Source: Paenibacillus sp. 453mf (lineage in GTDB: Bacteria; Bacillota; Bacilli; Paenibacillales; Paenibacillaceae). Taken from it: DNA of 64,000 nt. The stretch is taken from NCBI RefSeq assembly GCF_900116105.1, contig NZ_FPAC01000001.1, positions 1,912,862-1,976,861 of the forward strand. Direction: 5' to 3'. The position numbers and the translations under genes were made by a program. Below the pieces are notes generated by a model. The model searched no databases, had not been told where the DNA came from, and saw only the letters and a program-made list of their open reading frames with translations. Position 1 is the stretch's first letter; each line of letters opens with the position of its first letter. Of the stretch, positions 1 to 64,000 are shown piece by piece.

Positions 1-44
1 GCCGCTCCGAGAATCAAATCGACCCTGTTGAAGAACGGAGCGGC
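1..44 (-). terminator. Probable terminator of the sugar-importer unit
   Basis: A 9-bp inverted repeat (GCCGCTCCG at 1-9, CGGAGCGGC at 36-44) lies about 100 nt past the stop of the solute-binding lipoprotein gene. The T-run expected in the minus direction would fall outside the window, so the call rests on the stem and its place. Confidence 0.5.
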
Positions 45-141
45 CTTAATTAGTTAGTGAGTCATAAATCTAGTAAGATTAGCCCCTTAATGAGCATCTT
101 GATTGATGGTCGTATAATCCCTCTGAGATTTTAGCGAGCTA

Positions 142-1656
142 TTATTGACCGTGAACTGCCTGGTAAGCAGCTTCGTATTCAGTAATAATTTGATCACCGC
201 CTGCTTTTCTCCAGCTGCTGACAGCTTCATTAAACTGATCAAGGTTAATTTTGCCTAGAATATATTTGTAAGTCGCATCCGTAATCGTTTTTTGCAGCTC
301 AGATCCTTGTGATGAGAAGGTAGCTGATTCGAGCGAATACAGAGGGTTCAGCACCGCAAACGTTGAATTCTCCTCGATCAAACGGTCCGATTCCTTCTTC
401 AGTGGATCGTTGTCATGGATTTCATAGCCTGTTTCGTTAGGACGGGAGGATGCGAATGGCTGAACCTCTTGCTGCCACAATTCGGTGTTGGTAATCGTTA
501 CCGCTTTTTCTTCGTTCACCGTGTAATGCGTTCCTTCAATACCGTAGGTCATCAGCGTGTATACTTCCTCGGACATGAGATCATCCATAAACTGCAGGAG
601 ACGTTTGAGCTCAGCTTCGTCCTTGACTTCCGATTTAGGAAATGCCAGCAATCCTCCAACCCCATTGGATATAGACCAGATTGCCCGATCGGCTTCATTG
701 CCTGTCGATGTAATGTCATTTACAAGCGTAAGCTCCATATCGTCCTGAACGCCCTTGGCCATATTGAGCAGGTTCTTACTGTCAAATAGAGCACCTACAT
801 AAATACCGGCTTTACCTTGAGCAAAATTTTGCTGCTGATCTGTCTTCGCTGTTACAGCGAAGTCTTGATTGATGTAACCGTTCTCATAAAGCTCTTTCAT
901 GTAATCCATCGTTTTCACATAGCCCTCAGTTTCGAACTCAGGAGTTACCTTGCCATCCTCCCCTACACTCCATACACTTGGTGTGCCAAAATAGGAGCTC
1001 AAGGTCTTGAATGCGCCATAGATAAGATCACTGCGGTCCATAAAGCCAGTAGTATCCTTCACTCCATTCCCGTCGGGATCCTGCTCTGTGAAGGCTTTTG
1101 CCACCTCCATTAATTCATCCGTCGTCTTAGGAACCTCTAGTCCTAATTTATCCAGCCAATCCTTCCGAATAACGACACCATTTCTAGCTACTTGCTTCTG
1201 CATTGGAATTCCGTAGAGCTTGCCTTCAATGGATGCAGAATTGCGCATATCTTCTGAAATGGTGGCTAAATTCGGATATTCATCCAGGTAAGGACCGACT
1301 TCCCAGAACACATTCGCTTTGAGCGCGTTGCGAACAGCCGAGTTCTCCATGAGTGTAATCGTTACAATATCAGCCAGGGAATCGGAAGCAAGCGATGTAT
1401 TAAGACGCTCTTCCTTCGATGCATCCGGAATCCAGGAGAATTCAATGTTGGCATTCGTTGCCTCTTCAATTTTGTTCAGTACGGTATCGGTTGGTGGAGA
1501 AGCCGTATGCAGAATATTCAGCCATGTAATATTTGTTTTGCCATCTGCATCAACGGACGGCTCTGAAGAACCGGACGTGTCTCCTCCGCAAGCACTAAGC
1601 ACAAGTCCACCCGCAAGAGTAAGCGCTAACAATTTAGATAATTGTTTTTGTTTCAT
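142..1656 (-). CDS. Carbohydrate ABC transporter substrate-binding lipoprotein (LplA-like)
   Basis: Family 1 extracellular solute-binding protein of about 504 residues, the length usual for the large LplA-type binding proteins of Paenibacillus. The N-terminus is a lipoprotein signal with lipobox LSAC and lipidated Cys23. The ATG at 1656 is chosen because AAGGGGA lies 7 nt upstream; an in-frame ATG two codons earlier sits too close to that site. It should be membrane-anchored outside the cell and deliver an oligosaccharide or sugar to the two permeases next to it. It follows the LplB-like permease by 35 nt in one transcription unit. The substrate cannot be read from sequence. No ATPase is encoded nearby, as is usual where a shared MsmX-type ATPase serves several importers (family knowledge). 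Confidence 0.88.
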   Translation of the reverse strand: MKQKQLSKLLALTLAGGLVLSACGGDTSGSSEPSVDADGKTNITWLNILHTASPPTDTVLNKIEEATNANIEFSWIPDASKEERLNTSLASDSLADIVTITLMENSAVRNALKANVFWEVGPYLDEYPNLATISEDMRNSASIEGKLYGIPMQKQVARNGVVIRKDWLDKLGLEVPKTTDELMEVAKAFTEQDPDGNGVKDTTGFMDRSDLIYGAFKTLSSYFGTPSVWSVGEDGKVTPEFETEGYVKTMDYMKELYENGYINQDFAVTAKTDQQQNFAQGKAGIYVGALFDSKNLLNMAKGVQDDMELTLVNDITSTGNEADRAIWSISNGVGGLLAFPKSEVKDEAELKRLLQFMDDLMSEEVYTLMTYGIEGTHYTVNEEKAVTITNTELWQQEVQPFASSRPNETGYEIHDNDPLKKESDRLIEENSTFAVLNPLYSLESATFSSQGSELQKTITDATYKYILGKINLDQFNEAVSSWRKAGGDQIITEYEAAYQAVHGQ

Positions 1657-1691
1657 GTACATATCCCCTTTTTATATATGATAAAAAAAGA

Positions 1692-2657
1692 TTAATACAC
1701 ACCGTCTTCTCCAAACTTTTTGGCCAGCTTGTTGGCAATGATGACGAGAATGAGTCCTACCAGCCCTTTAAACAAACCTACTGTGGTACTAAAGCTGAGT
1801 TGTCCATTCTTTAGACCGGCAGTATAAACATAGGTATCAAAGATTTCTCCGACTTCCCGATTAAGGGAGTTCAGGAGCAGAAACATATGCTCAAATCCCA
1901 GCTCAAGCGTGTTGCCGATCTTAAGAATGAGCAGTGTAATAATGACGGGGCGAATAGCCGGCAATGTAACGTGCCAAATTTTGCGAAGCCTGCTCGCGCC
2001 ATCCATCTCAGCCGCTTCATAGAGCTGAGTATCCACTACTGTAATGGCTGCCAGATAGATAATTGTAGACCAACCGATCTCTTTCCAGATGATTTGACCG
2101 ATGTACATGGGTCGAAGCCATTCCGGTGAAGTCAAGAAACTAATCTTCTGACCGCCTAGTGCAGCAATGATCTCATTCACAACTCCGCCGTCCACATTAA
2201 GAAATACATATGTAATGGAGACGATGATCACCCATGACATGAAATGCGGAATGTAAATAATCGTTTGGATGGAGCTCTTAAACAGCTTGTGTCTGACTTC
2301 GTTCAGCATAAGTGCAAGTATAATAGGTAATGGAAAGAAGACGACAAGCTCAAGTGCAAATAGAATTAATGTGTTGCTGAGGAGCATGGCGAATGTCGGT
2401 TCAGTGAACAACCTGATGAAATGCTTGAATCCGACCCATGGACTCCCTTGAATGCCAAGATAGGGCTGATAATCCTGGAAGGAAATAATGAGCCCGCCCA
2501 TTGGCAAGTACTTGAATACAACAAAGAACAAAAATCCGGGTAAAATCATTAAATACAGCAGTTTGTATTTCTTCAAAAAATGAAAGGGTTGAAACATCTC
2601 TTTTTTCTTACGTGTGCCCACCTGATATGAAACGGCCGGGGTATCTGCTTCCTTCAA
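1692..2657 (-). CDS. Carbohydrate ABC transporter permease, LplB-like
   Basis: Integral membrane permease of 321 residues with about six hydrophobic segments, the first near residues 33-52. The cytoplasmic EAA-type loop is visible near residue 220 (EAAEMDGASRLRKIWHVTLP), the coupling site for the ATPase. The start is a TTG at 2657 preceded by AAGGAGGT 12 nt upstream. It lies upstream of the binding-protein gene on the same strand and diverges from the second permease. Together they form a CUT1-type sugar importer of the LplABC/YtcQP class. Confidence 0.88.
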   Translation of the reverse strand: MKEADTPAVSYQVGTRKKKEMFQPFHFLKKYKLLYLMILPGFLFFVVFKYLPMGGLIISFQDYQPYLGIQGSPWVGFKHFIRLFTEPTFAMLLSNTLILFALELVVFFPLPIILALMLNEVRHKLFKSSIQTIIYIPHFMSWVIIVSITYVFLNVDGGVVNEIIAALGGQKISFLTSPEWLRPMYIGQIIWKEIGWSTIIYLAAITVVDTQLYEAAEMDGASRLRKIWHVTLPAIRPVIITLLILKIGNTLELGFEHMFLLLNSLNREVGEIFDTYVYTAGLKNGQLSFSTTVGLFKGLVGLILVIIANKLAKKFGEDGVY

Positions 2658-2971
2658 TCGCTGTCGACCTCCTTGAAAAGTACTTCTTCAACATTCATGA
2701 TGCTTGAATCGGTTGTTCGAAGCCAAGCATACCCTCTTATGATCCGTTACGTATATAATCATCAGCTATATTCGCCGCTGGAATGCAGGTTTATCAGGGA
2801 TCAATGTAGCTCATGATCATTATTTAATATCAGGATTATCGGTGTGCGGAATGTCTTTTTACCGTGAAATTAAAGCCGTAGGACATGATTATATACGGAA
2901 TTTTATCTCCTTGATAAGGTGTATATATCTCAATATTACTTACACCCGAAATAGAAGGAGGTCCTCATCCT
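2658..2971. promoter_or_regulatory. Divergent intergenic region between the two permease genes
   Basis: This 314-nt stretch separates the minus-strand LplB-like gene from the plus-strand YtcP-like gene, so it must hold promoters facing both ways. It is AT-rich, with strong Shine-Dalgarno sequences at both edges (AAGGAGGT minus, AGAAGGAGG plus). I could not assign -35/-10 boxes or an operator with confidence. Confidence 0.45.
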
Positions 2972-3868
2972 ATGGCTGCAACTGCCAAGAAACCCGCCTA
3001 TAAAAAAGAGTCGCTTGGAAACCGAATATTCAATGTAGTCAATTACACGCTGCTTGCACTGATCGCTCTGGCTTGTCTGCTTCCCTTCATTAATGTACTC
3101 GCAAGCTCATTTGCATCTACGCAGGAGTTGGTTGAGAAGAAGATCGTATTATTCCCAACGACGTTTTCCTTGGATGCATACAAGTACATCTTCTCGACCT
3201 CGACGATCTTCCAAGGTCTTGCGGTATCGATCGGTACAACGATCGTGGGAACGGCTGTGAGTATGCTCCTGACTGCACTGATGGCTTATGGCTTGTCCCG
3301 AAAATATTTATATGGAAGAAGCTTCATCAACTTTATTGTTGTGTTCTCCATGCTGTTTAGCGGCGGGATGATCCCTACCTTTCTGGTCGTCAAAGCGGTC
3401 GGCCTGATTGATTCGTATTGGTCGTTGATCCTGCCAGTCGCTATCAATGCTTTCAACCTGATCATTATGAGAAACTTCTTCCAAGCACTGCCGGATAGTC
3501 TTGAAGAGTCTGCCAAGATTGACGGAGCGAATGATTTCCGAATTCTTGGGAGCATTATGCTGCCGCTCGCCCTTCCGTCGATTGCTACACTGTCCTTGTT
3601 CTATGGGGTTACGTACTGGAATACTTATACGAATGCTATTTTATACCTGACAGATTCGGACAAATGGCCTTTGCAGGTCCTTCTGAGACAAATCGTTATC
3701 GTCTCCAGCGGCATGGAAGGCGACAGCTCTGCAGTGGATATTATCCCGCCTGCACAGACCATCAAGATGGCCGTCATTGTAGTTGCTACACTTCCTATGC
3801 TGATTGCCTATCCGTTCGTACAGAAGCATTTTACAAAAGGGGCATTGCTTGGGGCGGTAAAAGGATAG
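2972..3868 (+). CDS. Carbohydrate ABC transporter permease, YtcP/LplC-like
   Basis: Second permease of the importer, 298 residues with about six membrane segments. An EAA-like loop near residue 180 (EESAKIDGANDFRILGSIML) is typical of MalG/YtcP-type subunits. The ATG at 2972 is preceded by AGAAGGAGG at a good distance. In related operons this gene normally sits in line between the LplB-like permease and the binding protein. Here it is inverted and diverges from them, which separates it from its partners' transcript. The frame is intact, so it is probably functional. Confidence 0.87.
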   Translation: MAATAKKPAYKKESLGNRIFNVVNYTLLALIALACLLPFINVLASSFASTQELVEKKIVLFPTTFSLDAYKYIFSTSTIFQGLAVSIGTTIVGTAVSMLLTALMAYGLSRKYLYGRSFINFIVVFSMLFSGGMIPTFLVVKAVGLIDSYWSLILPVAINAFNLIIMRNFFQALPDSLEESAKIDGANDFRILGSIMLPLALPSIATLSLFYGVTYWNTYTNAILYLTDSDKWPLQVLLRQIVIVSSGMEGDSSAVDIIPPAQTIKMAVIVVATLPMLIAYPFVQKHFTKGALLGAVKG

Positions 3869-3881
3869 ATAAAGTAAAAGC

Positions 3882-3936
3882 AAAGAAGTTCGGCTTATGC
3901 GCATCATTTTCATGCTCGCGCTCTCCGAACTTCTTT
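3882..3936. terminator. Convergent hairpin terminator
   Basis: A 12-bp perfect stem (AAAGAAGTTCGG at 3882-3893 with its complement at 3925-3936) lies between the convergent permease and AraC-type regulator genes. T-rich sequence follows on the plus strand. Confidence 0.7.
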
Positions 3937-3958
3937 TGTTTGACACAAGCCTAAATAG

Positions 3959-6196
3959 TCATGCCTGTAGCTTCATTTTTCGATAAGCCCCGGGTGTCAC
4001 ATGCTCTTTCTTGCGAAAGGATCTAATAAAATTTTGAGGGTTCTGATACTGTAACCGCTCGGCAATATCCTTAATGGTCATGTCCGTATCCACCAGCCAT
4101 TTTCTTGCGATATCCAATCGATAGTTCATCAGGTATTCCGTAAATGTCATGCCGTATTCCTTCTTGAAGATGCTGCTTAGATAGTTAGGACTGTAGTGCA
4201 GTCTTTCACTGATGGATTCCAGCGACAGTTCCTGGTCGTATTCAGCCCGGATGATGGATGCTATACGATCGGCGATCGACCTGAATTGGTGGTTTGTCTT
4301 CTCCTTCATGCATTTAGCCATGGGCAGTATTACTTCATCCACCAGAATGCGTTCAATCTCCTCCGGATTGCGTATATTCAATAAGCGGTGGTACAAATCA
4401 GCGTTATCCGGCGTTAGCAATACTTCAGCGCCTATGTGCTGTTCAAGTTGAATCAAGTTATTTACGAAACGCATCAATGTTACTTCCAGATTCATCGGGT
4501 TCTTGCTGTGCTTCATCATATCAGCGAGCAGTGGATACAGTGCACGAAGAACGGCTCCTTCATCACCCAGCCGAATTGCATCAAATAGCTGCGTCTCATG
4601 CACTGCTGGATAATGAAGAACCATAGGGCCTGAGATGACCGTCGAAATATCATCAAAGAAGATAATGGACTCTTTTCCTAAATTAAGTCTCTGATGAAGG
4701 GCCTCTATGCTCATCTCACAAGCTTCACAGCTCTTTAGGAGGTCGTTATAACACTGACTTACACCGATACTGACAGGCAGTCTCAAATATTCCCTTGAGG
4801 ATCGTATAATCTGCTTGGCATATGTCATGATTTTTTTACGGATCTCCTGATCGCTATCACCCTCGAACATTAGAATCGTTGCTTGAGTTCGCTCATTCTT
4901 AACAACAGGAAGCAGTCTCCCTTCCTGAGGGACAATATCCTGCACCAGATTGTTCACCGCGAGCAGCAACACGTCTTTATCAGAGAGCTGTTTGTCATGG
5001 TAACGGTCCATTTGAACAAGCATGGTCACAAATACGGTGTTTTCTTGGATTCGATACCCGAAACGTAACAGACTGCGCCAAGCCTCTTCAGATGTTAGAC
5101 GGTTATGCAGCAAATTAAGAACAAACTGTGTTTGCAGCTTCGGTTTCTCAGCCTCCATTAAATGCTCCAGACTTTCCTTCTCTGACACGATCGAATCAAT
5201 TGATCTGATGATCCAGTCTACCTCATCCTTCATCATTGGTTCAGAGCTATTAGCTAAGCTGCGCTGAATCTTGCGAATCGGCTTAGACAAATATACGGAC
5301 AAGAAGTAAGCGATGATAAAAATTAGTATCATAATGATTAAACCCATGACAACGATACCGATTCGTGTAGCAGACATCGCTTCACTAACCGCCTTATCAT
5401 CCAGCAGCGTAACAAAAGTCCAGTTATTATACGAGGATTTCGCATAAATCACATTCACTTCTGCCTCCCCCGGGATCGCTAACTTCCCTGTTTGCGGCCG
5501 ATTGGCGGTTGAATCCATGATCTGTCTGATTTGGGAATCACTCAGCTGAGGGTGTTCCGTGTCCGCAGAATACAGAAGCTCGCCTTGCTTGTTCAGGATA
5601 TAAACAGGTGTATTGGGTTGTGACTGGAGCGTGTTATTGAGCGTCTTTAACGATATCGATGAGAGTGCGATCGCTTGCTTGTTGTTCGAGAATACAGGCA
5701 GGGTATGTACAAATTGCATTCCGTCCTCAGTTTTTACCCAGAACAGATCCTCGCTTTGTTCGTTTATATATTTATTGTACAGTTCATTTTTTTCTTCTTC
5801 TGTTAATCGAGATAAGGAACCATTCGTAATGCTCCAGTCTTGCTTAAGGCTGATTAGAGAGTACTGAACCCCATCCAGCCCGAGTGAGGCGATGTAATTA
5901 AGCTGGGAGTTTACCTCCTGATAGGTTTGGAATTCCTGCTCTGTGAGCGGGTTGTTGATAACATCTGTGAAGGATTTGGTTGTACTGTACGTGTTAAAAG
6001 CATATTCAATCGTCTGGATCTTCTGTTCAAGTGTATTACGAATTTGTGATATCAGGCTCTGCTGACTGTCTCCGATCCGATCAACGACTGAATTTGTAGT
6101 CGACACATAAATATAACTGCCAAAGGATATCACGAGTCCCAAGCTCAGGATGAGAATAGGAATGAATATATTATAGAATGTCTTGCTCTTTCCCAT
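3959..6196 (-). CDS. Membrane-bound AraC-family regulator with extracellular sensor
   Basis: Regulator of 745 residues. One membrane segment near residues 10-30 and another near 280-305 enclose an extracellular Cache-like region of about 250 residues. A cytoplasmic linker follows, and a C-terminal pair of AraC helix-turn-helix motifs occupies about residues 640-742 (signature around LESISERLHYSPNYLSSIFK). The architecture matches YtdP/YesS-type regulators that sit beside LplABC-like importers. It probably senses a sugar outside the cell and controls the importer at 142-3868. It is convergent with the second permease. A cre-like site lies about 50 nt upstream of its start. Confidence 0.87.
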   Translation of the reverse strand: MGKSKTFYNIFIPILILSLGLVISFGSYIYVSTTNSVVDRIGDSQQSLISQIRNTLEQKIQTIEYAFNTYSTTKSFTDVINNPLTEQEFQTYQEVNSQLNYIASLGLDGVQYSLISLKQDWSITNGSLSRLTEEEKNELYNKYINEQSEDLFWVKTEDGMQFVHTLPVFSNNKQAIALSSISLKTLNNTLQSQPNTPVYILNKQGELLYSADTEHPQLSDSQIRQIMDSTANRPQTGKLAIPGEAEVNVIYAKSSYNNWTFVTLLDDKAVSEAMSATRIGIVVMGLIIMILIFIIAYFLSVYLSKPIRKIQRSLANSSEPMMKDEVDWIIRSIDSIVSEKESLEHLMEAEKPKLQTQFVLNLLHNRLTSEEAWRSLLRFGYRIQENTVFVTMLVQMDRYHDKQLSDKDVLLLAVNNLVQDIVPQEGRLLPVVKNERTQATILMFEGDSDQEIRKKIMTYAKQIIRSSREYLRLPVSIGVSQCYNDLLKSCEACEMSIEALHQRLNLGKESIIFFDDISTVISGPMVLHYPAVHETQLFDAIRLGDEGAVLRALYPLLADMMKHSKNPMNLEVTLMRFVNNLIQLEQHIGAEVLLTPDNADLYHRLLNIRNPEEIERILVDEVILPMAKCMKEKTNHQFRSIADRIASIIRAEYDQELSLESISERLHYSPNYLSSIFKKEYGMTFTEYLMNYRLDIARKWLVDTDMTIKDIAERLQYQNPQNFIRSFRKKEHVTPGAYRKMKLQA

Positions 6197-6243
6197 TATT
6201 TCCTCTCCCTTAACCCCAGAGATTCTTTTTACATTAATTTCAA

Positions 6244-6257
6244 TTATAGCGCTTTCA
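6244..6257 (-). promoter_or_regulatory. Candidate CcpA (cre) site
   Basis: On the minus strand the sequence TGAAAGCGCTATAA fits the cre consensus TGWAARCGYTWNCW with one mismatch. It lies about 50 nt upstream of the AraC regulator gene, a sensible place for carbon catabolite control. The match is by eye only. Confidence 0.45.
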
Positions 6258-6382
6258 TATCAATTTCGACAAACCTTTTTCCTCGGACTGCTGAAAATTA
6301 AGACTTCCAGGAGCAAAATCTATGATCTAGGCATATGCTGAAAAAAATATGTTAGCGAAATGAATGGGAGGAACAGCAGCTT

Positions 6383-7126
6383 ATGAAGACCAATCCAGTC
6401 TTGCAATCTCCATCCCTCAATTTAAGCGGGGATTCCAATGCCGTCACTACTTACAAGAGAGATGCGCATAATTACATTACACAGATGTTTGCAGAGCAAA
6501 TGCCTGCCATCGAAACCGGTTTTTTCAGTGCACATATGAGTAAGAATATTATAATTCAGCCGCACTGGCACACGAACGTAAATGAACTGGTGTATGTCAT
6601 TAGCGGAGAAGTCGTAACCTCCGTGTTCGACCCTTTCACCCAAAAACTTATGTCTTATCGGCTAAAGCCCGGTCAAGTCTCCATGTTTCCTAAAGGATGG
6701 TTCCACTGGATCGTGTCCATGAAGGATAATACACATATCCTTACGATATTTGATGAACCTACACCTGACATCGTATACGGTTCTGATTTCCTACGGTTCA
6801 CACCCAAAGAGATTATGAAGCTCGCTTACTGTGTGAATGAAGAAGAATATGCGGAAGCTGTCGCACCTATTCAAGAATCGGTTATTCTCGGTCCACCACC
6901 TGGCTGTAAAAAAACAAAGAGCAGCACACAAGGAAAGAACATCACCCATCGTACTGTGAATCAATCACAAGAAATGCTTGCACAGGGGAATAACATTCCT
7001 GCCCAAGGTGTTTTTCATCAAACAAGTTATGGTCCTCAGGGGTATTCGGACGATGATTACGAATGGGTAAAGGCCAGTCCATATCATTATTATTATCCAC
7101 ATGGTTCTTCGCACTATCAGCCGTAA
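6383..7126 (+). CDS. Cupin-domain protein with His/Tyr-rich tail
   Basis: Protein of 247 residues with a single cupin at about residues 45-140. Cupin motif 1 is visible as PHWHTNVNELVYVISGE (two metal-ligand His and one Glu) and motif 2 as PKGWFHWI (third His). The N-terminal half resembles germin or oxalate-decarboxylase cupins, but only one cupin unit is present, so enzymatic decarboxylation is not established. After a Pro/Cys segment near residue 170 (GPPPGCKKT) the remaining 75 residues are low complexity and end in a His/Tyr-rich stretch (SPYHYYYPHGSSHYQP). There is no signal peptide. GGGAGGAAC precedes the ATG. The tail suggests metal binding or a spore or surface structure (inference). 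Confidence 0.7.
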   Translation: MKTNPVLQSPSLNLSGDSNAVTTYKRDAHNYITQMFAEQMPAIETGFFSAHMSKNIIIQPHWHTNVNELVYVISGEVVTSVFDPFTQKLMSYRLKPGQVSMFPKGWFHWIVSMKDNTHILTIFDEPTPDIVYGSDFLRFTPKEIMKLAYCVNEEEYAEAVAPIQESVILGPPPGCKKTKSSTQGKNITHRTVNQSQEMLAQGNNIPAQGVFHQTSYGPQGYSDDDYEWVKASPYHYYYPHGSSHYQP

Positions 7127-7163
7127 TCATTCGTAATCATCCAGAACCTTCACAACCGACATC

Positions 7164-7212
7164 AACCGCTCTTTCATTACCCGTAATACGGTGTGAAGCT
7201 GCGGTTTTTATA
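7164..7212 (+). terminator. Terminator after the cupin gene
   Basis: AACCGC at 7164-7169 pairs with GCGGTT at 7201-7206 and is followed by TTT, about 40 nt past the cupin stop codon. The inner part is imperfect. Confidence 0.5.
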
Positions 7213-7336
7213 ATTCCATTTGCACTGAGTCCAAGGTAATAAATAATTATAATGAGCTTATAGTCTAGATTCTTTCATCTAAATTCAGTAGAGTATTGAT
7301 GTTGATACTACTGGAGAAGGAGCATCCCATCCCATT

Positions 7337-8074
7337 ATGAAGCAAAATAAGTATGATGAATCGTCTTTTTTCAACGAATACAGCCGTATGCCCCGCTCTA
7401 CAGGCGGATTGGAGGCAGCTGGGGAATGGCCTGAACTCAGAAGAATGCTGCCGAACCTTAAGGATAAATCAGTGCTTGATCTCGGTTGTGGTTATGGCTG
7501 GCACTGCCGCTATGCAGTGGAGCAAGGAGCTAAATCTGTGCTTGGCATTGATATCTCGGAGAAGATGCTGGAACGTGCAAGAGGTCTGACAGATCATCAG
7601 CATATTGAATATAGAAGAGTTGCGATCGAAGATCTGAATGTGGATGACGAATCTTTTGAAGTGGTGATCAGCTCGCTGGCCATACACTATATTGGAGACT
7701 TTGAATCCCTAGGCCATAAAGTACATAGAATCCTGACTCCCGGTGGCCATTTTGTTTTCTCCGTGGAGCATCCGATGTTTACAGCACTGGAAGCACAAGA
7801 TTTCTATTACGATACCACAGGCACTAAATTACACTGGCCTGTAGACAACTACCACCTGGAGGGTGTACGTGAAGCTGATTTTCTAGGTCATGCCGTTATG
7901 AAATATCACCGCACCGTTTCCACCTACGTAAATGGACTCTTGTCTGCAGGTTTTCGGCTGACTCAAATATCTGAGCTGAAGCCGACAGCAGAGATGCTAA
8001 GCTCCAATCCAGCATATGAAGAAGAGCTACGAAGACCAATGTTTATGTTGATCTCTGCAGTTAAGGAATGGTGA
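7337..8074 (+). CDS. Class I SAM-dependent methyltransferase
   Basis: Rossmann-fold methyltransferase of 245 residues. Motif I is clear near residues 47-56 (VLDLGCGYGWHCRYA) and an acidic end of strand 2 follows (VLGIDISEKML). Motif IV lies in EVVISSLAIHYI. It belongs to the Methyltransf_11/25 type acting on small molecules; the substrate cannot be told. AGGAG lies about 14 nt upstream of the ATG, a rather long spacing, but no better start is seen. It appears monocistronic. Confidence 0.8.
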   Translation: MKQNKYDESSFFNEYSRMPRSTGGLEAAGEWPELRRMLPNLKDKSVLDLGCGYGWHCRYAVEQGAKSVLGIDISEKMLERARGLTDHQHIEYRRVAIEDLNVDDESFEVVISSLAIHYIGDFESLGHKVHRILTPGGHFVFSVEHPMFTALEAQDFYYDTTGTKLHWPVDNYHLEGVREADFLGHAVMKYHRTVSTYVNGLLSAGFRLTQISELKPTAEMLSSNPAYEEELRRPMFMLISAVKEW

Positions 8075-8087
8075 AAATACATAGGAA

Positions 8088-8127
8088 AGGACCTCATATC
8101 TTCAATTAAAGTAAGAAATGAGGTCCT
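8088..8127. terminator. Hairpin after the methyltransferase gene
   Basis: A 10-bp perfect stem (AGGACCTCAT at 8088-8097 with ATGAGGTCCT at 8118-8127) lies just past the stop codon. No T-run follows it, so it may be a weak terminator or an mRNA-end stabiliser. Confidence 0.45.
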
Positions 8128-8168
8128 GATGTGTAAGTTGAATTATACTTTAAGTATTCCCGTACAAA

Positions 8169-8678
8169 TTAATTTAAATGAACTTTAATAACACTTCCGG
8201 ATTGTGCAGTTACGCTTCCAGCGGCTTCGTTTGGTTCTACACTCTTCACTGCATCAATACCAGCCGGAATCAATACAGGAGTAATCACCGGGTATCCTGC
8301 AGCCTGAATTGCGGCCATGTCAAACTCGATCAGAAGCTGACCTGCTTTTACTTCATCCCCTGTGCTGACATGAGCTTTGAAGCCTTCACCCTTCATTGAA
8401 ACGGTGTTTACACCGATGTGGATAAGCACTTGTACTCCCGTTGTGTGCTCCAGAATAACGGCATGCTTGCTCTTCTCAATCAAATGAGCTACTTTGCCGT
8501 CAAACGGTGCTACAACCTTACCTTCTGTCGGCTCAATGGCTACACCTTCACCCATGGCCTTCGAAGCAAATGCTTCGTCTGGAACATTCGCAAGTGGAAC
8601 TACCGTTCCTGTCAGCGGGGCTGCAATATCAAGAACATCCATTTTTTCTGCGGCCTTGCCTTTTAACCATTTAAACAT
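8169..8678 (-). CDS. PTS sugar transporter subunit IIA, glucose family (EIIA-Glc/Crr-like)
   Basis: Stand-alone EIIA of 169 residues. His72 (in KHAVILEH) and His87 (in VLIHIGVNTV) lie 15 residues apart, as do the two active-site histidines of the glucose IIA family; His87 is the expected phospho-acceptor from HPr. The beta-sandwich pattern is complete (APLTGTVVPL at 20-29, TEGKVVAPFDG at 51-61). No EIIB/EIIC partner is encoded nearby, so it must serve permeases elsewhere, as stand-alone glucose-type EIIA proteins do in several Firmicutes. The N-terminal FKWLKGK helix could hold it at the membrane. Confidence 0.88.
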   Translation of the reverse strand: MFKWLKGKAAEKMDVLDIAAPLTGTVVPLANVPDEAFASKAMGEGVAIEPTEGKVVAPFDGKVAHLIEKSKHAVILEHTTGVQVLIHIGVNTVSMKGEGFKAHVSTGDEVKAGQLLIEFDMAAIQAAGYPVITPVLIPAGIDAVKSVEPNEAAGSVTAQSGSVIKVHLN

Positions 8679-8883
8679 CGAATCTCCTCCAATAACAAAA
8701 CATTCATTTGTATATATTATATTTAGGTAAAAATCTCTCCGTCATTCATCATAACATAATTCCGAAAAACGTTCGAAAACAAATCCTGTCTTTATCATGA
8801 ATTTTTCTTATAGTCATTGTAATCATTTCCAGATCAAGTGTAATGATTTCATTTACGGCTATCTCATACTCAAGCTGTGCTTG

Positions 8884-9948
8884 TTATTTGTGATAAGGAG
8901 CATAGTTCACCTTGTCTGCTAGGAAGCGACCGTCCTTATATTTGTACTCAATCTTTACATCTCCCGAAAAAGTAACGGTACTTGCCGAAGCCCCAAGACG
9001 AGCGGTAAGCTTTCCATTTTCGATGAAATAATAGACGACTGCACCGAAGCCAAGCTTAGAATAGAAATAATCCGGAGGATGTCCTGTATATTCCTCAAGT
9101 GTGTGCTTTATTTCCTCTTGTCCGTTTATTTTCACAGACACAGTGACCTGTCCATCCTGCGTTGTAATAGAGGAATCAATCCATTCGTTAGTAATTTCCT
9201 CGTAGGACTGAATAGAAATTTCCTTCAGTGTTTCCAGATCTACAGTATGGACTTCCTGCTGCATGAGTCCTGTCCCGTATCCCAATGTATTGATGACTGC
9301 AAATTCTGCCCGCTCGTCATTCGTGAGATCTTCTACATGAATAACAGGCTTGTAGCTCCAGTCCCACATTCCTTCCCATTCCATAAAAGGATGAGACTTT
9401 CCATTAACTATAAGGTTCATTCCTTCAACGTGATCATACTTATTCACCTGTGCCGCTTGTAATTGAATTTCTTCATGCCGGGGAGCAGTCATTGTGTAGT
9501 ATTGGTTCGTGGTGAGATATAAGATTCGGTCCATCTTATCAAACCGCATTTCTGTGTCTGAGATCTCGCTCAGGAATGCAGCAGGCACCATTACGCGATG
9601 ATTGATTAATTGAACCTCTTCTTTTAGATGGTACACATCCCCTGCATATGAAATCTTCGTTACACCCGGCTCGAGGGAAAGGAATTGTCCGTTCATCTGC
9701 ACTGTAGCTGTCTTGTTTGTATTATTCCACTTGATTTGAACTTCCGACAGCTTATGAAGCATGGTGATTGGAACCATAATCGTACCCTGCTCAACATAAG
9801 AAGAAGTTGCCAAGCTTACTGGTTCGTCATCAATAAACACTTGTATCGAATTGTTAGCCTCTGCTAATGCCTCATGATGGGGAAATACGTGAACAGTAGA
9901 CAGTAATGCAGTGATCATTCCCGTTAGGGTGATCCGTTTCCAGTTCAT
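8884..9948 (-). CDS. Secreted protein with copper-amine-oxidase N-terminal (stalk) domain
   Basis: About 354 residues from the chosen ATG at 9948 (GAAGGCGG upstream); an in-frame start 14 codons earlier is possible. An N-terminal signal peptide is followed by a stalk domain at about residues 30-145 (start IQVFIDDEPV, pattern MVPITML...VMVPAAFLSEI), a module common in Paenibacillus surface proteins. The C-terminal 200 residues carry no domain I recognise. No catalytic residues of an amine oxidase are present. It is likely a cell-wall or extracellular protein of unknown role. It stands alone on the minus strand. Confidence 0.72.
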   Translation of the reverse strand: MNWKRITLTGMITALLSTVHVFPHHEALAEANNSIQVFIDDEPVSLATSSYVEQGTIMVPITMLHKLSEVQIKWNNTNKTATVQMNGQFLSLEPGVTKISYAGDVYHLKEEVQLINHRVMVPAAFLSEISDTEMRFDKMDRILYLTTNQYYTMTAPRHEEIQLQAAQVNKYDHVEGMNLIVNGKSHPFMEWEGMWDWSYKPVIHVEDLTNDERAEFAVINTLGYGTGLMQQEVHTVDLETLKEISIQSYEEITNEWIDSSITTQDGQVTVSVKINGQEEIKHTLEEYTGHPPDYFYSKLGFGAVVYYFIENGKLTARLGASASTVTFSGDVKIEYKYKDGRFLADKVNYAPYHK

Positions 9949-10316
9949 CAGTCCGCCTTCTTTCATTATAGAGGTACGGGGCTTCGACATATATGGATCA
10001 TATTCTCTTCCCTCTAATTAAACCATTTTAGGAAAAGCTATTCTGTTGGTCAATGCTCATTGTAGAATTACCACCGATTCAAGGCTCGCATAAGCTTGAG
10101 AGCATGATAATTATGGATTTAAACATATTAAGTGTTATGTTAACTGAATCAATTTCATACTACCTTTAGTTGCTTAAATCAAGAGTATATATAGTTTCAT
10201 ATCCATAAAAAAATCAGCCGACCTGGTCAAGGCTGCACTCCTCCTTAGTCTTCTTTATCCAGGAGTAAGCCGTCAACGGTTCGACTGAAATTATGTTTCG
10301 ACTGCTGTGTTGTCCC
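9949..10316. other. Intergenic stretch without a gene
   Basis: No protein-like frame was found on either strand in these 368 nt. The region holds the promoter side of the stalk-domain gene and, at 10207-10236, the terminator of the XRE gene. The rest is AT-rich and featureless to me. Confidence 0.5.
10207..10236 (-). terminator. Intrinsic terminator of the DUF2975-XRE unit
   Basis: In the minus direction CAGCC and GACC pair with GGTC and GGCTG, with a two-base bulge, and are followed by seven T. It lies about 80 nt past the XRE stop codon. Confidence 0.65.
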
Positions 10317-10547
10317 TCACTGATCTGCTTCTGCAGGCTCCTCATCACTTCGATACTCCAAAATATCTCCTGGCTGACACTCTAACGCCTTACATATCGC
10401 CTCCAGCGTCGTTAGTCGAATCGCCTTGGCCTTTCCATTTTTTAATATGGAAAGATTGGCCATCGTTATCCCGATTCGCTCGGAGAGCTCGGTAACACTC
10501 ATTTTTCTCTTCGCCAGCATTACATCAATATTTATTATTATGGCCAT
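10317..10547 (-). CDS. XRE-family small transcriptional regulator (YozG-like)
   Basis: Helix-turn-helix protein of 76 residues covering one Cro/CI-type domain (residues 7-65; recognition region LSERIGITMANLSILKNGK). The pattern ending in GDILEY is that of the small YozG-type regulators. It lies 11 nt downstream of a DUF2975 membrane protein, the standard partner of this family, in one unit. The pair probably links a membrane state to transcription; no target is known from sequence. Confidence 0.83.
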   Translation of the reverse strand: MAIIINIDVMLAKRKMSVTELSERIGITMANLSILKNGKAKAIRLTTLEAICKALECQPGDILEYRSDEEPAEADQ

Positions 10548-10558
10548 GATATTCCACC

Positions 10559-11035
10559 TCAGATGATTAGGTCATTTTCAGATTTGATCTCGATCGCCTC
10601 TTGCATAAGCTTCTGAAGAACTGCGGCGAATACGGCAACCACCAGGGAAGCAAAAATTAATACCAAACCAATGATGATCACACCTGGCGCGTCGTCTTTC
10701 TCAGCCAACAGATAGATGAATGGCAAATTGATCACATATAGAATGCTTATTGAGAAAGCACAGATTTTTATCAACTTTAATGCATTAACTGCTATTATCG
10801 AGAATGCCTTGTTCTTGTCAATGTAGCTAAGCAGCCGCATCGCTTGATAGAGCCCAATACAGAAAGGGATCACTGACACATACATAATAATCACGATCGG
10901 ATATAGAATATGTGCAAATTCTGGATTCACTGGATTACTTACCAACCAAGGCAGACCAACAATACATAATGCAAGCACTGGGATTCCGATAAGAAAAACA
11001 GCTGCTTTTAAAAATAATGTTGAACCTCGTTTCAT
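10559..11035 (-). CDS. DUF2975 membrane protein
   Basis: Membrane protein of 158 residues with about four hydrophobic segments (roughly 10-32, 45-67, 85-110, 120-145), the size and layout of the DUF2975/YoaS family. It is followed after 11 nt by the XRE regulator, as for YoaS-YozG in B. subtilis. Its function is unknown; family context suggests it modulates the regulator. Confidence 0.78.
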   Translation of the reverse strand: MKRGSTLFLKAAVFLIGIPVLALCIVGLPWLVSNPVNPEFAHILYPIVIIMYVSVIPFCIGLYQAMRLLSYIDKNKAFSIIAVNALKLIKICAFSISILYVINLPFIYLLAEKDDAPGVIIIGLVLIFASLVVAVFAAVLQKLMQEAIEIKSENDLII

Positions 11036-11370
11036 ACAAACACCTCACCAAATTTTTATCTTATTGAATCTAACATAACATTTATCGTTTTACAATAAAT
11101 TTTTATCCTAATTTATTATATAATTATCGTAAATGAATTATTGTTTAATTTTAACCCGTCCTTATTCCGTATTTTAATTATTGATACATGTACATGTTGA
11201 TTTGGTTGGAATGTGCTAGATACGAATTTTTTATTGTTATGAATTTTTCATATGTTGAAATAAATAGATTATGAAATTCAGAGGTTGTTCTATTGGGAAG
11301 TCATTCTGTTATTGAACCTTTTCACACAAAAAAACCGCTCCTCTATGCAAGGAAACGGTTTAGTTAAATA
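11036..11370. other. AT-rich intergenic region upstream of the DUF2975 gene
   Basis: No gene seen. The part near the DUF2975 start is very AT-rich and contains repeated TATCG-T/A-rich words (near 11081 and 11127), which could be operator half-sites for the XRE regulator. The far end holds the terminator at 11328-11361. Confidence 0.4.
11328..11361 (-). terminator. Terminator after the 178-residue hypothetical gene
   Basis: In the minus direction AAACCGTTTCC pairs imperfectly with GGAGCGGTTT and is followed by a T-run. It lies directly past the stop codon at 11371. Confidence 0.6.
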
Positions 11371-11907
11371 TCATTTATTTTGATTTGTAATGATCTCCCA
11401 ACGATTCTCGTACTTCTCCAAATTTGGATGCAGCTCTCTTGGCGTATCATTCAAGATTAATCGAACCTTCTTTATCCATTCTTCGAAGAAGGAATAAGAA
11501 GCAAACAGGTTGGCATAGAGTGGCGAGATGTACAGAAAATATGGTGCAGGATAATGCTCCGTTAAATGCCGCAGTGCAGCCTCCATCGGTGTATACTTTT
11601 TACGCTTGCCCTCCCAGCCTTCAACCATTATGAGTCTGTGATTTGACTGCTCACGCTTCCAATCATGCAGCCGATCCTCTCTCTTATAGAAGGGCTGTGT
11701 ACTGTGCTTCAGCATGCGCTTAATGGTGGCATCGTGAAGGGGATAGAGAACCAGCTTCTTGAACTTTTTGGCTTCTGTTATATCTAACGCGTTTACCAGC
11801 TCCCTGTCCTCTATTCCGTCAAAGTCATCATAATAGATCAGGGTTCCTTTGGTCTCGTCCTCCTTTGGTTCATATCCGTATGGAACGGAATAGACTTCCC
11901 TTGCCAT
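11371..11907 (-). CDS. Hypothetical protein
   Basis: Soluble, highly charged protein of 178 residues with no signal peptide or membrane segment. I do not recognise a family. Aromatic and acidic motifs such as GTLIYYDDFDGIEDRELV near the N-terminus and a C-terminal NRWEIITNQNK are visible. A GGGAGGGG ribosome site precedes the ATG and a terminator follows, so it is a normal single-gene unit. Confidence 0.55.
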   Translation of the reverse strand: MAREVYSVPYGYEPKEDETKGTLIYYDDFDGIEDRELVNALDITEAKKFKKLVLYPLHDATIKRMLKHSTQPFYKREDRLHDWKREQSNHRLIMVEGWEGKRKKYTPMEAALRHLTEHYPAPYFLYISPLYANLFASYSFFEEWIKKVRLILNDTPRELHPNLEKYENRWEIITNQNK

Positions 11908-11984
11908 TGCTTCCCCTCCCTTCTACAGTTATATCGTTATTTTAAACCAATATCGAGCAGCTCAGTCATGTAGTGAAGAATAGT

Positions 11985-12195
11985 CTATACATGGATCGTT
12001 CCTCTCCATTTCTCGATCAGCTTGGCCATCCGAAACAGCAGTGCTATGAACAAAAGATAGAATACAAGCTGGATTAAAGTAAATATGAATATAACCGTTA
12101 ACATCGTGTCATTCATATTAAATGCCAAGGGATACATAATCATGAGAAGGGCTTGAAGGCCGAGCAATCAGAGTCATTGATGTAAGGAACAGCAT
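11985..12195 (-). pseudogene. Small membrane protein gene, probably frameshifted
   Basis: The open frame at 11985-12167 encodes about 60 residues with two hydrophobic helices and a basic end (MAKLIEKWRGTIHV). Its nominal start has no ribosome site. In another frame, an ATG at 12195 begins the hydrophobic MLFLTSMTLI, which would join smoothly to the downstream helix if one base were changed near 12167. I read this as a decayed two-to-three-helix protein of unknown family, near the similarly membrane-bound DUF2975 gene. Confidence 0.35.
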
Positions 12196-12286
12196 GAATA
12201 GCAATAAGATCGTGCTGTTTAACGAGGGAACGAGTTGTTAATATTGTGTGGCATGGTGCATTTGATATAAGACCTTTCCCCATATT

Positions 12287-12318
12287 GAAAAAAGGCCCGC
12301 TGACAGTCAGCGGGCCTT
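12287..12318 (-). terminator. Terminator of the SDR gene
   Basis: A 13-bp perfect stem (AAGGCCCGCTGAC at 12292-12304 with its complement at 12306-12318) is followed in the minus direction by a T-run. It lies 26 nt past the SDR stop codon. Confidence 0.85.
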
Positions 12319-12344
12319 ATCTATTCTACCAGATCGATATGATT

Positions 12345-13103
12345 TTAGTATGCCATCCATCCAGCATCTGCACTAATTACAGTTCCGTTCACGAAGCTGG
12401 CATCATCGGATGCGAGGAACAACGCGACTTGTGCGATCTCTGCTGGTTTACCGATACGTGGATTGATTGCCAGTCCCGCTTGGGAGCGACCCATGCCATA
12501 CTGACTAACGCCCGTCATGGAAGCGCTGATATTCGTTTCTACTCCACCTGGAGCAATAGCCACACATCTGATTCCTTCTTTGGCATACATGAAGCCTGTA
12601 TTCTTCGTGATGCCAACAACGGCATGCTTGGAAGCCGTATATGCAGCACCTGCACGAGCACCTTGAAGTCCGCCAGCTGATGCGATGTTGATGATAACAC
12701 CACTTTGCTTCTCCATGAAGATTGGTAACACTTTGCGTGTCGCACGCATTACGCTCGTTGTGTTAATAGCGAAGATACGCTCCCATCTCTCATCTTCAAC
12801 CTCACCAGCCGGTTCAAAGTTGTCCATAATTCCGGCATTGTTCACCAGAATATCTACAGTACCGTATTTCTCAACCGTTGTATCAATCAGTGTATTAATA
12901 TCTTCTAGAGAAGCGACGTTCGTCTTGATCGCGAAAGCCTCTCCACCTGCAGCTTTAATCGCTTCAACCGTTGCATTCGCACCTTCTAGATTCAAGTCGG
13001 ACACGACTACTTTTGCCCCTTCTTGAGCATACAGGATCGCCGTTTCTTTCCCCATACCGGAAGCTGCTCCCGTAATAATAGCTACTTTGTTTTGAAGTTT
13101 CAT
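12345..13103 (-). CDS. SDR-family NAD(P)-dependent oxidoreductase
   Basis: Classical short-chain dehydrogenase of 252 residues. It has the cofactor motif TGAASGMG at 11-18, NNAG at 88-91, Ser142, and the catalytic Tyr155-Lys159 (YTASK). Asp36 at the end of strand 2 (VVVSDLN) suggests NAD preference. The substrate is unknown; similar enzymes are annotated as 3-oxoacyl-ACP reductase or glucose dehydrogenase. It diverges from a TetR-type gene, and a 12-bp palindrome lies between them, so repression by that regulator is likely. Confidence 0.88.
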   Translation of the reverse strand: MKLQNKVAIITGAASGMGKETAILYAQEGAKVVVSDLNLEGANATVEAIKAAGGEAFAIKTNVASLEDINTLIDTTVEKYGTVDILVNNAGIMDNFEPAGEVEDERWERIFAINTTSVMRATRKVLPIFMEKQSGVIINIASAGGLQGARAGAAYTASKHAVVGITKNTGFMYAKEGIRCVAIAPGGVETNISASMTGVSQYGMGRSQAGLAINPRIGKPAEIAQVALFLASDDASFVNGTVISADAGWMAY

Positions 13104-13149
13104 ATTGAATTACCTCCTGTATTTTAGAATGCGTTTACATGAATATAAC

Positions 13150-13161
13150 GAACAATTGTTC
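13150..13161. promoter_or_regulatory. Candidate TetR operator
   Basis: GAACAATTGTTC is a perfect 12-bp palindrome in the space between the divergent SDR and TetR-type genes, 47 nt from the SDR start. TetR-family repressors commonly bind such sites to control themselves and the divergent gene. Confidence 0.5.
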
Positions 13162-13302
13162 ATTAACTTGTTACAATTATAGTATAATAAATGTGTAAAC
13201 GATTATTCAATCATCAAAAAATCATTGATTTGTATACTAACATACAATTACATAGCTAGATGTCTATTTACACAATCTATATCTCGCAAGGAGGACAGCA
13301 AG

Positions 13303-13875
13303 ATGAACGATAAGCATGATTCTATTGATCGTAGAATTATTAAATCCAAGCAAGCACTGAAGGATGCACTCATTCAACTGATGAAGAGAAAAGAGTTTAA
13401 AGAGATTTCGATCACAGACTTGGTACAGGTTGCTAATCTTAACCGGGGCACTTTCTACAAGCATTTTCAGTATAAGGAGGATATATTAGACGAAATATTA
13501 GATGACGTCATTCAAGACTTGATTGAATCTTATCGCGATCCCTACTTGCATGTTGAAGTACTGGAAGTGAGAAATATGACATCTGCTGCCGTAAAAGTAT
13601 TTGATCATGTTTATAAATTCGCTGATTTCTACGTTTTAATCGTTAAGTCAGATAAATTATCGGGATTTCAAAATCGCATATGCAATGTGCTGAAGAATTT
13701 AGCTCTGGAAAGCATAGCAGAGCAAAGGCCTCATGCGAAGATTAATCCCGATATCCATGCCAGCTATATTGCTTATTCCATCTTCGGGATCATCATTGAA
13801 TGGATTAATGGAGGACTTTCATTCAGCCCCGAATATATGTCCGAGCAGCTGCTTGAGATTGTAAGCTTGAGATAA
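13303..13875 (+). CDS. TetR/AcrR-family transcriptional regulator
   Basis: Regulator of 190 residues. The start is placed at the ATG 13303 because AAGGAGG lies just upstream; the longer frame from 13225 has no ribosome site. The N-terminal helix-turn-helix occupies about residues 18-60 (FKEISITDLVQVANLNRGTFYKHF). The C-terminal ligand domain is of the type found in DhaS/YxbF-like proteins. It is divergent from the SDR gene and probably represses it. Confidence 0.86.
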   Translation: MNDKHDSIDRRIIKSKQALKDALIQLMKRKEFKEISITDLVQVANLNRGTFYKHFQYKEDILDEILDDVIQDLIESYRDPYLHVEVLEVRNMTSAAVKVFDHVYKFADFYVLIVKSDKLSGFQNRICNVLKNLALESIAEQRPHAKINPDIHASYIAYSIFGIIIEWINGGLSFSPEYMSEQLLEIVSLR

Positions 13876-14040
13876 GCAATGACTGGGGTTAATGACAGTA
13901 ATGGAGCTCAAATAGAAGCTCACACGTTCCACATTTCTTGGACGGGGCTTCTGTTTCAACATGCTATATCAGAGGTAATGACGTACATATTTACGCTGAC
14001 CAGCGTGCATACTATGTCAAGAATGGAAAGGGTGATTATT

Positions 14041-14211
14041 GTGACTCACGATAAAACCGATCGCGGAGCTGGCGTGGAACCGATCCCGGATTCTGACGAG
14101 AACCATAAGCCTTTTGACGTGCTTGATCAATCCGGTTCCATTACCAAGGCCAACTTGACCGAAGATATACTGGAGGCGCCGGATGAGGAACAAGAAACAA
14201 AAAAGCGATAA
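14041..14211 (+). CDS. Small acidic hypothetical protein
   Basis: The likely start is the GTG at 14041 (about 56 residues) with GAAAGGG upstream; an ATG at 14023 would add six residues. The product is polar and acidic with no membrane segment (ends APDEEQETKKR). No family recognised. A strong plus-strand terminator about 75 nt downstream supports a real transcript. Confidence 0.45.
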   Translation: MTHDKTDRGAGVEPIPDSDENHKPFDVLDQSGSITKANLTEDILEAPDEEQETKKR

Positions 14212-14284
14212 GCAGGAAGCGCGGGATATATGGCTCTCATCCGCTTATCGACGCAGCTATTCCGCGCTTCATCATTCTCATAAG

Positions 14285-14327
14285 ACACACAAGCCTGCTG
14301 ACGAATAGCAGGCTTGTGTGTTTTTTT
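14285..14327 (+). terminator. Strong intrinsic terminator
   Basis: A 15-bp perfect stem (ACACACAAGCCTGCT at 14285-14299 with its complement at 14307-14321) is followed by seven T on the plus strand. Confidence 0.85.
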
Positions 14328-14331
14328 AATA

Positions 14332-17040
14332 TTATGAATATTTATAGCTGAACTCATACTCCCCTGAACCCGCTCTAAGCTCTACCCCTTCAGATGTACT
14401 TATGATCTCAAATATCCCTTCCACTTCCTCTACGGAAAGAACGCTCTCCATAAGCTGAGCGAGATTTGCTCCTTCAAGAATAATCTTAGCTTCTGTATTC
14501 ACAGGGATCTGAATTCGGACTGTTCTATGGCCCTGATCCTCTTGCCATGAGGATTCAATAATTCCATAAGAAGAATCCAGCTTAGCTGAAGCATAATTCA
14601 GCTGTCCTGCTGCAAATCGAGGGTTGATCCGTATCTTCTTGTAAGCGATATCCGTATCCTCCATATCCAGACCCGCAAGATACCGATACATCCAATCGCC
14701 GATCGCACCATAAGCATAATGATTATAGGAGTTCATGTCATCACTCCAGAACGTGCCGTCGGACTTAATCCCATCCCAATGCTCCCATATCGTTGTGGCC
14801 CCTTGCGCAATGGAATACAGCCAAGATGGATAACTGTCCTGCAACAGTAATTTGACCGCTGTCTCATGGTAACCATTTTCAGACAACACAAAGCACAGAT
14901 AAGGAGTCCCTACAAATCCTGTCGTTAAATGATAATCGTTCTGTACAACCATTCGGTTGAGTTCACTTGCCGTTCTTCTCTTCGTGTCTCCCTCAACGAG
15001 GCCAAACATCAGAGCAAGTACATGGGCAGTCTGCATTGGAGCAGCCAGCCGGCCTGCAGGAGTGACAAATTCATTCTGATAAGCTCTTCGCACCTGATAC
15101 AGCAAATCACTGAATTCCTTCACGTCTTCTGTTCTGCCCAGAACAACAGCCGCGTTCCTAACAAGATCAACAGAATACGCGTAGAAGGATGTTGCAATCA
15201 GATCGAGCGGCGTTGCACCCACATAGCTGTTCTCCTTCGCATCAAGAGCAAGCCAGTCGCCGAAATGATGACCTGTATTCCACAAATATTCGTATTCACC
15301 TTCACCTCGAATATAATTCACCCAGGCTTTCATACTGTCATACTGCTCTGACAGGAGCCTGATGTCTCCATAGCATTGATATTGGGTCCAAGGACAGATG
15401 ACAGCCGCATCTCCCCAAGCTGCCGAAGTATCTTGATTCCATTTCAGAATATTCGGAATCGTAAAGGGTACACTTCCGTCTTCCCGCTGATCCGCCGCCA
15501 GATCTCGCAGCCATTTCGCGAAGAAGGGGGCCACCTGATAATTAAATGCTGCTGTACGTATAAATACCTGCGCATCACCCGTCCAGCCGAGACGCTCATC
15601 CCGCTGTGGACAATCGGTTGGAATATCGACAAAGTTGCCCCGTTGTCCCCAAACGATATTTTGCTGAAGCCGATTCACCCGTTCGTCAGAACAGACGAAT
15701 TGTCCCGTCTGAACCATATCAGAATGCATAACTTCCCCAGTGAAGCCCTTTATAAGCACCGAATCAGCAAGCTCCTCAAGTCCTAGAATTCGGACATATC
15801 TGAATCCCATGAAAGTAAAGGCCGGTGCGTAGTTGTCTTCGCCCTTCCCCCGTGCAGTATATTCTACTAATTGCTTGGCACTACGCAAATTGCCGGTGTA
15901 GAAATTCCCTTCCCGATCCAGCACCTCCGCATGATACAGGGTAATCTTTGTTCCTGCATCCAGGTTCATATTAATCCGGATCCGTCCAACCATGTTCTGC
16001 CCCATATCAAGCACCGTTTCACCACGGGGAGTATGCAGAACCGACACAGGACGAATCGTTTCCGTTACCTTCACAGGCCAATTTTCTTGTGCTATCAGCG
16101 GATTATAAGGCAAATCTATTGGAAAAGCATTCTCCCAAGCGCTATCGTCATATTCATATTTGCTCCACCCCGCGTCTTCAAGTCTTGCATCATAGATTTC
16201 CCCATCATATATGCTCGTGTAGCGAATAGGTCCTTCCGATGTCTTCCATGTCTCATCAGTCAGAACAACCTCCTCGCTGCCATCGGCATATTGAACATGC
16301 AGCTCAAGAAGTGCTGCGCGATGCGCTCCATAAGCGCTCCGAAATCCCTTCTCCCAGGAGATACGTCCCGAATACCATCCATCGGCTACGCGAATACCGA
16401 TCCCATTCCCACCTGCATGCAGATAACGGGTCACATCGTATGTTTGGTACTGATGCCGATGATGATAGCTGGTCCAGCCCGGCGCGAGCAGCTCCTCCCC
16501 CACTCTTTCACCATTCAAATGCAAGTCGTATAACCCTGCTGCCGTAGCATATACTCGGGCTGATACGATATTTCCCTTCAGCTGGACTGTTTTCCGAAGC
16601 AGCGTAACAGGTGGCGAATCAGGCCACTCCTCACTCTGCGGGACAGTCGACCGCTGCATCGGCATAATCCAATCTGCCTGCCATTCATCAAAGTGAAGAA
16701 ATGCCGTCTCCCACCATCCTATACTGCTCCAATCGGAACAATTGTCTTCCTGATCCCATACCTGAACTCGGTAATAGTAGCGTGTTCTGGACTGGAGAGT
16801 GGGACCGGCATATTCAATGTGAAGGGATTGATCCGATTCGACTCTCCCCGTGTCCCATAAAGATAAGCTGAAATCAGCCACATCTGAAACGACAAGCTGA
16901 TACGCCTGCTGCTTGATCCCTCTTCTCTTTGAAATCAGCTTCCAGCCAAAACGGGGAACGAACTGATCGGCTCCGAGCAAATGCTCACGATACTCACAGG
17001 TCACTTGGCTCACTGAGAGTGCTGCTTGTTGATTCATCAT
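14332..17040 (-). CDS. Alpha-L-rhamnosidase, GH78
   Basis: Enzyme of 902 residues, usual for bacterial GH78. It removes terminal alpha-L-rhamnose from plant glycosides or polysaccharides. Beta-sandwich domains fill the N-terminal 400 residues. The GH78 (alpha/alpha)6 catalytic core follows, with the signature DIPTDCPQRDERLGWTGDAQ near residue 475, which carries family catalytic acids. There is no signal peptide, so it acts inside the cell on imported oligosaccharides. GGAGAGC precedes the paired ATG codons. It is divergent from an AraC-type gene with a cre-like site between, giving a likely inducible and catabolite-repressed unit. No rhamnose catabolic gene survives nearby except a rhaD fragment at about 19.2 kb. 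Confidence 0.93.
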   Translation of the reverse strand: MMNQQAALSVSQVTCEYREHLLGADQFVPRFGWKLISKRRGIKQQAYQLVVSDVADFSLSLWDTGRVESDQSLHIEYAGPTLQSRTRYYYRVQVWDQEDNCSDWSSIGWWETAFLHFDEWQADWIMPMQRSTVPQSEEWPDSPPVTLLRKTVQLKGNIVSARVYATAAGLYDLHLNGERVGEELLAPGWTSYHHRHQYQTYDVTRYLHAGGNGIGIRVADGWYSGRISWEKGFRSAYGAHRAALLELHVQYADGSEEVVLTDETWKTSEGPIRYTSIYDGEIYDARLEDAGWSKYEYDDSAWENAFPIDLPYNPLIAQENWPVKVTETIRPVSVLHTPRGETVLDMGQNMVGRIRINMNLDAGTKITLYHAEVLDREGNFYTGNLRSAKQLVEYTARGKGEDNYAPAFTFMGFRYVRILGLEELADSVLIKGFTGEVMHSDMVQTGQFVCSDERVNRLQQNIVWGQRGNFVDIPTDCPQRDERLGWTGDAQVFIRTAAFNYQVAPFFAKWLRDLAADQREDGSVPFTIPNILKWNQDTSAAWGDAAVICPWTQYQCYGDIRLLSEQYDSMKAWVNYIRGEGEYEYLWNTGHHFGDWLALDAKENSYVGATPLDLIATSFYAYSVDLVRNAAVVLGRTEDVKEFSDLLYQVRRAYQNEFVTPAGRLAAPMQTAHVLALMFGLVEGDTKRRTASELNRMVVQNDYHLTTGFVGTPYLCFVLSENGYHETAVKLLLQDSYPSWLYSIAQGATTIWEHWDGIKSDGTFWSDDMNSYNHYAYGAIGDWMYRYLAGLDMEDTDIAYKKIRINPRFAAGQLNYASAKLDSSYGIIESSWQEDQGHRTVRIQIPVNTEAKIILEGANLAQLMESVLSVEEVEGIFEIISTSEGVELRAGSGEYEFSYKYS

Positions 17041-17122
17041 GCTCTCCTGCCTTTCTTCTATTTAATCGTAGCTACTTCTAATCCCTTCCCTTGTGTTTTT
17101 CCCTCTTTCATTTTACGATGAA

Positions 17123-17136
17123 TGATAGCGCTTTAT
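17123..17136. promoter_or_regulatory. Weak cre-like site
   Basis: TGATAGCGCTTTAT matches the cre consensus with two mismatches and lies between the divergent rhamnosidase and AraC-type genes. It could give CcpA control of rhamnosidase. Confidence 0.35.
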
Positions 17137-17196
17137 ATAGTGTAATCAGACAAATCATCCTGGCTGATCGGACATTATTGGAGGAGAGTCGATAAG

Positions 17197-18051
17197 ATGA
17201 GTGCCAAACGGAGAATTGATTTGATGAGAGGCGAATCTTTTTTTTCACAGGGTTTACCGTTATATCTTAATCGCAGTGTAGAATCTTATGAGTTATCCGA
17301 GCATCAGCATGATTTTTTTGAAATCAGCTATGTTGCTGAAGGCAGCGGCACGCATATGCTGAGTGGCATCAGCCTTCCGGTTAAGCAAGGTGATCTCTTT
17401 CTCCTGCCTCAAGGTACGTCACATGTCTTCAGACCTCAGGGCATAACAGGCAGACAGCCGCTCATTGTCTACAACTGTATATTGGCAATTGATGAATTTA
17501 GACACACGGTGGCTCCCATTCCTGGAAGTGATATGCTGGACTCCCTGTTAACGATGGATGAGTATCGTCAATATTCTGATAAATATGGGGAAGTTCTAAT
17601 TCTTTTCCAGCAATTACACCGAGAGTATCAAGTAAACCGACTTGGAAGAGAACTTGCCCTGTACAGCGGCATTTTACAGCTGCTCCTACTGATCCATCGA
17701 ATGGAAACGGCAGAGAATCTTAGAGAAGGTGAAAATTCCATACATCTGGAAGCCGTGCTGAGTGAGCTGCATGAGAGATATAGCTGCCGAATAACCGTGC
17801 AGGAGATGGCTCATAAAATGGGGCTCAGCGAGCGGCAATTTCACCGGGTGTTTAAACGCCATATGGGGACGAACATGACCGATTATTTACAAAATGTAAG
17901 AATCCATGCGGCAAGGCGCTTGCTTCGTACAACCTCGCAAAAAGTCAGCAACATCGCAGCTGCTGTAAGTTATCAGGATGTGTCTTATTTCAATGCTCTA
18001 TTTAAGCAAAAGACAGGCTGCACTCCACTTGAGTACCGTCGGATGATCTGA
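17197..18051 (+). CDS. AraC-family regulator with cupin-type sensor domain
   Basis: Regulator of 284 residues. The N-terminal AraC/cupin sugar-binding domain occupies about 20-170 (SEHQHDFFEISYVAEGSGTH). Two C-terminal helix-turn-helix units occupy about 185-282, ending in the family signature FNALFKQKTGCTPLEYRRM. TTGGAGGAG precedes the ATG. The RhaS/RhaR-like layout and the divergent position point to rhamnose- or rhamnoside-responsive activation of the GH78 gene (inference). Confidence 0.87.
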   Translation: MSAKRRIDLMRGESFFSQGLPLYLNRSVESYELSEHQHDFFEISYVAEGSGTHMLSGISLPVKQGDLFLLPQGTSHVFRPQGITGRQPLIVYNCILAIDEFRHTVAPIPGSDMLDSLLTMDEYRQYSDKYGEVLILFQQLHREYQVNRLGRELALYSGILQLLLLIHRMETAENLREGENSIHLEAVLSELHERYSCRITVQEMAHKMGLSERQFHRVFKRHMGTNMTDYLQNVRIHAARRLLRTTSQKVSNIAAAVSYQDVSYFNALFKQKTGCTPLEYRRMI

Positions 18052-18092
18052 AATCCATCTTAAGCGAAATACAAATACAATCTAGCCGCAAA

Positions 18093-18140
18093 AAAACAGT
18101 GCTTGTACGGACAAAGGTGTCTTCATCCAAGCACTGTTTT
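18093..18140. terminator. Bidirectional terminator
   Basis: A 13-bp stem (AAAACAGTGCTTG at 18093-18105, complement at 18128-18140) has A-rich and T-rich flanks. It lies between the convergent AraC and glycerophosphodiesterase genes. Confidence 0.8.
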
Positions 18141-18202
18141 ATAAGGATCTTCGTTTGCGAAGCAGCTCGCGATAGGTCTAATTCATTCGGTCTCAAGGCT
18201 GA

Positions 18203-18952
18203 CTAGTTCAGACTTGCTTGAAGTTCACCGAGGACTTGCTTTAATCGCTCCGGGTAATCCGTAATAATACCGCTTACTCCAAGCTCTACCATACGTTTCA
18301 TATCCTCTGTCTCATTTACTGTCCAAGGATACACCGCAAGTCCTTTTTCCAGAGTCACTGCCAGTTGGTTGTCTGTGAGCTGCTTGTAGTAAGGATGAAG
18401 GGAATACGTATTCACTCCAACGGCATTCGGCAAATATTCAGGATGCTGAAAATCCTGATGATATAGAAGTCCAAGCTTAATTGAAGAATCAAGAGCTTGA
18501 AGTTTCTGCAAAGCGCCAAAGTGGAAGGAAGAAACAACGACCTGCTCGGTCCGGTCATATTCCCGCAGGAGGGTTACGAGCTTCTGCTCGATCCCCTGTT
18601 CCAGTCCCCCTTTAATTTCCACATTAATCATCAGATCCTTAGGTGCTAGTTCAAAAACTTCTCTGAGCGTAAGGATCTTCTGCCCTTGAAACTTTGCATC
18701 GTACCAGCTCCCAGCATCGAAGCTTCTCAGTTCATCCAGGGTCATATCCTGAACCGCTCCCGTACCATCTGTCGTGCGGTCAATCGTGTAATCATGAATC
18801 ACCATGATTTCCCCATCCTTGGAGAGATGAATGTCCAGTTCAAATGCATTACAGCCTTGCGTAAGAGCAAGCTCGAAAGAAGCCAGTGTATTTTCCGGTG
18901 CAACTCCCGCCGCTCCCCTGTGTGCGATAATGATTGGCATTGTAGAATTCAT
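18203..18952 (-). CDS. Glycerophosphodiester phosphodiesterase (GlpQ/UgpQ-like)
   Basis: Cytoplasmic TIM-barrel phosphodiesterase of 249 residues that splits glycerophosphodiesters into glycerol-3-phosphate and an alcohol. The family motifs are present: IIAHRGAAGVAPENT near 8-22, FELDIHLSKDG near 37-47, and the conserved IHD of the metal site. No signal peptide is present, so it resembles UgpQ rather than the secreted GlpQ. GGGAGTG precedes the ATG. It stands alone between the rhamnosidase and arabinan loci. Confidence 0.9.
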   Translation of the reverse strand: MNSTMPIIIAHRGAAGVAPENTLASFELALTQGCNAFELDIHLSKDGEIMVIHDYTIDRTTDGTGAVQDMTLDELRSFDAGSWYDAKFQGQKILTLREVFELAPKDLMINVEIKGGLEQGIEQKLVTLLREYDRTEQVVVSSFHFGALQKLQALDSSIKLGLLYHQDFQHPEYLPNAVGVNTYSLHPYYKQLTDNQLAVTLEKGLAVYPWTVNETEDMKRMVELGVSGIITDYPERLKQVLGELQASLN

Positions 18953-19102
18953 TGGTCACACTCCCTGATTGTCATTGGATAAATTGGTTTATTGCTTAAT
19001 TACAGACCTATGCGGACATGTAGTTCATGTTAAGTATATGGAGTTCAGGAGATGAGTTCTACCTTTTTGTGTTAAAAGACATTGGTACCTTCGGAGCAAA
19101 CT

Positions 19103-19297
19103 TTACATTTCATCGATGTTATAGAACCGGGCACAATTCCCTCCCAGGATGCGGCTCCTCCATGAGTCAAGCTGCCCAAAATCCGGCTTCCATATCCGTA
19201 AAGGCTGATGGATGTCCATAAAGTCTTTAATCTCATGTTCCTCGAGCATGGAGCTTATATTTCCTCCATTCCGTTCATCCCAGCCCATTTCCCACAT
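19103..19297 (-). pseudogene. Remnant of rhamnulose-1-phosphate aldolase (rhaD), N-terminal fragment
   Basis: The first 40 or so codons read as the start of RhaD: KMWEMGWDERNGGNIS, which in the family precedes the substrate loop, then a PLR motif. The rest of the roughly 275-residue enzyme, including the zinc ligands, is absent, and the frame runs into unrelated sequence and stops. The codons just before 19297 (SGITQK) also fit the family, but no ribosome site or start is seen. This points to a lost rhamnose catabolic locus that once accompanied the GH78 rhamnosidase. Confidence 0.6.
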
Positions 19298-19396
19298 CTT
19301 CTGAGTGATACCTGACTAATATCCGTTAAAACAACACAAACAAATATTATTAATCTGTAAATTTCTTTACTCAGTAAATGACATTCAGAAAAAATA

Positions 19397-19439
19397 AACG
19401 TAAGACAGACTCATGTACTCCTGCAGTCCGTCTTACGTT
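19397..19439. terminator. Terminator of the GH127-GH43 unit
   Basis: A 10-bp perfect stem (AACGTAAGAC at 19397-19406, complement at 19430-19439) with T-rich sequence on both sides lies about 75 nt past the GH43 stop codon. Confidence 0.75.
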
Positions 19440-19513
19440 ATCTATTTTTTAAACCAGCTGTATTTTTTCAAACTTGAATTTATTCCAATATACCTTTAGG
19501 CTATTAAATTTAA

Positions 19514-20485
19514 TTACCCTATTCCTGCTTCTTGCTTCGTGAGCCGATCCTGTGCAAAATTCCAATTCTTAATGCGTTCATACTCCTCCATGGTGATTGG
19601 CAGCACGGTCCCGTGCTTGAAGCCATATGGGAAGCTGAAGCTTTCATCGGAGCGAATAAACCTCCCGCTGTCGATATCATCCGCTAGAAAAGGAACATAA
19701 CCTTGTCCTTCGCCTTCTACACCGAAAAAGTCTAGCAGCAGGCACCATCTGCCGTCCTTTACCTTAAATGCCGTTGGCGCTTCATAGGCATGATGCCCCA
19801 GCTTCGCCATTTCTTCATCAAACGCTTCAATACGGGTATGTTCACCAGTAAGCGTATTGCCCTTCTGCAGAATGATCCCCTCGGGATCCTTCTCGCTTTT
19901 TAGAAAACGATAAAAGGTCCCGTTCTCCTCATAAATTGCAGAATCAATAATCCCGCTGCCGTCTTTGCGGCACAGCATCTCCGGCTTCGAGAAGTTTACG
20001 AAATCTTTCGTTCGGGAGTAATAAATCGCCTTATGCCCGAAATTATTAGAGGCATGTGCAGAAGACCAGTGCAGAACATAGTCATCGTTCTTGTGGTCAT
20101 AAATGACATCGGGTGCCCACAGACAACCAAAGTCCTCATCTCCAAGCTCAATCATTCTCTGTTCGGACCAGTTCACCAAATCCACCGATTCCCATAGAGA
20201 CAAGCACTTGCTCCCTTCTCTTGAAATGCTGGCCCAGCTGCTCTTGTACTTCGTATTAAAGCCATTAGCAAGACTTAAATCCGTTGCAATAATGAAGAAC
20301 TTCCCTTCTCTTGTCCTTACAATGGTATGATCTCTAACCCCTTTATCTCCCAGTTCGCTCCACAGCACAGGGTTACCATCGTTGACTTGCTCCCAGTTCA
20401 GGCCATCCGTACTCAGGCCAAAATAAATCTGTTCACCGTCCGGTGTTTTCTTCTCTTTGAAATGTACGAATAGATAAGCATCCAT
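19514..20485 (-). CDS. Glycoside hydrolase family 43-like protein
   Basis: About 323 residues starting at the ATG 20485, which has GAGGAGGAAAT upstream; the longer frame to 20524 lacks a ribosome site. The sequence follows the five-bladed propeller pattern of GH43-type enzymes: repeated blades with FGLSTDGLNWEQ, RDHTIVRTREGKFFIIATDLS, WAPDVIYDHKNDDYVLHWSS and IDSAIYEENGTFYRF. Acidic residues at blade starts (RDH, APD, E/D later) fit the family's acid and base positions. There is no signal peptide. It lies 69 nt after a GH127-like gene and probably removes arabinofuranose or xylose units from imported oligosaccharides. Confidence 0.8.
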   Translation of the reverse strand: MDAYLFVHFKEKKTPDGEQIYFGLSTDGLNWEQVNDGNPVLWSELGDKGVRDHTIVRTREGKFFIIATDLSLANGFNTKYKSSWASISREGSKCLSLWESVDLVNWSEQRMIELGDEDFGCLWAPDVIYDHKNDDYVLHWSSAHASNNFGHKAIYYSRTKDFVNFSKPEMLCRKDGSGIIDSAIYEENGTFYRFLKSEKDPEGIILQKGNTLTGEHTRIEAFDEEMAKLGHHAYEAPTAFKVKDGRWCLLLDFFGVEGEGQGYVPFLADDIDSGRFIRSDESFSFPYGFKHGTVLPITMEEYERIKNWNFAQDRLTKQEAGIG

Positions 20486-20554
20486 TATAATTTCCTCCTC
20501 TAGTGATTTAATAGAATGACCCAAATCGTTATTCTTAGAATAATTATTCCATGC

Positions 20555-22846
20555 TTAATTTCTAATCGGCCTCATCGTTCGAAGTACACCATAAATACCA
20601 TTCAAATCTGCTTCTGGCTTAAACATAACGACAACTTGACTGCTCTTATTGATCATGCCTTGCGGAATCTGATATTCCTTGGTCACAAACTCTCTTCTAC
20701 GTTCATAGCCGGTTTCTTCTCGCGCGAGAAGCTGATCGTTCACATAAATATTCATGGCACGATTATGGTTGATGAGGAAGTACATCACCTGAAGCACATT
20801 CACATCATCTGGATCGACAGCCAGCGTATAACTGAACCAGCCCTCCCCGTTTGCAAGTCTGCCATTCTGACCATCCCAAGCTCCGCTGAATGTATTCACG
20901 CCCTTGATCTCATGCTGGAGTTCATACTGATCATTACCTACCTGAACGCTATCAATGGTTGCCTCCTTCGTCAGGACCTCAAGCCTGCCAAGCTCCAAAT
21001 GGCGTCTCAGCTCCTCCGAGTCTGATTCAACAATGTTCCAGTAGATGCCGTATCGTTCCTTATGCTGCTTATAATGAGGTGTAAAAATTAACCGTTCATC
21101 CTCATCAGTGTTCTTTAAACGAAATTCCATTCGATTCTCATCTTTAACAACATGCTCTTCGATGGATTGTATCCATTCTTTAGGAGTAATCCCGTTAGGA
21201 ATGATAAAGTCCTTAACCCGCATTCGCTTCGTCGGCACTTGCACCATGATGCCCGTGCTTGACAGCGTCATATCTTCAATGCCTAGAGCTGCGCTAAGCA
21301 CAAACGGACCATACTGGAAGCCCACCGCTGCCGGATTGTCAGGGAGTCTGCAGGCAAGCACCTTCATGGGTAGAACTAAATCCAGGACATCTCCACTGTG
21401 CCAGACCCGTTCTACCTCAAGATAATCATTACTAATCTGAGGTTCAAGCCGCTTGCCATTTAATAGAACAGATATTTCACCCTGAATCCAGTGGGGCACT
21501 CGAATATAAAGCTTCATCGCCTGGTCTCGTCCATCTGTCGTTTCAATGATAAACTGTACATCATCACGCTCAGGAATACTGGCGGTTTGCGTAATTCGAA
21601 TATTCTTCTGTACATAATCCAGCCTGGAACTAATAAATTGATTCACGTACAGCTCATTGTCATTGTAAAAATAGATGCTGTCATTCAGCTTCGTAAAGCT
21701 CTCCATCCCCGTACCTGTGCAGCACCAGAAGTGCTCAAACGGAGAGCTGTATATTTTGAAATAACCGGTAGCCATCGGCTGAAAATACATTGTCATTCCC
21801 GTCTCGGGATTTTGTGAGGATAGAATCGCATTGAAGTAGCTCGTTTCATAATAATCGGCATACTTCTTTTCCCGGGTAAGTTTGAACAGCTCACGAGTCA
21901 GCTTCAGCATGTTGTAGCTATTACACGTCTCGCAAGTGATATCCGTCCGTCTTGCATCCAGGATATCTGGCTCTCCAAAATGCTCCGATTCACTGTTGCC
22001 GCCCGTCATATACGTGTGATGATATACTACGATATCCCAGAATTTCTTGGCTGCCTCAAGATAAAATTTCTCACTTTCACCCAGCGTACGATAACGGTTA
22101 AGCGCTCCCAGGAATTTAGGGATCGTTGTATTTGCATGCTTGCCTTTTAATATATCTACACCCTGAGCGATGGCTTCGAACAATGGAATTTCATCAAATT
22201 TATGTGCTGCCTCCAGGTGCTGTGGATCTGCTGATATTTTATAAAGATCATACAAGCAATCATTCATTCCACCGTATTCAACCGCAAGCACTGTCGTTTG
22301 CAGCTCCTGAGACCAGCGGGAAGTACGTGCTGCAACCCAGTCACCTAATTTACAGACAACCTCTTTGGCATCTGCCGACTCTGTTGCGTGGTAAACGGCT
22401 ATGAGCCCGGCAATCAGCTTATGTATGGTGTACCATGGAACCCAGGCGGGCTGTCTCTTCTCTACGTTATCGATCAAGCTCTCCGGAAATGCAGACAAAT
22501 AACCGCTTTCAAATTGACACACCTTAAGTTCTGATATGATGTAAGTCAATTTCTCAAGCATCGCCGGATTGCTTGTTTGCTCATAGGCCTGAGCACATGC
22601 ACTCATGTAATGCCCGAGGGTATGTCCCCGAATCTCGGTATTCTCCCAGCCCGGATATTTGGCAGCCTTGGGAGTAAGGCCGCAGGTTTCGCGAAATCCA
22701 GCAAGCAGTCGGTCCAAGTCATAGCTATGTAAATAGTGGAGCTCCTTCGCAAATGCATTGGCATAATACTCCCCCGTCAAGCAAACCTGATCTAAGCGAA
22801 AATCCTGCAATACATGACTCTTCACTGCTTCTTCCCTCGTAGACAT
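20555..22846 (-). CDS. GH127-like beta-L-arabinofuranosidase (DUF1680 family)
   Basis: About 763 residues. The ATG at 22846 is chosen because GGAAGGTGG precedes it; the open frame extends 36 codons further without a ribosome site. The (alpha/alpha)6 core carries the family's cysteine-based active site: CETCNSYNMLKLTREL supplies the Glu and Cys and WCCTGTGMES the paired Cys. These match the zinc-bound nucleophile residues described for GH127 HypBA1. GH146 is an alternative within the same fold. Beta domains follow at the C-terminus. It has no signal peptide. It heads a two-gene unit with the GH43-like gene and diverges from an AraC-type gene. The likely substrate is arabinofuranosyl plant glycan or glycoprotein fragments. 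Confidence 0.88.
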   Translation of the reverse strand: MSTREEAVKSHVLQDFRLDQVCLTGEYYANAFAKELHYLHSYDLDRLLAGFRETCGLTPKAAKYPGWENTEIRGHTLGHYMSACAQAYEQTSNPAMLEKLTYIISELKVCQFESGYLSAFPESLIDNVEKRQPAWVPWYTIHKLIAGLIAVYHATESADAKEVVCKLGDWVAARTSRWSQELQTTVLAVEYGGMNDCLYDLYKISADPQHLEAAHKFDEIPLFEAIAQGVDILKGKHANTTIPKFLGALNRYRTLGESEKFYLEAAKKFWDIVVYHHTYMTGGNSESEHFGEPDILDARRTDITCETCNSYNMLKLTRELFKLTREKKYADYYETSYFNAILSSQNPETGMTMYFQPMATGYFKIYSSPFEHFWCCTGTGMESFTKLNDSIYFYNDNELYVNQFISSRLDYVQKNIRITQTASIPERDDVQFIIETTDGRDQAMKLYIRVPHWIQGEISVLLNGKRLEPQISNDYLEVERVWHSGDVLDLVLPMKVLACRLPDNPAAVGFQYGPFVLSAALGIEDMTLSSTGIMVQVPTKRMRVKDFIIPNGITPKEWIQSIEEHVVKDENRMEFRLKNTDEDERLIFTPHYKQHKERYGIYWNIVESDSEELRRHLELGRLEVLTKEATIDSVQVGNDQYELQHEIKGVNTFSGAWDGQNGRLANGEGWFSYTLAVDPDDVNVLQVMYFLINHNRAMNIYVNDQLLAREETGYERRREFVTKEYQIPQGMINKSSQVVVMFKPEADLNGIYGVLRTMRPIRN

Positions 22847-23017
22847 TCTCTTATCCACCTTCCACACTCTACTTAAATGGTTCAAGCTTGCTATTTCAGA
22901 ATAGCCTGTTAAGCTGCAGGAGTGAAGTGGAGAAACGTTCGAATTCGTGTACAAAAGTCAGGTGATTGCGTATTGACGCAGATGAAACGTAAGTGATAAA
23001 AAATAGTATCAATCAAC

Positions 23018-23032
23018 GAGTAGTAACTACTC
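23018..23032. promoter_or_regulatory. Candidate operator palindrome
   Basis: GAGTAGT-A-ACTACTC is a perfect 7+1+7 inverted repeat between the GH127 and AraC-type divergent genes, about 80 nt from the AraC start. It could be the AraC-type binding site or overlap a promoter. Confidence 0.45.
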
Positions 23033-23110
23033 TTGAAAATAATCTATAATAGGAATGTCAGATTTAAGGTGTTAAAAGGTTAGATATAGTCGGTCGGAGG
23101 ATATACATCG

Positions 23111-23962
23111 ATGGTTGGATACGCTTTTAATATAGAGAAACCCTTAATTTTGCAAATGACAGGAAAATTCGTCTCTCCTTCTCCAGACTGGATTCATATG
23201 AGCAGGATACTAATGGATTACGAGCTGTTCGTTCAGACCAAAGGCGAGCTGTATATCGCAGATGATCAGGAGAAGCATGTACTGCAAGAGGGAGATTTTC
23301 TGCTCATGCCGCCAAGAACGAAGCAATTCGGCTATAAGAAGTCCGACTGCAGCTTCTACTGGCTTCATTTTACTGCAGACCATCCGTCTTTCAATGCGAT
23401 ACCTGTTCGTGATTATCAGCCTGCCCAGAACCATATATTTATCCCGTCTAAAGGGCATTTGCGAGGCATGGACAAGATCGTCATTATGATGAAACAGCTG
23501 CAGGATTCTATGCGTAGTTATCAGAATACGACACTTGGCAATTACATGGCAACTACTATACTGTGTGAACTATACCATCAATCCTATGCTGCAGAGAATG
23601 TGCTCGGCAAGAAGCTCAAGCAGCTGCAGCTCTATAATGATGTTGTGGATTATATTAGCTGGAATCGGTTTGAGCCGCTCAAGGTATCTGAAATTGCCGA
23701 TCATTTTGGATATAACTCCAAATATCTGTCTCATCTGTTCGCTTCTATTGCCGGAGTTACGCTCAAGCAGTATATCGTGCAGCAGAAGATGGAAGCAGCA
23801 GCCTTTCTCCTGACCGATACGAATCAAACGGTACAAGAAATTGCAATGCAGCTGGGGTACCATGACAGCCAGCATTTTATGAAGTCCTTCAAACAGATGA
23901 CGCATCTAACACCAACGGACTTCCGAAACGCCGCTGCCAACCGGCTGTTGTATTACAGATGA
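23111..23962 (+). CDS. AraC-family regulator
   Basis: Regulator of 283 residues with an N-terminal cupin-like sensor (about 25-120; LQEGDFLLMPPRTKQFGY) and two C-terminal helix-turn-helix units (about 180-280; LKVSEIADHFGYNSKYLSHL and HDSQHFMKSFKQMTHLTPTD). CGGAGGATATACATCG leads into the ATG. It is divergent from the GH127-GH43 unit and probably activates it on an arabinose-containing inducer. Its last ten bases overlap the truncated DinB pseudogene on the other strand. Confidence 0.88.
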   Translation: MVGYAFNIEKPLILQMTGKFVSPSPDWIHMSRILMDYELFVQTKGELYIADDQEKHVLQEGDFLLMPPRTKQFGYKKSDCSFYWLHFTADHPSFNAIPVRDYQPAQNHIFIPSKGHLRGMDKIVIMMKQLQDSMRSYQNTTLGNYMATTILCELYHQSYAAENVLGKKLKQLQLYNDVVDYISWNRFEPLKVSEIADHFGYNSKYLSHLFASIAGVTLKQYIVQQKMEAAAFLLTDTNQTVQEIAMQLGYHDSQHFMKSFKQMTHLTPTDFRNAAANRLLYYR

Positions 23963-24195
23963 ATTAGTAGAGCTTGTCCCTTGAATCTATACACCCAGTT
24001 CAAATCCACGTACATGAGATGTTTAATCAGCTGGGCAGCACTATTATAGTAATTACTCGGCCCCCTGTAATCCAGCTCGTCTAGCGTCATACCCTGTGAA
24101 ATCTGCCGAAGTCGCTCACAATTTTCTTCCACAGCCAAATACAACATACCTACGATCGGAGACATATCAAGGTCACTTTTTAAATCTTATAACAT
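23953..24195 (-). pseudogene. DinB-family protein gene, nonsense and 3'-truncated
   Basis: A good ribosome site (GGAGGA) leads to an ATG at 24195, but codon 3 is TAA (24187-24189). Past it the same frame runs on as DLKSDLDMSPIVGMLYLAVE and then about 60 more residues with the look of the DinB four-helix fold (SAAQLIKHLMYVDLNWVYRFKGQ). Members usually have about 150-170 residues; this one stops near 80, exactly where the AraC gene ends. Both the early stop and the missing C-terminal half mark it as dead. The junction with the AraC gene looks like a deletion end point. Confidence 0.65.
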
Positions 24196-24267
24196 TGAAT
24201 TATTCCTCCATTTCCAGTGATCATTAATATTTTTAAAAATTCCATTTCTCTAAAAAGCTCATATCAA

Positions 24268-24328
24268 AAAACACCTCCAAGATTGTCTCCGACCTAACGA
24301 AGTCGTTGAATGTTCTTGAAGGTGTTTT
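24268..24328 (-). terminator. Terminator of the ribose operon
   Basis: A 15-bp stem with one mismatch (24268-24282 with 24314-24328) is followed in the minus direction by a T-run. It lies just past the rbsB stop codon. Confidence 0.75.
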
Positions 24329-24346
24329 CATTTTATGCTAATCTTC

Positions 24347-25267
24347 TTATTCTTTCGTTGTCAATTTCAGTGGTGCCGCAATCACTTCTTCCACTTCATT
24401 GCCTTGAAGCACATCCGCTGCGGCTCGAACAGCGAGTTCACCTATAAGTGCCGGCTGTTGTGCCACCGTAGCGGTCAGCCCCCCAGCATTAATGGACTTG
24501 ATCGCGTCCTCATTACCATCAAAACCAACAATGATTACATCTCGGCCTGAGCTTTGAATCGCTTCTAGTGCTCCGAGCGCCATCTCGTCATTATGGGCGA
24601 ATACAGCCTCCACATCCGGGTTCCCCTGAATTAGATTCTCCATAACGTTGAGGCCTTTGGTCCGATCAAAATCGGCGGGCTGCTTAGCCACCACATCGAG
24701 CTGCTCATCGGCAATATTGTGGAAGCCCTGTCCACGCTCACGCGTCGCCGATGCACCTGCCACGCCTTCCAGCTCAATGACTTTCGCGCCTTCGCCCAGC
24801 TGCTCAATAATATACTGAGCAGCCATTTCTCCGCCCTTCACGTTATCCGAAGCTACGAGTGCTTCAACATCCCCTTGGTCTGCAGAACGATCCAGAGTAA
24901 TGACCGGAATGCCAAGCGAATTCGCTGTTTGCACTACATTTGAAATCGCCGCTGAATCGGTCGGGTTAATGAGCAGTGCATTCACGCCTTGCTGAATCAG
25001 ATCATCTACGTCATTGGATTGCTTCGCAGAATCATCCTGGGCATCTACAATTACAACCTCAATGCCTTGCTTCTCTGCTTCAGCTACGACACCGTCTTTT
25101 AAGGCAACGAAGAATGGATTATTTAAAGTAGAAATGGATAATCCGATTTTTATTTCATCTGTATTGCCGTTGTTATTCGGTTTAGCCCACTCCGGCGGCT
25201 GCATGGAACAGCCTGTCATAATGATCATGAGCACGGCGGTGAACAATAAGGTTAGTTTTTTCATCAT
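24347..25267 (-). CDS. rbsB: Ribose ABC transporter substrate-binding lipoprotein
   Basis: Periplasmic-binding-protein-like lipoprotein of about 306 residues that captures D-ribose outside the membrane. The signal ends in the lipobox IMTGC. The start is the ATG at 25267 (AAGAGGAGT upstream); the frame continues 12 codons further without need. Family features include GLSISTLNNPFFVALKDG near the mature N-terminus and NPTDSAAISNVVQ, ITLDRSADQG and AHNDEMALGALEA in the sugar-binding lobes. It is the last gene of rbsRKDACB, 13 nt after rbsC. Confidence 0.95.
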   Translation of the reverse strand: MMKKLTLLFTAVLMIIMTGCSMQPPEWAKPNNNGNTDEIKIGLSISTLNNPFFVALKDGVVAEAEKQGIEVVIVDAQDDSAKQSNDVDDLIQQGVNALLINPTDSAAISNVVQTANSLGIPVITLDRSADQGDVEALVASDNVKGGEMAAQYIIEQLGEGAKVIELEGVAGASATRERGQGFHNIADEQLDVVAKQPADFDRTKGLNVMENLIQGNPDVEAVFAHNDEMALGALEAIQSSGRDVIIVGFDGNEDAIKSINAGGLTATVAQQPALIGELAVRAAADVLQGNEVEEVIAAPLKLTTKE

Positions 25268-25280
25268 GTCTCTACTCCTC

Positions 25281-26249
25281 TTATGCAGATTTCTTACGGT
25301 CAATCAGTACCGCAATGACGATCACGACACCTTTGACAACCATTTGATAGAATGAGGATACGCCAAGCAGGTTCAAACCGTTGTTAAGCACACCAATTAT
25401 CAATGCCCCAATGAGTGTTCCTACAATGAGACCGCGTCCGCCAGTCAGACTTGTACCACCTAAGACGACAGCTGCGATCGCATCGAGCTCGTAAGATTCA
25501 CCTGCTGTAGGCTGTGCTGAGTTAAGACGGGAAGTCAGAATGGCACCAGCTAGTGCAGCCATCATACCTGCAAGAGAATAGATCATTATTTTGACACGGT
25601 CGACTTTAATACCTGAGACAAGTGCAGCCTTCTCATTACCACCGATGGCATACGTTTTGCGTCCAAATGATGTTTTATGGAGAATGACCCACAGAATAGC
25701 AAATGTAATCATCATGGTGATTGCCGGAACGGGAATACCAAGGAAATATCCACGTCCAAACAATTGGAAAGCCATGCTGTCACCCAGTCCAGTAATTGGA
25801 TTCCCGTTCGTGTATACAAGCGTTAAGCCCCGGAAGATCGTCATGCTGGCAAGTGTTGCAATGAAGGGTGCCATCTTACCCTTCGTAATCATGAGACCGT
25901 TCATCATTCCCATGATTCCGCCCAGCAGCACCCCGACAATGATGGCAAGGATCGGATCCAGACCCGACAACATTAGATTAGCGACTATTGCACTGGACAA
26001 CGCAAGGATCGAGCCAACAGACAGATCGATACCACCAGTGAGAATAACAAAGGTCATACCAAATGCAAGCAGTGCATTAATCGATACCTGTCTGAGCAAA
26101 TTCAATATGTTAAGCGGTTCCAAAAATCCCGGATTCATGATCGTCACGATGACGATGAGTAAGATTAGACCGAGCAGAGGCCCTAGCTTACCAGCAAGCT
26201 GAGACAACTGTAATCCTTTTTTATTACTCGTTTCGTTTGCACTTGTCAT
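25281..26249 (-). CDS. rbsC: Ribose ABC transporter permease
   Basis: Permease of 322 residues with 8-10 membrane segments and the RbsC/AraH-type cytoplasmic motif (NPITGLGDS and YAIGGNEKAALVSGIKV near residue 205-222). It forms the channel with RbsA as ATPase and RbsB as binding protein. It starts one base after the rbsA stop codon, so the two are translationally linked. Confidence 0.95.
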   Translation of the reverse strand: MTSANETSNKKGLQLSQLAGKLGPLLGLILLIVIVTIMNPGFLEPLNILNLLRQVSINALLAFGMTFVILTGGIDLSVGSILALSSAIVANLMLSGLDPILAIIVGVLLGGIMGMMNGLMITKGKMAPFIATLASMTIFRGLTLVYTNGNPITGLGDSMAFQLFGRGYFLGIPVPAITMMITFAILWVILHKTSFGRKTYAIGGNEKAALVSGIKVDRVKIMIYSLAGMMAALAGAILTSRLNSAQPTAGESYELDAIAAVVLGGTSLTGGRGLIVGTLIGALIIGVLNNGLNLLGVSSFYQMVVKGVVIVIAVLIDRKKSA

Positions 26250-26250
26250 G

Positions 26251-27735
26251 TTATTGCCCTCCTGTTGCTAACGTCATAATTTTCTCTTGTGTAGCTTCAT
26301 TGCGACTGAGTTCTCCACTGATATGTCCCTCGTGGACTACGATAATCCGATCACTCATACCGATTACTTCTGGCAATTCAGAAGATACCATGATAATGGC
26401 AACCCCGCGGTCAGTCAGCTCATTCATCAGCTGGTAGATTTCCCGCTTCGCGCCTACATCGACGCCGCGTGTCGGCTCGTCAAGGATCAGTACACTCGGT
26501 CCGATACCTACCCATTTAGCAATAACAACCTTCTGCTGGTTACCACCCGACAGATTTCTGGCCGCCGTTTCTGATGATTCTGTCTTGATCAGAAGCCGTT
26601 TGATGAGTGTATCCACAAATTCCTTCTCTTTCTTGCTGGAGATTAGACCTGCTTTGCCACTGAAGCTGAATAGATTAGGGAGCACCATATTTTCACGAAT
26701 AGAAAAATCAAGCACCAGACCTTCATCCTTACGATCCTCCGTTATAAAGCCAATACCGTGCTTCACTGCATCATCAGGCTTACGGATATTCACCTTCTTG
26801 CCCCGGACCAACATCTCTCCACTATGAAGGGAATCAAGTCCAAACAGGGCACGCATGATTTCAGTTCTTCCTGCCCCCATCAGCCCTGAGAAGCCCACAA
26901 TCTCACCAGATCTAACGCTGAAGCTTACATTGTCGAAAGCATCTTTGCGACCAATGTTTTTCACTTCCAACACGACCTCACCCGGCTTCGGGCTTCTAGC
27001 AGGATAACGTTCGGTGAGTTCACGGCCAACCATCTTCCGGACGACTTCTTCAAAGCTTGTTTCCGGTATTGGCTTGGTGTCCACGGTCTTCCCGTCACGC
27101 ATCACCGTAATTCGATCGCAGATCGCAAAGATCTCCTCCATCCGGTGAGAGATATAAACAATGGAAACACCTTGTTTGCGAAGGGAGTTAATGACAGCAA
27201 ACAGCTTCTCAATCTCACGTTCTGTCAGTGCGGCTGTCGGCTCGTCCATTACAATAACCTTGGCATTGGTCATAAGCGCTTTGGCGATCTCAATCATTTG
27301 CTGCTGTCCTACCGAGCACTCTCCCGCTTCCTGATCCAGTGGTATGCTGACAGCAAGCTTTTCAAACTGTGATTTTGCCAGCGTTTTCATTTGTTTCGTA
27401 TTTAAAAATCCTACTTTACTGGTCAGCTCCTTGCCGATAAACAAATTCTCAAGAACTGTCATATCTGGCCAAATGTTCAGCTCCTGATGGATAAAGGCGA
27501 TACCGAACTGCTCTGCTTCTCTAGGATTAGAAAAATAAGTTTCCTTCCCATCAATCAGAATCGTTCCTTCGTTCCGCTCATGTAAACCGATCAGGATATT
27601 CATCAGTGTAGATTTACCTGCCCCATTCTCCCCCATGAGCGCATGAACCTCACCTTCAACCAGATCAAAATCCACACCAGTCAGCACATTATTCGTGCCG
27701 AATGACTTATGAATTCCTTTCATTTGAATATGCAT
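26251..27735 (-). CDS. rbsA: Ribose import ATP-binding protein
   Basis: ATPase of 494 residues with two fused nucleotide-binding domains. The first has Walker [10 protein letters not shown] near residue 35 and LSGG-like CSVGQQQ; the second has GLMGAGRTE in the Walker A place and LSGGNQQKV, the usual asymmetry of sugar-import RbsA proteins. The start is ATG 27735 (GAGGAGGGAATC upstream); the open frame extends into rbsD without meaning. It lies 28 nt after rbsD. Confidence 0.95.
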
Positions 27736-27763
27736 GTATGATTCCCTCCTCGATGTGGATCTG

Positions 27764-28159
27764 TCAGAAGTAAACACCGGACTGTAAAATGCAATTGGCA
27801 TAAGGCTTTGCCTCACCTGTCCGAATAATAACCTTAGCATCCTGTGTCAGCTGCTTGAACAACTCATGCGAATGATATTCCACCAGCTGATTAGTAAACT
27901 TCTCTTCTATATATTGCAGTGCTTCCTTATTTTCAGATTTAATCTCTTCAGCCAGAATTACCTTCTCAATCTCCATATCTTCCGCAATGGCTTCAACCAC
28001 TTCCATAAAACTAGGCGTACCCAGCTTTATGGAAAGGTCAATCTTGTGAACACCCTCTGGAACAGGAAGTCCAATATCGGCAATGACGATTTGATCGGTG
28101 TGTCCGAGATCTGCAAGCACTTTAGTAATATGGCTATTTATTATTCCTTGCTTCTTCAT
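27764..28159 (-). CDS. rbsD: D-ribose pyranase
   Basis: Protein of 131 residues, the normal RbsD length. It interconverts the pyranose forms of ribose so that the furanose becomes available to ribokinase. The catalytic His20 (LGHTD) and the C-terminal [11 protein letters not shown] are conserved. It begins directly after the rbsK stop codon. Confidence 0.95.
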
Positions 28160-29047
28160 TTACAAGCTCGCCTCCACTTCCTCACGTGTCGGCATTCCGC
28201 CTTGAGCACCAAACTTCATGACAGAAAGGGATGCCGCACGATTAGCGAATTTAATACTATCTTGCAGGGATTGCCCTTCAGCCAGAGCAACAGCAAAGGC
28301 CGCATTGAAGGTATCTCCTGCACCGGTTGTATCGACAGCTTCCACAATATAACTCGGAACTACAATCTCCTCTGTTCCGTCGAAGAAACGAACTCCGTTC
28401 TTCCCTTCAGTGACAAACAGCTTGTTCGGATACTTGCGAAGCGAATCATGCAAGCTTGCTCCATCAAAAATGATTTTGGCTTCATGCTCATTAGGTGTAA
28501 TATATGCTGCCTTCTCTATCAGTTCATCGCTCACAGGCCGGGCAGGTGCCGGATTTAATAAGAGTGGCACGCCAAGCTCAATGCACAGCGCTGCAACATG
28601 CTCCACCGTTTCTTCGGGAATTTCCTGTTGAATGAGCACGATGTCCGAGTTCCTGATTACTTCAACCGTCTGATCCACATAAGCGGGTGTCACCTCATCG
28701 TTCGCTGCTTTTACAAAGACGATACTGTTGTCACCTTCTGCCAAAATAATATGAGCCGTTCCACTTTCCATATCTGTAACCGGTTCCACATAGTCGACGA
28801 TAACACCATTTTGTTTAAAATTGTTCAGGATGATTTCGCCGTAATGGTCATCACCCACACGCCCGATCATCGTAACCTCAGCACCGAGTCTGGCTGCAGC
28901 GACAGCCTGGTTAGCCCCTTTGCCTCCCGGCACGGTCTTGAAAGATTCTCCAAGCACCGTTTCTCCTGCACCAGGGCGTTTATTAGATGTCACGACGAGA
29001 TCCATCGAGGAGCTGCCAATGACCGTTACTTTTGCTTGTTTACTCAT
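28160..29047 (-). CDS. rbsK: Ribokinase
   Basis: PfkB-family sugar kinase of 295 residues that makes ribose-5-phosphate. The N-terminal signature GGKGANQAVAAARLG (about 38-52) and the C-terminal DTTGAGDTFNAAFA with the catalytic Asp (about 240-253) are intact. Its ATG overlaps the rbsR stop codon by one base. Confidence 0.96.
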   Translation of the reverse strand: MSKQAKVTVIGSSSMDLVVTSNKRPGAGETVLGESFKTVPGGKGANQAVAAARLGAEVTMIGRVGDDHYGEIILNNFKQNGVIVDYVEPVTDMESGTAHIILAEGDNSIVFVKAANDEVTPAYVDQTVEVIRNSDIVLIQQEIPEETVEHVAALCIELGVPLLLNPAPARPVSDELIEKAAYITPNEHEAKIIFDGASLHDSLRKYPNKLFVTEGKNGVRFFDGTEEIVVPSYIVEAVDTTGAGDTFNAAFAVALAEGQSLQDSIKFANRAASLSVMKFGAQGGMPTREEVEASL

Positions 29048-30033
29048 TAGTTTCGTGCCACCTTTCGGGTTGTATTCCGTTCTATATACTCAACTGGAAA
29101 CTGAATATAGTTCTCCATATTATGTTTGTTATCAATTAAATGGATTAACAGCCGGGCAGCTGCTCTTCCCATCTCATATGCAGGCTGTCTAATGGTTGAC
29201 AGTGCCGGTGATAACAATCCGCTGATTGGAATATCATCAAACCCGACGATCTGCACATCATCTGGTACTCTCCTGCCTTGCTTTACGGCTTCATGAATCA
29301 CTGCTATCGCTGCCAGGTCATTACTCGCAATAACCCCGTCCGTAGAAGGATAAGTATCAAATAGGTTCTTCGCCAGCACATCTACATTGTGAAAAGAAAA
29401 GGTGGAAGTCTGGATGACATGATAATCCATTCCTGCTTCTTCGAGAGCCTCTACTGCTCCCTGATATCGATCTTGAGCCGGTTTGACATGAGCAGGACCT
29501 TGCATGATCGTAACTTCTTTGCTGCCTCCGGCAATAATCGCTTCTGCTGCAAGTCTGCCTCCCTGTCTTCCATCTGCATATACCGAAGGTTTATCATGTG
29601 ATGTCCTGTCAAGAAATACGACAGGCAGGCTGAAGGATGTGTACGTATTTGTATCCGGATTATTCGTCAGGGTAATCACACCGACCACATTATTTTGGGT
29701 AAACGTTTGCAAATAATCCAGTTCCTTCTGCTCATTCTCATCACTGTTTCCGATAATGATACGGTAATCATTCTCCCGCATTTCATCTTCAACACCTCTG
29801 GCTACCTGTGGGAAGTAAGGATTCGTAATGTCCGGAATCAGCAGTCCGATAAGCTTGGACTTTCGTTTATATAAAGATCGCGCTACTTCATTGGGAGAAT
29901 AATTCAATGCCAGAATGGCATCCTCCACTTTCTTGCGTGTATCCTCATGAACATAGCCTGCGCTATTAAGTACCCGGGACACCGTGGCCACTGATACACC
30001 TGCTTGACGTGCTACATCTTTAATTGTTGCCAT
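29047..30033 (-). CDS. rbsR: LacI-family repressor of the ribose operon
   Basis: Regulator of about 328 residues. The LacI helix-turn-helix is at the very N-terminus (ATIKDVARQAGVSVATVSRV) with the hinge following, then a ribose-binding-protein-like core. The ATG at 30033 is chosen because GAGGTGA lies 8 nt upstream; a GTG three codons earlier overlaps that site. It is the first gene of rbsRKDACB, the B. subtilis order. A perfect palindrome 20-33 nt upstream is its probable operator. Confidence 0.93.
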   Translation of the reverse strand: MATIKDVARQAGVSVATVSRVLNSAGYVHEDTRKKVEDAILALNYSPNEVARSLYKRKSKLIGLLIPDITNPYFPQVARGVEDEMRENDYRIIIGNSDENEQKELDYLQTFTQNNVVGVITLTNNPDTNTYTSFSLPVVFLDRTSHDKPSVYADGRQGGRLAAEAIIAGGSKEVTIMQGPAHVKPAQDRYQGAVEALEEAGMDYHVIQTSTFSFHNVDVLAKNLFDTYPSTDGVIASNDLAAIAVIHEAVKQGRRVPDDVQIVGFDDIPISGLLSPALSTIRQPAYEMGRAAARLLIHLIDNKHNMENYIQFPVEYIERNTTRKVARN

Positions 30034-30052
30034 TTCTGTCACCTCGACTCTG

Positions 30053-30066
30053 TGTAACCGGTTACA
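30053..30066. promoter_or_regulatory. RbsR operator (LacI-type palindrome)
   Basis: TGTAACCGGTTACA is a perfect 14-bp palindrome with the central CpG typical of LacI/CcpA-family operators. It lies between the putative promoter and the rbsR start codon, a position that would block transcription. CcpA could also use it. Confidence 0.75.
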
Positions 30067-30188
30067 GGTCTAAGATAACATAGATTATCTCATGTTGCAA
30101 GCTCAAAAATCTCCATCTATATTCTGTCATATTATTTCATGGTAAGATGGAGATAAGCTTTAAGTTTATGGATAGGAGGTTCTACGCC

Positions 30189-31217
30189 ATGGGATTATTT
30201 AGAAAGATCACTTCCCTATTTGGTACGAATGAACACAAGCCTAATCGGAATAAGAGAATTGAAGCACCTGAATTTGTATACTCCCCCAACTTACCCGAAC
30301 AATTAGGAATCGTCATGTCTGTTCATTCGTTGAACAGATTAGCTGCTCGTCTCGAAGAAGCATTAGATGATACATATATGAATCAGGTGAGAGATAGAGT
30401 TATGTCCAAGCATCGCTATACCGCTGAGAAATATAACTGGATGCTGCTTGAACTGAAGCGTTACTTTCTTCTCTGCTCTGTGCTCAAAAATGTGCCTATG
30501 TACAGTAATGATACAGACGTCATATGGCATGAAATGCTGATGTTTACACGAGACTATGAGGATTTCTGCCGGAAATTCACCGGTGATTTCATCCATCATC
30601 AGCCGCATACTGTACAGTCAAGCGAAGCCGAGCGTGAGAGTGAAAGAGCTTGGTATGATCTCATATACAGTCGTCTTTTCATAATTCATCCGGAGAATGA
30701 GCAGTTATCCAGACCTTTCTTCAAGCATCCTATGGAGGATAAGGTCCTTAAGAGACTAGAATATGATGCGAACGACGAAGTGATCACTTCCAGACTGCGA
30801 GTAACGAATGACCTGGATGTGAAGCAGCTTCAGGAGGAGCTGCTGCTTACGCTCAGCCACCAGATCAGAGAAGCCCATTTGCACATGGATGACTTGTTAA
30901 GACAAGATTCGCTGTCCGCAAAAAACAAACAGAATACCTCACCGAATTTGTTAAGAAACAATGCGGCGATGGACCCTATCCTCTCGATCTTGCTCGTATC
31001 TGCTGCTGCTTCTTATTTGTTCGAGGAAGCTCCGCCTTCTGAGGAAGAGCTTCGCAAAGCGCAGGATACCAGCGGTGGCGGAGGATATTACGGCTCCCAT
31101 TCGAATGAGCATGAACGCTCTGACTCCGGTCACTCGAATGACACATCACCAAGCGATACCTCGGGAGGCGATTCGTCTTGTGGAGGTTCATCCTGCGGCG
31201 GGGGATGCAGCAGCTGA
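30189..31217 (+). CDS. Glycine-rich-domain (GRDP/DUF1399)-like protein with Cys/Gly tail
   Basis: About 342 residues from the ATG at 30189, which has ATAGGAGG upstream; the open frame starts 14 codons earlier without a ribosome site. The central part (about 70-170) resembles the plant and bacterial glycine-rich-domain proteins, with DVIWHEMLMFTRDYEDFC. A helical region follows, then a short hydrophobic stretch (SILLVSAAASYLF) and a low-complexity Ser/Gly/His tail ending in CGGSSCGGGCSS. Such CGG repeats end several bacterial proteins of unknown role and could bind metal or be modified. Family assignment is from memory and moderate. Confidence 0.6.
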   Translation: MGLFRKITSLFGTNEHKPNRNKRIEAPEFVYSPNLPEQLGIVMSVHSLNRLAARLEEALDDTYMNQVRDRVMSKHRYTAEKYNWMLLELKRYFLLCSVLKNVPMYSNDTDVIWHEMLMFTRDYEDFCRKFTGDFIHHQPHTVQSSEAERESERAWYDLIYSRLFIIHPENEQLSRPFFKHPMEDKVLKRLEYDANDEVITSRLRVTNDLDVKQLQEELLLTLSHQIREAHLHMDDLLRQDSLSAKNKQNTSPNLLRNNAAMDPILSILLVSAAASYLFEEAPPSEEELRKAQDTSGGGGYYGSHSNEHERSDSGHSNDTSPSDTSGGDSSCGGSSCGGGCSS

Positions 31218-31301
31218 GTGCGTAGAAACACTCTTCTGTATTAGATGTAATATAGAGTTCTGTGTCTAAACAGTTATGTGCTTGTATAAAGGAGTGATGA
31301 G

Positions 31302-31568
31302 ATGATTGGAAACAAAGATCAATTCATCTTTGTTCTGTTACGAAGAATTTTTTCTCGATACAAGGTTAGTATCTACATGTCACATAAACAAGAACATTTC
31401 TATTCAATCATTCACAAGCTAAACAGCCATCATGTTGATTTTAGAACACAAATAACGGATACCGGTTCCTCTGGAGTCAGTTTGGGCGGATTATCCGCAC
31501 AGTATGAAATTTTCGTTAAGAGTAGCGACAAGCATTTAGCTGAAAAAGTGATTAATAATAAAATATAA
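31302..31568 (+). CDS. Small conserved-looking hypothetical protein
   Basis: 88 residues with an excellent ribosome site (AAAGGAGTGATGAG-ATG). The predicted fold alternates beta and alpha, with an N-terminal strand-helix (VSIYMSHKQEHFYSIIHKL) and a C-terminal YEIFVKSSDKHLAEKVI, like small ferredoxin-fold signal proteins (DUF2007-like). This resemblance is weak. A terminator follows. Confidence 0.55.
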   Translation: MIGNKDQFIFVLLRRIFSRYKVSIYMSHKQEHFYSIIHKLNSHHVDFRTQITDTGSSGVSLGGLSAQYEIFVKSSDKHLAEKVINNKI

Positions 31569-31597
31569 CTTCCGCATCAAAGCTTTTCTCTCGAATC

Positions 31598-31640
31598 AAA
31601 GGCTCCTCTCAGCTAAGTGCTGAAAGGAGCCTTTTGTATT
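31598..31640. terminator. Terminator shared by convergent genes
   Basis: A 10-bp stem (AAAGGCTCCT at 31598-31607, complement at 31625-31634) is followed by TTGTATTTTT on the plus strand. It lies between the small hypothetical gene and nasC. Confidence 0.7.
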
Positions 31641-31651
31641 TTTATTTAACA

Positions 31652-33811
31652 TTAATAACTCATTTCAATTCGCACCGCTGTCGTTTTGAATCCCGGCATT
31701 TTACAGAAGGGGTCCAGTTCGCCGCGTGTGGCACGGTTCACATTTTGAACGCCTCCCCAGTGCATAGGCACAAACAGGGTGTCCTTTCGGATCTGTTCAT
31801 TGAAACGGCACCGTACCTGGAATTCACCATATCGAGAAGTGATTCTTACCCAGTTCTGTTCTTTGATTATATAATGACGTGCCGTATCTGGATGAATTTC
31901 TACGAAATTTTCTACCTGTCGCGATGCAAGTCCCGGACTCAGCCTTGTTTGTACTCCTGTCAGATAATGAGACAGCACCCGGCCATTGGTCAGCATAAGA
32001 GGGTATTCCTTTGACAAACTTTCTTTGATCATTTTACTTTCTTCCGCTGTAAACACCGCTCTGCCATCGGCATGTGCAAATCGTTCTTCGAAAATTCTAC
32101 CTATTCCCTCTTCGTCTACCTCAGGACAAGGCCAGTACACTCCTTCCTCCTTCCGCAGTCGATCATAAGTGATGCCGTAGTAATCGGCGATACCACCCCG
32201 GCTGGCGACTCTAAGTTCATTGAAAATTTCTTCTGCCGAAGTATAGTCGAAGTATTTGCCTTTACCCAGAGCCTTTGCGAGCTCCCGAAGAATCTCCCAA
32301 TCATGTCTGCAATCTCCTGGGGGCTTCGTGACTGCTTCACGCAGGAGTACCCGTCCTTCCAGATTCGTGAGGGTACCTGTGTTCTCTATATAGGAGCTAA
32401 CCGGAAGAACGACATCGGCCAAGCGCGCCGTTTCAGATAGAAACATATCCGCTACGGCCAAGAATGGTACCTTCTCCAGTGCTTCCTCAACGAGTGTTGC
32501 GTTAGGGTTCGAAACAATCGGATTTGAACCCATCACGAACAGCGCTTCAATGTCTCCCGAATGAACGAGCTCCATCATTTCATAGGCGGATACGCCTTTT
32601 CTAGGAATTTCACCTTCTTCAACACCCCATACGGAAGCAATGTAATTCCGATCCTGCTCATCCTCAATGGAGCGGTATCCAGGAAGCTGATCCGCCTTCT
32701 GACCATGCTCCCGGCCACCCTGTCCGTTCCCTTGACCTGTAATCGCTCCGTATCCGCAGCCTTGTCGGCCGATCTTCCCTGTAACGAGCAGCAAATTAAT
32801 AAAATGTCTGACCGCGAGGTGCCCATCTGTCTGCTGTTCCACTCCTCTGGCCGTCAGCACCATACCTGTCTTCGCCTTGCCAAACATGTCAGCGGCAAGC
32901 TTCAGATTTTCTACGGATACTCCGGTGTTTTCCGTGATATACTCCCAATCGAGTTTATCAAGATAAGCCGTCAATTGTTCATAGCCGTTCGTTCTATTTG
33001 CAATAAATGCTTCATCCAACAGCCGCTGCTCCCTCAGCCATTTCAGCATTCCGTCTGCAAGCAGCATATCCATGCCCGGACGAACGGCAAGATGGAGGTT
33101 TGCCATAGCTGCTGTCGATGTTCTGCGCGGATCAATGACAATAATCACCGCACCCTTTTCTTGAGCTCTAGTAAAATACGGCATAAGTGTAGGCTGGCAT
33201 TCCGCAATGTTGGTTCCCGCGAGTATGATACATTTTGCATGCTCAATATCGGCCAAAGGGAAGGTTAGACCCCGATCCATTCCAAACACCTTAGCACCTG
33301 CCGATGCAGCAGCAGACATACAAAATCGTCCATTGTAATCAATATACTTGGTGCCGATGCCAATCCGCGCAAATTTGCCGAGCATATATGCCGTTTCATT
33401 TGTCAGTGATCCACCACCGTATACGCCGACCGCATTCTTAGGAATAGACCTTATCTTGTCCGCAATACACTGAATCGCTTCATCCCAGGAAGCTTCCGTA
33501 AGTTTACCGTCCTTTTTGATTAGCGGAGCCGTAATTCGTCTTGCGCTTGTCGTATGCTGGTGAGCATTCATGCCTTTGACACAAATTCTTCCTTCGGAAG
33601 CTTTGTTCAGGGTCCCTTTGGATTCCGTCACATACTGCAGTACACGTGTTGTCGACTTAGAGACAAGCTCGCGAGATTCAATCGTCACCTCCGCTTTACA
33701 CTGTACGCTGCAGAATGGACACTGCGTCGTTGCATGATGAACTGCACCTTGCAGCACCGAAGCTGTTTCTTGCTTAGAATTCGATACTCCTGATGAGCTA
33801 GCCATTGTCAT
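31652..33811 (-). CDS. nasC: Assimilatory nitrate reductase catalytic subunit
   Basis: Molybdopterin oxidoreductase of about 719 residues that reduces nitrate to nitrite in the cytoplasm. Cys31, Cys34 and Cys38 (CPFCSVQC) plus a Cys in GRICVKG form the N-terminal [4Fe-4S] site; the molybdopterin-binding and C-terminal dinucleotide-binding domains follow (FVPMHWGGVQNVNRAT near the end). No twin-arginine signal is present, as expected for an assimilatory enzyme. The start is the ATG 33811 with AAAGGAGTGGG upstream. It lies 44 nt after nasB, which supplies electrons. Both are under the leader at 35951-36020. Confidence 0.93.
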   Translation of the reverse strand: MTMASSSGVSNSKQETASVLQGAVHHATTQCPFCSVQCKAEVTIESRELVSKSTTRVLQYVTESKGTLNKASEGRICVKGMNAHQHTTSARRITAPLIKKDGKLTEASWDEAIQCIADKIRSIPKNAVGVYGGGSLTNETAYMLGKFARIGIGTKYIDYNGRFCMSAAASAGAKVFGMDRGLTFPLADIEHAKCIILAGTNIAECQPTLMPYFTRAQEKGAVIIVIDPRRTSTAAMANLHLAVRPGMDMLLADGMLKWLREQRLLDEAFIANRTNGYEQLTAYLDKLDWEYITENTGVSVENLKLAADMFGKAKTGMVLTARGVEQQTDGHLAVRHFINLLLVTGKIGRQGCGYGAITGQGNGQGGREHGQKADQLPGYRSIEDEQDRNYIASVWGVEEGEIPRKGVSAYEMMELVHSGDIEALFVMGSNPIVSNPNATLVEEALEKVPFLAVADMFLSETARLADVVLPVSSYIENTGTLTNLEGRVLLREAVTKPPGDCRHDWEILRELAKALGKGKYFDYTSAEEIFNELRVASRGGIADYYGITYDRLRKEEGVYWPCPEVDEEGIGRIFEERFAHADGRAVFTAEESKMIKESLSKEYPLMLTNGRVLSHYLTGVQTRLSPGLASRQVENFVEIHPDTARHYIIKEQNWVRITSRYGEFQVRCRFNEQIRKDTLFVPMHWGGVQNVNRATRGELDPFCKMPGFKTTAVRIEMSY

Positions 33812-33855
33812 GCTGACTCCCACTCCTTTTTTATCTGAACATCCAGATTCGTCGT

Positions 33856-35877
33856 TTATGCATATTCCAGCTGCTTATGTTCCATCTCCATGACCCGTTC
33901 TCGAATGCTCCCGATCCCTGTCCGCTCAACCCATTCCCACATTTTCTCGTTAAACCAGCCCTCTGTGCTATAGAGCTCCACTGTGAATTGAGCAGCACGT
34001 ATGGCCCCTTCTCTGGTGTCCGTCAGGCATAACAGCTGTCCCTCCGCTACCGGATGCCGTGCATGACCTCCCACGTAAATCTCGTATCCAGCGGGACACG
34101 CTTGAATGGCAATATCATGAAGCTTTATCCCGAATACGGACTCCGCTTCCTCTGAGGCAGCAGCATATATTGAAGCAGGAACCCGCTGCTTAGAACACCA
34201 GCTTAGAAATTCCTCAAATGTATCTAACGGTAAGGAGCAATGCTGAGCTTCTTGAGATCGGTTTCGCTCTATGTAGTATGAAATCGTATCTTCACAGGTG
34301 CGGCATCCATCTATATGATCTGCAGTTAAATCAAGTGACTCACGCACTTCTGTAGATGATATAGCTCCTATAGTACTAATGAGTTGTATCAACTCCTCGT
34401 GTCCGGCTGACATGCAGGAGCAGATGCTATGATCTGTGACTGATTCGTGTTCTGCACCGCTGATTGGCATCGAAGCACCTGACAGCGTAACCTTCACAAT
34501 CGCCTCCAGCATGGGCCTGCACCCACCGCATGATCCAGATGCCTTCGTCTTCTGCTTGATTTCATCCGCAGTCGTTAGACCTTCTTTTCCCATCACCTTC
34601 ACGATCGCTGATTTGGATACTTGGTTGCAGGCACATACCGTCTCTCCTCCCGGCATCGAAGCAACAAGAGCCTCCATCCGGTTTTCGCCTGCAGGTGCAG
34701 ATTGCATTGCCGTCAGCTCATGGACATCCGCTTGATGTTTAATGTATCCGAGCAAGGTCTGGGATTCGGTCGTATCTCCATATAAAATAGCTCCAATAAG
34801 TTTACCGTTACGCATCGTCACTTTTTTATATTTAAATTGCAGACGATCATATTCCTGAACTGCTACACTGATGTCTGGTCCAATCTCACCAACAGAGAAT
34901 AGATCAACACCGGAGACCTTCAGCTTGGAGTAAGGAATCGAGCCCTGATAAGCTTCGGTTGTCATATGACATAGCTTACGTGAAAGGACTCTTGCCTGAT
35001 CATATAGAGGCGCTACCAGTCCATAACAGATCCCCTGATGCTCGGCACATTCTCCGACGGCATAGATGTGCTTATCACTTGTCTGCATGTAGTCATCGAC
35101 GATAATCCCCCGGCTCACTGCAAGTCCGCTATCTCTCCCGATGTCCACATTAGGACTGATCCCTACAGCAAAAACAATGAGATCCGCCGTCAGCTTACTT
35201 CCACTGGCAAGCCGAATTCCCTTGGCCCTGCCGTCTCCGATAATTTGAACGGTTTGTTGTCCAAGGCGGAATTTCATTCCTTGTGCTTCCAGCTCTGTCT
35301 GCAGCAGTCCTGCGGACATCGGATCCAGCTGTCTATTCATCAGATACGCAGCATTGTGAATAACTTCCGTTTCCATACCAAGGTTCAGCAGCCCTCTTGC
35401 AGCTTCCAGCCCAAGTAACCCCCCGCCAATCACAATGGCTTTCTTGAATTCCCTTGCGTAATCCATCATCAGGAGACAATCATCCATACTTCGAAAAGCA
35501 ATAACGCCCTCCTGATCACTTCCCGGTATAGGCGGTATGAAGGCTGATGACCCCGTTGCAATCAGCAGATCATCATAAGTCAACTTCATTCCAGAAGAGG
35601 TTTCTATCTTTTTTTTCTTCCGATGAATCCGTGTGACCTTCTCTCCCGTGTAAAGTTTGATTCCGTTCTGTTCGTACCAAGTCCAGTCATGAATAATTAT
35701 ATCTTCAAATGAAGTTCCACCTTGCAGCACTTTGGACAATTCGATCCGATTATAGTTCGGTCTCGGCTCTGCACCAATCACCGTAATTTCATAAAGCTCA
35801 TGATTTAGTTGAATGATCTCCTCTATGCATTTCATGCCTGCCATTCCGTTTCCAACGACAACCAACTGTTTCTTCAT
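33856..35877 (-). CDS. nasB: Assimilatory nitrate reductase electron-transfer subunit (FAD)
   Basis: About 673 residues. The N-terminal pyridine-nucleotide-disulfide oxidoreductase module (FAD motif VVGNGMAGMKCIEEI; NAD motif VIGGGLLGLEAARGLL) is followed by two BFD-type [2Fe-2S] segments (VCACNQVSK...GSCGGC and ICSCMSAGHE...GCRTC). The last 130 residues resemble the sulfite-reductase half-domain of NirB but lack its iron-sulfur cysteines. It carries electrons from NAD(P)H to NasC. It is about 35% similar in layout to the first half of the nasD product at 60-62 kb, pointing to an old duplication (by-eye estimate). Ribosome site GGAGG is 9 nt upstream. Confidence 0.88.
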   Translation of the reverse strand: MKKQLVVVGNGMAGMKCIEEIIQLNHELYEITVIGAEPRPNYNRIELSKVLQGGTSFEDIIIHDWTWYEQNGIKLYTGEKVTRIHRKKKKIETSSGMKLTYDDLLIATGSSAFIPPIPGSDQEGVIAFRSMDDCLLMMDYAREFKKAIVIGGGLLGLEAARGLLNLGMETEVIHNAAYLMNRQLDPMSAGLLQTELEAQGMKFRLGQQTVQIIGDGRAKGIRLASGSKLTADLIVFAVGISPNVDIGRDSGLAVSRGIIVDDYMQTSDKHIYAVGECAEHQGICYGLVAPLYDQARVLSRKLCHMTTEAYQGSIPYSKLKVSGVDLFSVGEIGPDISVAVQEYDRLQFKYKKVTMRNGKLIGAILYGDTTESQTLLGYIKHQADVHELTAMQSAPAGENRMEALVASMPGGETVCACNQVSKSAIVKVMGKEGLTTADEIKQKTKASGSCGGCRPMLEAIVKVTLSGASMPISGAEHESVTDHSICSCMSAGHEELIQLISTIGAISSTEVRESLDLTADHIDGCRTCEDTISYYIERNRSQEAQHCSLPLDTFEEFLSWCSKQRVPASIYAAASEEAESVFGIKLHDIAIQACPAGYEIYVGGHARHPVAEGQLLCLTDTREGAIRAAQFTVELYSTEGWFNEKMWEWVERTGIGSIRERVMEMEHKQLEYA

Positions 35878-35950
35878 CTAGTAAGCCTCCATCCCTTGCC
35901 TATCTCTGTAAAGAAACCACGATATTGAATTCTGTTTCACGAAAATGAAC

Positions 35951-36020
35951 AAAAAAGCCCCTTTTCCATGGTAAGAAAAAGGGGCTGCGCTGCCTCACGA
36001 AACAGCACTCCGTTGTGCTG
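35951..36020 (-). promoter_or_regulatory. ANTAR-responsive antitermination leader of nasB-nasC
   Basis: Read in the minus direction: hairpin P1 is CAGCAC-AACGGA-GTGCTG (36020-36003), then a 7-nt linker, then hairpin P2 GAGGC-AGCGCA-GCCCC (35996-35981, one A.C mismatch). Both six-base loops have A1 and G4, the recognised ANTAR target. The 3' arm of P2 is shared with the 5' arm of a terminator (35986-35956, stem AGCCCCTTTT) followed by six T. P2 and the terminator therefore exclude each other. Without bound ANTAR protein the transcript should end before nasB. Confidence 0.82.
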
Positions 36021-36034
36021 AACTTATATATAAG

Positions 36035-36074
36035 AGAATATAGGACACCTGATCTCGTGTCAATATATTTAACA
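36035..36074 (-). promoter_or_regulatory. nasB promoter with overlapping GlnR/TnrA-type box
   Basis: In the minus direction TTGACA (36063-36058), a 17-nt spacer and TATTCT (36040-36035) form a good sigma-A promoter. Transcription would start about 8 nt before the P1 hairpin. TGTTAAATATATTGACA (36074-36058) fits TGT-N-A-N7-T-N-ACA exactly and covers the -35. Confidence 0.72.
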
Positions 36075-36118
36075 CAAAATACTTTCAAATGATTACATTC
36101 ATCTTTTTCAGGAAATTG

Positions 36119-36158
36119 CGTTAAGTATCTTGACATAATCAAAAGCAATTTCTATAAT
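36119..36158 (+). promoter_or_regulatory. Nitrate-transporter promoter with overlapping GlnR/TnrA-type box
   Basis: TTGACA (36130-36135), 17 nt and TATAAT (36153-36158) form a near-consensus promoter. CGTTAAGTATCTTGACA (36119-36135) fits TGT-N-A-N7-T-N-ACA with one mismatch (first base) and covers the -35. Confidence 0.75.
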
Positions 36159-36186
36159 TCAGTGTACAGTCATTCAAACAGAGTAC

Positions 36187-36275
36187 ATATGTGATTCACA
36201 ATGAAGTGAATCATGTGTCACGGCAATGAGGCCGCAACTCGAACCCTTGATTAGGGGCGAATTGCGGCTTTTTTT
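36187..36275 (+). promoter_or_regulatory. ANTAR-responsive antitermination leader of the nitrate transporter gene
   Basis: The clearest of the three leaders. P1 is GTGATTCAC-AATGAA-GTGAATCAT (36191-36214, extendable outward), P2 is CGGC-AATGAG-GCCG (36221-36234). Both hexaloops have A1 and G4. The 3' arm of P2 (GCCG, 36231-36234) is the start of the terminator arm GCCGCAA (36231-36237), which pairs with TTGCGGC (36262-36268) before seven T. ANTAR binding to P1-P2 should prevent the terminator and allow transporter expression. Confidence 0.88.
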
Positions 36276-36308
36276 GATGTGGTTGAGTTTCGAGATTCAG
36301 AGCGGGTC

Positions 36309-36393
36309 TTAACAGCCTGCTGTTAAGATCCAACACTTTAATGGAACTTAACAGCCTGCTGTTAAACTCCAAACTTTAATGGAACTTAACAGC
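36309..36393 (+). repeat. Tandem palindromic repeats TTAACAGCCTGCTGTTAA
   Basis: The 18-nt unit (8-bp arms, 2-nt centre) occurs at 36309-36326 and 36348-36365, and a left half (TTAACAGC) at 36386-36393. Spacing is 39 and 38 nt, and the spacers share TTTAATGGAAC. They lie after the leader terminator and before the transporter gene, so they are in its 5' untranslated RNA. They may be a local duplication, protein-binding sites or a dispersed repeat family. Confidence 0.8.
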
Positions 36394-36469
36394 TACCATA
36401 ATAGATCGATCCGGATAATTATACTGTTTATCCCCGATTTGATCTAAAAGAAAAAAAGGAGAGATTAGG

Positions 36470-37702
36470 ATGGAGAAAAAAAGTTTCTGGAAAAGCGGGC
36501 ATAACCCCACACTCTTCGGCGCATTTTTTTATTTTGACATCAGCTTCATGATCTGGGGTTTGATCGGCCCGCTTAGTGTTGTCATTGCAGGAGATTACCC
36601 CATGGATGCGGCTCAAAAAGCGAATCTGGTTGCACTTCCGGTATTAAGCGGCTCCATACTCAGACTGCTCTTCGGGTATCTGACCGACCACATTGGTCCT
36701 AAACTTACGGCGCAGATTGGAATGATCGTTACCTTAATCCCCTTGGTTCTCGGCTGGCAATGGGTCAGCTCACTGGATCAGCTGTATGTTGTTGCCCTGC
36801 TCCTTGGTGTGGCTGGCGCTTCCTTCGCTGCAGCGCTCCCGCTTGCAAGTCAGTGGTATCCAAAAGAGCATCAAGGCCTAGCAATGGGAATTGCCGGAGC
36901 AGGTAACAGCGGAACTGTACTCGCAACACTATTTGCGAATCGGCTTGCTACACATTTTGGAAGCTGGGAAGTCGTATTCGGACTCGCCATAATTCCCATC
37001 GTCATCGTATTTATCATCTTCACCATCTTCGCCAAGAACAGCCCGAATCGTCCTGCACCAAAAACCTTTGCTCAATATGCTAATGTCTTAAAACAAAAAG
37101 ATGCAGTCATTCTCTGTTTATTTTATTGTGTTACCTTCGGCGGCTTTGTTGGTCTGTCCAATTACTTAACGATCTTCTTCAATACTCAATATGGTCTGTC
37201 TGCTGTACAGGCAGCCGATATTGCAACATTCTGTATTATTGCAGGCAGCTTCTTCCGGCCTGTTGGAGGCATGCTCTCTGACCGCTTCGGAGGTACTCGA
37301 ATTCTGACATTCCTCTATGCAGGTGCTGCTCTAATGCTGGCAGGCGTTTCATTCCTGCCCCCGCTTCCGGTCGTTGTCGTACTCATGTTTATCGGCATGA
37401 TGTGCCTTGGAGCCGGTAACGGTTCGGTGTTCCAGCTTGTTCCGCTAAGGTTCGGCTCCGAGATTGGTCTCATGACAGGAATTGTCGGTGCAGCCGGAGG
37501 ACTAGGAGGTTATGCTCTACCGCTTCTTCTCGGAAACCTATACAAATCTGTCGGAAGCTACACTCCTGGATTCTTGATTCTAAGCATCGTCGCTGCAGCT
37601 GCTTGTATTCTTGTCGTTGCCATGAGCCTGCAATGGAGAAAAACATGGCTGCAAAAACAAGGCAAGAAGTCTGCTGCCATAGCTGCAGAAGTAAACGCAT
37701 AG
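36470..37702 (+). CDS. nasA: Nitrate transporter, MFS (NarK/NasA-like)
   Basis: Major-facilitator protein of 410 residues with about 12 membrane segments. The nitrate signatures are present: GIAGAGNSGTV after segment 4 and GAGNGSVFQLVP after segment 10, with an Arg in segment 2 (GSILRLLFGY) as in NarK. It imports nitrate for the assimilatory NasBC. GGAGAG precedes the ATG. It is divergent from nasB; both have the same promoter layout and ANTAR leader. Confidence 0.92.
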   Translation: MEKKSFWKSGHNPTLFGAFFYFDISFMIWGLIGPLSVVIAGDYPMDAAQKANLVALPVLSGSILRLLFGYLTDHIGPKLTAQIGMIVTLIPLVLGWQWVSSLDQLYVVALLLGVAGASFAAALPLASQWYPKEHQGLAMGIAGAGNSGTVLATLFANRLATHFGSWEVVFGLAIIPIVIVFIIFTIFAKNSPNRPAPKTFAQYANVLKQKDAVILCLFYCVTFGGFVGLSNYLTIFFNTQYGLSAVQAADIATFCIIAGSFFRPVGGMLSDRFGGTRILTFLYAGAALMLAGVSFLPPLPVVVVLMFIGMMCLGAGNGSVFQLVPLRFGSEIGLMTGIVGAAGGLGGYALPLLLGNLYKSVGSYTPGFLILSIVAAAACILVVAMSLQWRKTWLQKQGKKSAAIAAEVNA

Positions 37703-37791
37703 ATTTCAAAGTTACGAATTAATTTCATAACTTATCAAATATTTTGTACTCAACAAGTAAATCATCATAAACATAATCAGCTGCAGAAAAA

Positions 37792-37832
37792 AGAAGCAGT
37801 AATCTTATCCTAAACAATAAGATACTGCTTCT
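37792..37832. terminator. Terminator between the nitrate transporter and cupredoxin genes
   Basis: A 16-17-bp near-perfect stem (37792-37808 with 37817-37832) lies between convergent genes, with T-rich flanks on the plus strand and A-rich on the other side, so it can act both ways. Confidence 0.75.
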
Positions 37833-37840
37833 CGCTTTTG

Positions 37841-38263
37841 TCATTTAACAGTCAACGTTCCAAAGGTCATATACATTCCGCAATTGAAATTGTAAGTCCC
37901 CGGCTCAAGTGTTGTATCAACGGTATAATAATTATCGCCTTTTTCCAAATATTGCAGCATATCAAAATCCTCAGAGACAAGGCTGGTAATATGAGTAAGG
38001 TTCGTTACCTTCTTAAAATTAATCTTCGTTGGTACCCCCTGCTTCACTTCAATGTGACTTGGAGAGAACCCCTGATCATTGATTTCAACAGTTACGACCT
38101 CATAATTGCTTAGATCCTCTTCTTCTTGTACAGTCTGTCCTCTGTCTAATGCAGACGGCACCATGCTGTTACCTTGGAAGAATATGATCAAACCACCTAT
38201 AACAAGAACGGCTGCAAGCCCAATTGCCAAAAACGGCCACCATTTCACTAGCTTTTTGTTCAT
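37841..38263 (-). CDS. Membrane-anchored cupredoxin-like protein
   Basis: About 140 residues from the ATG at 38263 (AGAGGATT upstream). An N-terminal membrane anchor (about 9-29) is followed by a single cupredoxin domain (about 55-140; TVEINDQGFSPSHIEVKQG). Possible copper ligands are His (LTHITSL), Cys in FNCGMYMTFG and the nearby Met. The domain faces outside. The type is that of EfeO N-terminal/plastocyanin-like proteins. It may move electrons or bind copper; no partner gene is adjacent. Confidence 0.75.
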   Translation of the reverse strand: MNKKLVKWWPFLAIGLAAVLVIGGLIIFFQGNSMVPSALDRGQTVQEEEDLSNYEVVTVEINDQGFSPSHIEVKQGVPTKINFKKVTNLTHITSLVSEDFDMLQYLEKGDNYYTVDTTLEPGTYNFNCGMYMTFGTLTVK

Positions 38264-38522
38264 ACGTAAACAAATCCTCTCGAAAAACATCTGATGTAAT
38301 ATGTCCTATATCTTAAGGATAAACCATATCTTCAATGATCTAAATAACCCTTTGTAGCTATTTCATTACATTCTTTTGTCTAAAATAAAAACATTATGTG
38401 AATGAAGCCTTAACATGAGGAAAAGAGAAGCGTCATCTAAGGACAGCTCCTCTTCTTCCTATTCCATATTATACACGTAAGTATTAAGGCTTAACCTAAC
38501 TGATGCCAATCTGCGCTTCTTG

Positions 38523-38708
38523 TCACTGTTCGTTATTGTCAGTAATCCGCTTAGGGCCAGGTAGTCTCCCCGCATCTCTTAGAGCTTCTCTTAACAGAAA
38601 CTCAATATGACCATTTACGCTTCGGAATTCATCAGCTGCCCAGCGCTCCAAAGCCTCATACGTAGCCTGGTCGAGGCGGAGAGGGAAGCTCTTCTTCTTA
38701 CCTGCCAT
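38523..38708 (-). CDS. Arc-like (ribbon-helix-helix) small protein
   Basis: 61 residues. KSFPLRLDQATYEALERWAADEFRSVNGHIEFLLREAL is the ribbon-helix-helix pattern (given here only as positions 5-43). It could bind DNA as a dimer. It starts 18 nt after the SPFH gene, a pairing I recall from other Paenibacillus genomes. Confidence 0.72.
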   Translation of the reverse strand: MAGKKKSFPLRLDQATYEALERWAADEFRSVNGHIEFLLREALRDAGRLPGPKRITDNNEQ

Positions 38709-38726
38709 TAATGCGGCTCTCTCTCA

Positions 38727-39581
38727 TTAATAGAGTGTGCTGGTGTTAATGACCGGCTGGGCAGAACGATCAGAAACGACAGCAACAAGCAGATTATTAA
38801 TCATCGCAGCTTTGCGTTCCTCGTCAAGTTCAACAGCTCCTTCTTTCTCAAGCCGTTGAATCGCAAGCTGAACCATCGTTACTGCACCTTCCACAATTTT
38901 CTCCCGAGCAGAAATAATGGCAGATGCCTGCTGTCTTTGCAGCATCGCGCTTGCAATCTCTGTAGAGTATGCCAAATGTGTCAAGCGGGATTCACGTACA
39001 TTAACTCCTGCAATCTCCAGCCGAGCCTGCAGCTCATTCGTTAACTCCATGGCGATCTCTTCCGCATTGCTTCTTAGAGAGAAGCCAGCTCCATCGAGAT
39101 TATCATAAGCATATTTACTTGCCACATGGCGCAGAGCGGTCTCGCTCTGAATTTCTACAAAGGATTCATAATCATCCACTTCAAACAACGCCTTCGCTGA
39201 GTCCACTACGGAGAAGACAACAACGGCTTCGATCTCGATTGGGTTCCCTTCCACGTCGTTCACCTTCAGCATCGAGCTGTTGAAGTTACGGATACGAAGC
39301 GAAACCTTCTTCTGTACCAAGAGCGGAATTGTCATATAAAACCCACTATCGCGGATAACTCCCATATACTTACCGAAAAATGTAAGCACCATCGCTTGAT
39401 TCGGCTGGACAACCGTCATTCCCGTAGCCAGCAAGACAGCAACTGCAGCAAGAATGGAGCCGTTAATATATCCGGCGGTTTCACCAGTAGCAAACGCATA
39501 AACTCCTGCAGCAATTAACACAAGAACAACAAGTAGGCCTACAAATCCATTTATACGAAATGCTTTTCTCTCCTGGAACAA
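38727..39581 (-). CDS. SPFH/Band 7 domain membrane protein
   Basis: About 284 residues. Two close hydrophobic stretches (about 12-30 and 38-58) are followed by an SPFH domain (about 60-230; QAMVLTFFGKYMGVIRDSG) and a charged helical C-terminus. The start is a TTG with a weak ribosome site, so it is less certain. Family members scaffold membrane microdomains. It is co-transcribed with the Arc-like gene. Confidence 0.82.
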   Translation of the reverse strand: MFQERKAFRINGFVGLLVVLVLIAAGVYAFATGETAGYINGSILAAVAVLLATGMTVVQPNQAMVLTFFGKYMGVIRDSGFYMTIPLLVQKKVSLRIRNFNSSMLKVNDVEGNPIEIEAVVVFSVVDSAKALFEVDDYESFVEIQSETALRHVASKYAYDNLDGAGFSLRSNAEEIAMELTNELQARLEIAGVNVRESRLTHLAYSTEIASAMLQRQQASAIISAREKIVEGAVTMVQLAIQRLEKEGAVELDEERKAAMINNLLVAVVSDRSAQPVINTSTLY

Positions 39582-39686
39582 TAAACATCACCACATCTTT
39601 CCGCAATATTATTTTGATATATTTATGATATCACTTTTTACTTTAATTGTATACAAAACTTTATAAATTAATACTTTCGTAAAAAC

Positions 39687-39712
39687 AAAAAAGCCCATCT
39701 CATTGATGGACT
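39687..39712 (-). terminator. Terminator after the peptidase E remnant
   Basis: In the minus direction TCCATC-AATGA-GATGGG is followed by CTTTTTTG. It lies directly past the stop of the broken peptidase gene. Confidence 0.65.
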
Positions 39713-39719
39713 CAATATG

Positions 39720-40082
39720 TTATACTCGTTCCCCCAAAAATAAAACATCCAAGACTTGCTCATCCACTTCTTGCTGGTCGTTTATGGACACATAGTGGGA
39801 CTTTGCTCCAGGCCTTGAACTGACTGTCCTTAATAACACGCCGTCTGCAAAGTGCAGCGCAGCTCCGTCATCCACACCATACCCCGGCTTCATCACTCCT
39901 TCAGATATGAGCTTGTGGTAGCCTGGTCTTCTGTGGACCTCCCCATCGTAGTGCGGACAGTGGCTTCCTTCTATGAAGCCCAAGCCATTCAGCTTATATA
40001 CCGAAGCATGTAACGGATCTGTCGGACCCTCTTCAAACCAGCACATGGATCCTGCACTGAGCCCAGCGAGAATTAATCGATT
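39720..40082 (-). pseudogene. Peptidase E (S51)-like gene lacking its N-terminal half
   Basis: The frame from 40082 reads NRLILAGLSAGSMCWFEEG, which contains the S51 nucleophile motif (GLSAGS), and continues with the family's conserved SHCPHYDGE and HRRPGYH to the C-terminus. Upstream there is a TGA (40083-40085) and no more homologous sequence, so about half of the usual 200-230 residues are gone, including the start. An orphan plus-strand terminator adjoins the break, which looks like a deletion end. Confidence 0.7.
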
Positions 40083-40112
40083 TCAGCTCCCAAGTGCCGC
40101 ACTAAAATAAGG

Positions 40113-40146
40113 AAACGCCCTTAGAAAAGCTTCTAGAGGCGTTTTT
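40113..40146 (+). terminator. Orphan terminator next to the deletion end
   Basis: A 14-bp stem with one mismatch (AAACGCC...GGCGTTT) and loop AAGC is followed by T5 on the plus strand, yet no plus-strand gene leads into it. It probably belonged to a gene that has been lost. Confidence 0.6.
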
Positions 40147-40331
40147 GATTGTCTGAGGACATGTTAATTTTCTATCAAAACTGAATTCAAGAAATTCATT
40201 TAGTAATGTAAATATGTTACAATAAATAGTATAAAATACATTAAATAGAATTTTAGGTCTTTTTATTCTTCAAAAATTTGGCATGAAGAAGCTATGAGTG
40301 GGAATACTAATTATTGAAAGGTGGTATTTTA

Positions 40332-40727
40332 ATGATAAAAAAAATAGTTTTGACAACCTTTGTAATAACGATGATTTCTGGAGCGTTCATAACTATAAAT
40401 TCAAAAAATTCAAATTCTGCAATCAATGCGGATAGTTCCTCCAGTTCAAAACCAACTGCTACAAATGAGACGATAACTACTACTGTTTCCTCGGGTACAG
40501 AACTAAAAACTCCAGAAGAGACTAAAGATTTTTATCCCTTAGATCTTAGTGACGTAGGTAAAATTACTACGCACCATGGTAGGTTTACCCGAGTAGTAGA
40601 GCAAACTATCTTCGATGAGTCTCAAATTGCACGAGAGATGAAGGAAATTGGTCCAAAGACAATGCAAATCATTCTTGATTACGGAATCTTTTTACGAGAA
40701 GAAGAATCAGAATACCGATCTAAATAA
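40332..40727 (+). CDS. Secreted hypothetical protein
   Basis: About 131 residues from the ATG at 40332 (AAAGGTGG upstream). An N-terminal signal sequence (about 1-23, ITMISGAFITI) is followed by a Ser/Thr-rich linker (about 30-60) and a folded C-terminal part (DLSDVGKITTHHGRFTRVVE). No family recognised. It is AT-richer than its neighbours, and a strong terminator follows. Confidence 0.6.
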   Translation: MIKKIVLTTFVITMISGAFITINSKNSNSAINADSSSSSKPTATNETITTTVSSGTELKTPEETKDFYPLDLSDVGKITTHHGRFTRVVEQTIFDESQIAREMKEIGPKTMQIILDYGIFLREEESEYRSK

Positions 40728-40735
40728 AGATTAAA

Positions 40736-40776
40736 GAAGGAGCAGTTGTCCTCGACAACTGCTCCTTCTTTTTTAG
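40736..40776 (+). terminator. Terminator of the secreted hypothetical gene
   Basis: A 15-bp perfect stem (40736-40750 with 40754-40768) with a 3-nt loop is followed by T6. Confidence 0.88.
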
Positions 40777-40913
40777 ACTATTGTTACTCAACATATCCAT
40801 TTCCAGATATAGGATCCGCACCTATAACATATAATAAAACAAACATATATGAACCATTTTCGTGGAAAAATAAAGTAAAAAGAGTGAATGATAAGCTCAC
40901 TCTTCTGGTCGTA

Positions 40914-41441
40914 TTATAACTGAATAATCATATGAATATCTTTGGGTTCCTTGCTGAACAGCTCGGCATCAACATTCTTCGTTAATTCACTCCCATTGCT
41001 TCGATAGAATGAAACGGCAGATCTTGTCTCTGTCGACGAGATGTACAGAGCTTTGGCACCTCTACGCTTAGCCTCTTCCCCCAGTCTGTTTAACAGCTCG
41101 GTTCCAATCCCTTGTCTTCTATATTCTCTGGTCACATACATCAGATCTACTTGCAGCTGATCCAGCTGTTCTCCTCTAGGTTTATGAGCAAGCACTCCGA
41201 ACCCGACCAATATATCGTCAACAAATGCACCAACCGCCATCCCGCCTTGTTCAAGCTCGTAGAGGAATCTCTCCTCCATTTCTCGCAGTAATATATCGTC
41301 CCAATCAGGACACTCATGATCCGTCTTGATCTCAATCATATTATCATCGTCCATTTCATAGATGAGTTCAATATGTTCAGATCGATCAATTTCCTTCAAT
41401 TGATGCACATCTTGGCATGTAAGAGCACGATAAGAGATCAT
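40914..41441 (-). CDS. GNAT-family N-acetyltransferase
   Basis: About 175 residues from the ATG at 41441 (GCGGAGGC upstream); the open frame extends 17 codons further without support. The acetyl-CoA loop is visible as YRRQGIGTELLNRL (motif A), and AVSFYRSNGSE is motif B. The substrate is unknown. It is transcribed alone or after the HAD remnant. Confidence 0.8.
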   Translation of the reverse strand: MISYRALTCQDVHQLKEIDRSEHIELIYEMDDDNMIEIKTDHECPDWDDILLREMEERFLYELEQGGMAVGAFVDDILVGFGVLAHKPRGEQLDQLQVDLMYVTREYRRQGIGTELLNRLGEEAKRRGAKALYISSTETRSAVSFYRSNGSELTKNVDAELFSKEPKDIHMIIQL

Positions 41442-41515
41442 GATTAATAGCCTCCGCATTTCCAGGATTAATAGTAACAGTAAATTGACCATACTGATTA
41501 TATGATTCCAGCCTT

Positions 41516-42180
41516 TTAGACTGGTTGTATATGATCTAAGGTTAAAAAGTGGTTCAGTTCTTCAACGCTGTTCACGATATGAGTTGGCTCCGCTAGCCTC
41601 AACTCCTCTTCACTTCCATATCCAAATCCCACAGCAATGGAGTCGATCTTTGCTGAGCACCGATGATGTCATGTTTACGATCCCCGATCATTACCGTTTG
41701 TTCAGGTTGCAGATCGTAAGTCTCCATGAGATATCCGATAATTTCAGCTTTGGCAGATCGGGCTCCGTCCAGTTCGCTTCCACATATGTATTCGAAATAT
41801 GAGCTAAGCTCGTAATGATCTAATATTTGCTTCGCATAAATTTCCGGCTTGGATGTGGCAATAAACAACCGCATCCGAGGATCATGGCTTAAACGATCGA
41901 GTATCTCTCTAACTCCAGGAAACACAGCGTTCTCGAAGAGTCCGGTAACACTAAAATATTCTCGATAATAATCTACAGCAGCTTCGATCTTCGCCTCATC
42001 AAATTGATAATAATCTTTGAAGGAAACACGCAGCGGCGGTCCAATAAATATGTCGAGATCATCTAAGCTATCCACGACAATGTTCATTTTGGCAAGCGCG
42101 TATTGAACCGACTTTGTAATGCCAAGCTTTGGATCGGTTAATGTTCCATCCAAGTCAAACAATAGATTGGTGTATGACAT
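41516..42180 (-). pseudogene. HAD-family phosphatase (phosphoglycolate phosphatase-like), frameshifted
   Basis: The first 175 codons are a good HAD enzyme: DLDGTLTDPK near residue 9 (nucleophile and acid Asp), TSKPE (motif II Thr/Ser-Lys region) and MIGDRKHDIIGA (motif IV). After GAQQ the open frame turns to nonsense and stops at 41599. In the frame two bases on, the natural end continues as IDSIAVGFGYGSEEELR and on to EELNHFL, stopping at 41516. One missing A in an A-run near 41650 explains it. Either this is a recent mutation or a base-call error; the truncated product might still fold. GGAG precedes the ATG at 42180. Confidence 0.78.
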
Positions 42181-42201
42181 CTCTAATCTCCTTTTTCACA
42201 C

Positions 42202-43227
42202 TCAAGTGTTAAACTCGCGTTGCAACCATTTCTCTAAGGTAGGAATTAATTCAATAAAGTTCTGGATTTCTTTAAGCGTTATAAGAACCTGCTCTTCTCC
42301 TCGCTGTTGTCCATGAGCATCCTTACATTCCATATACAAAGATCTTTTCAAGTTATACTCCAGCCAATCTAGCTTCCCTATCAATCCATTATACAGCACA
42401 GCACGCCAGTCTATCTCAGTTGAAACTGGGTGCTTTTTGTATCCTCTCATGAATGCTGTGAATTTCTCGGGTATCATTCTACCATTTGCATCTACAGACC
42501 AATAGAGTAACGTCTCCGTCATATCCTGCCATTGATTTATGTAACCTGCCGCTTCCCAATCAATTATTACAGGTATATTATGATTCCACATTATATTTTT
42601 TGGATCCAAATCTCGATGACTTATAACCCGATCCTTTGCACTTAACATCTTAAATGCAGCCGTTGCTAGAGCGTTCCACTCAAGAAGTAGATCCAAATTC
42701 TCTTCTAACATGTTGGCCCAAACTGCGCCAGTGGCCTTTCCTTTATCTGAATAGTAGCTCCAGTTAATAATGGAAACATCGGCAGAAGCAGGATCAACAA
42801 TACCTATAACCGTAAAATCAACAGCATGAATCCTTGCCAGAAGATCCCCTACTATCTCACAATGACTCGGACGAATTTGAGCCAGGCTCAAACTTTTACC
42901 TTCAATCCAATTAAATACGAGCCAAAAGTTGGATCCAATTTGATGTACAGACTCGTCATCGACTGATATCACTGGCAATGCAGGTATTTCCTTAGCGGCA
43001 ACCATCATAGCAATACGTTCAGAGTTTTTGTAATTCTGAAGTGCTGTAGGCCTCCGCATAATTTCAGGATTTAACATTTTTATAGCATACGTTCCACGGT
43101 CAGCCGCGACAGAATACATCTGATGCAGCAAACCGCCTGTAACCTGTCGTGGTTTCCCCTCAACTTTACCTAGTCGTAGACTATTGCATAGCTCCTGGAT
43201 TTGAGAAAATATTTGTGCATCAATCAT
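42202..43227 (-). CDS. Aminoglycoside phosphotransferase-family (APH) enzyme
   Basis: About 341 residues. The kinase-like fold shows the catalytic loop SHRDLDPKNIMW and the metal-binding PVIIDWEAAGY. It should transfer phosphate from ATP to a small-molecule hydroxyl; the substrate is not known and resistance is not implied. The ATG at 43227 is preceded by AGGAG; a TTG at 43233 would overlap the DUF402 stop. It is the fifth gene of a six-gene minus-strand run. Confidence 0.8.
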   Translation of the reverse strand: MIDAQIFSQIQELCNSLRLGKVEGKPRQVTGGLLHQMYSVAADRGTYAIKMLNPEIMRRPTALQNYKNSERIAMMVAAKEIPALPVISVDDESVHQIGSNFWLVFNWIEGKSLSLAQIRPSHCEIVGDLLARIHAVDFTVIGIVDPASADVSIINWSYYSDKGKATGAVWANMLEENLDLLLEWNALATAAFKMLSAKDRVISHRDLDPKNIMWNHNIPVIIDWEAAGYINQWQDMTETLLYWSVDANGRMIPEKFTAFMRGYKKHPVSTEIDWRAVLYNGLIGKLDWLEYNLKRSLYMECKDAHGQQRGEEQVLITLKEIQNFIELIPTLEKWLQREFNT

Positions 43228-43229
43228 CG

Positions 43230-43688
43230 TCAAAAATTCTCCTGAGTTATATTAAAGTTTTGCAATACTTCGATCTGCTTTGGAGGAAACACTTTGCCTC
43301 TATGTAGATATTTTTCAAGAAACAATTGAACTTGAGTCAAGTGTTTGTTCATATCCTTTGTACAGATTAGACCTTGGCTAACCGCATCTGCATATTCTTC
43401 CAGGTCAATCAATCTGTAAGTCGGTCCATTGCCTTCAATAACTATATCTATGTATAAATCAGTTAACACGATCTCAGCGTCATTATTCATTTTGATATCA
43501 ACTAAATCAACATACCATTCGTTTGTCCATCCCCAAGGTTCGTGAATTATTTTGACACCTTCATGGATAAGAATATAATGGCGAATGACTTTATTGGATA
43601 GTTCATCAAAGCGATCAAAGAATGCAACCTCGCTTGTTCCGTATCCTTGAAACTCACCTAATCGTGAAGTGACAGTGAGTGGTTTCAA
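43230..43688 (-). CDS. DUF402-family protein
   Basis: 152 residues matching the DUF402 pattern: NEWYVDLVDI, LTDLYIDIVIEG and YRLIDLEEYADAV, with conserved acidic residues. Some relatives are nucleoside di/triphosphate phosphatases. It lies 12 nt after the TmrB-like gene and abuts the APH gene. Confidence 0.72.
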   Translation of the reverse strand: MKPLTVTSRLGEFQGYGTSEVAFFDRFDELSNKVIRHYILIHEGVKIIHEPWGWTNEWYVDLVDIKMNNDAEIVLTDLYIDIVIEGNGPTYRLIDLEEYADAVSQGLICTKDMNKHLTQVQLFLEKYLHRGKVFPPKQIEVLQNFNITQENF

Positions 43689-43700
43689 TATTGCCCCTCC

Positions 43701-44234
43701 TTATAATTTAGTGTAATCCAACTTGCTCATTATGTACTGTGTTATTTCTTCTGCATTGAGTGTTTCTGAATCAATATGTTCTGCGAACTCACTGGCTTTA
43801 AGGGCACTCAAGCATTTATCTGTCTGCTGAAACTGCCATCCGCCTACAGTATCTCCTCGAATCGTTAGCCTCTCATGTATCGATGCTTTAGAGGCCATTA
43901 GCGTGAAATGATATACTTTATCCAGCTTTTCAAACTCTTGTCTAATGTAATTGTAATTTTGCGGCTTGTATAACGTCATAGGAACAATGAGGTTTCTATC
44001 ATACTTTAACTTGACCTGCTTCGTGACCTCCACCACGAGCACTCTCCACAAGTCCAAATCTTGAAAATCTCCGCTTCGCTCATGCTCCTGTCTCATAGAA
44101 TCGGGTATTAACTCCCTCAGCAGATATCCAGACAACTCCGGATCGACAATCATGCTGTTAGGAATAAGCCTTGCTAAATTCTCTGCTTGTGTCGTCTTTC
44201 CTGCCCCGAATGCCCCATTGATCATGACGATCAT
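43701..44234 (-). CDS. TmrB-like P-loop ATPase
   Basis: 177 residues with Walker A NGAFGAGKTT at 6-15. The sequence follows tunicamycin-resistance protein TmrB through its length: VDPELSGYLLRELIP, LIVPMTLYKPQNYN and FTLMASKASIHERL. TmrB binds tunicamycin at the membrane in B. subtilis; this one may act on another nucleoside or be a kinase. AGGAGG precedes the ATG. Confidence 0.72.
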   Translation of the reverse strand: MIVMINGAFGAGKTTQAENLARLIPNSMIVDPELSGYLLRELIPDSMRQEHERSGDFQDLDLWRVLVVEVTKQVKLKYDRNLIVPMTLYKPQNYNYIRQEFEKLDKVYHFTLMASKASIHERLTIRGDTVGGWQFQQTDKCLSALKASEFAEHIDSETLNAEEITQYIMSKLDYTKL

Positions 44235-44273
44235 TGCTTTTTCCTCCTGTTGATTATTTCAAAATTTAAGAGC

Positions 44274-44858
44274 TTATGATTTAGCTCTATTGTTAACGCT
44301 ATTAATATCATCCCTTAAAATGGCATACATTTTTTGATCCACGAACTCCCCCTTTATTTTCAGCTGACCTCGTAATATCCCTTCCATTTTCATACCCAGC
44401 TTTTCCATCGCCCGTGCTGATCCAGCATTATTATCGCTGCACCTGCCCTCAATACGATTAAAACCGAGATGCGAAAAACCATATTCGATAATCAGACGCG
44501 TTGCTCCTGTAATTATGCCTTGATTCCAATATGGACGCGAAAGGGCAAACCCAATTTCGGTTCTCTCGTGAGTCAGGTCCCACTGTATAAATCCTGTTCT
44601 GCCGATCAGTTTATTCGCGTTCTTATCGATAACGCCCCAGTGATACGCTTCTTGAACATCATATTTGTATATTAATCTCTCTATAAATATCTTGGAGTCT
44701 GTAAAGGATCGATGCGTATCCCACAAGGTAAAAGTAGTCACAGCTGGATCAGAAGCCAGCTCATAGTATGCATCCACATCCGCCAGTGTTATTTTTCTTA
44801 ATAACAATGTGCTCGTTTCAAACTCCGGTTCAGTCATAAATAGCTGATCTATGTTCAA
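44274..44858 (-). CDS. GNAT-family acetyltransferase, RimJ/RimL type
   Basis: 194 residues. LLLRKITLADVDAYYEL at the start and GFNRIEGRCSDNNAGSARAM with the acetyl-CoA motif (RPYWNQGIITGATRL) place it with the ribosomal-protein-acetylase-like family; in accessory loci these often modify small molecules. The start is a TTG overlapping the upstream stop by four bases, with GGAGG 9 nt before it. Confidence 0.82.
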   Translation of the reverse strand: MNIDQLFMTEPEFETSTLLLRKITLADVDAYYELASDPAVTTFTLWDTHRSFTDSKIFIERLIYKYDVQEAYHWGVIDKNANKLIGRTGFIQWDLTHERTEIGFALSRPYWNQGIITGATRLIIEYGFSHLGFNRIEGRCSDNNAGSARAMEKLGMKMEGILRGQLKIKGEFVDQKMYAILRDDINSVNNRAKS

Positions 44859-45721
44859 GTTTGGTTCCCTCCGCTTCCCCGATCTGCAAAGATATTAACC
44901 TTCATATCATTCAATACTTCGATCGCCTCTTCTACAGGCAGCTTGGGTAATCGAAATTCCTCTTCGATTACTTGCCTTATCTGTTGCAAGGAACTTAAGA
45001 AATGAACTTCGATTTCTCCACTGCTATATTGAATACTAAATTTATTGTTCACTATAGAGACGCATCTCTTCTGATCCGTTTGATACAATTGACACCTGAA
45101 TATGGATATGAATGGGGCAGCAGACATGTACGATTTTTTTATGACTTTACGAAAATCATTAATCGTTACTGCTTGGTTTGCATTAAAATGCCATGTCTTC
45201 CCATTTTGCTTCCCGTTCGTATAACGAATATATTTGAATTCATTATTATTCAGGTCCACCGGTAATAAGCATACTTCATCCTTACCAAAATGTGCTCCAT
45301 TATCGTGTTTAGACTCAAAACGCACCGGTTTGAAAAAGGGAGCAGCAGCCCCGACATCCACATAATAGCGATGTTCATCAAGATCCACGATAATGCCGAT
45401 GTGCTCTTTTCCAAGCATGATATGGTAACAGCTGAATCCTAACTCTCTTAATAAGGTTAACAAGCTGCTATTTAATGTATAGCATGTACCTCCGAAGTTA
45501 TAGTCCGTATGATTAGTAGTAAACTGCTTTATGTTTGGAATTTCGCTATTCATACTCTTATTTTGATGCAGGGCGAGCAATTTGCTTATATTTTCAAAAG
45601 GAAACGTGTTCAAATGCACCTGACAAATCATTTCTAAAAACTTGTAGGACGGTTTCTGTAACGGAACATTAAGTATGGATAAATAATTGTTTACCTGATC
45701 ACTTAATTTTAATTTTTCCAT
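44855..45721 (-). CDS. Arylamine N-acetyltransferase
   Basis: 288 residues with the full catalytic triad: Cys80 in GGTCYTLN, His107 in KEHIGIIV and Asp122 in YYVDVG. The enzyme moves acetyl from acetyl-CoA to aromatic amines and hydrazines; a related fold closes rifamycin-type rings. AAAGGGGG precedes the ATG. It is the first gene of the run NAT-GNAT-TmrB-DUF402-APH-HAD. Confidence 0.9.
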   Translation of the reverse strand: MEKLKLSDQVNNYLSILNVPLQKPSYKFLEMICQVHLNTFPFENISKLLALHQNKSMNSEIPNIKQFTTNHTDYNFGGTCYTLNSSLLTLLRELGFSCYHIMLGKEHIGIIVDLDEHRYYVDVGAAAPFFKPVRFESKHDNGAHFGKDEVCLLPVDLNNNEFKYIRYTNGKQNGKTWHFNANQAVTINDFRKVIKKSYMSAAPFISIFRCQLYQTDQKRCVSIVNNKFSIQYSSGEIEVHFLSSLQQIRQVIEEEFRLPKLPVEEAIEVLNDMKVNIFADRGSGGNQT

Positions 45722-45816
45722 AAGCCTGCCCCCTTTAGATGAGCTATCGATCCGCTGAAATCTATTAAGTTGCCAGCCAGCTGCTTACAGATCACATACA
45801 GATTCTAGGGGAGTTG

Positions 45817-46398
45817 CTACTGGCTTTCAGAGTCATAACAAGTACTTTCAGCAATATGTATAATGCCACTAATGGTTTCAGCAATTTGATCAGAACGAGT
45901 TATATGATACAAATAATTAGCTTCACCTTCCAAAGGTGCTGCCACATCGGGATTCCTTTCCTCTGCTTGCTGTCTATTTAGCACCTCTGTAAAAGATGCT
46001 GCACTTCTGAATATGGCTGTATTCCGCTGACTATGAGCAACTCTCTCCTCAAGAACATGAGCTGGGAGATCTAAATGAACAATAACACTGATAAATCCCT
46101 CTTGATGAAACCTTGTCAGCAAACTTAATCGACTCTTATAGCTTCGATTCGAATTACATAGAATGAGATGATCGTCTGTCCGTTGAACCGCATAATCTAC
46201 AATGGTTTGAGTGACTGCGAATTTGATATGGTTAGGGCCTTGCTTAGGCAATAAGCTTCTATAATATGTATTGATAAATGCTGCATGATTATCTTGGTCG
46301 ATAACGAGGGATGGATGGAGCTGCTGCTCCAAAGCTGAGGCAAACGTCGTTTTTCCACTATGCGTCTTACCAACGGTGATAATGACTAACCTGTTCAC
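45817..46398 (-). CDS. P-loop AAA-type kinase-like protein
   Basis: About 193 residues. Walker A is GKTHSGKTT near residue 10. A Walker B-like stretch (VIVHLDLPAHVLEERV) and basic residues resemble nucleotide/small-molecule kinases. The GTG at 46398 is preferred because AAGGAGG lies 7 nt upstream, while the ATG two codons earlier is only one base from that site. It lies 95 nt upstream of the arylamine N-acetyltransferase gene and may be part of the same unit. Confidence 0.68.
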   Translation of the reverse strand: MNRLVIITVGKTHSGKTTFASALEQQLHPSLVIDQDNHAAFINTYYRSLLPKQGPNHIKFAVTQTIVDYAVQRTDDHLILCNSNRSYKSRLSLLTRFHQEGFISVIVHLDLPAHVLEERVAHSQRNTAIFRSAASFTEVLNRQQAEERNPDVAAPLEGEANYLYHITRSDQIAETISGIIHIAESTCYDSESQ

Positions 46399-46458
46399 TT
46401 GCATGCCTCCTTCCTAATTTTCCGAACATCTTTCGGCCCGAATTCCCGCATTTGTCAG

Positions 46459-46886
46459 CTACAAATATTTCTTAAATCCTCTACTCACTGACCCATTATA
46501 GCCGCAACGCTCAAAAAAGACATGGGCACGCTCCCTCTTTGAGCTGCTTAGAAGCATCAACTTGTGGCAATGAATCGTTCTACAGTACTCTTCTGCATAG
46601 TGCAACAGCTGTTGTCCTATTTTTCGACTGCGATGATTCTCATGAACAACGATATTTTCAATTAATCCGTAGGTCTTGAACCGTGTAATGCTTGCAAGCA
46701 AATATTTAAAGTTAAAGTCCCTACTATAGCCCCTTTTTCCTCATAAACAAGTAAAAAGTTCATAGGATCTTGTCTAATTCTATCAATTTGCTCTTCAACA
46801 ACATTCATTTTCCTGCTGTTTGGAACAAGCATTCTATATAGCTCATACAGTTGATCCCTATCCTCTCGTCTAGCTTCAAGTATCAT
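46459..46886 (-). pseudogene. GNAT acetyltransferase split by a frameshift
   Basis: Two overlapping frames together make one GNAT protein of about 142 residues. The first (46886-46662) gives the N-terminus through GTLTLNICLQALHGSRP; the second resumes at YGLIENIVVHENHRSRKIG, the acetyl-CoA motif, and runs to FFERCGYN. Adding one base near 46661 restores the frame. The product as it stands would lack the cofactor site. Confidence 0.78.
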
Positions 46887-47045
46887 ACTGAATCAACCCT
46901 TCATATTGTTATATGTGATTCGGCTCATCAAGGCCAGAAGTATCATATCCATTTTATTACAGAACAGCTTTACATTTAAAGCTCTAATATGGTCTAGTAT
47001 TCTATGTCATAATTAGCGCATGAGTGATAGATTACAAACAATCAA

Positions 47046-47076
47046 AAGAACGACTTAGCATCGCTAAATCGCTCTT
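47046..47076 (-). terminator. Terminator of the two-component/lipoprotein unit
   Basis: In the minus direction AGAGCGATTTAGC pairs with GCTAAGTCGTTCT (wobbles included) and is followed by TTTGATTG. It lies about 20 nt past the lipoprotein stop. Confidence 0.65.
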
Positions 47077-47094
47077 GTAGTAGCTATGGTGTTG

Positions 47095-48240
47095 TTATTC
47101 TGATCCGTCCTGATCATCAGACAGTAATTCCGCCCATTCCAGCAGCTGATCAAGTTCGGTTTGAGCGCCCTGCTGATCGGCCATTAGACTGTATCTGAGA
47201 CCTTCCTCATCCCAGCTGATGATATTGATCTCTTTCATATAATCCCCTTTTTGACCTCTTACCGTGACCTTCTCTCCAAATCCGCCATCCTGAACATCAT
47301 CTCCAGGAGATTTGAAAATAGACAGACTAAGCGGCGTCTTGCCTTGTACCAAGTAATTGATTGTGACTTCATTTCGATTCAGCTCTCCGCTTGCTTCATA
47401 CATTTCTACGGATATTTGGTCAAAGCCTTCTGATGGCAATTGCAAGAAAGATTGACCTAGAGCCTCCTCTGCCTCTTCCACCGTTACCGGTTGCGGTCCC
47501 ATATCGTCTAAGGCGATGATTTCGGCGTCCTCTGGAATATTCAGCTGAAATGTTTCTGGTGTAAATTCCGGTGACTTGTCCAGCAGAGTATAAGCGAATT
47601 CTGTCGTGATATCACCTGAGGTGACCTTGGATTTCACAACCATCCAATCTTTTGCATTCACCCAGTATTCCTGTGAACCGATCAAGGTGTTTTCATCCTT
47701 TTCTAATGGCGTCGCCTTAATATGATACACATCATTTTCGAGCCACTTCTCTTTGCCTACGGTTTCAATGGCATGTGTGCTCCGCATACGTTCGAGCTGG
47801 CCAAGCATTTTATCCTTTGGAGAGCTCTGCATCGCTTCGTTCTCAATAGATTTCATGGTGTAGGCTGTATTTTGGGCTTCCTCATACACGATAACTTGCT
47901 GTCCATCATTGACCGAGATGCTCTTGCCCGTATCCGGTGTAACGATCTCATTGCGGTTGTTGCCATTCTCTGCGTTATACCACTCTTTGATGGACATGCT
48001 CTCTGTTTCCTGTTCCCCATCAAAAAGACTCATCTCTCCTTCGGCATAATAAGACACGGGCTTATTGCTTTCTTGGATCGCTTTTTCCACCATTTCTTCA
48101 CCCGTATATGCTAGTGCTTCTCCAGACTGACAGCCTGTTAAAAGCATCCCTGTAAGTAATACGGTTCCGAGTATCCCCATCGTTCCCATCGTCTGTTTCC
48201 CTTTACGTGTGTTCACCGTCGAATTCTTGATATATCTCAT
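47095..48240 (-). CDS. LolA/RseB-like lipoprotein of a two-component locus
   Basis: About 381 residues with a lipoprotein signal ending in LLTGC (Cys near residue 37). The body has the beta-rich look of LolA/outer-membrane-sorting-like proteins found in Gram-positives (KWLENDVYHIKATP, YWVNAKDWMVVKS). It may sense or protect the envelope. Its ATG shares one base with the stop of the histidine kinase gene, so the three genes are translationally coupled. Confidence 0.75.
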   Translation of the reverse strand: MRYIKNSTVNTRKGKQTMGTMGILGTVLLTGMLLTGCQSGEALAYTGEEMVEKAIQESNKPVSYYAEGEMSLFDGEQETESMSIKEWYNAENGNNRNEIVTPDTGKSISVNDGQQVIVYEEAQNTAYTMKSIENEAMQSSPKDKMLGQLERMRSTHAIETVGKEKWLENDVYHIKATPLEKDENTLIGSQEYWVNAKDWMVVKSKVTSGDITTEFAYTLLDKSPEFTPETFQLNIPEDAEIIALDDMGPQPVTVEEAEEALGQSFLQLPSEGFDQISVEMYEASGELNRNEVTINYLVQGKTPLSLSIFKSPGDDVQDGGFGEKVTVRGQKGDYMKEINIISWDEEGLRYSLMADQQGAQTELDQLLEWAELLSDDQDGSE

Positions 48241-49724
48241 CAATCTCTCATCTCCTTATTGTTAAGAGGCAACCCGCATACAACCAGTGTTCCATACGGC
48301 TCCTCTGACAAAAGTTTGATCGTTCCTTGGTGCTGTTCAATAACTTTCTTCGCAATTGTTAAACCGAGACCAAAACTGCCTGAACCCGCTTGATTTCTGG
48401 AGCTCTCTCTTTGATAGAACGGCTCAAACAGCCTGTCCTGAATTTCAAAGGGGATCGACTCACCTTCGTTCTGAATAAGCAGCCATATGTTCTTAACTCG
48501 ATCATCTAATAGTTGTTCAACTCTAGTTCTAAATGGCGGATTTATCCATTCCGGTACGCTGGAATCAGACGATAACGCTGCAAGATATAGCTTGCTTCCT
48601 GGCGGTGAATACTTGATCGCATTCGCGATCAGGTTATCCATCATCCGCAGGATCAGCTGAGGATCGAGTTCAACATTTCCACTCACTGAAATGGATGTTT
48701 CCAAATCGATGTTTTTTGTCGATGCCAATGGTTCATAACCGGCAAACAGCATTTCCATGAACTCCTCACTATCGACGAGAGCACGCTCTTTATTCAGTAT
48801 TTTGGATTCAAGCGATGCATACAGGTTCAGATCATCCAGCATATGTCTCATGCGATCCACCTGACCCATCATGAACGCAAGATACTCCTGTCGTTCTTCT
48901 CTTGTTAGTCCATTCGTATCGAGCTCCTCGGCATATGCGCGAATGGAGGTGAGCGGTGTTTTTAGATCATGGGATAGAGCGGCAGTCATGAACGCTTTCT
49001 CTTCTTGCTGCTGTGAAAGCTTCTTACGAGAGGCTTCGATAGTTAGTCTCATGTCCTCAAAGTGGGTCATAAGCTCTCTCATCTCCCCGCCGCCTCGGTA
49101 CATAGATGGAGGCACAGGTTCATTAGCAGCAAAGGAGCTCATCTGCTTCGTGAGTATACGCATGGGAAGAATCAGCTTGCGCCGGGTGAGGAGCAGAACA
49201 ATAATAAATAAAACGGCTATAAATATGCCGAGGATTCCTGCGACCCATACCGTACGGCTTCGTATATCCTCTCTCCACTCCTGTCGAGCTAATGTAATCT
49301 GGTAGATTCCAGCCAGGCTGCCGTTCTCAAACACCGGTTTTTTCAATACATAGCTGCGGGGATTGATCTGCATTTCATACAAATTGCTATACAATCTTTC
49401 ACTTGCTTGCACAAACCCTGTATATTCACCGTCTTCCATTGAAGAATAGATCGGCACACCATAGGGGTTAAACAGTTCAATCTTTAATGCGTCATTCGTG
49501 AGCAAATCAAGCTCTTGTTCATCCCATACCGTTCTCAAGCGAAAAAGCGCCGGGTTCTGCAAATAGGACTCCGCTGTGGATATCTCCGATGAAGCAGCCA
49601 TATAATCAGTAAAAGAACGCTGCTCATCCAATTTACCAATCAGCTGAAACAGGACGATTCCAGCTGCGAGGGGAAGCAGCATAAGAATTAGAAAGGCAAT
49701 CAGTAGCCATGTTCTCAGCTTCAT
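48240..49724 (-). CDS. Sensor histidine kinase
   Basis: 494 residues. Membrane segments at about 6-28 and 160-181 enclose an extracellular sensor of about 130 residues. A HAMP-like linker is followed by the H-box with His252 (ALSHDLKTPLTS), the N-box (DNLIANAIKYSP) and G-boxes (FGLGLTIAKKVIEQH). It overlaps the response regulator gene by four bases (ATGA). The signal is unknown; the co-transcribed lipoprotein may take part. Confidence 0.92.
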   Translation of the reverse strand: MKLRTWLLIAFLILMLLPLAAGIVLFQLIGKLDEQRSFTDYMAASSEISTAESYLQNPALFRLRTVWDEQELDLLTNDALKIELFNPYGVPIYSSMEDGEYTGFVQASERLYSNLYEMQINPRSYVLKKPVFENGSLAGIYQITLARQEWREDIRSRTVWVAGILGIFIAVLFIIVLLLTRRKLILPMRILTKQMSSFAANEPVPPSMYRGGGEMRELMTHFEDMRLTIEASRKKLSQQQEEKAFMTAALSHDLKTPLTSIRAYAEELDTNGLTREERQEYLAFMMGQVDRMRHMLDDLNLYASLESKILNKERALVDSEEFMEMLFAGYEPLASTKNIDLETSISVSGNVELDPQLILRMMDNLIANAIKYSPPGSKLYLAALSSDSSVPEWINPPFRTRVEQLLDDRVKNIWLLIQNEGESIPFEIQDRLFEPFYQRESSRNQAGSGSFGLGLTIAKKVIEQHQGTIKLLSEEPYGTLVVCGLPLNNKEMRD

Positions 49725-50458
49725 TGGGGCTCACCGATAAAGCGATATCCGCTGCCCCATACGGTCTGAATATATTTGGGATTTCGGATATTATCCTTCA
49801 GCTTCATTCTCAGGCCTTTAATATGCACGGTTACCGTATTTCCGCCGTCTATCGCCTCCTGCTGCCATACATGTTCATACAGCTCACTTTTGCTGAATTG
49901 CCGTCCAGGATGCGAAGCGAGCAGCATGAGCAGCAACCATTCCTTGCTCGTGAGAGCGATAGGCTCATTTTCATACATAGCCTGTTTCAGCACGGGATCA
50001 ATGGTTAGACCGCCATAATAGGTTAGAATATGTGATTTCTCCTCGGCACCCTTTTGATATTTACGGAATTTTCGCAAGTGAACATCCACTCGCAAAGAGA
50101 GTTCAGTCAAGCTGAAGGGCTTCGTAATATAATCGTCTGCACCGAGGCCAAATGCCCGGACTTTGCTCTCATCTTCGCTCCTCGCACTCATAATCAGAAG
50201 AGGAACCTCGCTCTTGAGCCGAATATTTTTGCATAGGGTAAATCCGTCCATTTCAGGCAGCATCAGATCCACCAGGACCAGATCATATTCCCCGCTGCAA
50301 AAGTCCTCCCAGCATTCCAGACCTGTGGTTGCCCAGGATACTGCATAATTCTCCCGCCGCAAATGATCTCTCACAATCCTTCCAATCCCGGGATCATCCT
50401 CTACCAGCAGCAGATTGCCTTTAGTTTCAAGATATCCATCGTTGTTTGTCTTCTCCAT
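49721..50458 (-). CDS. OmpR-family response regulator
   Basis: About 245 residues from the ATG at 50458 (GGGGAGGA upstream). Receiver domain at 14-125 with Asp21/Asp22, phospho-acceptor Asp64 (VLVDLMLP) and a conserved Lys (DDYITKPFS). A winged-helix DNA-binding domain follows at about 150-243 (YIQTVWGSGYRF). It is the first gene of regulator-kinase-lipoprotein. Confidence 0.92.
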   Translation of the reverse strand: MEKTNNDGYLETKGNLLLVEDDPGIGRIVRDHLRRENYAVSWATTGLECWEDFCSGEYDLVLVDLMLPEMDGFTLCKNIRLKSEVPLLIMSARSEDESKVRAFGLGADDYITKPFSLTELSLRVDVHLRKFRKYQKGAEEKSHILTYYGGLTIDPVLKQAMYENEPIALTSKEWLLLMLLASHPGRQFSKSELYEHVWQQEAIDGGNTVTVHIKGLRMKLKDNIRNPKYIQTVWGSGYRFIGEPQ

Positions 50459-50558
50459 GCTGTATCCTCCCCTTGACATTCATTCTAAGTTGTCTGCCTT
50501 CAGACTTTGAAAAGTTAATAAATTCTTTATAAATTGAATCAATTCGTGTAAAAAAGTA

Positions 50559-50587
50559 AAAGGAGAGATAGATGCTATCCCTCCTTT
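50559..50587. terminator. Hairpin between the response regulator and NucB-like genes
   Basis: AAAGGAG-A-GATAG (50559-50571) pairs with CTATC-C-CTCCTTT (50575-50587), one mismatch, with a 3-nt loop. It lies about 45 nt past the NucB-like stop codon in the minus direction and probably ends that transcript. Confidence 0.55.
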
Positions 50588-50632
50588 CTTTATTCATATA
50601 TTTTGTTTACCTAATAGCATATCGGGTTTGCT

Positions 50633-51070
50633 TCAATTAAAAATGAATTCAACTCTTGTACCGTCCGGGTATTCTTCTAACTGGTTACCAACCCAACTGC
50701 CCGCTCCCCGATTGTCAGACGGATCTATGTATTCAATGCTGGCTCCATCCCCGCCTTCCACACACATGGCCATGGGCCACTCATCACGATCATAGCCACT
50801 CTTCGTCGGGATCCCTTTTAATGACTCTTGTCTGTTCTCATCTGCCCCGCTGCGATCGATTGTACATGTATTAGACAACCCTTCTTCTATTGCGGCTTGG
50901 ATATGCTCTGCTGTCTCGGGATATTTGTTTACAGGAAAGACTAACTGAACAATATCTTCTTCATTGGAAGCTGAATGTGGTAATGAATCTTCTCCAAGGT
51001 ACTGTAATGCGCCTGCTAAAATAACCAGCCCGATGATGACTGAAATCGCTGATTGAATAAACTTCTTCAA
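50633..51070 (-). CDS. Secreted DNase, NucA/NucB family
   Basis: 145 residues with an N-terminal signal or anchor (about 5-25) and the NucA/NucB domain (about 65-145). The active-site region [16 protein letters not shown] and the following [16 protein letters not shown] are conserved. Family members are extracellular or sporulation-linked DNases; B. subtilis NucB degrades DNA in biofilms. No inhibitor gene is adjacent. The next upstream gene fragment is a DUF6508-like remnant. Confidence 0.88.
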
Positions 51071-51171
51071 AGCTCTGCTTCCCCCTAAGTATAATCTGGA
51101 TGCAATTGTCTTGTTGGATGAGGAGTGTCATAAGCAATTCACTCTTTTTCCATATCCATATGACTGTTTCA

Positions 51172-51396
51172 TCATATATCAAAAAAGTAATTCTTTCCAT
51201 CTCTCGATGCTAACTGTGTTATATGTCCCTTTAAAATGGCATGTATAAACAACCCTTCATTAAATTGATCACCACGGATGTAGCTGGTCATTAATTTTCC
51301 AAGGGCTTCCAAGTCTAATTTCATGATATGGTCTTGAATATCGTGTTCCACATTTCTATAGATCTCATGTTCACTAATCCACGTTCTTTGCTCGTT
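51172..51396 (-). pseudogene. DUF6508-like protein gene, C-terminal fragment
   Basis: This frame has no start codon but reads as protein for 74 codons: EQRTWISEHEIYRNVEHDI, then LEALGKLMTSYIRGDQF and NEGLFIHAILKGHITQL. The later part matches my memory of DUF6508 (tyr-x-x-RGERF-x-x-G). Plausible N-terminal sequence lies in another frame up to about 51460 (DYIPTKRVEYDQ, then MPYDAV), so a frameshift near 51400 is likely. Family call is from memory. Confidence 0.45.
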
Positions 51397-51509
51397 ATTA
51401 CGGCATCATAAGGCATTGATCATATTCAACTCGCTTTGTTGGGATGTAGTCCCACACATTACTTCAGTACAATGGTTTTACAATCCAAAACTATTACTTA
51501 ACACTATTA

Positions 51510-51995
51510 TTATAGCTCGATCAATTCATTTATTTTCGTTGAGAAGCTGCCCCAATCCCCAGAGTACCCTATATGCATACCCCATCCGACTGACCTAAGA
51601 TTGTTTCTGAGTTCTACAAGTTCATTCATTTCACTGTTCGTTAATTCTGTATTCGGATATCCGGAATAAGTCGGAAACCGTGAAAAATAACGAGACAAGT
51701 TCCATAAATCTTCTTCTTGCTCTTTGGAGATCAAGGCCATTTCCTTTCCCGTGTCCATCAACGTATTAATTTCCTCATTTATATCCTCTATCTTTTCAAT
51801 CACGGTGTCGGCTTCTGTCCAATCATTCTCTATTTGATAACCGATGGTACCCTCTAACTGAATCAATTCGTACTGAAGATTGAAAGACATGCCGGAATAG
51901 ACATCCTCCAAATGATCAGCCCTTGAATAAACATAGGCAATTAAACCTAGATTTAGTAAAACAGAAATGACGATAACAAGGTTTTTGATTTTCAT
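51510..51995 (-). CDS. Membrane-anchored hypothetical protein
   Basis: About 161 residues from the ATG at 51995 (AAAGGAT upstream). One N-terminal membrane segment (about 4-22) is followed by an outside helical domain rich in acidic residues (VIEKIEDINEEINTLMDTG) and a C-terminal part with aromatic residues. No family recognised. It resembles in style the anchored protein at 55163, though the sequences differ. Confidence 0.55.
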   Translation of the reverse strand: MKIKNLVIVISVLLNLGLIAYVYSRADHLEDVYSGMSFNLQYELIQLEGTIGYQIENDWTEADTVIEKIEDINEEINTLMDTGKEMALISKEQEEDLWNLSRYFSRFPTYSGYPNTELTNSEMNELVELRNNLRSVGWGMHIGYSGDWGSFSTKINELIEL

Positions 51996-52027
51996 GTTTA
52001 TCCTTTCTTTTTCCGTATTACTAAATT

Positions 52028-52262
52028 TCAAATGAGCTCTTTATGCAAATGTATCGTTATCAAATTCTCTTTTCCAGAATTCATCAATTTAATATCGAAC
52101 GGTTCGAACCCTTGCTTGGTATAAAAGGCTAACCCTCTCGAGTTGGTGCTGTGATATGCTTTATCGTATCCTATTATATCCCTGATGAATAGCGATACCA
52201 GCCACCCTAAAGTTAAATTTGAAGTTGTTTTGTTCAAATGAGATCCTATGTAACCTCTTTTC
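52028..52262 (-). pseudogene. GNAT acetyltransferase, C-terminal fragment
   Basis: RGYIGSHL near the upstream end looks like the acetyl-CoA loop, and STNSRGLAFYTKQGFEPFDI is the typical final motif. The N-terminal strands are missing, and a TAA lies just upstream in frame. No ribosome site leads into it. Confidence 0.55.
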
Positions 52263-52310
52263 TTTTATGTATATCTAACGATTTGTGACTAGACAATGGA
52301 AAGTGTATAA

Positions 52311-52586
52311 TCATTTTTTAATCTGACTTAAAATCTCTCTCATCGTTTCTTCCGGTTCTCGATTTTCCGTATATACGATTTGCTTGGCTAGCTTGTAATT
52401 CGATTCATGGCATACAAAATGGCGGTTAAAATCCAAACCCGAACGTTCGTACAAAATTTGTGCAGACTTCTCTCGATCCTGCGAAGGAATTAACAATAAT
52501 ACATAAGGTTCTTTTAGCAATACTTTCTCGACTTTCTCAAATAACACGGGATCTTCATAAACGGAATGACCTGCCTCCTCTATTGA
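52311..52586 (-). pseudogene. P-loop kinase-like protein, C-terminal fragment
   Basis: The frame reads EEAGHSVYEDPVLFEKVEKV, then PYVLLLIPSQDREKSAQIL, like the lid and core of small AAA-type kinases, and ends in an intact C-terminus. The Walker A half is absent; TAG (52587-52589) precedes the fragment. Confidence 0.5.
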
Positions 52587-52621
52587 CTAATACGAAATTC
52601 GTGCAGCTATACTGCAAAATT

Positions 52622-52671
52622 CATGACGACCAACCTTAGATATTTCTTATCTAAAGCTGGTGTCATGATCT
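52622..52671 (-). terminator. Hairpin past the MBL-fold gene
   Basis: Long imperfect inverted repeat (CATGAC..AGATA with TATCT..GTCATG) ending in AATTTTG in the minus direction. It begins four bases after the MBL stop codon. Confidence 0.5.
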
Positions 52672-52675
52672 TTAT

Positions 52676-53524
52676 TTATTTTGACTTTAATATTTGATCA
52701 TTAACAAAGGCCTTTAAGAAGAACAGCTCGTCACCCTGAGGGCTCCTATGATTATTTTGCTCAAAACACTCTATAGCTTTATCCAATGATGTGGATTTGA
52801 CAGCTTTATTGCACAACATTAGTTCATTCCAAAAACTGTTCATCTCTTCAAGATCACAAATGGATTCATGACCAAGTAGAAAATGATTCGCGTCGTATTT
52901 TTGAATATCCTCCATCATGGGTAGCAAATGTGATGCTTTGTAATGAAATATGGAATCCGTAGTCGTCCCATATACACAATCACCGAGAAAAATTACTTTT
53001 TCATCTGGGATATAAACGATTGTGGAATCATCCGTGTGAGTACTCCTGATTCGTTCCAATACACAAACCTTATTTCCCAAATCAATATGGAGAGACTGTT
53101 CAAACACCAAATCTGGAGTGCCTAATTTAAATTGTTCTCTTTCCGGTATTTCTAATTGAATAATCTCCATACAATGCGATGTCATATTATTAGATTCTAC
53201 ATACTCTCGAAGAGAGCGATCATCGTATGAGTACCTTCGCCAAACCTCCATTTTTTGATGGGTTAAGCTATTCACAATAATCGACGCATTAAATTCATTC
53301 ATGCCTAAGAAATGATCCCAGTGGGCATGAGTGATCACCAAGTATTTAATAGGTGGTACATTTAAACGTTCGATTTCCTTCAAAAATTCTCTAGCATGTA
53401 AAGCAGAATTCCCACCATCGATAACTAGGCTGTATTTTTCTCCACAAACTAACCTCAATGTTGGTCTTTCTTTATCATTTTGATTAGATAGGTAATAGAT
53501 CGATTCGTTCAATTTATTTAGCAT
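52676..53524 (-). CDS. MBL-fold metallo-hydrolase
   Basis: 282 residues. The zinc motif HAHWDH is at 66-71, and later ligands are visible in HTDDSTIVYIP, FLGDCVYG (Asp) and FLLGHES (His). This is a broad family (lactonases, hydrolases); the substrate is unknown. GAGGAGAATTGAC precedes the ATG. Confidence 0.85.
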   Translation of the reverse strand: MLNKLNESIYYLSNQNDKERPTLRLVCGEKYSLVIDGGNSALHAREFLKEIERLNVPPIKYLVITHAHWDHFLGMNEFNASIIVNSLTHQKMEVWRRYSYDDRSLREYVESNNMTSHCMEIIQLEIPEREQFKLGTPDLVFEQSLHIDLGNKVCVLERIRSTHTDDSTIVYIPDEKVIFLGDCVYGTTTDSIFHYKASHLLPMMEDIQKYDANHFLLGHESICDLEEMNSFWNELMLCNKAVKSTSLDKAIECFEQNNHRSPQGDELFFLKAFVNDQILKSK

Positions 53525-53631
53525 GTCAATTCTCCTCTTCGGATTGATTTCAGATTAAATAAGAGAAAATCTGCATGCTAAATACTCACATCTAGATTTT
53601 CTCATCTTATTTGTTTACCAATGGAAACACC

Positions 53632-54580
53632 TCACTTTTCATATTCAAATTCCGCTAATTTGTCGCTTGATTTTGTATTACAATCCCTTGGACTTCGCAC
53701 CAATTCCGTAAGACCCATCAACCAAATATCTCTGGTGGCTACAAATATAGGTACGGCTCTGATCTCAGTACTCGACGGGGGCTTGATCTTTTGGTAGGAA
53801 TGTATAAATAATGTCCAATTCTTGTTCTCGAAAGCATCCTTGTCTTTAAACATCACTTTATTCCAAAGATAAACCGAAACGTCATACGATCTGTATCCAT
53901 ATCCGCAGCAATCGAAGTCGAACTGTGTTAGCGTATTCTCATGAAAATGTACATTTCCTCCGTGGAGATCGCCATGACATATCCCCCATTCAATATCATT
54001 TGATATTTCTTCAATACGACTTCGAAGTTCTACTATTAACGCTTCCAAATAATTGAAGTCCTCAGGTCTATGCGATAGAAACGGACGAATATTCTGCAAC
54101 GGTTCATTCAATAGATGATTCAGATCGATCTCAAATCTGGCATGTTCACTTCTAAAATGATCCATCACGAGATGCATTCGAGCAACCTCTTCACCGAATA
54201 TTTCACTTTTATCCTCTTCTTCAGAATACTCACCGTCAGCGTATGTAAATAACACCATGTGACGTAAGCCTTCGGGCGCCTGCAGGTCATAAAGATAATC
54301 ACTATCTTTTGTTGGTACCGGGGAAGAAACAGAAATCCCCTTAAATTTCAAATCATTCAGAAGCTCCAGCTCAAACAAAATATCTGCTTTGGTACGCCAA
54401 TGCGCTTTATAAATCCGTAGAACATATTGTATTGAGGAAGTTTTCACGACATATGTATCATTTAATCCATTTACAAGAAAACGGCACTCCTTCACTTCTC
54501 CAATCGAATACAACTCACTCACCAGCTCTAAGTAACGAACTTGAGGATATAACTGAGTGGTTATAAGTTACTTTCATCAT
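53632..54580 (-). pseudogene. APH/homoserine-kinase-type phosphotransferase, frameshifted near the N-terminus
   Basis: The open frame (53632-54522) encodes a good phosphotransferase core: GLNDTYVVKTS, ICHGDLHGGNVHF (catalytic loop) and FDFDCCGYGYRSYD (metal site). Its nominal GTG start has no ribosome site. In another frame an ATG at 54580 with GGAGGA upstream begins MKVTYNHSVISSSSLLRA, which fits the missing N-terminus and meets the core if one G is removed near 54530. The gene is therefore probably broken, unless initiation occurs internally. Confidence 0.68.
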
Positions 54581-54703
54581 ATCTCTTATGTTCCTCCGTC
54601 TCATCGATACATTATGTATTACTCTCTGATTCGAAAGAATCATATCATACATTTACTGGTAATGTTTGATTATAACCAAACTTTTGTTCCTAGCTAATCA
54701 ATT

Positions 54704-54943
54704 TCATATCCCATAAAATCCAATTAATATTTTGATTTTCTTTTTATCCTTCCCCACAAACTTTATTCCTTCCTTTGAATCAATAACCAGAACGTTCTTC
54801 TATACCCAAATTCGAATATACACCGATTTTAGCTTGAATGGTCGTACAAAGCCTTTAATTTCACTTTCCGATGCATCCTCGTGTTCAAATTCTGTTCTAA
54901 TGAATCATCGATTCCCGAACCCAATTTCCGTATATTTCTTCAA
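54704..54943 (-). pseudogene. DUF3977-like gene with two nonsense codons
   Basis: A TTG start at 54943 with GGAGG 8 nt upstream opens KKYTEIGFGNR, then TGA (54905-54907), then FIRTEFEHEDASESEIKGF and VYIRIWV, then TAG (54800-54802), then KNVLVIDSKEGIKF to the natural stop at 54704. All three parts are in one frame. The order of motifs is that of the small DUF3977 family (about 75-80 residues), whose Trp after FGN-x would be a one-base change from the TGA. Without frameshifts, base-call error is a poor explanation for two stops. Confidence 0.65.
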
Positions 54944-55162
54944 AGTAACAAGCCTCCAAATTCAAAAAATACGATTATCTCTTATAGTTTTATTACAGGT
55001 GCCTTATAGTACTTCTAAGAAGGGATATATTATATTAACTTTAGTATCTATACTAGTAAAAATTGTCTTTTATCAATTATTAATATATGATACGATCCTT
55101 TAGTTGTTAATGAAGGAGGATATTTATGAACGGGTCCGTGGAGATAAGGAGTTTAAACTGAC

Positions 55163-55675
55163 ATGAGTAAGAAAAAAAATTATACAATCATTATTGTTGT
55201 CCTCATAATTCTTGTTCTACTATCGATTATACTTTTGAACGGATATAATAAGGCTAAAAGTGAGGCTAACGCATACTATACTAGTTTTATATCAAGTCTC
55301 CAATCTCTAAATCAGTCCTTAGCTCTTATTGAGGATAGTAAAGAACTGGATGAAACTCCTGTACTGATGGTTGATGTTATTGCTTATATTAATTTGGTAA
55401 ACGATCGATTAGATCTTTTTGTACAAAAAAACACGAATAACTCTCTTGAACTAGCTGAGCTAGATAATGAATTTCATATACTAAAACATGAATATATAGG
55501 TATGGTACGAAATCAAGTTTCAAAGCCAAACGAATCAAACGTCCAAACGAATATTGAGTTAAGAAAACAAGTCCGGTTATTGATGGATGAATTACCAGAT
55601 GAGCTCAACAATACTAGAGATTTTGCTCAGGAATTTAATAGAGTGGCCAAAAAGTTCAGACCTTTCATTTATTAA
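55163..55675 (+). CDS. Membrane-anchored hypothetical protein
   Basis: 170 residues. An N-terminal membrane helix (about 8-26) is followed by a long helical, probably coiled-coil, outside region (KSEANAYYTSFISSLQSL...). AGGAG lies 13 nt before the ATG. Base composition is AT-rich. No family recognised. A terminator follows at once. Confidence 0.55.
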   Translation: MSKKKNYTIIIVVLIILVLLSIILLNGYNKAKSEANAYYTSFISSLQSLNQSLALIEDSKELDETPVLMVDVIAYINLVNDRLDLFVQKNTNNSLELAELDNEFHILKHEYIGMVRNQVSKPNESNVQTNIELRKQVRLLMDELPDELNNTRDFAQEFNRVAKKFRPFIY

Positions 55676-55689
55676 GAGATAAATATGAC

Positions 55690-55733
55690 TACCCTCCAAT
55701 TGAAATTAGAATTCAAACGATTGGAGGGTATTT
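55690..55733 (+). terminator. Terminator after the anchored hypothetical gene
   Basis: An 11-bp perfect stem (TACCCTCCAAT at 55690-55700, complement at 55720-55730) is followed by TTTTATG. Confidence 0.7.
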
Positions 55734-55764
55734 TATGAGAGTCCTTCTACTTAACCATTAATAA

Positions 55765-56634
55765 TTACGAGATCATCGCTTCATTCCATGCCTCATAAAA
55801 TTCCTTTAGAGAGCTATATCTGTCTTGTCTGTCCTTGCTAGTTGCTGTCCGCGCAACATTATACAGTGCTTCACTTGCATCCCATTTCTCCAGGGATCGA
55901 TCGAGCTCTCCACCTAATAACACAAATGCCGTTGCTCCCATGGTATACACATTGGTTCGACTATCAATCTCTGCACCTAATTCAAATTCTTCAGGAGACA
56001 TAAATCTAGATGATCCCCATAGCCTTCCCATCCGATTGTAGAATGGTTTTCTTTGATAATAATCAATATCACAAATTTTAATCTCATCGTTCGCGAAATT
56101 ATATAGCAGACTTCCATCATAAAAATCAATGGCTGTATAGCCCTTTTCCTCTACAAGAACATGAAAGTCAAATATTCGATCTAAGGACAGCAGTCTTTTC
56201 TCGATGGATAAATGCTTAAACTTATAGAATGGAGAGCCAGGATCTATATATTTGGCTGGAGGAGGATATGACCAATGAGAGTGAAGACATTCACCATCAA
56301 ACCAATTGAATATGGCAGCATAGCCTGAATCTACTTCAAAGTGATCAATAAGCTCCACCAGTACCGGATGGCTTAGCTCTTTATACAACGAAATGGCATC
56401 CGCCAATGCAGCGACTGCATCTTGAGGATCTCCATCATATTCCATTGTTCTGACTCCGGCAAACTTCACAAACTTCTTCTGTCCCGCCTGCTCGATGCCG
56501 AAGCTAATATTACCTGAATCCTGCTGATCAAACACCGCAAACACCGTTCCTAGCTGAGTCAACCAACTGAAATCAACTTGTTCCTTGAGGTAAAAGGAAA
56601 CCTGATCTATTTGATAGGCAATAGGACTGTTCAT
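55765..56634 (-). CDS. Serine/threonine protein kinase-like protein
   Basis: 289 residues covering a kinase domain without membrane segment. An ATP Lys lies in KKFVKFAG. The catalytic loop is YTAIDFYDGSLLYN (Asp and Asn kept, the usual HRD His-Arg replaced by Ala-Ile). The metal-binding Asp is in KICDIDYY, and SPEEF stands for the APE motif. The small size resembles a stand-alone or degenerate kinase. GGAGGAG precedes the ATG. Confidence 0.75.
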   Translation of the reverse strand: MNSPIAYQIDQVSFYLKEQVDFSWLTQLGTVFAVFDQQDSGNISFGIEQAGQKKFVKFAGVRTMEYDGDPQDAVAALADAISLYKELSHPVLVELIDHFEVDSGYAAIFNWFDGECLHSHWSYPPPAKYIDPGSPFYKFKHLSIEKRLLSLDRIFDFHVLVEEKGYTAIDFYDGSLLYNFANDEIKICDIDYYQRKPFYNRMGRLWGSSRFMSPEEFELGAEIDSRTNVYTMGATAFVLLGGELDRSLEKWDASEALYNVARTATSKDRQDRYSSLKEFYEAWNEAMIS

Positions 56635-56657
56635 TCTACTCCTCCTGCTCGTGATTA

Positions 56658-56729
56658 CTATTTATCTTCAAGCTTGTTTCCAAATGGATCAATGACGCAG
56701 CATTTCTTCACTGTCCGAAGGAGTGCTTT
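56658..56729 (-). pseudogene. Possible VOC (glyoxalase-type) C-terminal remnant
   Basis: About 23 codons without a start read LRTVKKCCVIDPFGNKLEDK, which has the DPFGN ending typical of VOC-family proteins. Nothing of the rest is seen. Very short, so uncertain. Confidence 0.3.
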
Positions 56730-56770
56730 CTAACCTTAACTAACAACTTCTTTCTATTAAGCTAAATTTG

Positions 56771-57255
56771 TCAAATCCCTAATTGGAGGATACATTTCTC
56801 TTCATCATACGCTTGATTTATCATTCTTATCAGCTTATTCAGGTCCGTGATCAAGTCCTCTTTTACAAACCTTAATCTGTCATATTCTCCATATTCATCA
56901 TTGCTATCCAACGTATAGCTTCCTTTGAGCTCGATCATCTCAGGAGCAAATACAAACAAGTCAACCCAAGCCTGAATTATTCCTCTGAACGTTATTAGAT
57001 CCTGTTTATCAATAATTGTTACTCCGATTCGTGCTTGGATTCCAGCAAGACACCCAATTCAGCGAATCATTCAGATATAAGATGAACTCATCATCAAAAG
57101 AAACATGATCATCATCAGACAACCCCTCCCTATGTAGGTTTCCTTAGGAATCCCAGCTAAAGTTTAAATAGAAAGGAATTAAAGCATCTATATTAATACT
57201 CTCTATAACGAACTCATGCTTTGGCACGTGTCTAATAGCACCTCTTCTCACACAT
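56771..57255 (-). pseudogene. Unrecognised protein gene, nonsense plus frameshift
   Basis: Three stretches of protein-like sequence line up in order. The first (57255-57147) ends in FVIESINIDALIPFYLNFSW and then TAA (57144-57146). The same frame goes on past the stop as LSDDDHVSFDDEFILYLND to about 57050. One base further on, the frame continues with AGIQARIGVTIIDKQDLITF and runs into the open frame ending at 56771 (APEMIELKGSY, RFVKEDLITDLNKLIRMI). Together they make about 160 residues. I do not know the family. No start codon is evident. Confidence 0.5.
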
Positions 57256-57278
57256 ACAATTCTTCTACTCTATTAATT

Positions 57279-57737
57279 TTAGGTGCGTATTAAGCACCGG
57301 AGATCTCTCTTCAAATCTTCAAATACAGGCCTTTGCACTGAGCTTATATCCTCTATCAAAATTTCATCTATGAACTTAAATTCAAGAGTTATCGATTCTT
57401 GGTGGACATCGTTATAAATAAGCGTATTATTGTCCTCGGCAATCCTGCCTTCCAAGTCCGCTTCCGCATTAAAAATAAACATCACAAAAACGACTTCATT
57501 TCCATCCGGATACCTATACTTCATGCGTGCGCCGCTATAAACGGAATAAAGCTCATGCTGTTTCACCAGAAGGCCAGTCTCTTCAAAAACCTCTCTGATC
57601 ATCGTCTCTTCAATAGACTCACCAGCCTCCATTCCGCCGCCAGGGAGGCCCCAATTTCCATAATCCGATCTTTTCTGCATCAATATCCGGCCGAGCTTGT
57701 CTCTTATAATGGCTCCACCTGTTACGATAATTTCCAT
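57279..57737 (-). CDS. Nudix hydrolase
   Basis: About 152 residues from the ATG at 57737. The Nudix box (GX5EX7REUXEEXGU) lies at 34-56 with Arg48, Glu49, Glu52 and Glu53 in place. It cleaves a nucleoside diphosphate linked to another moiety; the substrate is unknown. An in-frame ATG seven codons earlier is possible. Confidence 0.87.
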   Translation of the reverse strand: MEIIVTGGAIIRDKLGRILMQKRSDYGNWGLPGGGMEAGESIEETMIREVFEETGLLVKQHELYSVYSGARMKYRYPDGNEVVFVMFIFNAEADLEGRIAEDNNTLIYNDVHQESITLEFKFIDEILIEDISSVQRPVFEDLKRDLRCLIRT

Positions 57738-57776
57738 CTTCGCTAATCCCTCTCGCATTTCAATTTTGCCCTTATG

Positions 57777-58671
57777 CTAAACCATGATTTTATTATTCAG
57801 AATATAGTTATTATAATAATGTATCGGGCTTGAGACATCACCGGTTAGATTACTTGTAAACACGTGCAGCCAACTGCCTCTGCTGATTAACGAATATGTA
57901 TTGCCCTCCCATGCCCATAGCATAGAATGTCCGATCCTCGTCATTTAAGGTATTCATGTCTTTTAATATCCACCAATGATAGCCATATGACGTTTCTTGT
58001 GCCTCCTGATTTCTTGTTGATTTATCAATCCATTCGGCAGGAATCAGCTGTTTCGATTTCCATTCCCCGTTATGTAAATATAGCAGCCCAAATTTCAGCA
58101 TATCTTCCGTCTTCATTGTCATGCTGAATCCACCGATCGCAATCCCTTGCGCATCCTGATACCAATTAAAATCTTCAATACCTAAAGGTACAAACAAGTT
58201 CTTTTTCGCATAATCGACGGTATTCATTTGTGTGGCCTTCTGTAATATAGCGCTTAACAGATGTGAATTACCACAGCTATATTTCATGTGCTTTCCAGGC
58301 TCCGATTCGACAGGCTGTTCAAGTACAAATTCGACCCAATTCTTTGATGGGATCATCGCTTCATTACCTGGCCATTTCAAGCCAGAGGACATCGTTAGTA
58401 GGTGTTTAATGGTTATGTTCTTCTTAGAGTCATCTATGTCTTCAAAATAATGAGCAATTGAAACATCCTCGTTCTCAATATAGCCCTGCTCCATCGCAAT
58501 ACCACACAATGCGGACGTTATACTTTTGGTAACCGAATTTATCTTGAAGGGTTTCTCTTTTGCTTTCCGGTTTCTGTAATATTCAAATATAACAGACTCG
58601 CCTTCATATACAACACAGCTAACAATCTTATCTTTCTGAACTGCTCTTTCAAGTTCCACCAAATTTCTCAA
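57777..58671 (-). pseudogene. Beta-lactamase-like serine hydrolase, frameshifted near the C-terminus
   Basis: The first 265 codons are intact: SVTK (nucleophile Ser and Lys), YSCGN for the YxN motif and GMGGQYIFVNQQRQL near the end. The open frame then stops at 57850 (AARVYK). In the next frame the family ending continues as VFTSNLTGDVSSPIHYY to a stop at 57777. Removing one base near 57868 joins them (LAAVFTSN). The start is a TTG with AAAGGAG upstream. Loss of the last strand may or may not abolish activity. Confidence 0.75.
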
Positions 58672-58793
58672 TAGAACAACTCCTTTTAGTTCAGTCTATC
58701 AACTTAGCAAATCACTAAATTATACCAATAAAACATAAATATTGTAAGTCAAGAACTGGGCAACATCATAAATCACACCTCTAGCAAGTAAAA

Positions 58794-58838
58794 AAGCACA
58801 CCTAGGATAGACGTTGTAATCTATCTTTCGGCATGCTT
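58794..58838 (-). terminator. Terminator of nasDEF
   Basis: Imperfect 14-bp stem (AAGCATGCC... with ...GGTGTGCTT, inner GATAGA/TCTATC) followed by T-rich sequence in the minus direction, about 40 nt past the nasF stop. Confidence 0.6.
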
Positions 58839-58876
58839 TATGAATTTATCGTTTCTCAACCAACCACTCTTCTTTT

Positions 58877-59659
58877 TTATCCGATCTGCTCCATTCGAGC
58901 TGGAAGCTCCTGCCGTAATTGCAGCAGTTCTTCCCTTACCTTCACAACCTCTCCAATAACGATGAGAGCTGGATTCTCAATACGCTCTACCTTGGCAATC
59001 TCCTCAAGCTGCTCCAAGGTTGTTACCATTACGCGCTCCTGCGACGTGTTACCTCTCTCAATGATGGCAACCGGTGTATCTGTTTTTTTTCCACAAATAA
59101 TCAGCTCCGAGCGAATAGCAGAGATATGACTCACTCCCATATATATAACAAGTGTGTCTACTTGCTTGGCTAGCTGACCTATTCTTTGCTGACCAAGATC
59201 CACTTCCTTCCGGCTTGCCGTTATGCAAGCGAACGAAGTCGCTAGCCCTCGGTGCGTCAGAGGAATCAATGCTGAGCTGCCGGCTCCGATCGCAGAAGTG
59301 ACTCCAGGAATGACTTCATAAGCAATTCCACGTTTGGCCAGTGCGAGAGCTTCTTCCCCGCCACGTCCGAAGACAAAGGGGTCTCCACCTTTTAATCGAA
59401 CAACATAGCTCCCTGCCGATGCATAATCAATAAGCTTCTGCTGTATCTTCTGCTGTGTCATCGCATGAACGCCCGGTGCCTTCCCGCAATAGATTCTTCT
59501 TGCCTCAGGCCTCGCATATCCAAGAATCTCTTCGTTAACTAGACGATCGTACATGATAATATCCGCCTTCTCAATGCACCGAAGCGCCTTTAACGTGAGC
59601 AGCTCGGGGTCACCAGGTCCTGCGCCAACAATGCTTACATGTCCGCTGCTCTTCTTCAT
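58877..59659 (-). CDS. nasF: Uroporphyrinogen-III C-methyltransferase
   Basis: 260 residues, SUMT/CobA type. SAM-dependent methylation gives precorrin-2 for siroheme, the cofactor of the nitrite reductase next door. Signatures: [19 protein letters not shown] at 8-26, [17 protein letters not shown] near 98-114, and a C-terminal VVKVREEL. Its ATG overlaps the nasE stop by four bases. Confidence 0.93.
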
Positions 59660-59970
59660 AGCGTTACATAAACGGCGCCGCTCGCCGGATCGACCTCAAG
59701 TGCATAGGCATTGACCTTGCCCTCATCCGGTGCTTGAACCTCTCCACTGCAGAGATGTACCTTCCAGTCATGAAGCGGGCAGTGCACATTACTGCCGCAT
59801 ACCATACCTTCCGAGAGCTTCCCTCCCTTATGAGGGCATCGGTTTTCGAGCGCCTTGATGGTACCGTCACTCAGCTTGAATAGGGCAACCTCCGTATTCT
59901 CAATCATCACGACTCTTGTACCGAGGACATCAATATCGGATTCGTATGCTACCAAAAATTTCTGGCTCAT
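59656..59970 (-). CDS. nasE: Assimilatory nitrite reductase small subunit (NirD-type Rieske)
   Basis: 104 residues. The Rieske [2Fe-2S] ligands are present: [11 protein letters not shown] and CPLHDWKV (Cys-His and Cys-His). It works with NasD in the NAD(P)H-dependent reduction of nitrite to ammonia. It follows nasD by 24 nt with GGGGGAGA as ribosome site. Confidence 0.93.
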
Positions 59971-59994
59971 GGCTAATGTCTCCCCCTATTACCC

Positions 59995-62421
59995 CTAATC
60001 GTGTGACAGCTGATAACGATTCAGCGGCTCAAAATTCTTCCGAAGCTCTTTGTTCTCTGCAATCTCTTTCCACGGATCGACCGTGTTGGCTAATGTTTCA
60101 TTAATTCGGGATACGAGCTCGGCTCTAAACTGTGCATCAGCCAATGCTTCCTTGATTGAATCGAGGCCAACTTTTTCGACCCAATCCGAAGTCCTTACTC
60201 CCCAGCTTGCTTGTTCTCTATAATATTGAAGGAATGCGCCAGACCATTCCACGACCTCATCCTCTGTCTTCACTGTACATAACAGCTCCCCGGCTCTAAC
60301 CTTAATCCCGCCGTTACCCCCGACGTAAATCTCCCATGCTCCATCCAACGCAACAACACCAACGTCTTTAATTACAGATTCAGCACAGTTACGGGGGCAA
60401 CCCGATACCGCCATCTTCACTTTGTGTGGAGCATTTAATCGTTCAAATGTCTTTTCAAGCCGGATTCCCATTCCTATAGAGTCCTTGGTTCCAAATCGAC
60501 AGAAGGTTGAACCCACGCAGGTCTTGACCGTCCGAAGTGTTTTACCATAAGCATGACCTGAGGGCATATCGAGATCCTCCCACATACTAGGCAGATCTTC
60601 CTTCTTCACACCAAGCAGATCCAGTCGCTGTCCGCCTGTGAATTTCACCATAGGCACATCATATTTCTCCGCAACCTCAGCAATTCGTTTCAGCTCTCCT
60701 GGAGAAGTAACACCGCCGTATATCCGTGGTACCACTGAGAACGTGCCATCCTTCTGAATATTCGCATGATAACGCTCGTTCGTGAAACGGGACTCCTTCT
60801 GATCTACATATTCGGATGGCCATAGCATGCCAAGATAATAGTTCAGTGCGGGTCTGCATTTCGTACAGCCTTCCGGTTCATTCCAGCCCATGACGTTCAT
60901 GACTTCCTTCACATTTTTCAGGCCCATTTCCTTAATGCCTGCAATAATCTCCTCACGATCAAGTGTTGTACAGGAACAAATCCCTTCCTTCATTCCTGTC
61001 TTCGCTGCATCCCCGGCATAAGCGGTAATCAGTTGTTCGACTATCGGTTTACAGCCGCCGCAAGAAGCGGATGCTTTGGTACAGCCTTTGACTTCAGCAA
61101 CACTATGACACCCCTGACTAACGGCATCTACAATTGTCTGCTTCGTTACGCCGTTACATCCGCAGACGATTTCGTCCATAGGCACATCGAGTATCCTGGC
61201 CCCTGAAGATGCGCTGTCCAGCTTCATACCCAGGAGCAGCTCTTTCTCACGTCCCGCAATCGACTCTCCGTTTCGGATCAGTGAGAACAAGGAAGCTCCT
61301 TCATTCGTATCCCCGAACAATACCGCTCCCACCAGCCGATCACCGCGCAGCACAATTTTTTTGTAGACACCATCAATATCGTCTTGATAACGCAAGGAGC
61401 GGGTGTCGTCTGCATCGAGATAATCACCTGCTGAGAATACATTTACACCGGATACCTTCAGCTTCGTTGAAGTCACTGAACCGTGATACCCTTGATGCTC
61501 CACATTTGCCAAATGCTTAGCCAGGACACTTCCTTGCTCATAGAGCGGCGCAACTAAACCGTACGTTATTCCATTGTGCTCCGCACATTCGCCCACAGCA
61601 TAAACATTCGGGATACTCGTTTCCATACTATCGTTAACGATGATCCCGCGTTTTACAGCAAGTCCCGCACTTTTGGCAAGTGTCACATTAGGAAGAATGC
61701 CGACAGCCATGACAACCAGGTCAGCCGCAAGCTTCTCTCCATCCCGGAATTTAAGTCCACTTACGCGCCTCCGTCCGATTAGCTCTGCCGTTTGCTTATT
61801 CAGCAAGAACTTCATGCCTTGACCTTCTAGCTCCATGCGCAGCATCGTTGAAGCTGGAATATCGAGCTGTCGGTTCATTAGATACTCACTGTTATGAATC
61901 ACCGTAACGTCCATACCCAGATTCAGGAGACCACGTGCAGCTTCAAGACCAAGCAGCCCTCCCCCAATGACTGCGGCCTTCTTATAATTAGCCGAAGCTT
62001 CAAACATCGTTTCGCAGTCCTTCACATCCCGGAAGCCGATAACTCCTTCCTTATCTGCCCCAGGCAGTGGAAGAATGAAGGCTTTAGATCCTGTAGCAAA
62101 AATAAGCTGATCATATGACGCCTCTGCTCCTGATGCGGAAGTTACTGTCTTTTTCATCGTATTCACTTCAATTACAGGATCGCCTGTATATAGGCGGATA
62201 TGATGTTCCTCATACCAAGACCATTCATTAATAATAATGTCATCTACAGAGGTTCCACCTGCAAGTACTGAAGATAACATGATTCTATTGTAATTCGGAT
62301 AAGGTTCCTCCCCGAAGACTGTAATCTCATATTTCTCCGGCGCAAGCTTGAGCAGATGCTCAATGGTTCGAATACCTGCCATCCCGTTTCCGATAAGTAC
62401 TAATTTGCTGCGTTCAGACAT
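59995..62421 (-). CDS. nasD: Assimilatory nitrite reductase large subunit (NirB-type)
   Basis: 808 residues, full NirB length. FAD motif LIGNGMAGIRTIEHLL at the start, NAD motif AVIGGGLLGLEAARGLL near 148, BFD [2Fe-2S] segments (CGCNGVTK, SCGGC; then CSCTTLDRE, GCTKC), then the nitrite/sulfite reductase domain with the [4Fe-4S]-siroheme cysteines in TCVGSTFCRFG and SGCPRNCAES. It reduces nitrite to ammonia in the cytoplasm. It heads nasDEF under the promoter and ANTAR leader upstream. GGGAGAGG precedes the ATG. Confidence 0.95.
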   Translation of the reverse strand: MSERSKLVLIGNGMAGIRTIEHLLKLAPEKYEITVFGEEPYPNYNRIMLSSVLAGGTSVDDIIINEWSWYEEHHIRLYTGDPVIEVNTMKKTVTSASGAEASYDQLIFATGSKAFILPLPGADKEGVIGFRDVKDCETMFEASANYKKAAVIGGGLLGLEAARGLLNLGMDVTVIHNSEYLMNRQLDIPASTMLRMELEGQGMKFLLNKQTAELIGRRRVSGLKFRDGEKLAADLVVMAVGILPNVTLAKSAGLAVKRGIIVNDSMETSIPNVYAVGECAEHNGITYGLVAPLYEQGSVLAKHLANVEHQGYHGSVTSTKLKVSGVNVFSAGDYLDADDTRSLRYQDDIDGVYKKIVLRGDRLVGAVLFGDTNEGASLFSLIRNGESIAGREKELLLGMKLDSASSGARILDVPMDEIVCGCNGVTKQTIVDAVSQGCHSVAEVKGCTKASASCGGCKPIVEQLITAYAGDAAKTGMKEGICSCTTLDREEIIAGIKEMGLKNVKEVMNVMGWNEPEGCTKCRPALNYYLGMLWPSEYVDQKESRFTNERYHANIQKDGTFSVVPRIYGGVTSPGELKRIAEVAEKYDVPMVKFTGGQRLDLLGVKKEDLPSMWEDLDMPSGHAYGKTLRTVKTCVGSTFCRFGTKDSIGMGIRLEKTFERLNAPHKVKMAVSGCPRNCAESVIKDVGVVALDGAWEIYVGGNGGIKVRAGELLCTVKTEDEVVEWSGAFLQYYREQASWGVRTSDWVEKVGLDSIKEALADAQFRAELVSRINETLANTVDPWKEIAENKELRKNFEPLNRYQLSHD

Positions 62422-62471
62422 ATTGTACCTCTCCCTTCCGAAATCCCTCTCTTTATGAACAAAAAATGAAT

Positions 62472-62573
62472 AAAAAAAGCCTGCCGCGCTGTATCAGTGA
62501 ACACAGTTGTTCCCTGAATTTAAGCGAGGTCAGGCTTCGTTGCCATTCCTAGACGAATACGCCATTGTATTCG
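62472..62573 (-). promoter_or_regulatory. ANTAR-responsive antitermination leader of nasDEF
   Basis: In the minus direction P1 is CGAATAC-AATGGC-GTATTCG (62573-62554). P2 is GGC-AACGAA-GCC (62544-62533), closed further out by GG/CC across an internal loop. Both hexaloops have A1 and G4. The 3' arm GCC of P2 is part of the terminator arm AGCCTG (62536-62531), which pairs with CAGGCT (62483-62478); more pairs and a small inner hairpin follow, then seven T (62478-62472). P2 and terminator cannot coexist. Confidence 0.84.
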
Positions 62574-62599
62574 AAGACGTTTATAAATTTGATGTTATT

Positions 62600-62639
62600 A
62601 CTATAATTTGTTTTTTATTTTATGTCAATATACTTTACG
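62600..62639 (-). promoter_or_regulatory. nasD promoter with overlapping GlnR/TnrA-type box
   Basis: In the minus direction TTGACA (62628-62623), a 17-nt spacer and TATAGT (62605-62600). CGTAAAGTATATTGACA (62639-62623) fits TGT-N-A-N7-T-N-ACA with one mismatch and covers the -35. It is nearly identical to the corresponding sequences before nasA and nasB. Confidence 0.75.
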
Positions 62640-62843
62640 CAATGATCCATATTACATTAATATATACGAATATCAAACCGAATCGACGTAAGGTTATCTC
62701 ACAATTTTCATGATACAGTGCGATTTTTCACAAAATAAGAATTGCTTTTTGGAAACAAACAAGAGAAAATAAACAAAATGATGAAACGGAACCAGTTCAT
62801 GGTATTACGATTTTTCAACATATAAGGGGGTGCCTAGGCTTCC

Positions 62844-63431
62844 ATGCGTTCTTTATTACTTGTAGAAACCCATGTCCAAGATGCCCGCCTGTCAGAAGAG
62901 CATACTCGTCCCGAATCCCTGCTGGAGTCAAGTGGCTATCTTGTTCTCGCTGCGGGTAATGAAGCCGACATCCATACTCATATATCCAGAGCAGAAGCAG
63001 CCGTATTGCACCTGCCTGTATACGAGATTGAGTCGTGGAGTGAGAAGCTCATTCAAATTAAACCACTGCCTCTCTTGTGGTGGTGTAGCTCCGATGCCGC
63101 TAGTGCTTCCATTACTTCCTGTGAAGTCGAGGCGCCGATCGATGGAATATTGACTCCTACCATGAAGGAGCATGAGCTCGATTGGACGCTGCATTTTAGC
63201 GAGAAGCGCTTTTTCGAAAGACAAGAATGGGCAAGTGAACGCAAACAACTGCTCGCTAGGATCGAAGATCGTAAATGGATTGACATGGCAAAAGGAATCC
63301 TCAGTGATATTAATCGGATAAGTGAATCTGAAGCTTATGACCTGCTCCGCAAAAAGGCGATGAATGAACGTAAACGGATCGTTGACGTCGCTATCTCCAT
63401 CGTAAAAGCTCATCAAATGCTTAAAGCTTAA
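62844..63431 (+). CDS. ANTAR-domain antiterminator with degenerate receiver domain
   Basis: 195 residues. The C-terminal ANTAR domain (about 135-193) shows LLARIEDRKWIDMAKGIL and AYDLLRKKAMNERKRIVD, the three-helix RNA-binding pattern. The N-terminal 120 residues have the outline of a response-regulator receiver (LLLVET at strand 1, AAVLHLP at strand 3) but lack the acidic pocket and the phospho-acceptor Asp, so phosphorylation is unlikely. It is a NasT/NasR-like regulator by domain. Targets are the three nas leaders in this window. AGGGGGTG lies 12 nt before the ATG. No nitrate-sensor domain (NIT) or NasS gene is seen here. Confidence 0.88.
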   Translation: MRSLLLVETHVQDARLSEEHTRPESLLESSGYLVLAAGNEADIHTHISRAEAAVLHLPVYEIESWSEKLIQIKPLPLLWWCSSDAASASITSCEVEAPIDGILTPTMKEHELDWTLHFSEKRFFERQEWASERKQLLARIEDRKWIDMAKGILSDINRISESEAYDLLRKKAMNERKRIVDVAISIVKAHQMLKA

Positions 63432-63452
63432 GCTTCGTAAGGAGGTAACCCT

Positions 63453-64000
63453 ATGAATATGAACCATTTTCTTAAAGAAGTGGGTAGAGGTAAAAGAGGC
63501 TCTCGTGATCTAACTTATGAGGAAGCTGCGGAATGTGCAGAGTTAATCTTGTCACAAATAGCAACTCCGGTTCAGATCGGTGCATTTCTTGCATCTGCAA
63601 GACTCAAAATGGAAAGTACGGATGAAATAAAAGCATTCGTTGACATCTGTCGTAAATATGCAAACCGCTCCTACTCCCATGAAGGCATTGATTTTGCCGG
63701 ACCTTATGATGGACGTAGCAATTCTTATTACGCTTCACTAGCCGCGGCGTTTGTCGTTGCAGCTGCCGGTGTAAAAGTAACGCTGCATGGCTCTGAGCCG
63801 CTTCCTCCCAAATGGGGAGTAACCTATCCGGTATTGTTCAGAGCTCTCGGTATCAACACGGAAGCTGCTGATGACGATAACTGCCACCTTGCAGCAGAAG
63901 CCAGCGGCGTACGCTTCATACAGGCAGAACGGTATAGCGGTAAGCTGAGTGGGCTCCGTCAGCTCCGTGAGGAGATGGGACTGCGCACGATATTCAATAC
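63453..64000 (+). CDS. TrpD2/YbiB-like anthranilate phosphoribosyltransferase homolog (partial)
   Basis: The gene begins 21 nt after the ANTAR gene with AAGGAGGTAACCCT before the ATG, and runs off the window (182 codons seen). The N-terminal helical region (GKRGSRDLTYEEAAECAEL, TPVQIGAFLASARLKMES) is that of TrpD-like proteins. The glycine loop expected for PRPP binding reads DFAGPYDGRSNSYYAS, where TrpD has a GTGGD-type loop. That substitution fits the TrpD2 group, whose E. coli member YbiB binds nucleic acid instead of making tryptophan. It is probably co-transcribed with the ANTAR gene. Confidence 0.78.
   Translation, partial: MNMNHFLKEVGRGKRGSRDLTYEEAAECAELILSQIATPVQIGAFLASARLKMESTDEIKAFVDICRKYANRSYSHEGIDFAGPYDGRSNSYYASLAAAFVVAAAGVKVTLHGSEPLPPKWGVTYPVLFRALGINTEAADDDNCHLAAEASGVRFIQAERYSGKLSGLRQLREEMGLRTIFN

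Follow-up and report, generated by a model that had tools for sequence, protein, structure and literature searches.

A conserved two-hexaloop leader RNA and a linked ANTAR protein point to antitermination control of nitrate assimilation in Paenibacillus

Is the leader in front of a narK-type transporter gene of Paenibacillus sp. 453mf a two-hairpin antiterminator operated by an ANTAR protein? An earlier note, made from the sequence alone, had proposed an ANTAR antiterminator before this nitrate transporter gene, and the proposal is supported by the conservation of the leader and by an ANTAR protein gene about 26 kb away in the window, the stretch of 64,000 nucleotides analyzed here. We assign a probability of roughly 0.9 to the reading that three operons of the window make up a single regulon for nitrate assimilation, gated by GlnR at the promoter and by ANTAR antitermination in the leader RNA. 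The anatomy of the leaders, their conservation, the covariation of hairpin P1 and the co-occurrence of the RNA with the protein are established by computation.

The narK-type nitrate/nitrite MFS transporter gene (36470-37702, +) matches MFS_1 with 143.8 bits and TIGR00886 with 296.8 bits, below the cut-off of 311.7. Its leader carries hairpin P1 (36187-36218, +; core 36193-36199 and 36206-36212 around the loop AATGAA at 36200-36205), the putative antiterminator hairpin P2, CGGC-AATGAG-GCCG (36221-36234, +; arms 36221-36224 and 36231-36234, loop 36225-36230), and an intrinsic terminator (36231-36275, +) with a 5′ arm that begins GCCGCAA at 36231, a 3′ arm TTGCGGC at 36262-36268 and a T7 tract at 36269-36275. 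The coordinates and a descriptor search bear out the two hexaloops described earlier, each with A at position 1 and G at position 4 (A1/G4). The GCCG of the P2 3′ arm (36231-36234) is also the start of the terminator 5′ arm, as had been claimed. The three-way exclusion drawn from this arrangement is not borne out; P1 forms alongside the terminator and so pairs in both states, which leaves a two-way exclusion between P2 and the terminator. Folding of 36180-36300 is predicted to give P1 together with the terminator, at -48.1 kcal/mol (z -5.7), a value matched by none of 200 shuffles. Between the terminator and narK, 36308-36410 (+) holds three copies of a direct repeat at a spacing of 38-39 bases. 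Two copies contain the palindrome TTAACAGCCTGCTGTTAA; in the three closest genomes, the narK loci (L008-L010) lack the repeat core.

Two further leaders of the window share this architecture; these, like the ANTAR gene and the GlnR-type boxes described below, go beyond the earlier note. The antiterminator before nasB (35951-36020, -) combines P1 CAGCAC-AACGGA-GTGCTG with P2 GGC-AGCGCA-GCC and an overlapping terminator ending in T6 (covariance model E 5.2e-7), and the one before nirB (62472-62573, -) combines P1 CGAATAC-AATGGC-GTATTCG with P2 GGC-AACGAA-GCC and an overlapping terminator ending in T7 (E 5.3e-8). The nasB-like reductase subunit (33856-35877, -), named from its context, has a NirB-like front and a BFD [2Fe-2S] domain; its C-terminal nitrite-reductase domain is weak and partial (PF01077, 23.6 bits, cut-off 27). 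It is followed by nasC, the assimilatory nitrate reductase catalytic subunit (31652-33823, -; NF047855 1109.3 bits, cut-off 1100), and the nasB-nasC pair is divergent from narK. The third leader precedes nirB, nirD and cobA (58877-62421, -), which encode nitrite reductase and, for siroheme, uroporphyrinogen-III methyltransferase; NirB (1028.6 bits) and CobA (300.6 bits) are above cut-off and NirD (71.0) is just below its cut-off of 74.65. Spacing and strand suggest three operons, narK, nasB-nasC and nirB-nirD-cobA.

These leaders stand out in both the window and the genome. The descriptor, which demands a pair of A1/G4 hexaloop hairpins and a terminator that overlaps P2, was applied to both strands of the window. 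It recovered the nasB leader at 36014 (-), the nirB leader at 62566 (-) and the narK leader, the last in two registers, and in addition a weak site at 3043 (-); in 20 dinucleotide shuffles of the 64 kb it matched once in total. A covariance search of the leader and its relatives, suggested in the earlier note, gave a concordant result. The model, built from 48 sites (distinct motif sequences of the three leaders), was scored on 150 of 1793 candidates in the 5.24-Mb genome, where the three strong sites are the three nitrate leaders (E 5.3e-8, 5.2e-7 and 4.0e-6) and the next-best site has E 0.35. It also matched 56 of 75 genus genomes, with 82 candidates scored per genome; these matches lean in the model's favor, because some of the 48 training sites came from genomes that were later searched. 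A search with Rfam gave no family at its gathering score anywhere in the window, and the 16 weak matches within 35900-36470 at E up to 10 all belong to unrelated families.

Predicted energetics place the default state at OFF. P1 plus P2 is less stable than the terminated state by a predicted 9.4 (narK), 9.5 (nasB) and 9.0 (nirB) kcal/mol, and P2 would therefore have to be trapped in time. For an RNA that ends at P2, the predicted closing-pair probabilities of P1 and P2 are 1.00 and 1.00 for narK, 0.96 and 0.94 for nirB, and 0.31 and 0.27 for nasB, and the longer nasB leader has a predicted fold that lacks P1. On these models, the case for trapping P2 before the terminator appears less clear for the nasB leader than for the narK and nirB leaders.

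Conservation in relatives, set as a test beforehand, favors the proposed RNA. The named loci are the best 80 of 231, mostly from Paenibacillus, with Cohnella, Fontibacillus and two other genus labels also represented; 79 of them entered the nirB-leader count, L122 being omitted as it has no nirB match. With the loop sequences left free, 76 of these 79 nirB leaders keep both A1/G4 in both loops and the overlap of P2 with the terminator. The remaining three (L099, L133 and L140) gave no match with A1/G4 in both loops, and only two other loop combinations occurred in the 79 leaders, once each. Among the 76 leaders from the best 80 of 231 loci, loop positions 3, 5 and 6 vary and position 2 is invariably A, the loop-to-loop distance is 22-26 nt, and each hexaloop hairpin has at least 3 bp. 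Searches of the other two leaders, again with free loops, found A1/G4 in both loops of the narK leader in 30/30 genus loci and of the nasB leader in 29/30, the thirtieth (L007) being the window's own, whose leader was truncated by the boundary of the searched region and is recovered when A1/G4 is required; other combinations in nasB loci each appeared in 1-2 loci. When A1/G4 was required, the narK and nasB motifs were present in 30/30 narK loci and the nirB motif in 29/30 ANTAR loci, with no such motif in L056.

The pairing of P1 is further supported by covariation. The three leaders together yield 48 distinct motif sequences, in which 97.8% of P1 cells are paired and 4 of 6 pairs change on both sides. 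The number of P1 cells changed on both sides is 62, against 20.5 in shuffles, and the covariation score is 0.337, against 0.138; neither value was reached in any of 500 shuffles. Pair types number 14, against 11.6 (17/500 shuffles), and the count of pairs with a double change is not above that of shuffles (4 against 4.1; 419/500). In P2, the three inner pairs are invariant and the fourth is missing in 38 of 48 sequences. As the inner pairs never vary, P2 yields no covariation information.

The gene of the candidate regulator (62844-63431, +) is transcribed divergently from nirB and lies some 26 kb from narK; the protein is one of two ANTAR proteins in the genome. It has 195 residues, with a receiver-like N-terminus, a long helix and an ANTAR domain (PF03861, 59.1 bits, cut-off 27.3). 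Its solved relatives by sequence are EutV, NasR, Rv1626 and AmiR. The best structural alignment of the predicted model (mean pLDDT 89.4) is to EutV (Z 12.9, rmsd 4.7, 174 aligned), with AmiR (1qo0_E) at Z 12.4, rmsd 4.9 and 175 aligned; these values come from a re-alignment of Foldseek's own list, and families outside that list may also match. The available text of PMC8934654 gives R142, K143, K149, E160, Y164, R168 and M172 as RNA contacts of EutV. Their counterparts here, R143, K144, K150, E161, Y165, R169 and M173, match them and are invariant in 34 aligned orthologs, with EutV numbering carrying an offset of 2 between chain and paper, as judged from the motif. EutV K147 corresponds to M148, a position occupied by M in 33 of the 34 orthologs and by K in the other, so that 7 of 8 contacts are kept.

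The receiver-like domain departs from a phosphorylated receiver. At the positions assigned by strand order in the predicted model, the phospho-Asp site holds H in 26, D in 4, N in 2 and Q in 2 of 34 orthologs, and the Lys site holds T in 27, F in 3, S in 3, G in 1 and Lys in 0. Ten residues of the domain, W79, W80, C81, S89, C93, D100, G101, M107, W114 and H117, are invariant in the 34 orthologs, and the WWC motif is present in 80/80 named loci (best 80 of 231). No NIT domain was found in the 195-residue protein, for which Pfam returns ANTAR alone; the genome search with PF08376 (NIT) shows nothing by itself, because that profile was silent in all 14 control genomes. A search with PF13379 and PF09084 found no evident NasS in the genome. 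It did return NMT1-type binding proteins, six by PF09084 and two, both among the six, by PF13379. Five of the six start with lipoprotein-like signals, as judged by eye, and the remaining one (L170) scores a weak 25.3 bits. The two PF13379 proteins adjoin an ABC ATPase and permease, and just one of the two passes the NCBIfam cut-off for a sulfonate-binding protein.

The ANTAR gene is followed immediately by the start of a TrpD/YbiB-like gene (63453-64000, +), which runs past the window (L003:2315-3376). Among the best 80 of 231 loci, 79 have a TrpD-like match downstream of the ANTAR gene, in L070 and L071 as pieces, and L073 has none. Neighbors within 6 kb were compared in 79 named loci (L074 omitted) from the best 80 of 231; the 22 clusters listed revealed no conspicuous additional gene family in common, in a table that includes apparent antisense shadow ORFs. 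A long match to this neighbor, more than 50% identical, occurs in 50 of 54 ANTAR-bearing genus genomes, and a long copy in a genome that lacks the ANTAR ortholog occurs only in G068 among the 75. All 75 genus genomes have a separate homolog at 26-29% identity, presumably TrpD itself. The motifs of TrpD phosphoribosyltransferases include GTGGD, KHGN and a DE pair. Set against solved TrpD, the neighbor has G/A-PYDG in place of GTGGD and mostly LHGS/T/A in place of KHGN; its DE pair reads ED in 16/18 and DE in 2/18 sequences, and PYDGR is found in 18/18. A requirement of this neighbor for the RNA mechanism is not supported: G008, G009, G042 and G043, which have no long copy, keep the RNA.

Across genomes, the RNA and the protein occur together. 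With E 1e-10 as threshold, the ANTAR protein is matched in 128 of 197 family genomes, and nirB is divergent from its gene in 79 of 80 named loci (best 80 of 231). Within the 75 genus genomes, an ANTAR ortholog is present in 54, a narK ortholog in 52 (by our own cut, with G037 partial and G025 in two pieces) and the RNA in 56. RNA and ANTAR coincide in 54 genomes, RNA stands without ANTAR in 2 (G067 and G068), ANTAR never stands without RNA, and 19 have neither, a distribution for which Fisher values ignore kinship. The covariance model gives 154 matches in the 56 genomes: 46 genomes have three sites, 6 have two and 4 have one, and these four one-site genomes are the four with ANTAR but no narK ortholog. 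G067 and G068, in which no ANTAR ortholog was detected, have two sites each. At the G068 locus (L160), the TrpD-like match starts from residue 39 and the nirB match from residue 170, head to head and 47 bases apart, an apparent single deletion of the ANTAR gene, the 5′ end of nirB and its leader that would amount to a natural loss of ANTAR. The narK and nasB leaders of G068 still carry the RNA motif.

Upstream of each leader is a predicted promoter with a GlnR-type box, scored at 8 positions of the consensus TGTNAN7TNACA. The narK promoter (36119-36158, +) has the box CGTTAAGTATCTTGACA (7/8) overlapping the -35 element TTGACA, a 17-bp spacer and the -10 element TATAAT; the nasB promoter (36037-36074, -) has TGTTAAATATATTGACA (8/8) over TTGACA, with TATATT at 15-bp spacing; and the nirB promoter (62600-62639, -) has CGTAAAGTATATTGACA (7/8) over its -35, with TATAGT at 17-bp spacing. 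Counting distinct motif sequences (17 of 30 narK, 17 of 29 nasB and 62 of 76 nirB leaders), the top-scoring box reaches 7-8 of 8 in 17/17 narK, 17/17 nasB and 60/62 nirB leaders, and the shuffled best averages 5.7-5.8; in nasB leader L027 the best box lies off the promoter. For Paenibacillus polymyxa WLY78, the available text of PMC9948412 describes GlnR binding at the nasA promoter, the divergent nasD1 promoter and the nasD2EF promoter, and reports negative control of nasA and nasD. Names and arrangement suggest that these are the same three promoters. That paper is a promoter study in whose available text the word antitermination is absent, in contrast to the leader-RNA gate proposed here.

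Together, the two gates would operate as follows. GlnR would bind the box overlapping the -35 element and report general nitrogen status. RNA polymerase would by default stop at the intrinsic terminator of the leader, unless P1 and P2 with their hexaloops are trapped by the ANTAR protein (62844-63431); the terminator could then no longer form, because P2 takes the first bases of its arm. Nitrate or nitrite probably switches the ANTAR protein on, as the gene content of the three operons suggests with fairly good confidence. RNA binding, readthrough and GlnR binding in this organism are likewise inferred.

A plain terminator, or some other attenuator, could in principle occupy these leaders, with no ANTAR control and with coincidental hexaloops. 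The terminator is stable alone, and P2 is short, its inner pairs being invariant and without covariation support of their own. Such a leader would nevertheless leave unexplained the retention of A1 and G4 in both loops of 76/79 nirB leaders (best 80 of 231 loci) whose positions 3, 5 and 6 vary, the covariation of P1, the way in which the RNA tracks the ANTAR gene across 75 genomes, and the presence of three sites at three linked operons; for another attenuator, no Rfam family reaches its gathering score in the window. This explanation is extremely improbable. The leader might instead be an ANTAR target acted on by the second ANTAR protein (C9:1338699), since two such proteins exist in the genome and share part of the ANTAR residues. 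Against this, the gene of the first protein is divergent from nirB in 79/80 named loci (best 80 of 231), and second-type copies occur in 6 of 75 genus genomes, with the first protein as query, as compared with the RNA in 56. From this linkage and rarity, we judge the paralog very unlikely to regulate the nitrate leaders. The paralog itself (L004:8685-9233, -) keeps WWC without C93 or H117 and is flanked by two arginase-family genes; a solute-binding gene and transporter genes are close by. One of the arginase-family genes has a leader (L004:9380-9575) with a GlnR-type box of 8/8 and TTGACA/TATAAT. Inspection by eye also shows one A1/G4 hexaloop there, AAAGAG, which overlaps a terminator and has no matching P1; neither the descriptor nor the covariance model reported this hexaloop.

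ANTAR antitermination by the first protein may also be correct with a different inducer, namely redox state, NO or a phosphorelay. The protein has no detected nitrate-binding domain, the genome has no evident NasS, and two cysteines in the receiver-like domain are invariant, all of which fit such an input. However, all three targets are nitrate/nitrite assimilation operons, and GlnR probably reports on general nitrogen status. A phosphorelay is further disfavored by a receiver-like domain that lacks the Lys in 34/34 and the Asp in 30/34 orthologs. We regard a non-nitrate inducer as unlikely. With nitrate or nitrite as the preferred signal, it is possible, though we hold this tentatively, that this ANTAR family reads it by an undescribed route, either through the non-phosphorylated receiver (W79, W80, C81, C93, D100, W114 and H117) or through the TrpD/YbiB-like protein as an antagonist, in the manner of NasS and AmiC elsewhere.

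The proposed regulon would add a second gate to nitrate assimilation in the Paenibacillaceae, which include many soil and plant bacteria. The 154 matches in 56 genomes of one genus, in a clean three-operon regulon, provide material for an ANTAR RNA model where Rfam has no match. The system also isolates the question of how nitrate is sensed by an ANTAR protein without a NIT domain, an evident NasS or a phosphorylation site. The literature searched, which left most subscription papers outside its scope, contained no paper joining ANTAR and Paenibacillus, and Table S2 of PMC3369931 may list Paenibacillus.

Several known systems share parts of this design. The eut leaders of Enterococcus faecalis, as described in the available text of PMC3369931 and PMC8934654, likewise have two hexaloop hairpins with A1/G4 in each and a P2 that overlaps the terminator, and EutV shares the receiver fold, coiled coil and ANTAR domain; here, in contrast, the receiver-like domain lacks the phosphorylation residues and the targets are nitrate genes. 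The nasF leader of Klebsiella, controlled by NasR, has the same RNA logic and the same output, nitrate assimilation, but NasR is a NIT-ANTAR one-component sensor, whereas the protein here has 195 residues and a Pfam match to ANTAR only. NasS-NasT of Paracoccus denitrificans, Pseudomonas and Bradyrhizobium likewise has a receiver-like ANTAR protein that lacks its own sensing domain; antitermination in the nirBD-PA1779-cobA operon of P. aeruginosa appears as a title cited in the available text of PMC3795266. In contrast to NasS-NasT, no NasS was found in the genome studied here, and the conserved neighbor is the TrpD/YbiB-like gene. AmiR of the Pseudomonas aeruginosa amidase system also combines a non-phosphorylated pseudo-receiver with a coiled coil and an ANTAR domain (fold Z 12.4); AmiC-AmiR regulates amidase, with AmiC as the amide-binding partner, whereas the targets here are nitrate operons. 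The RNA thus belongs to the known antitermination of the EutV/NasR/NasT type, and the sensing arrangement is possibly new.
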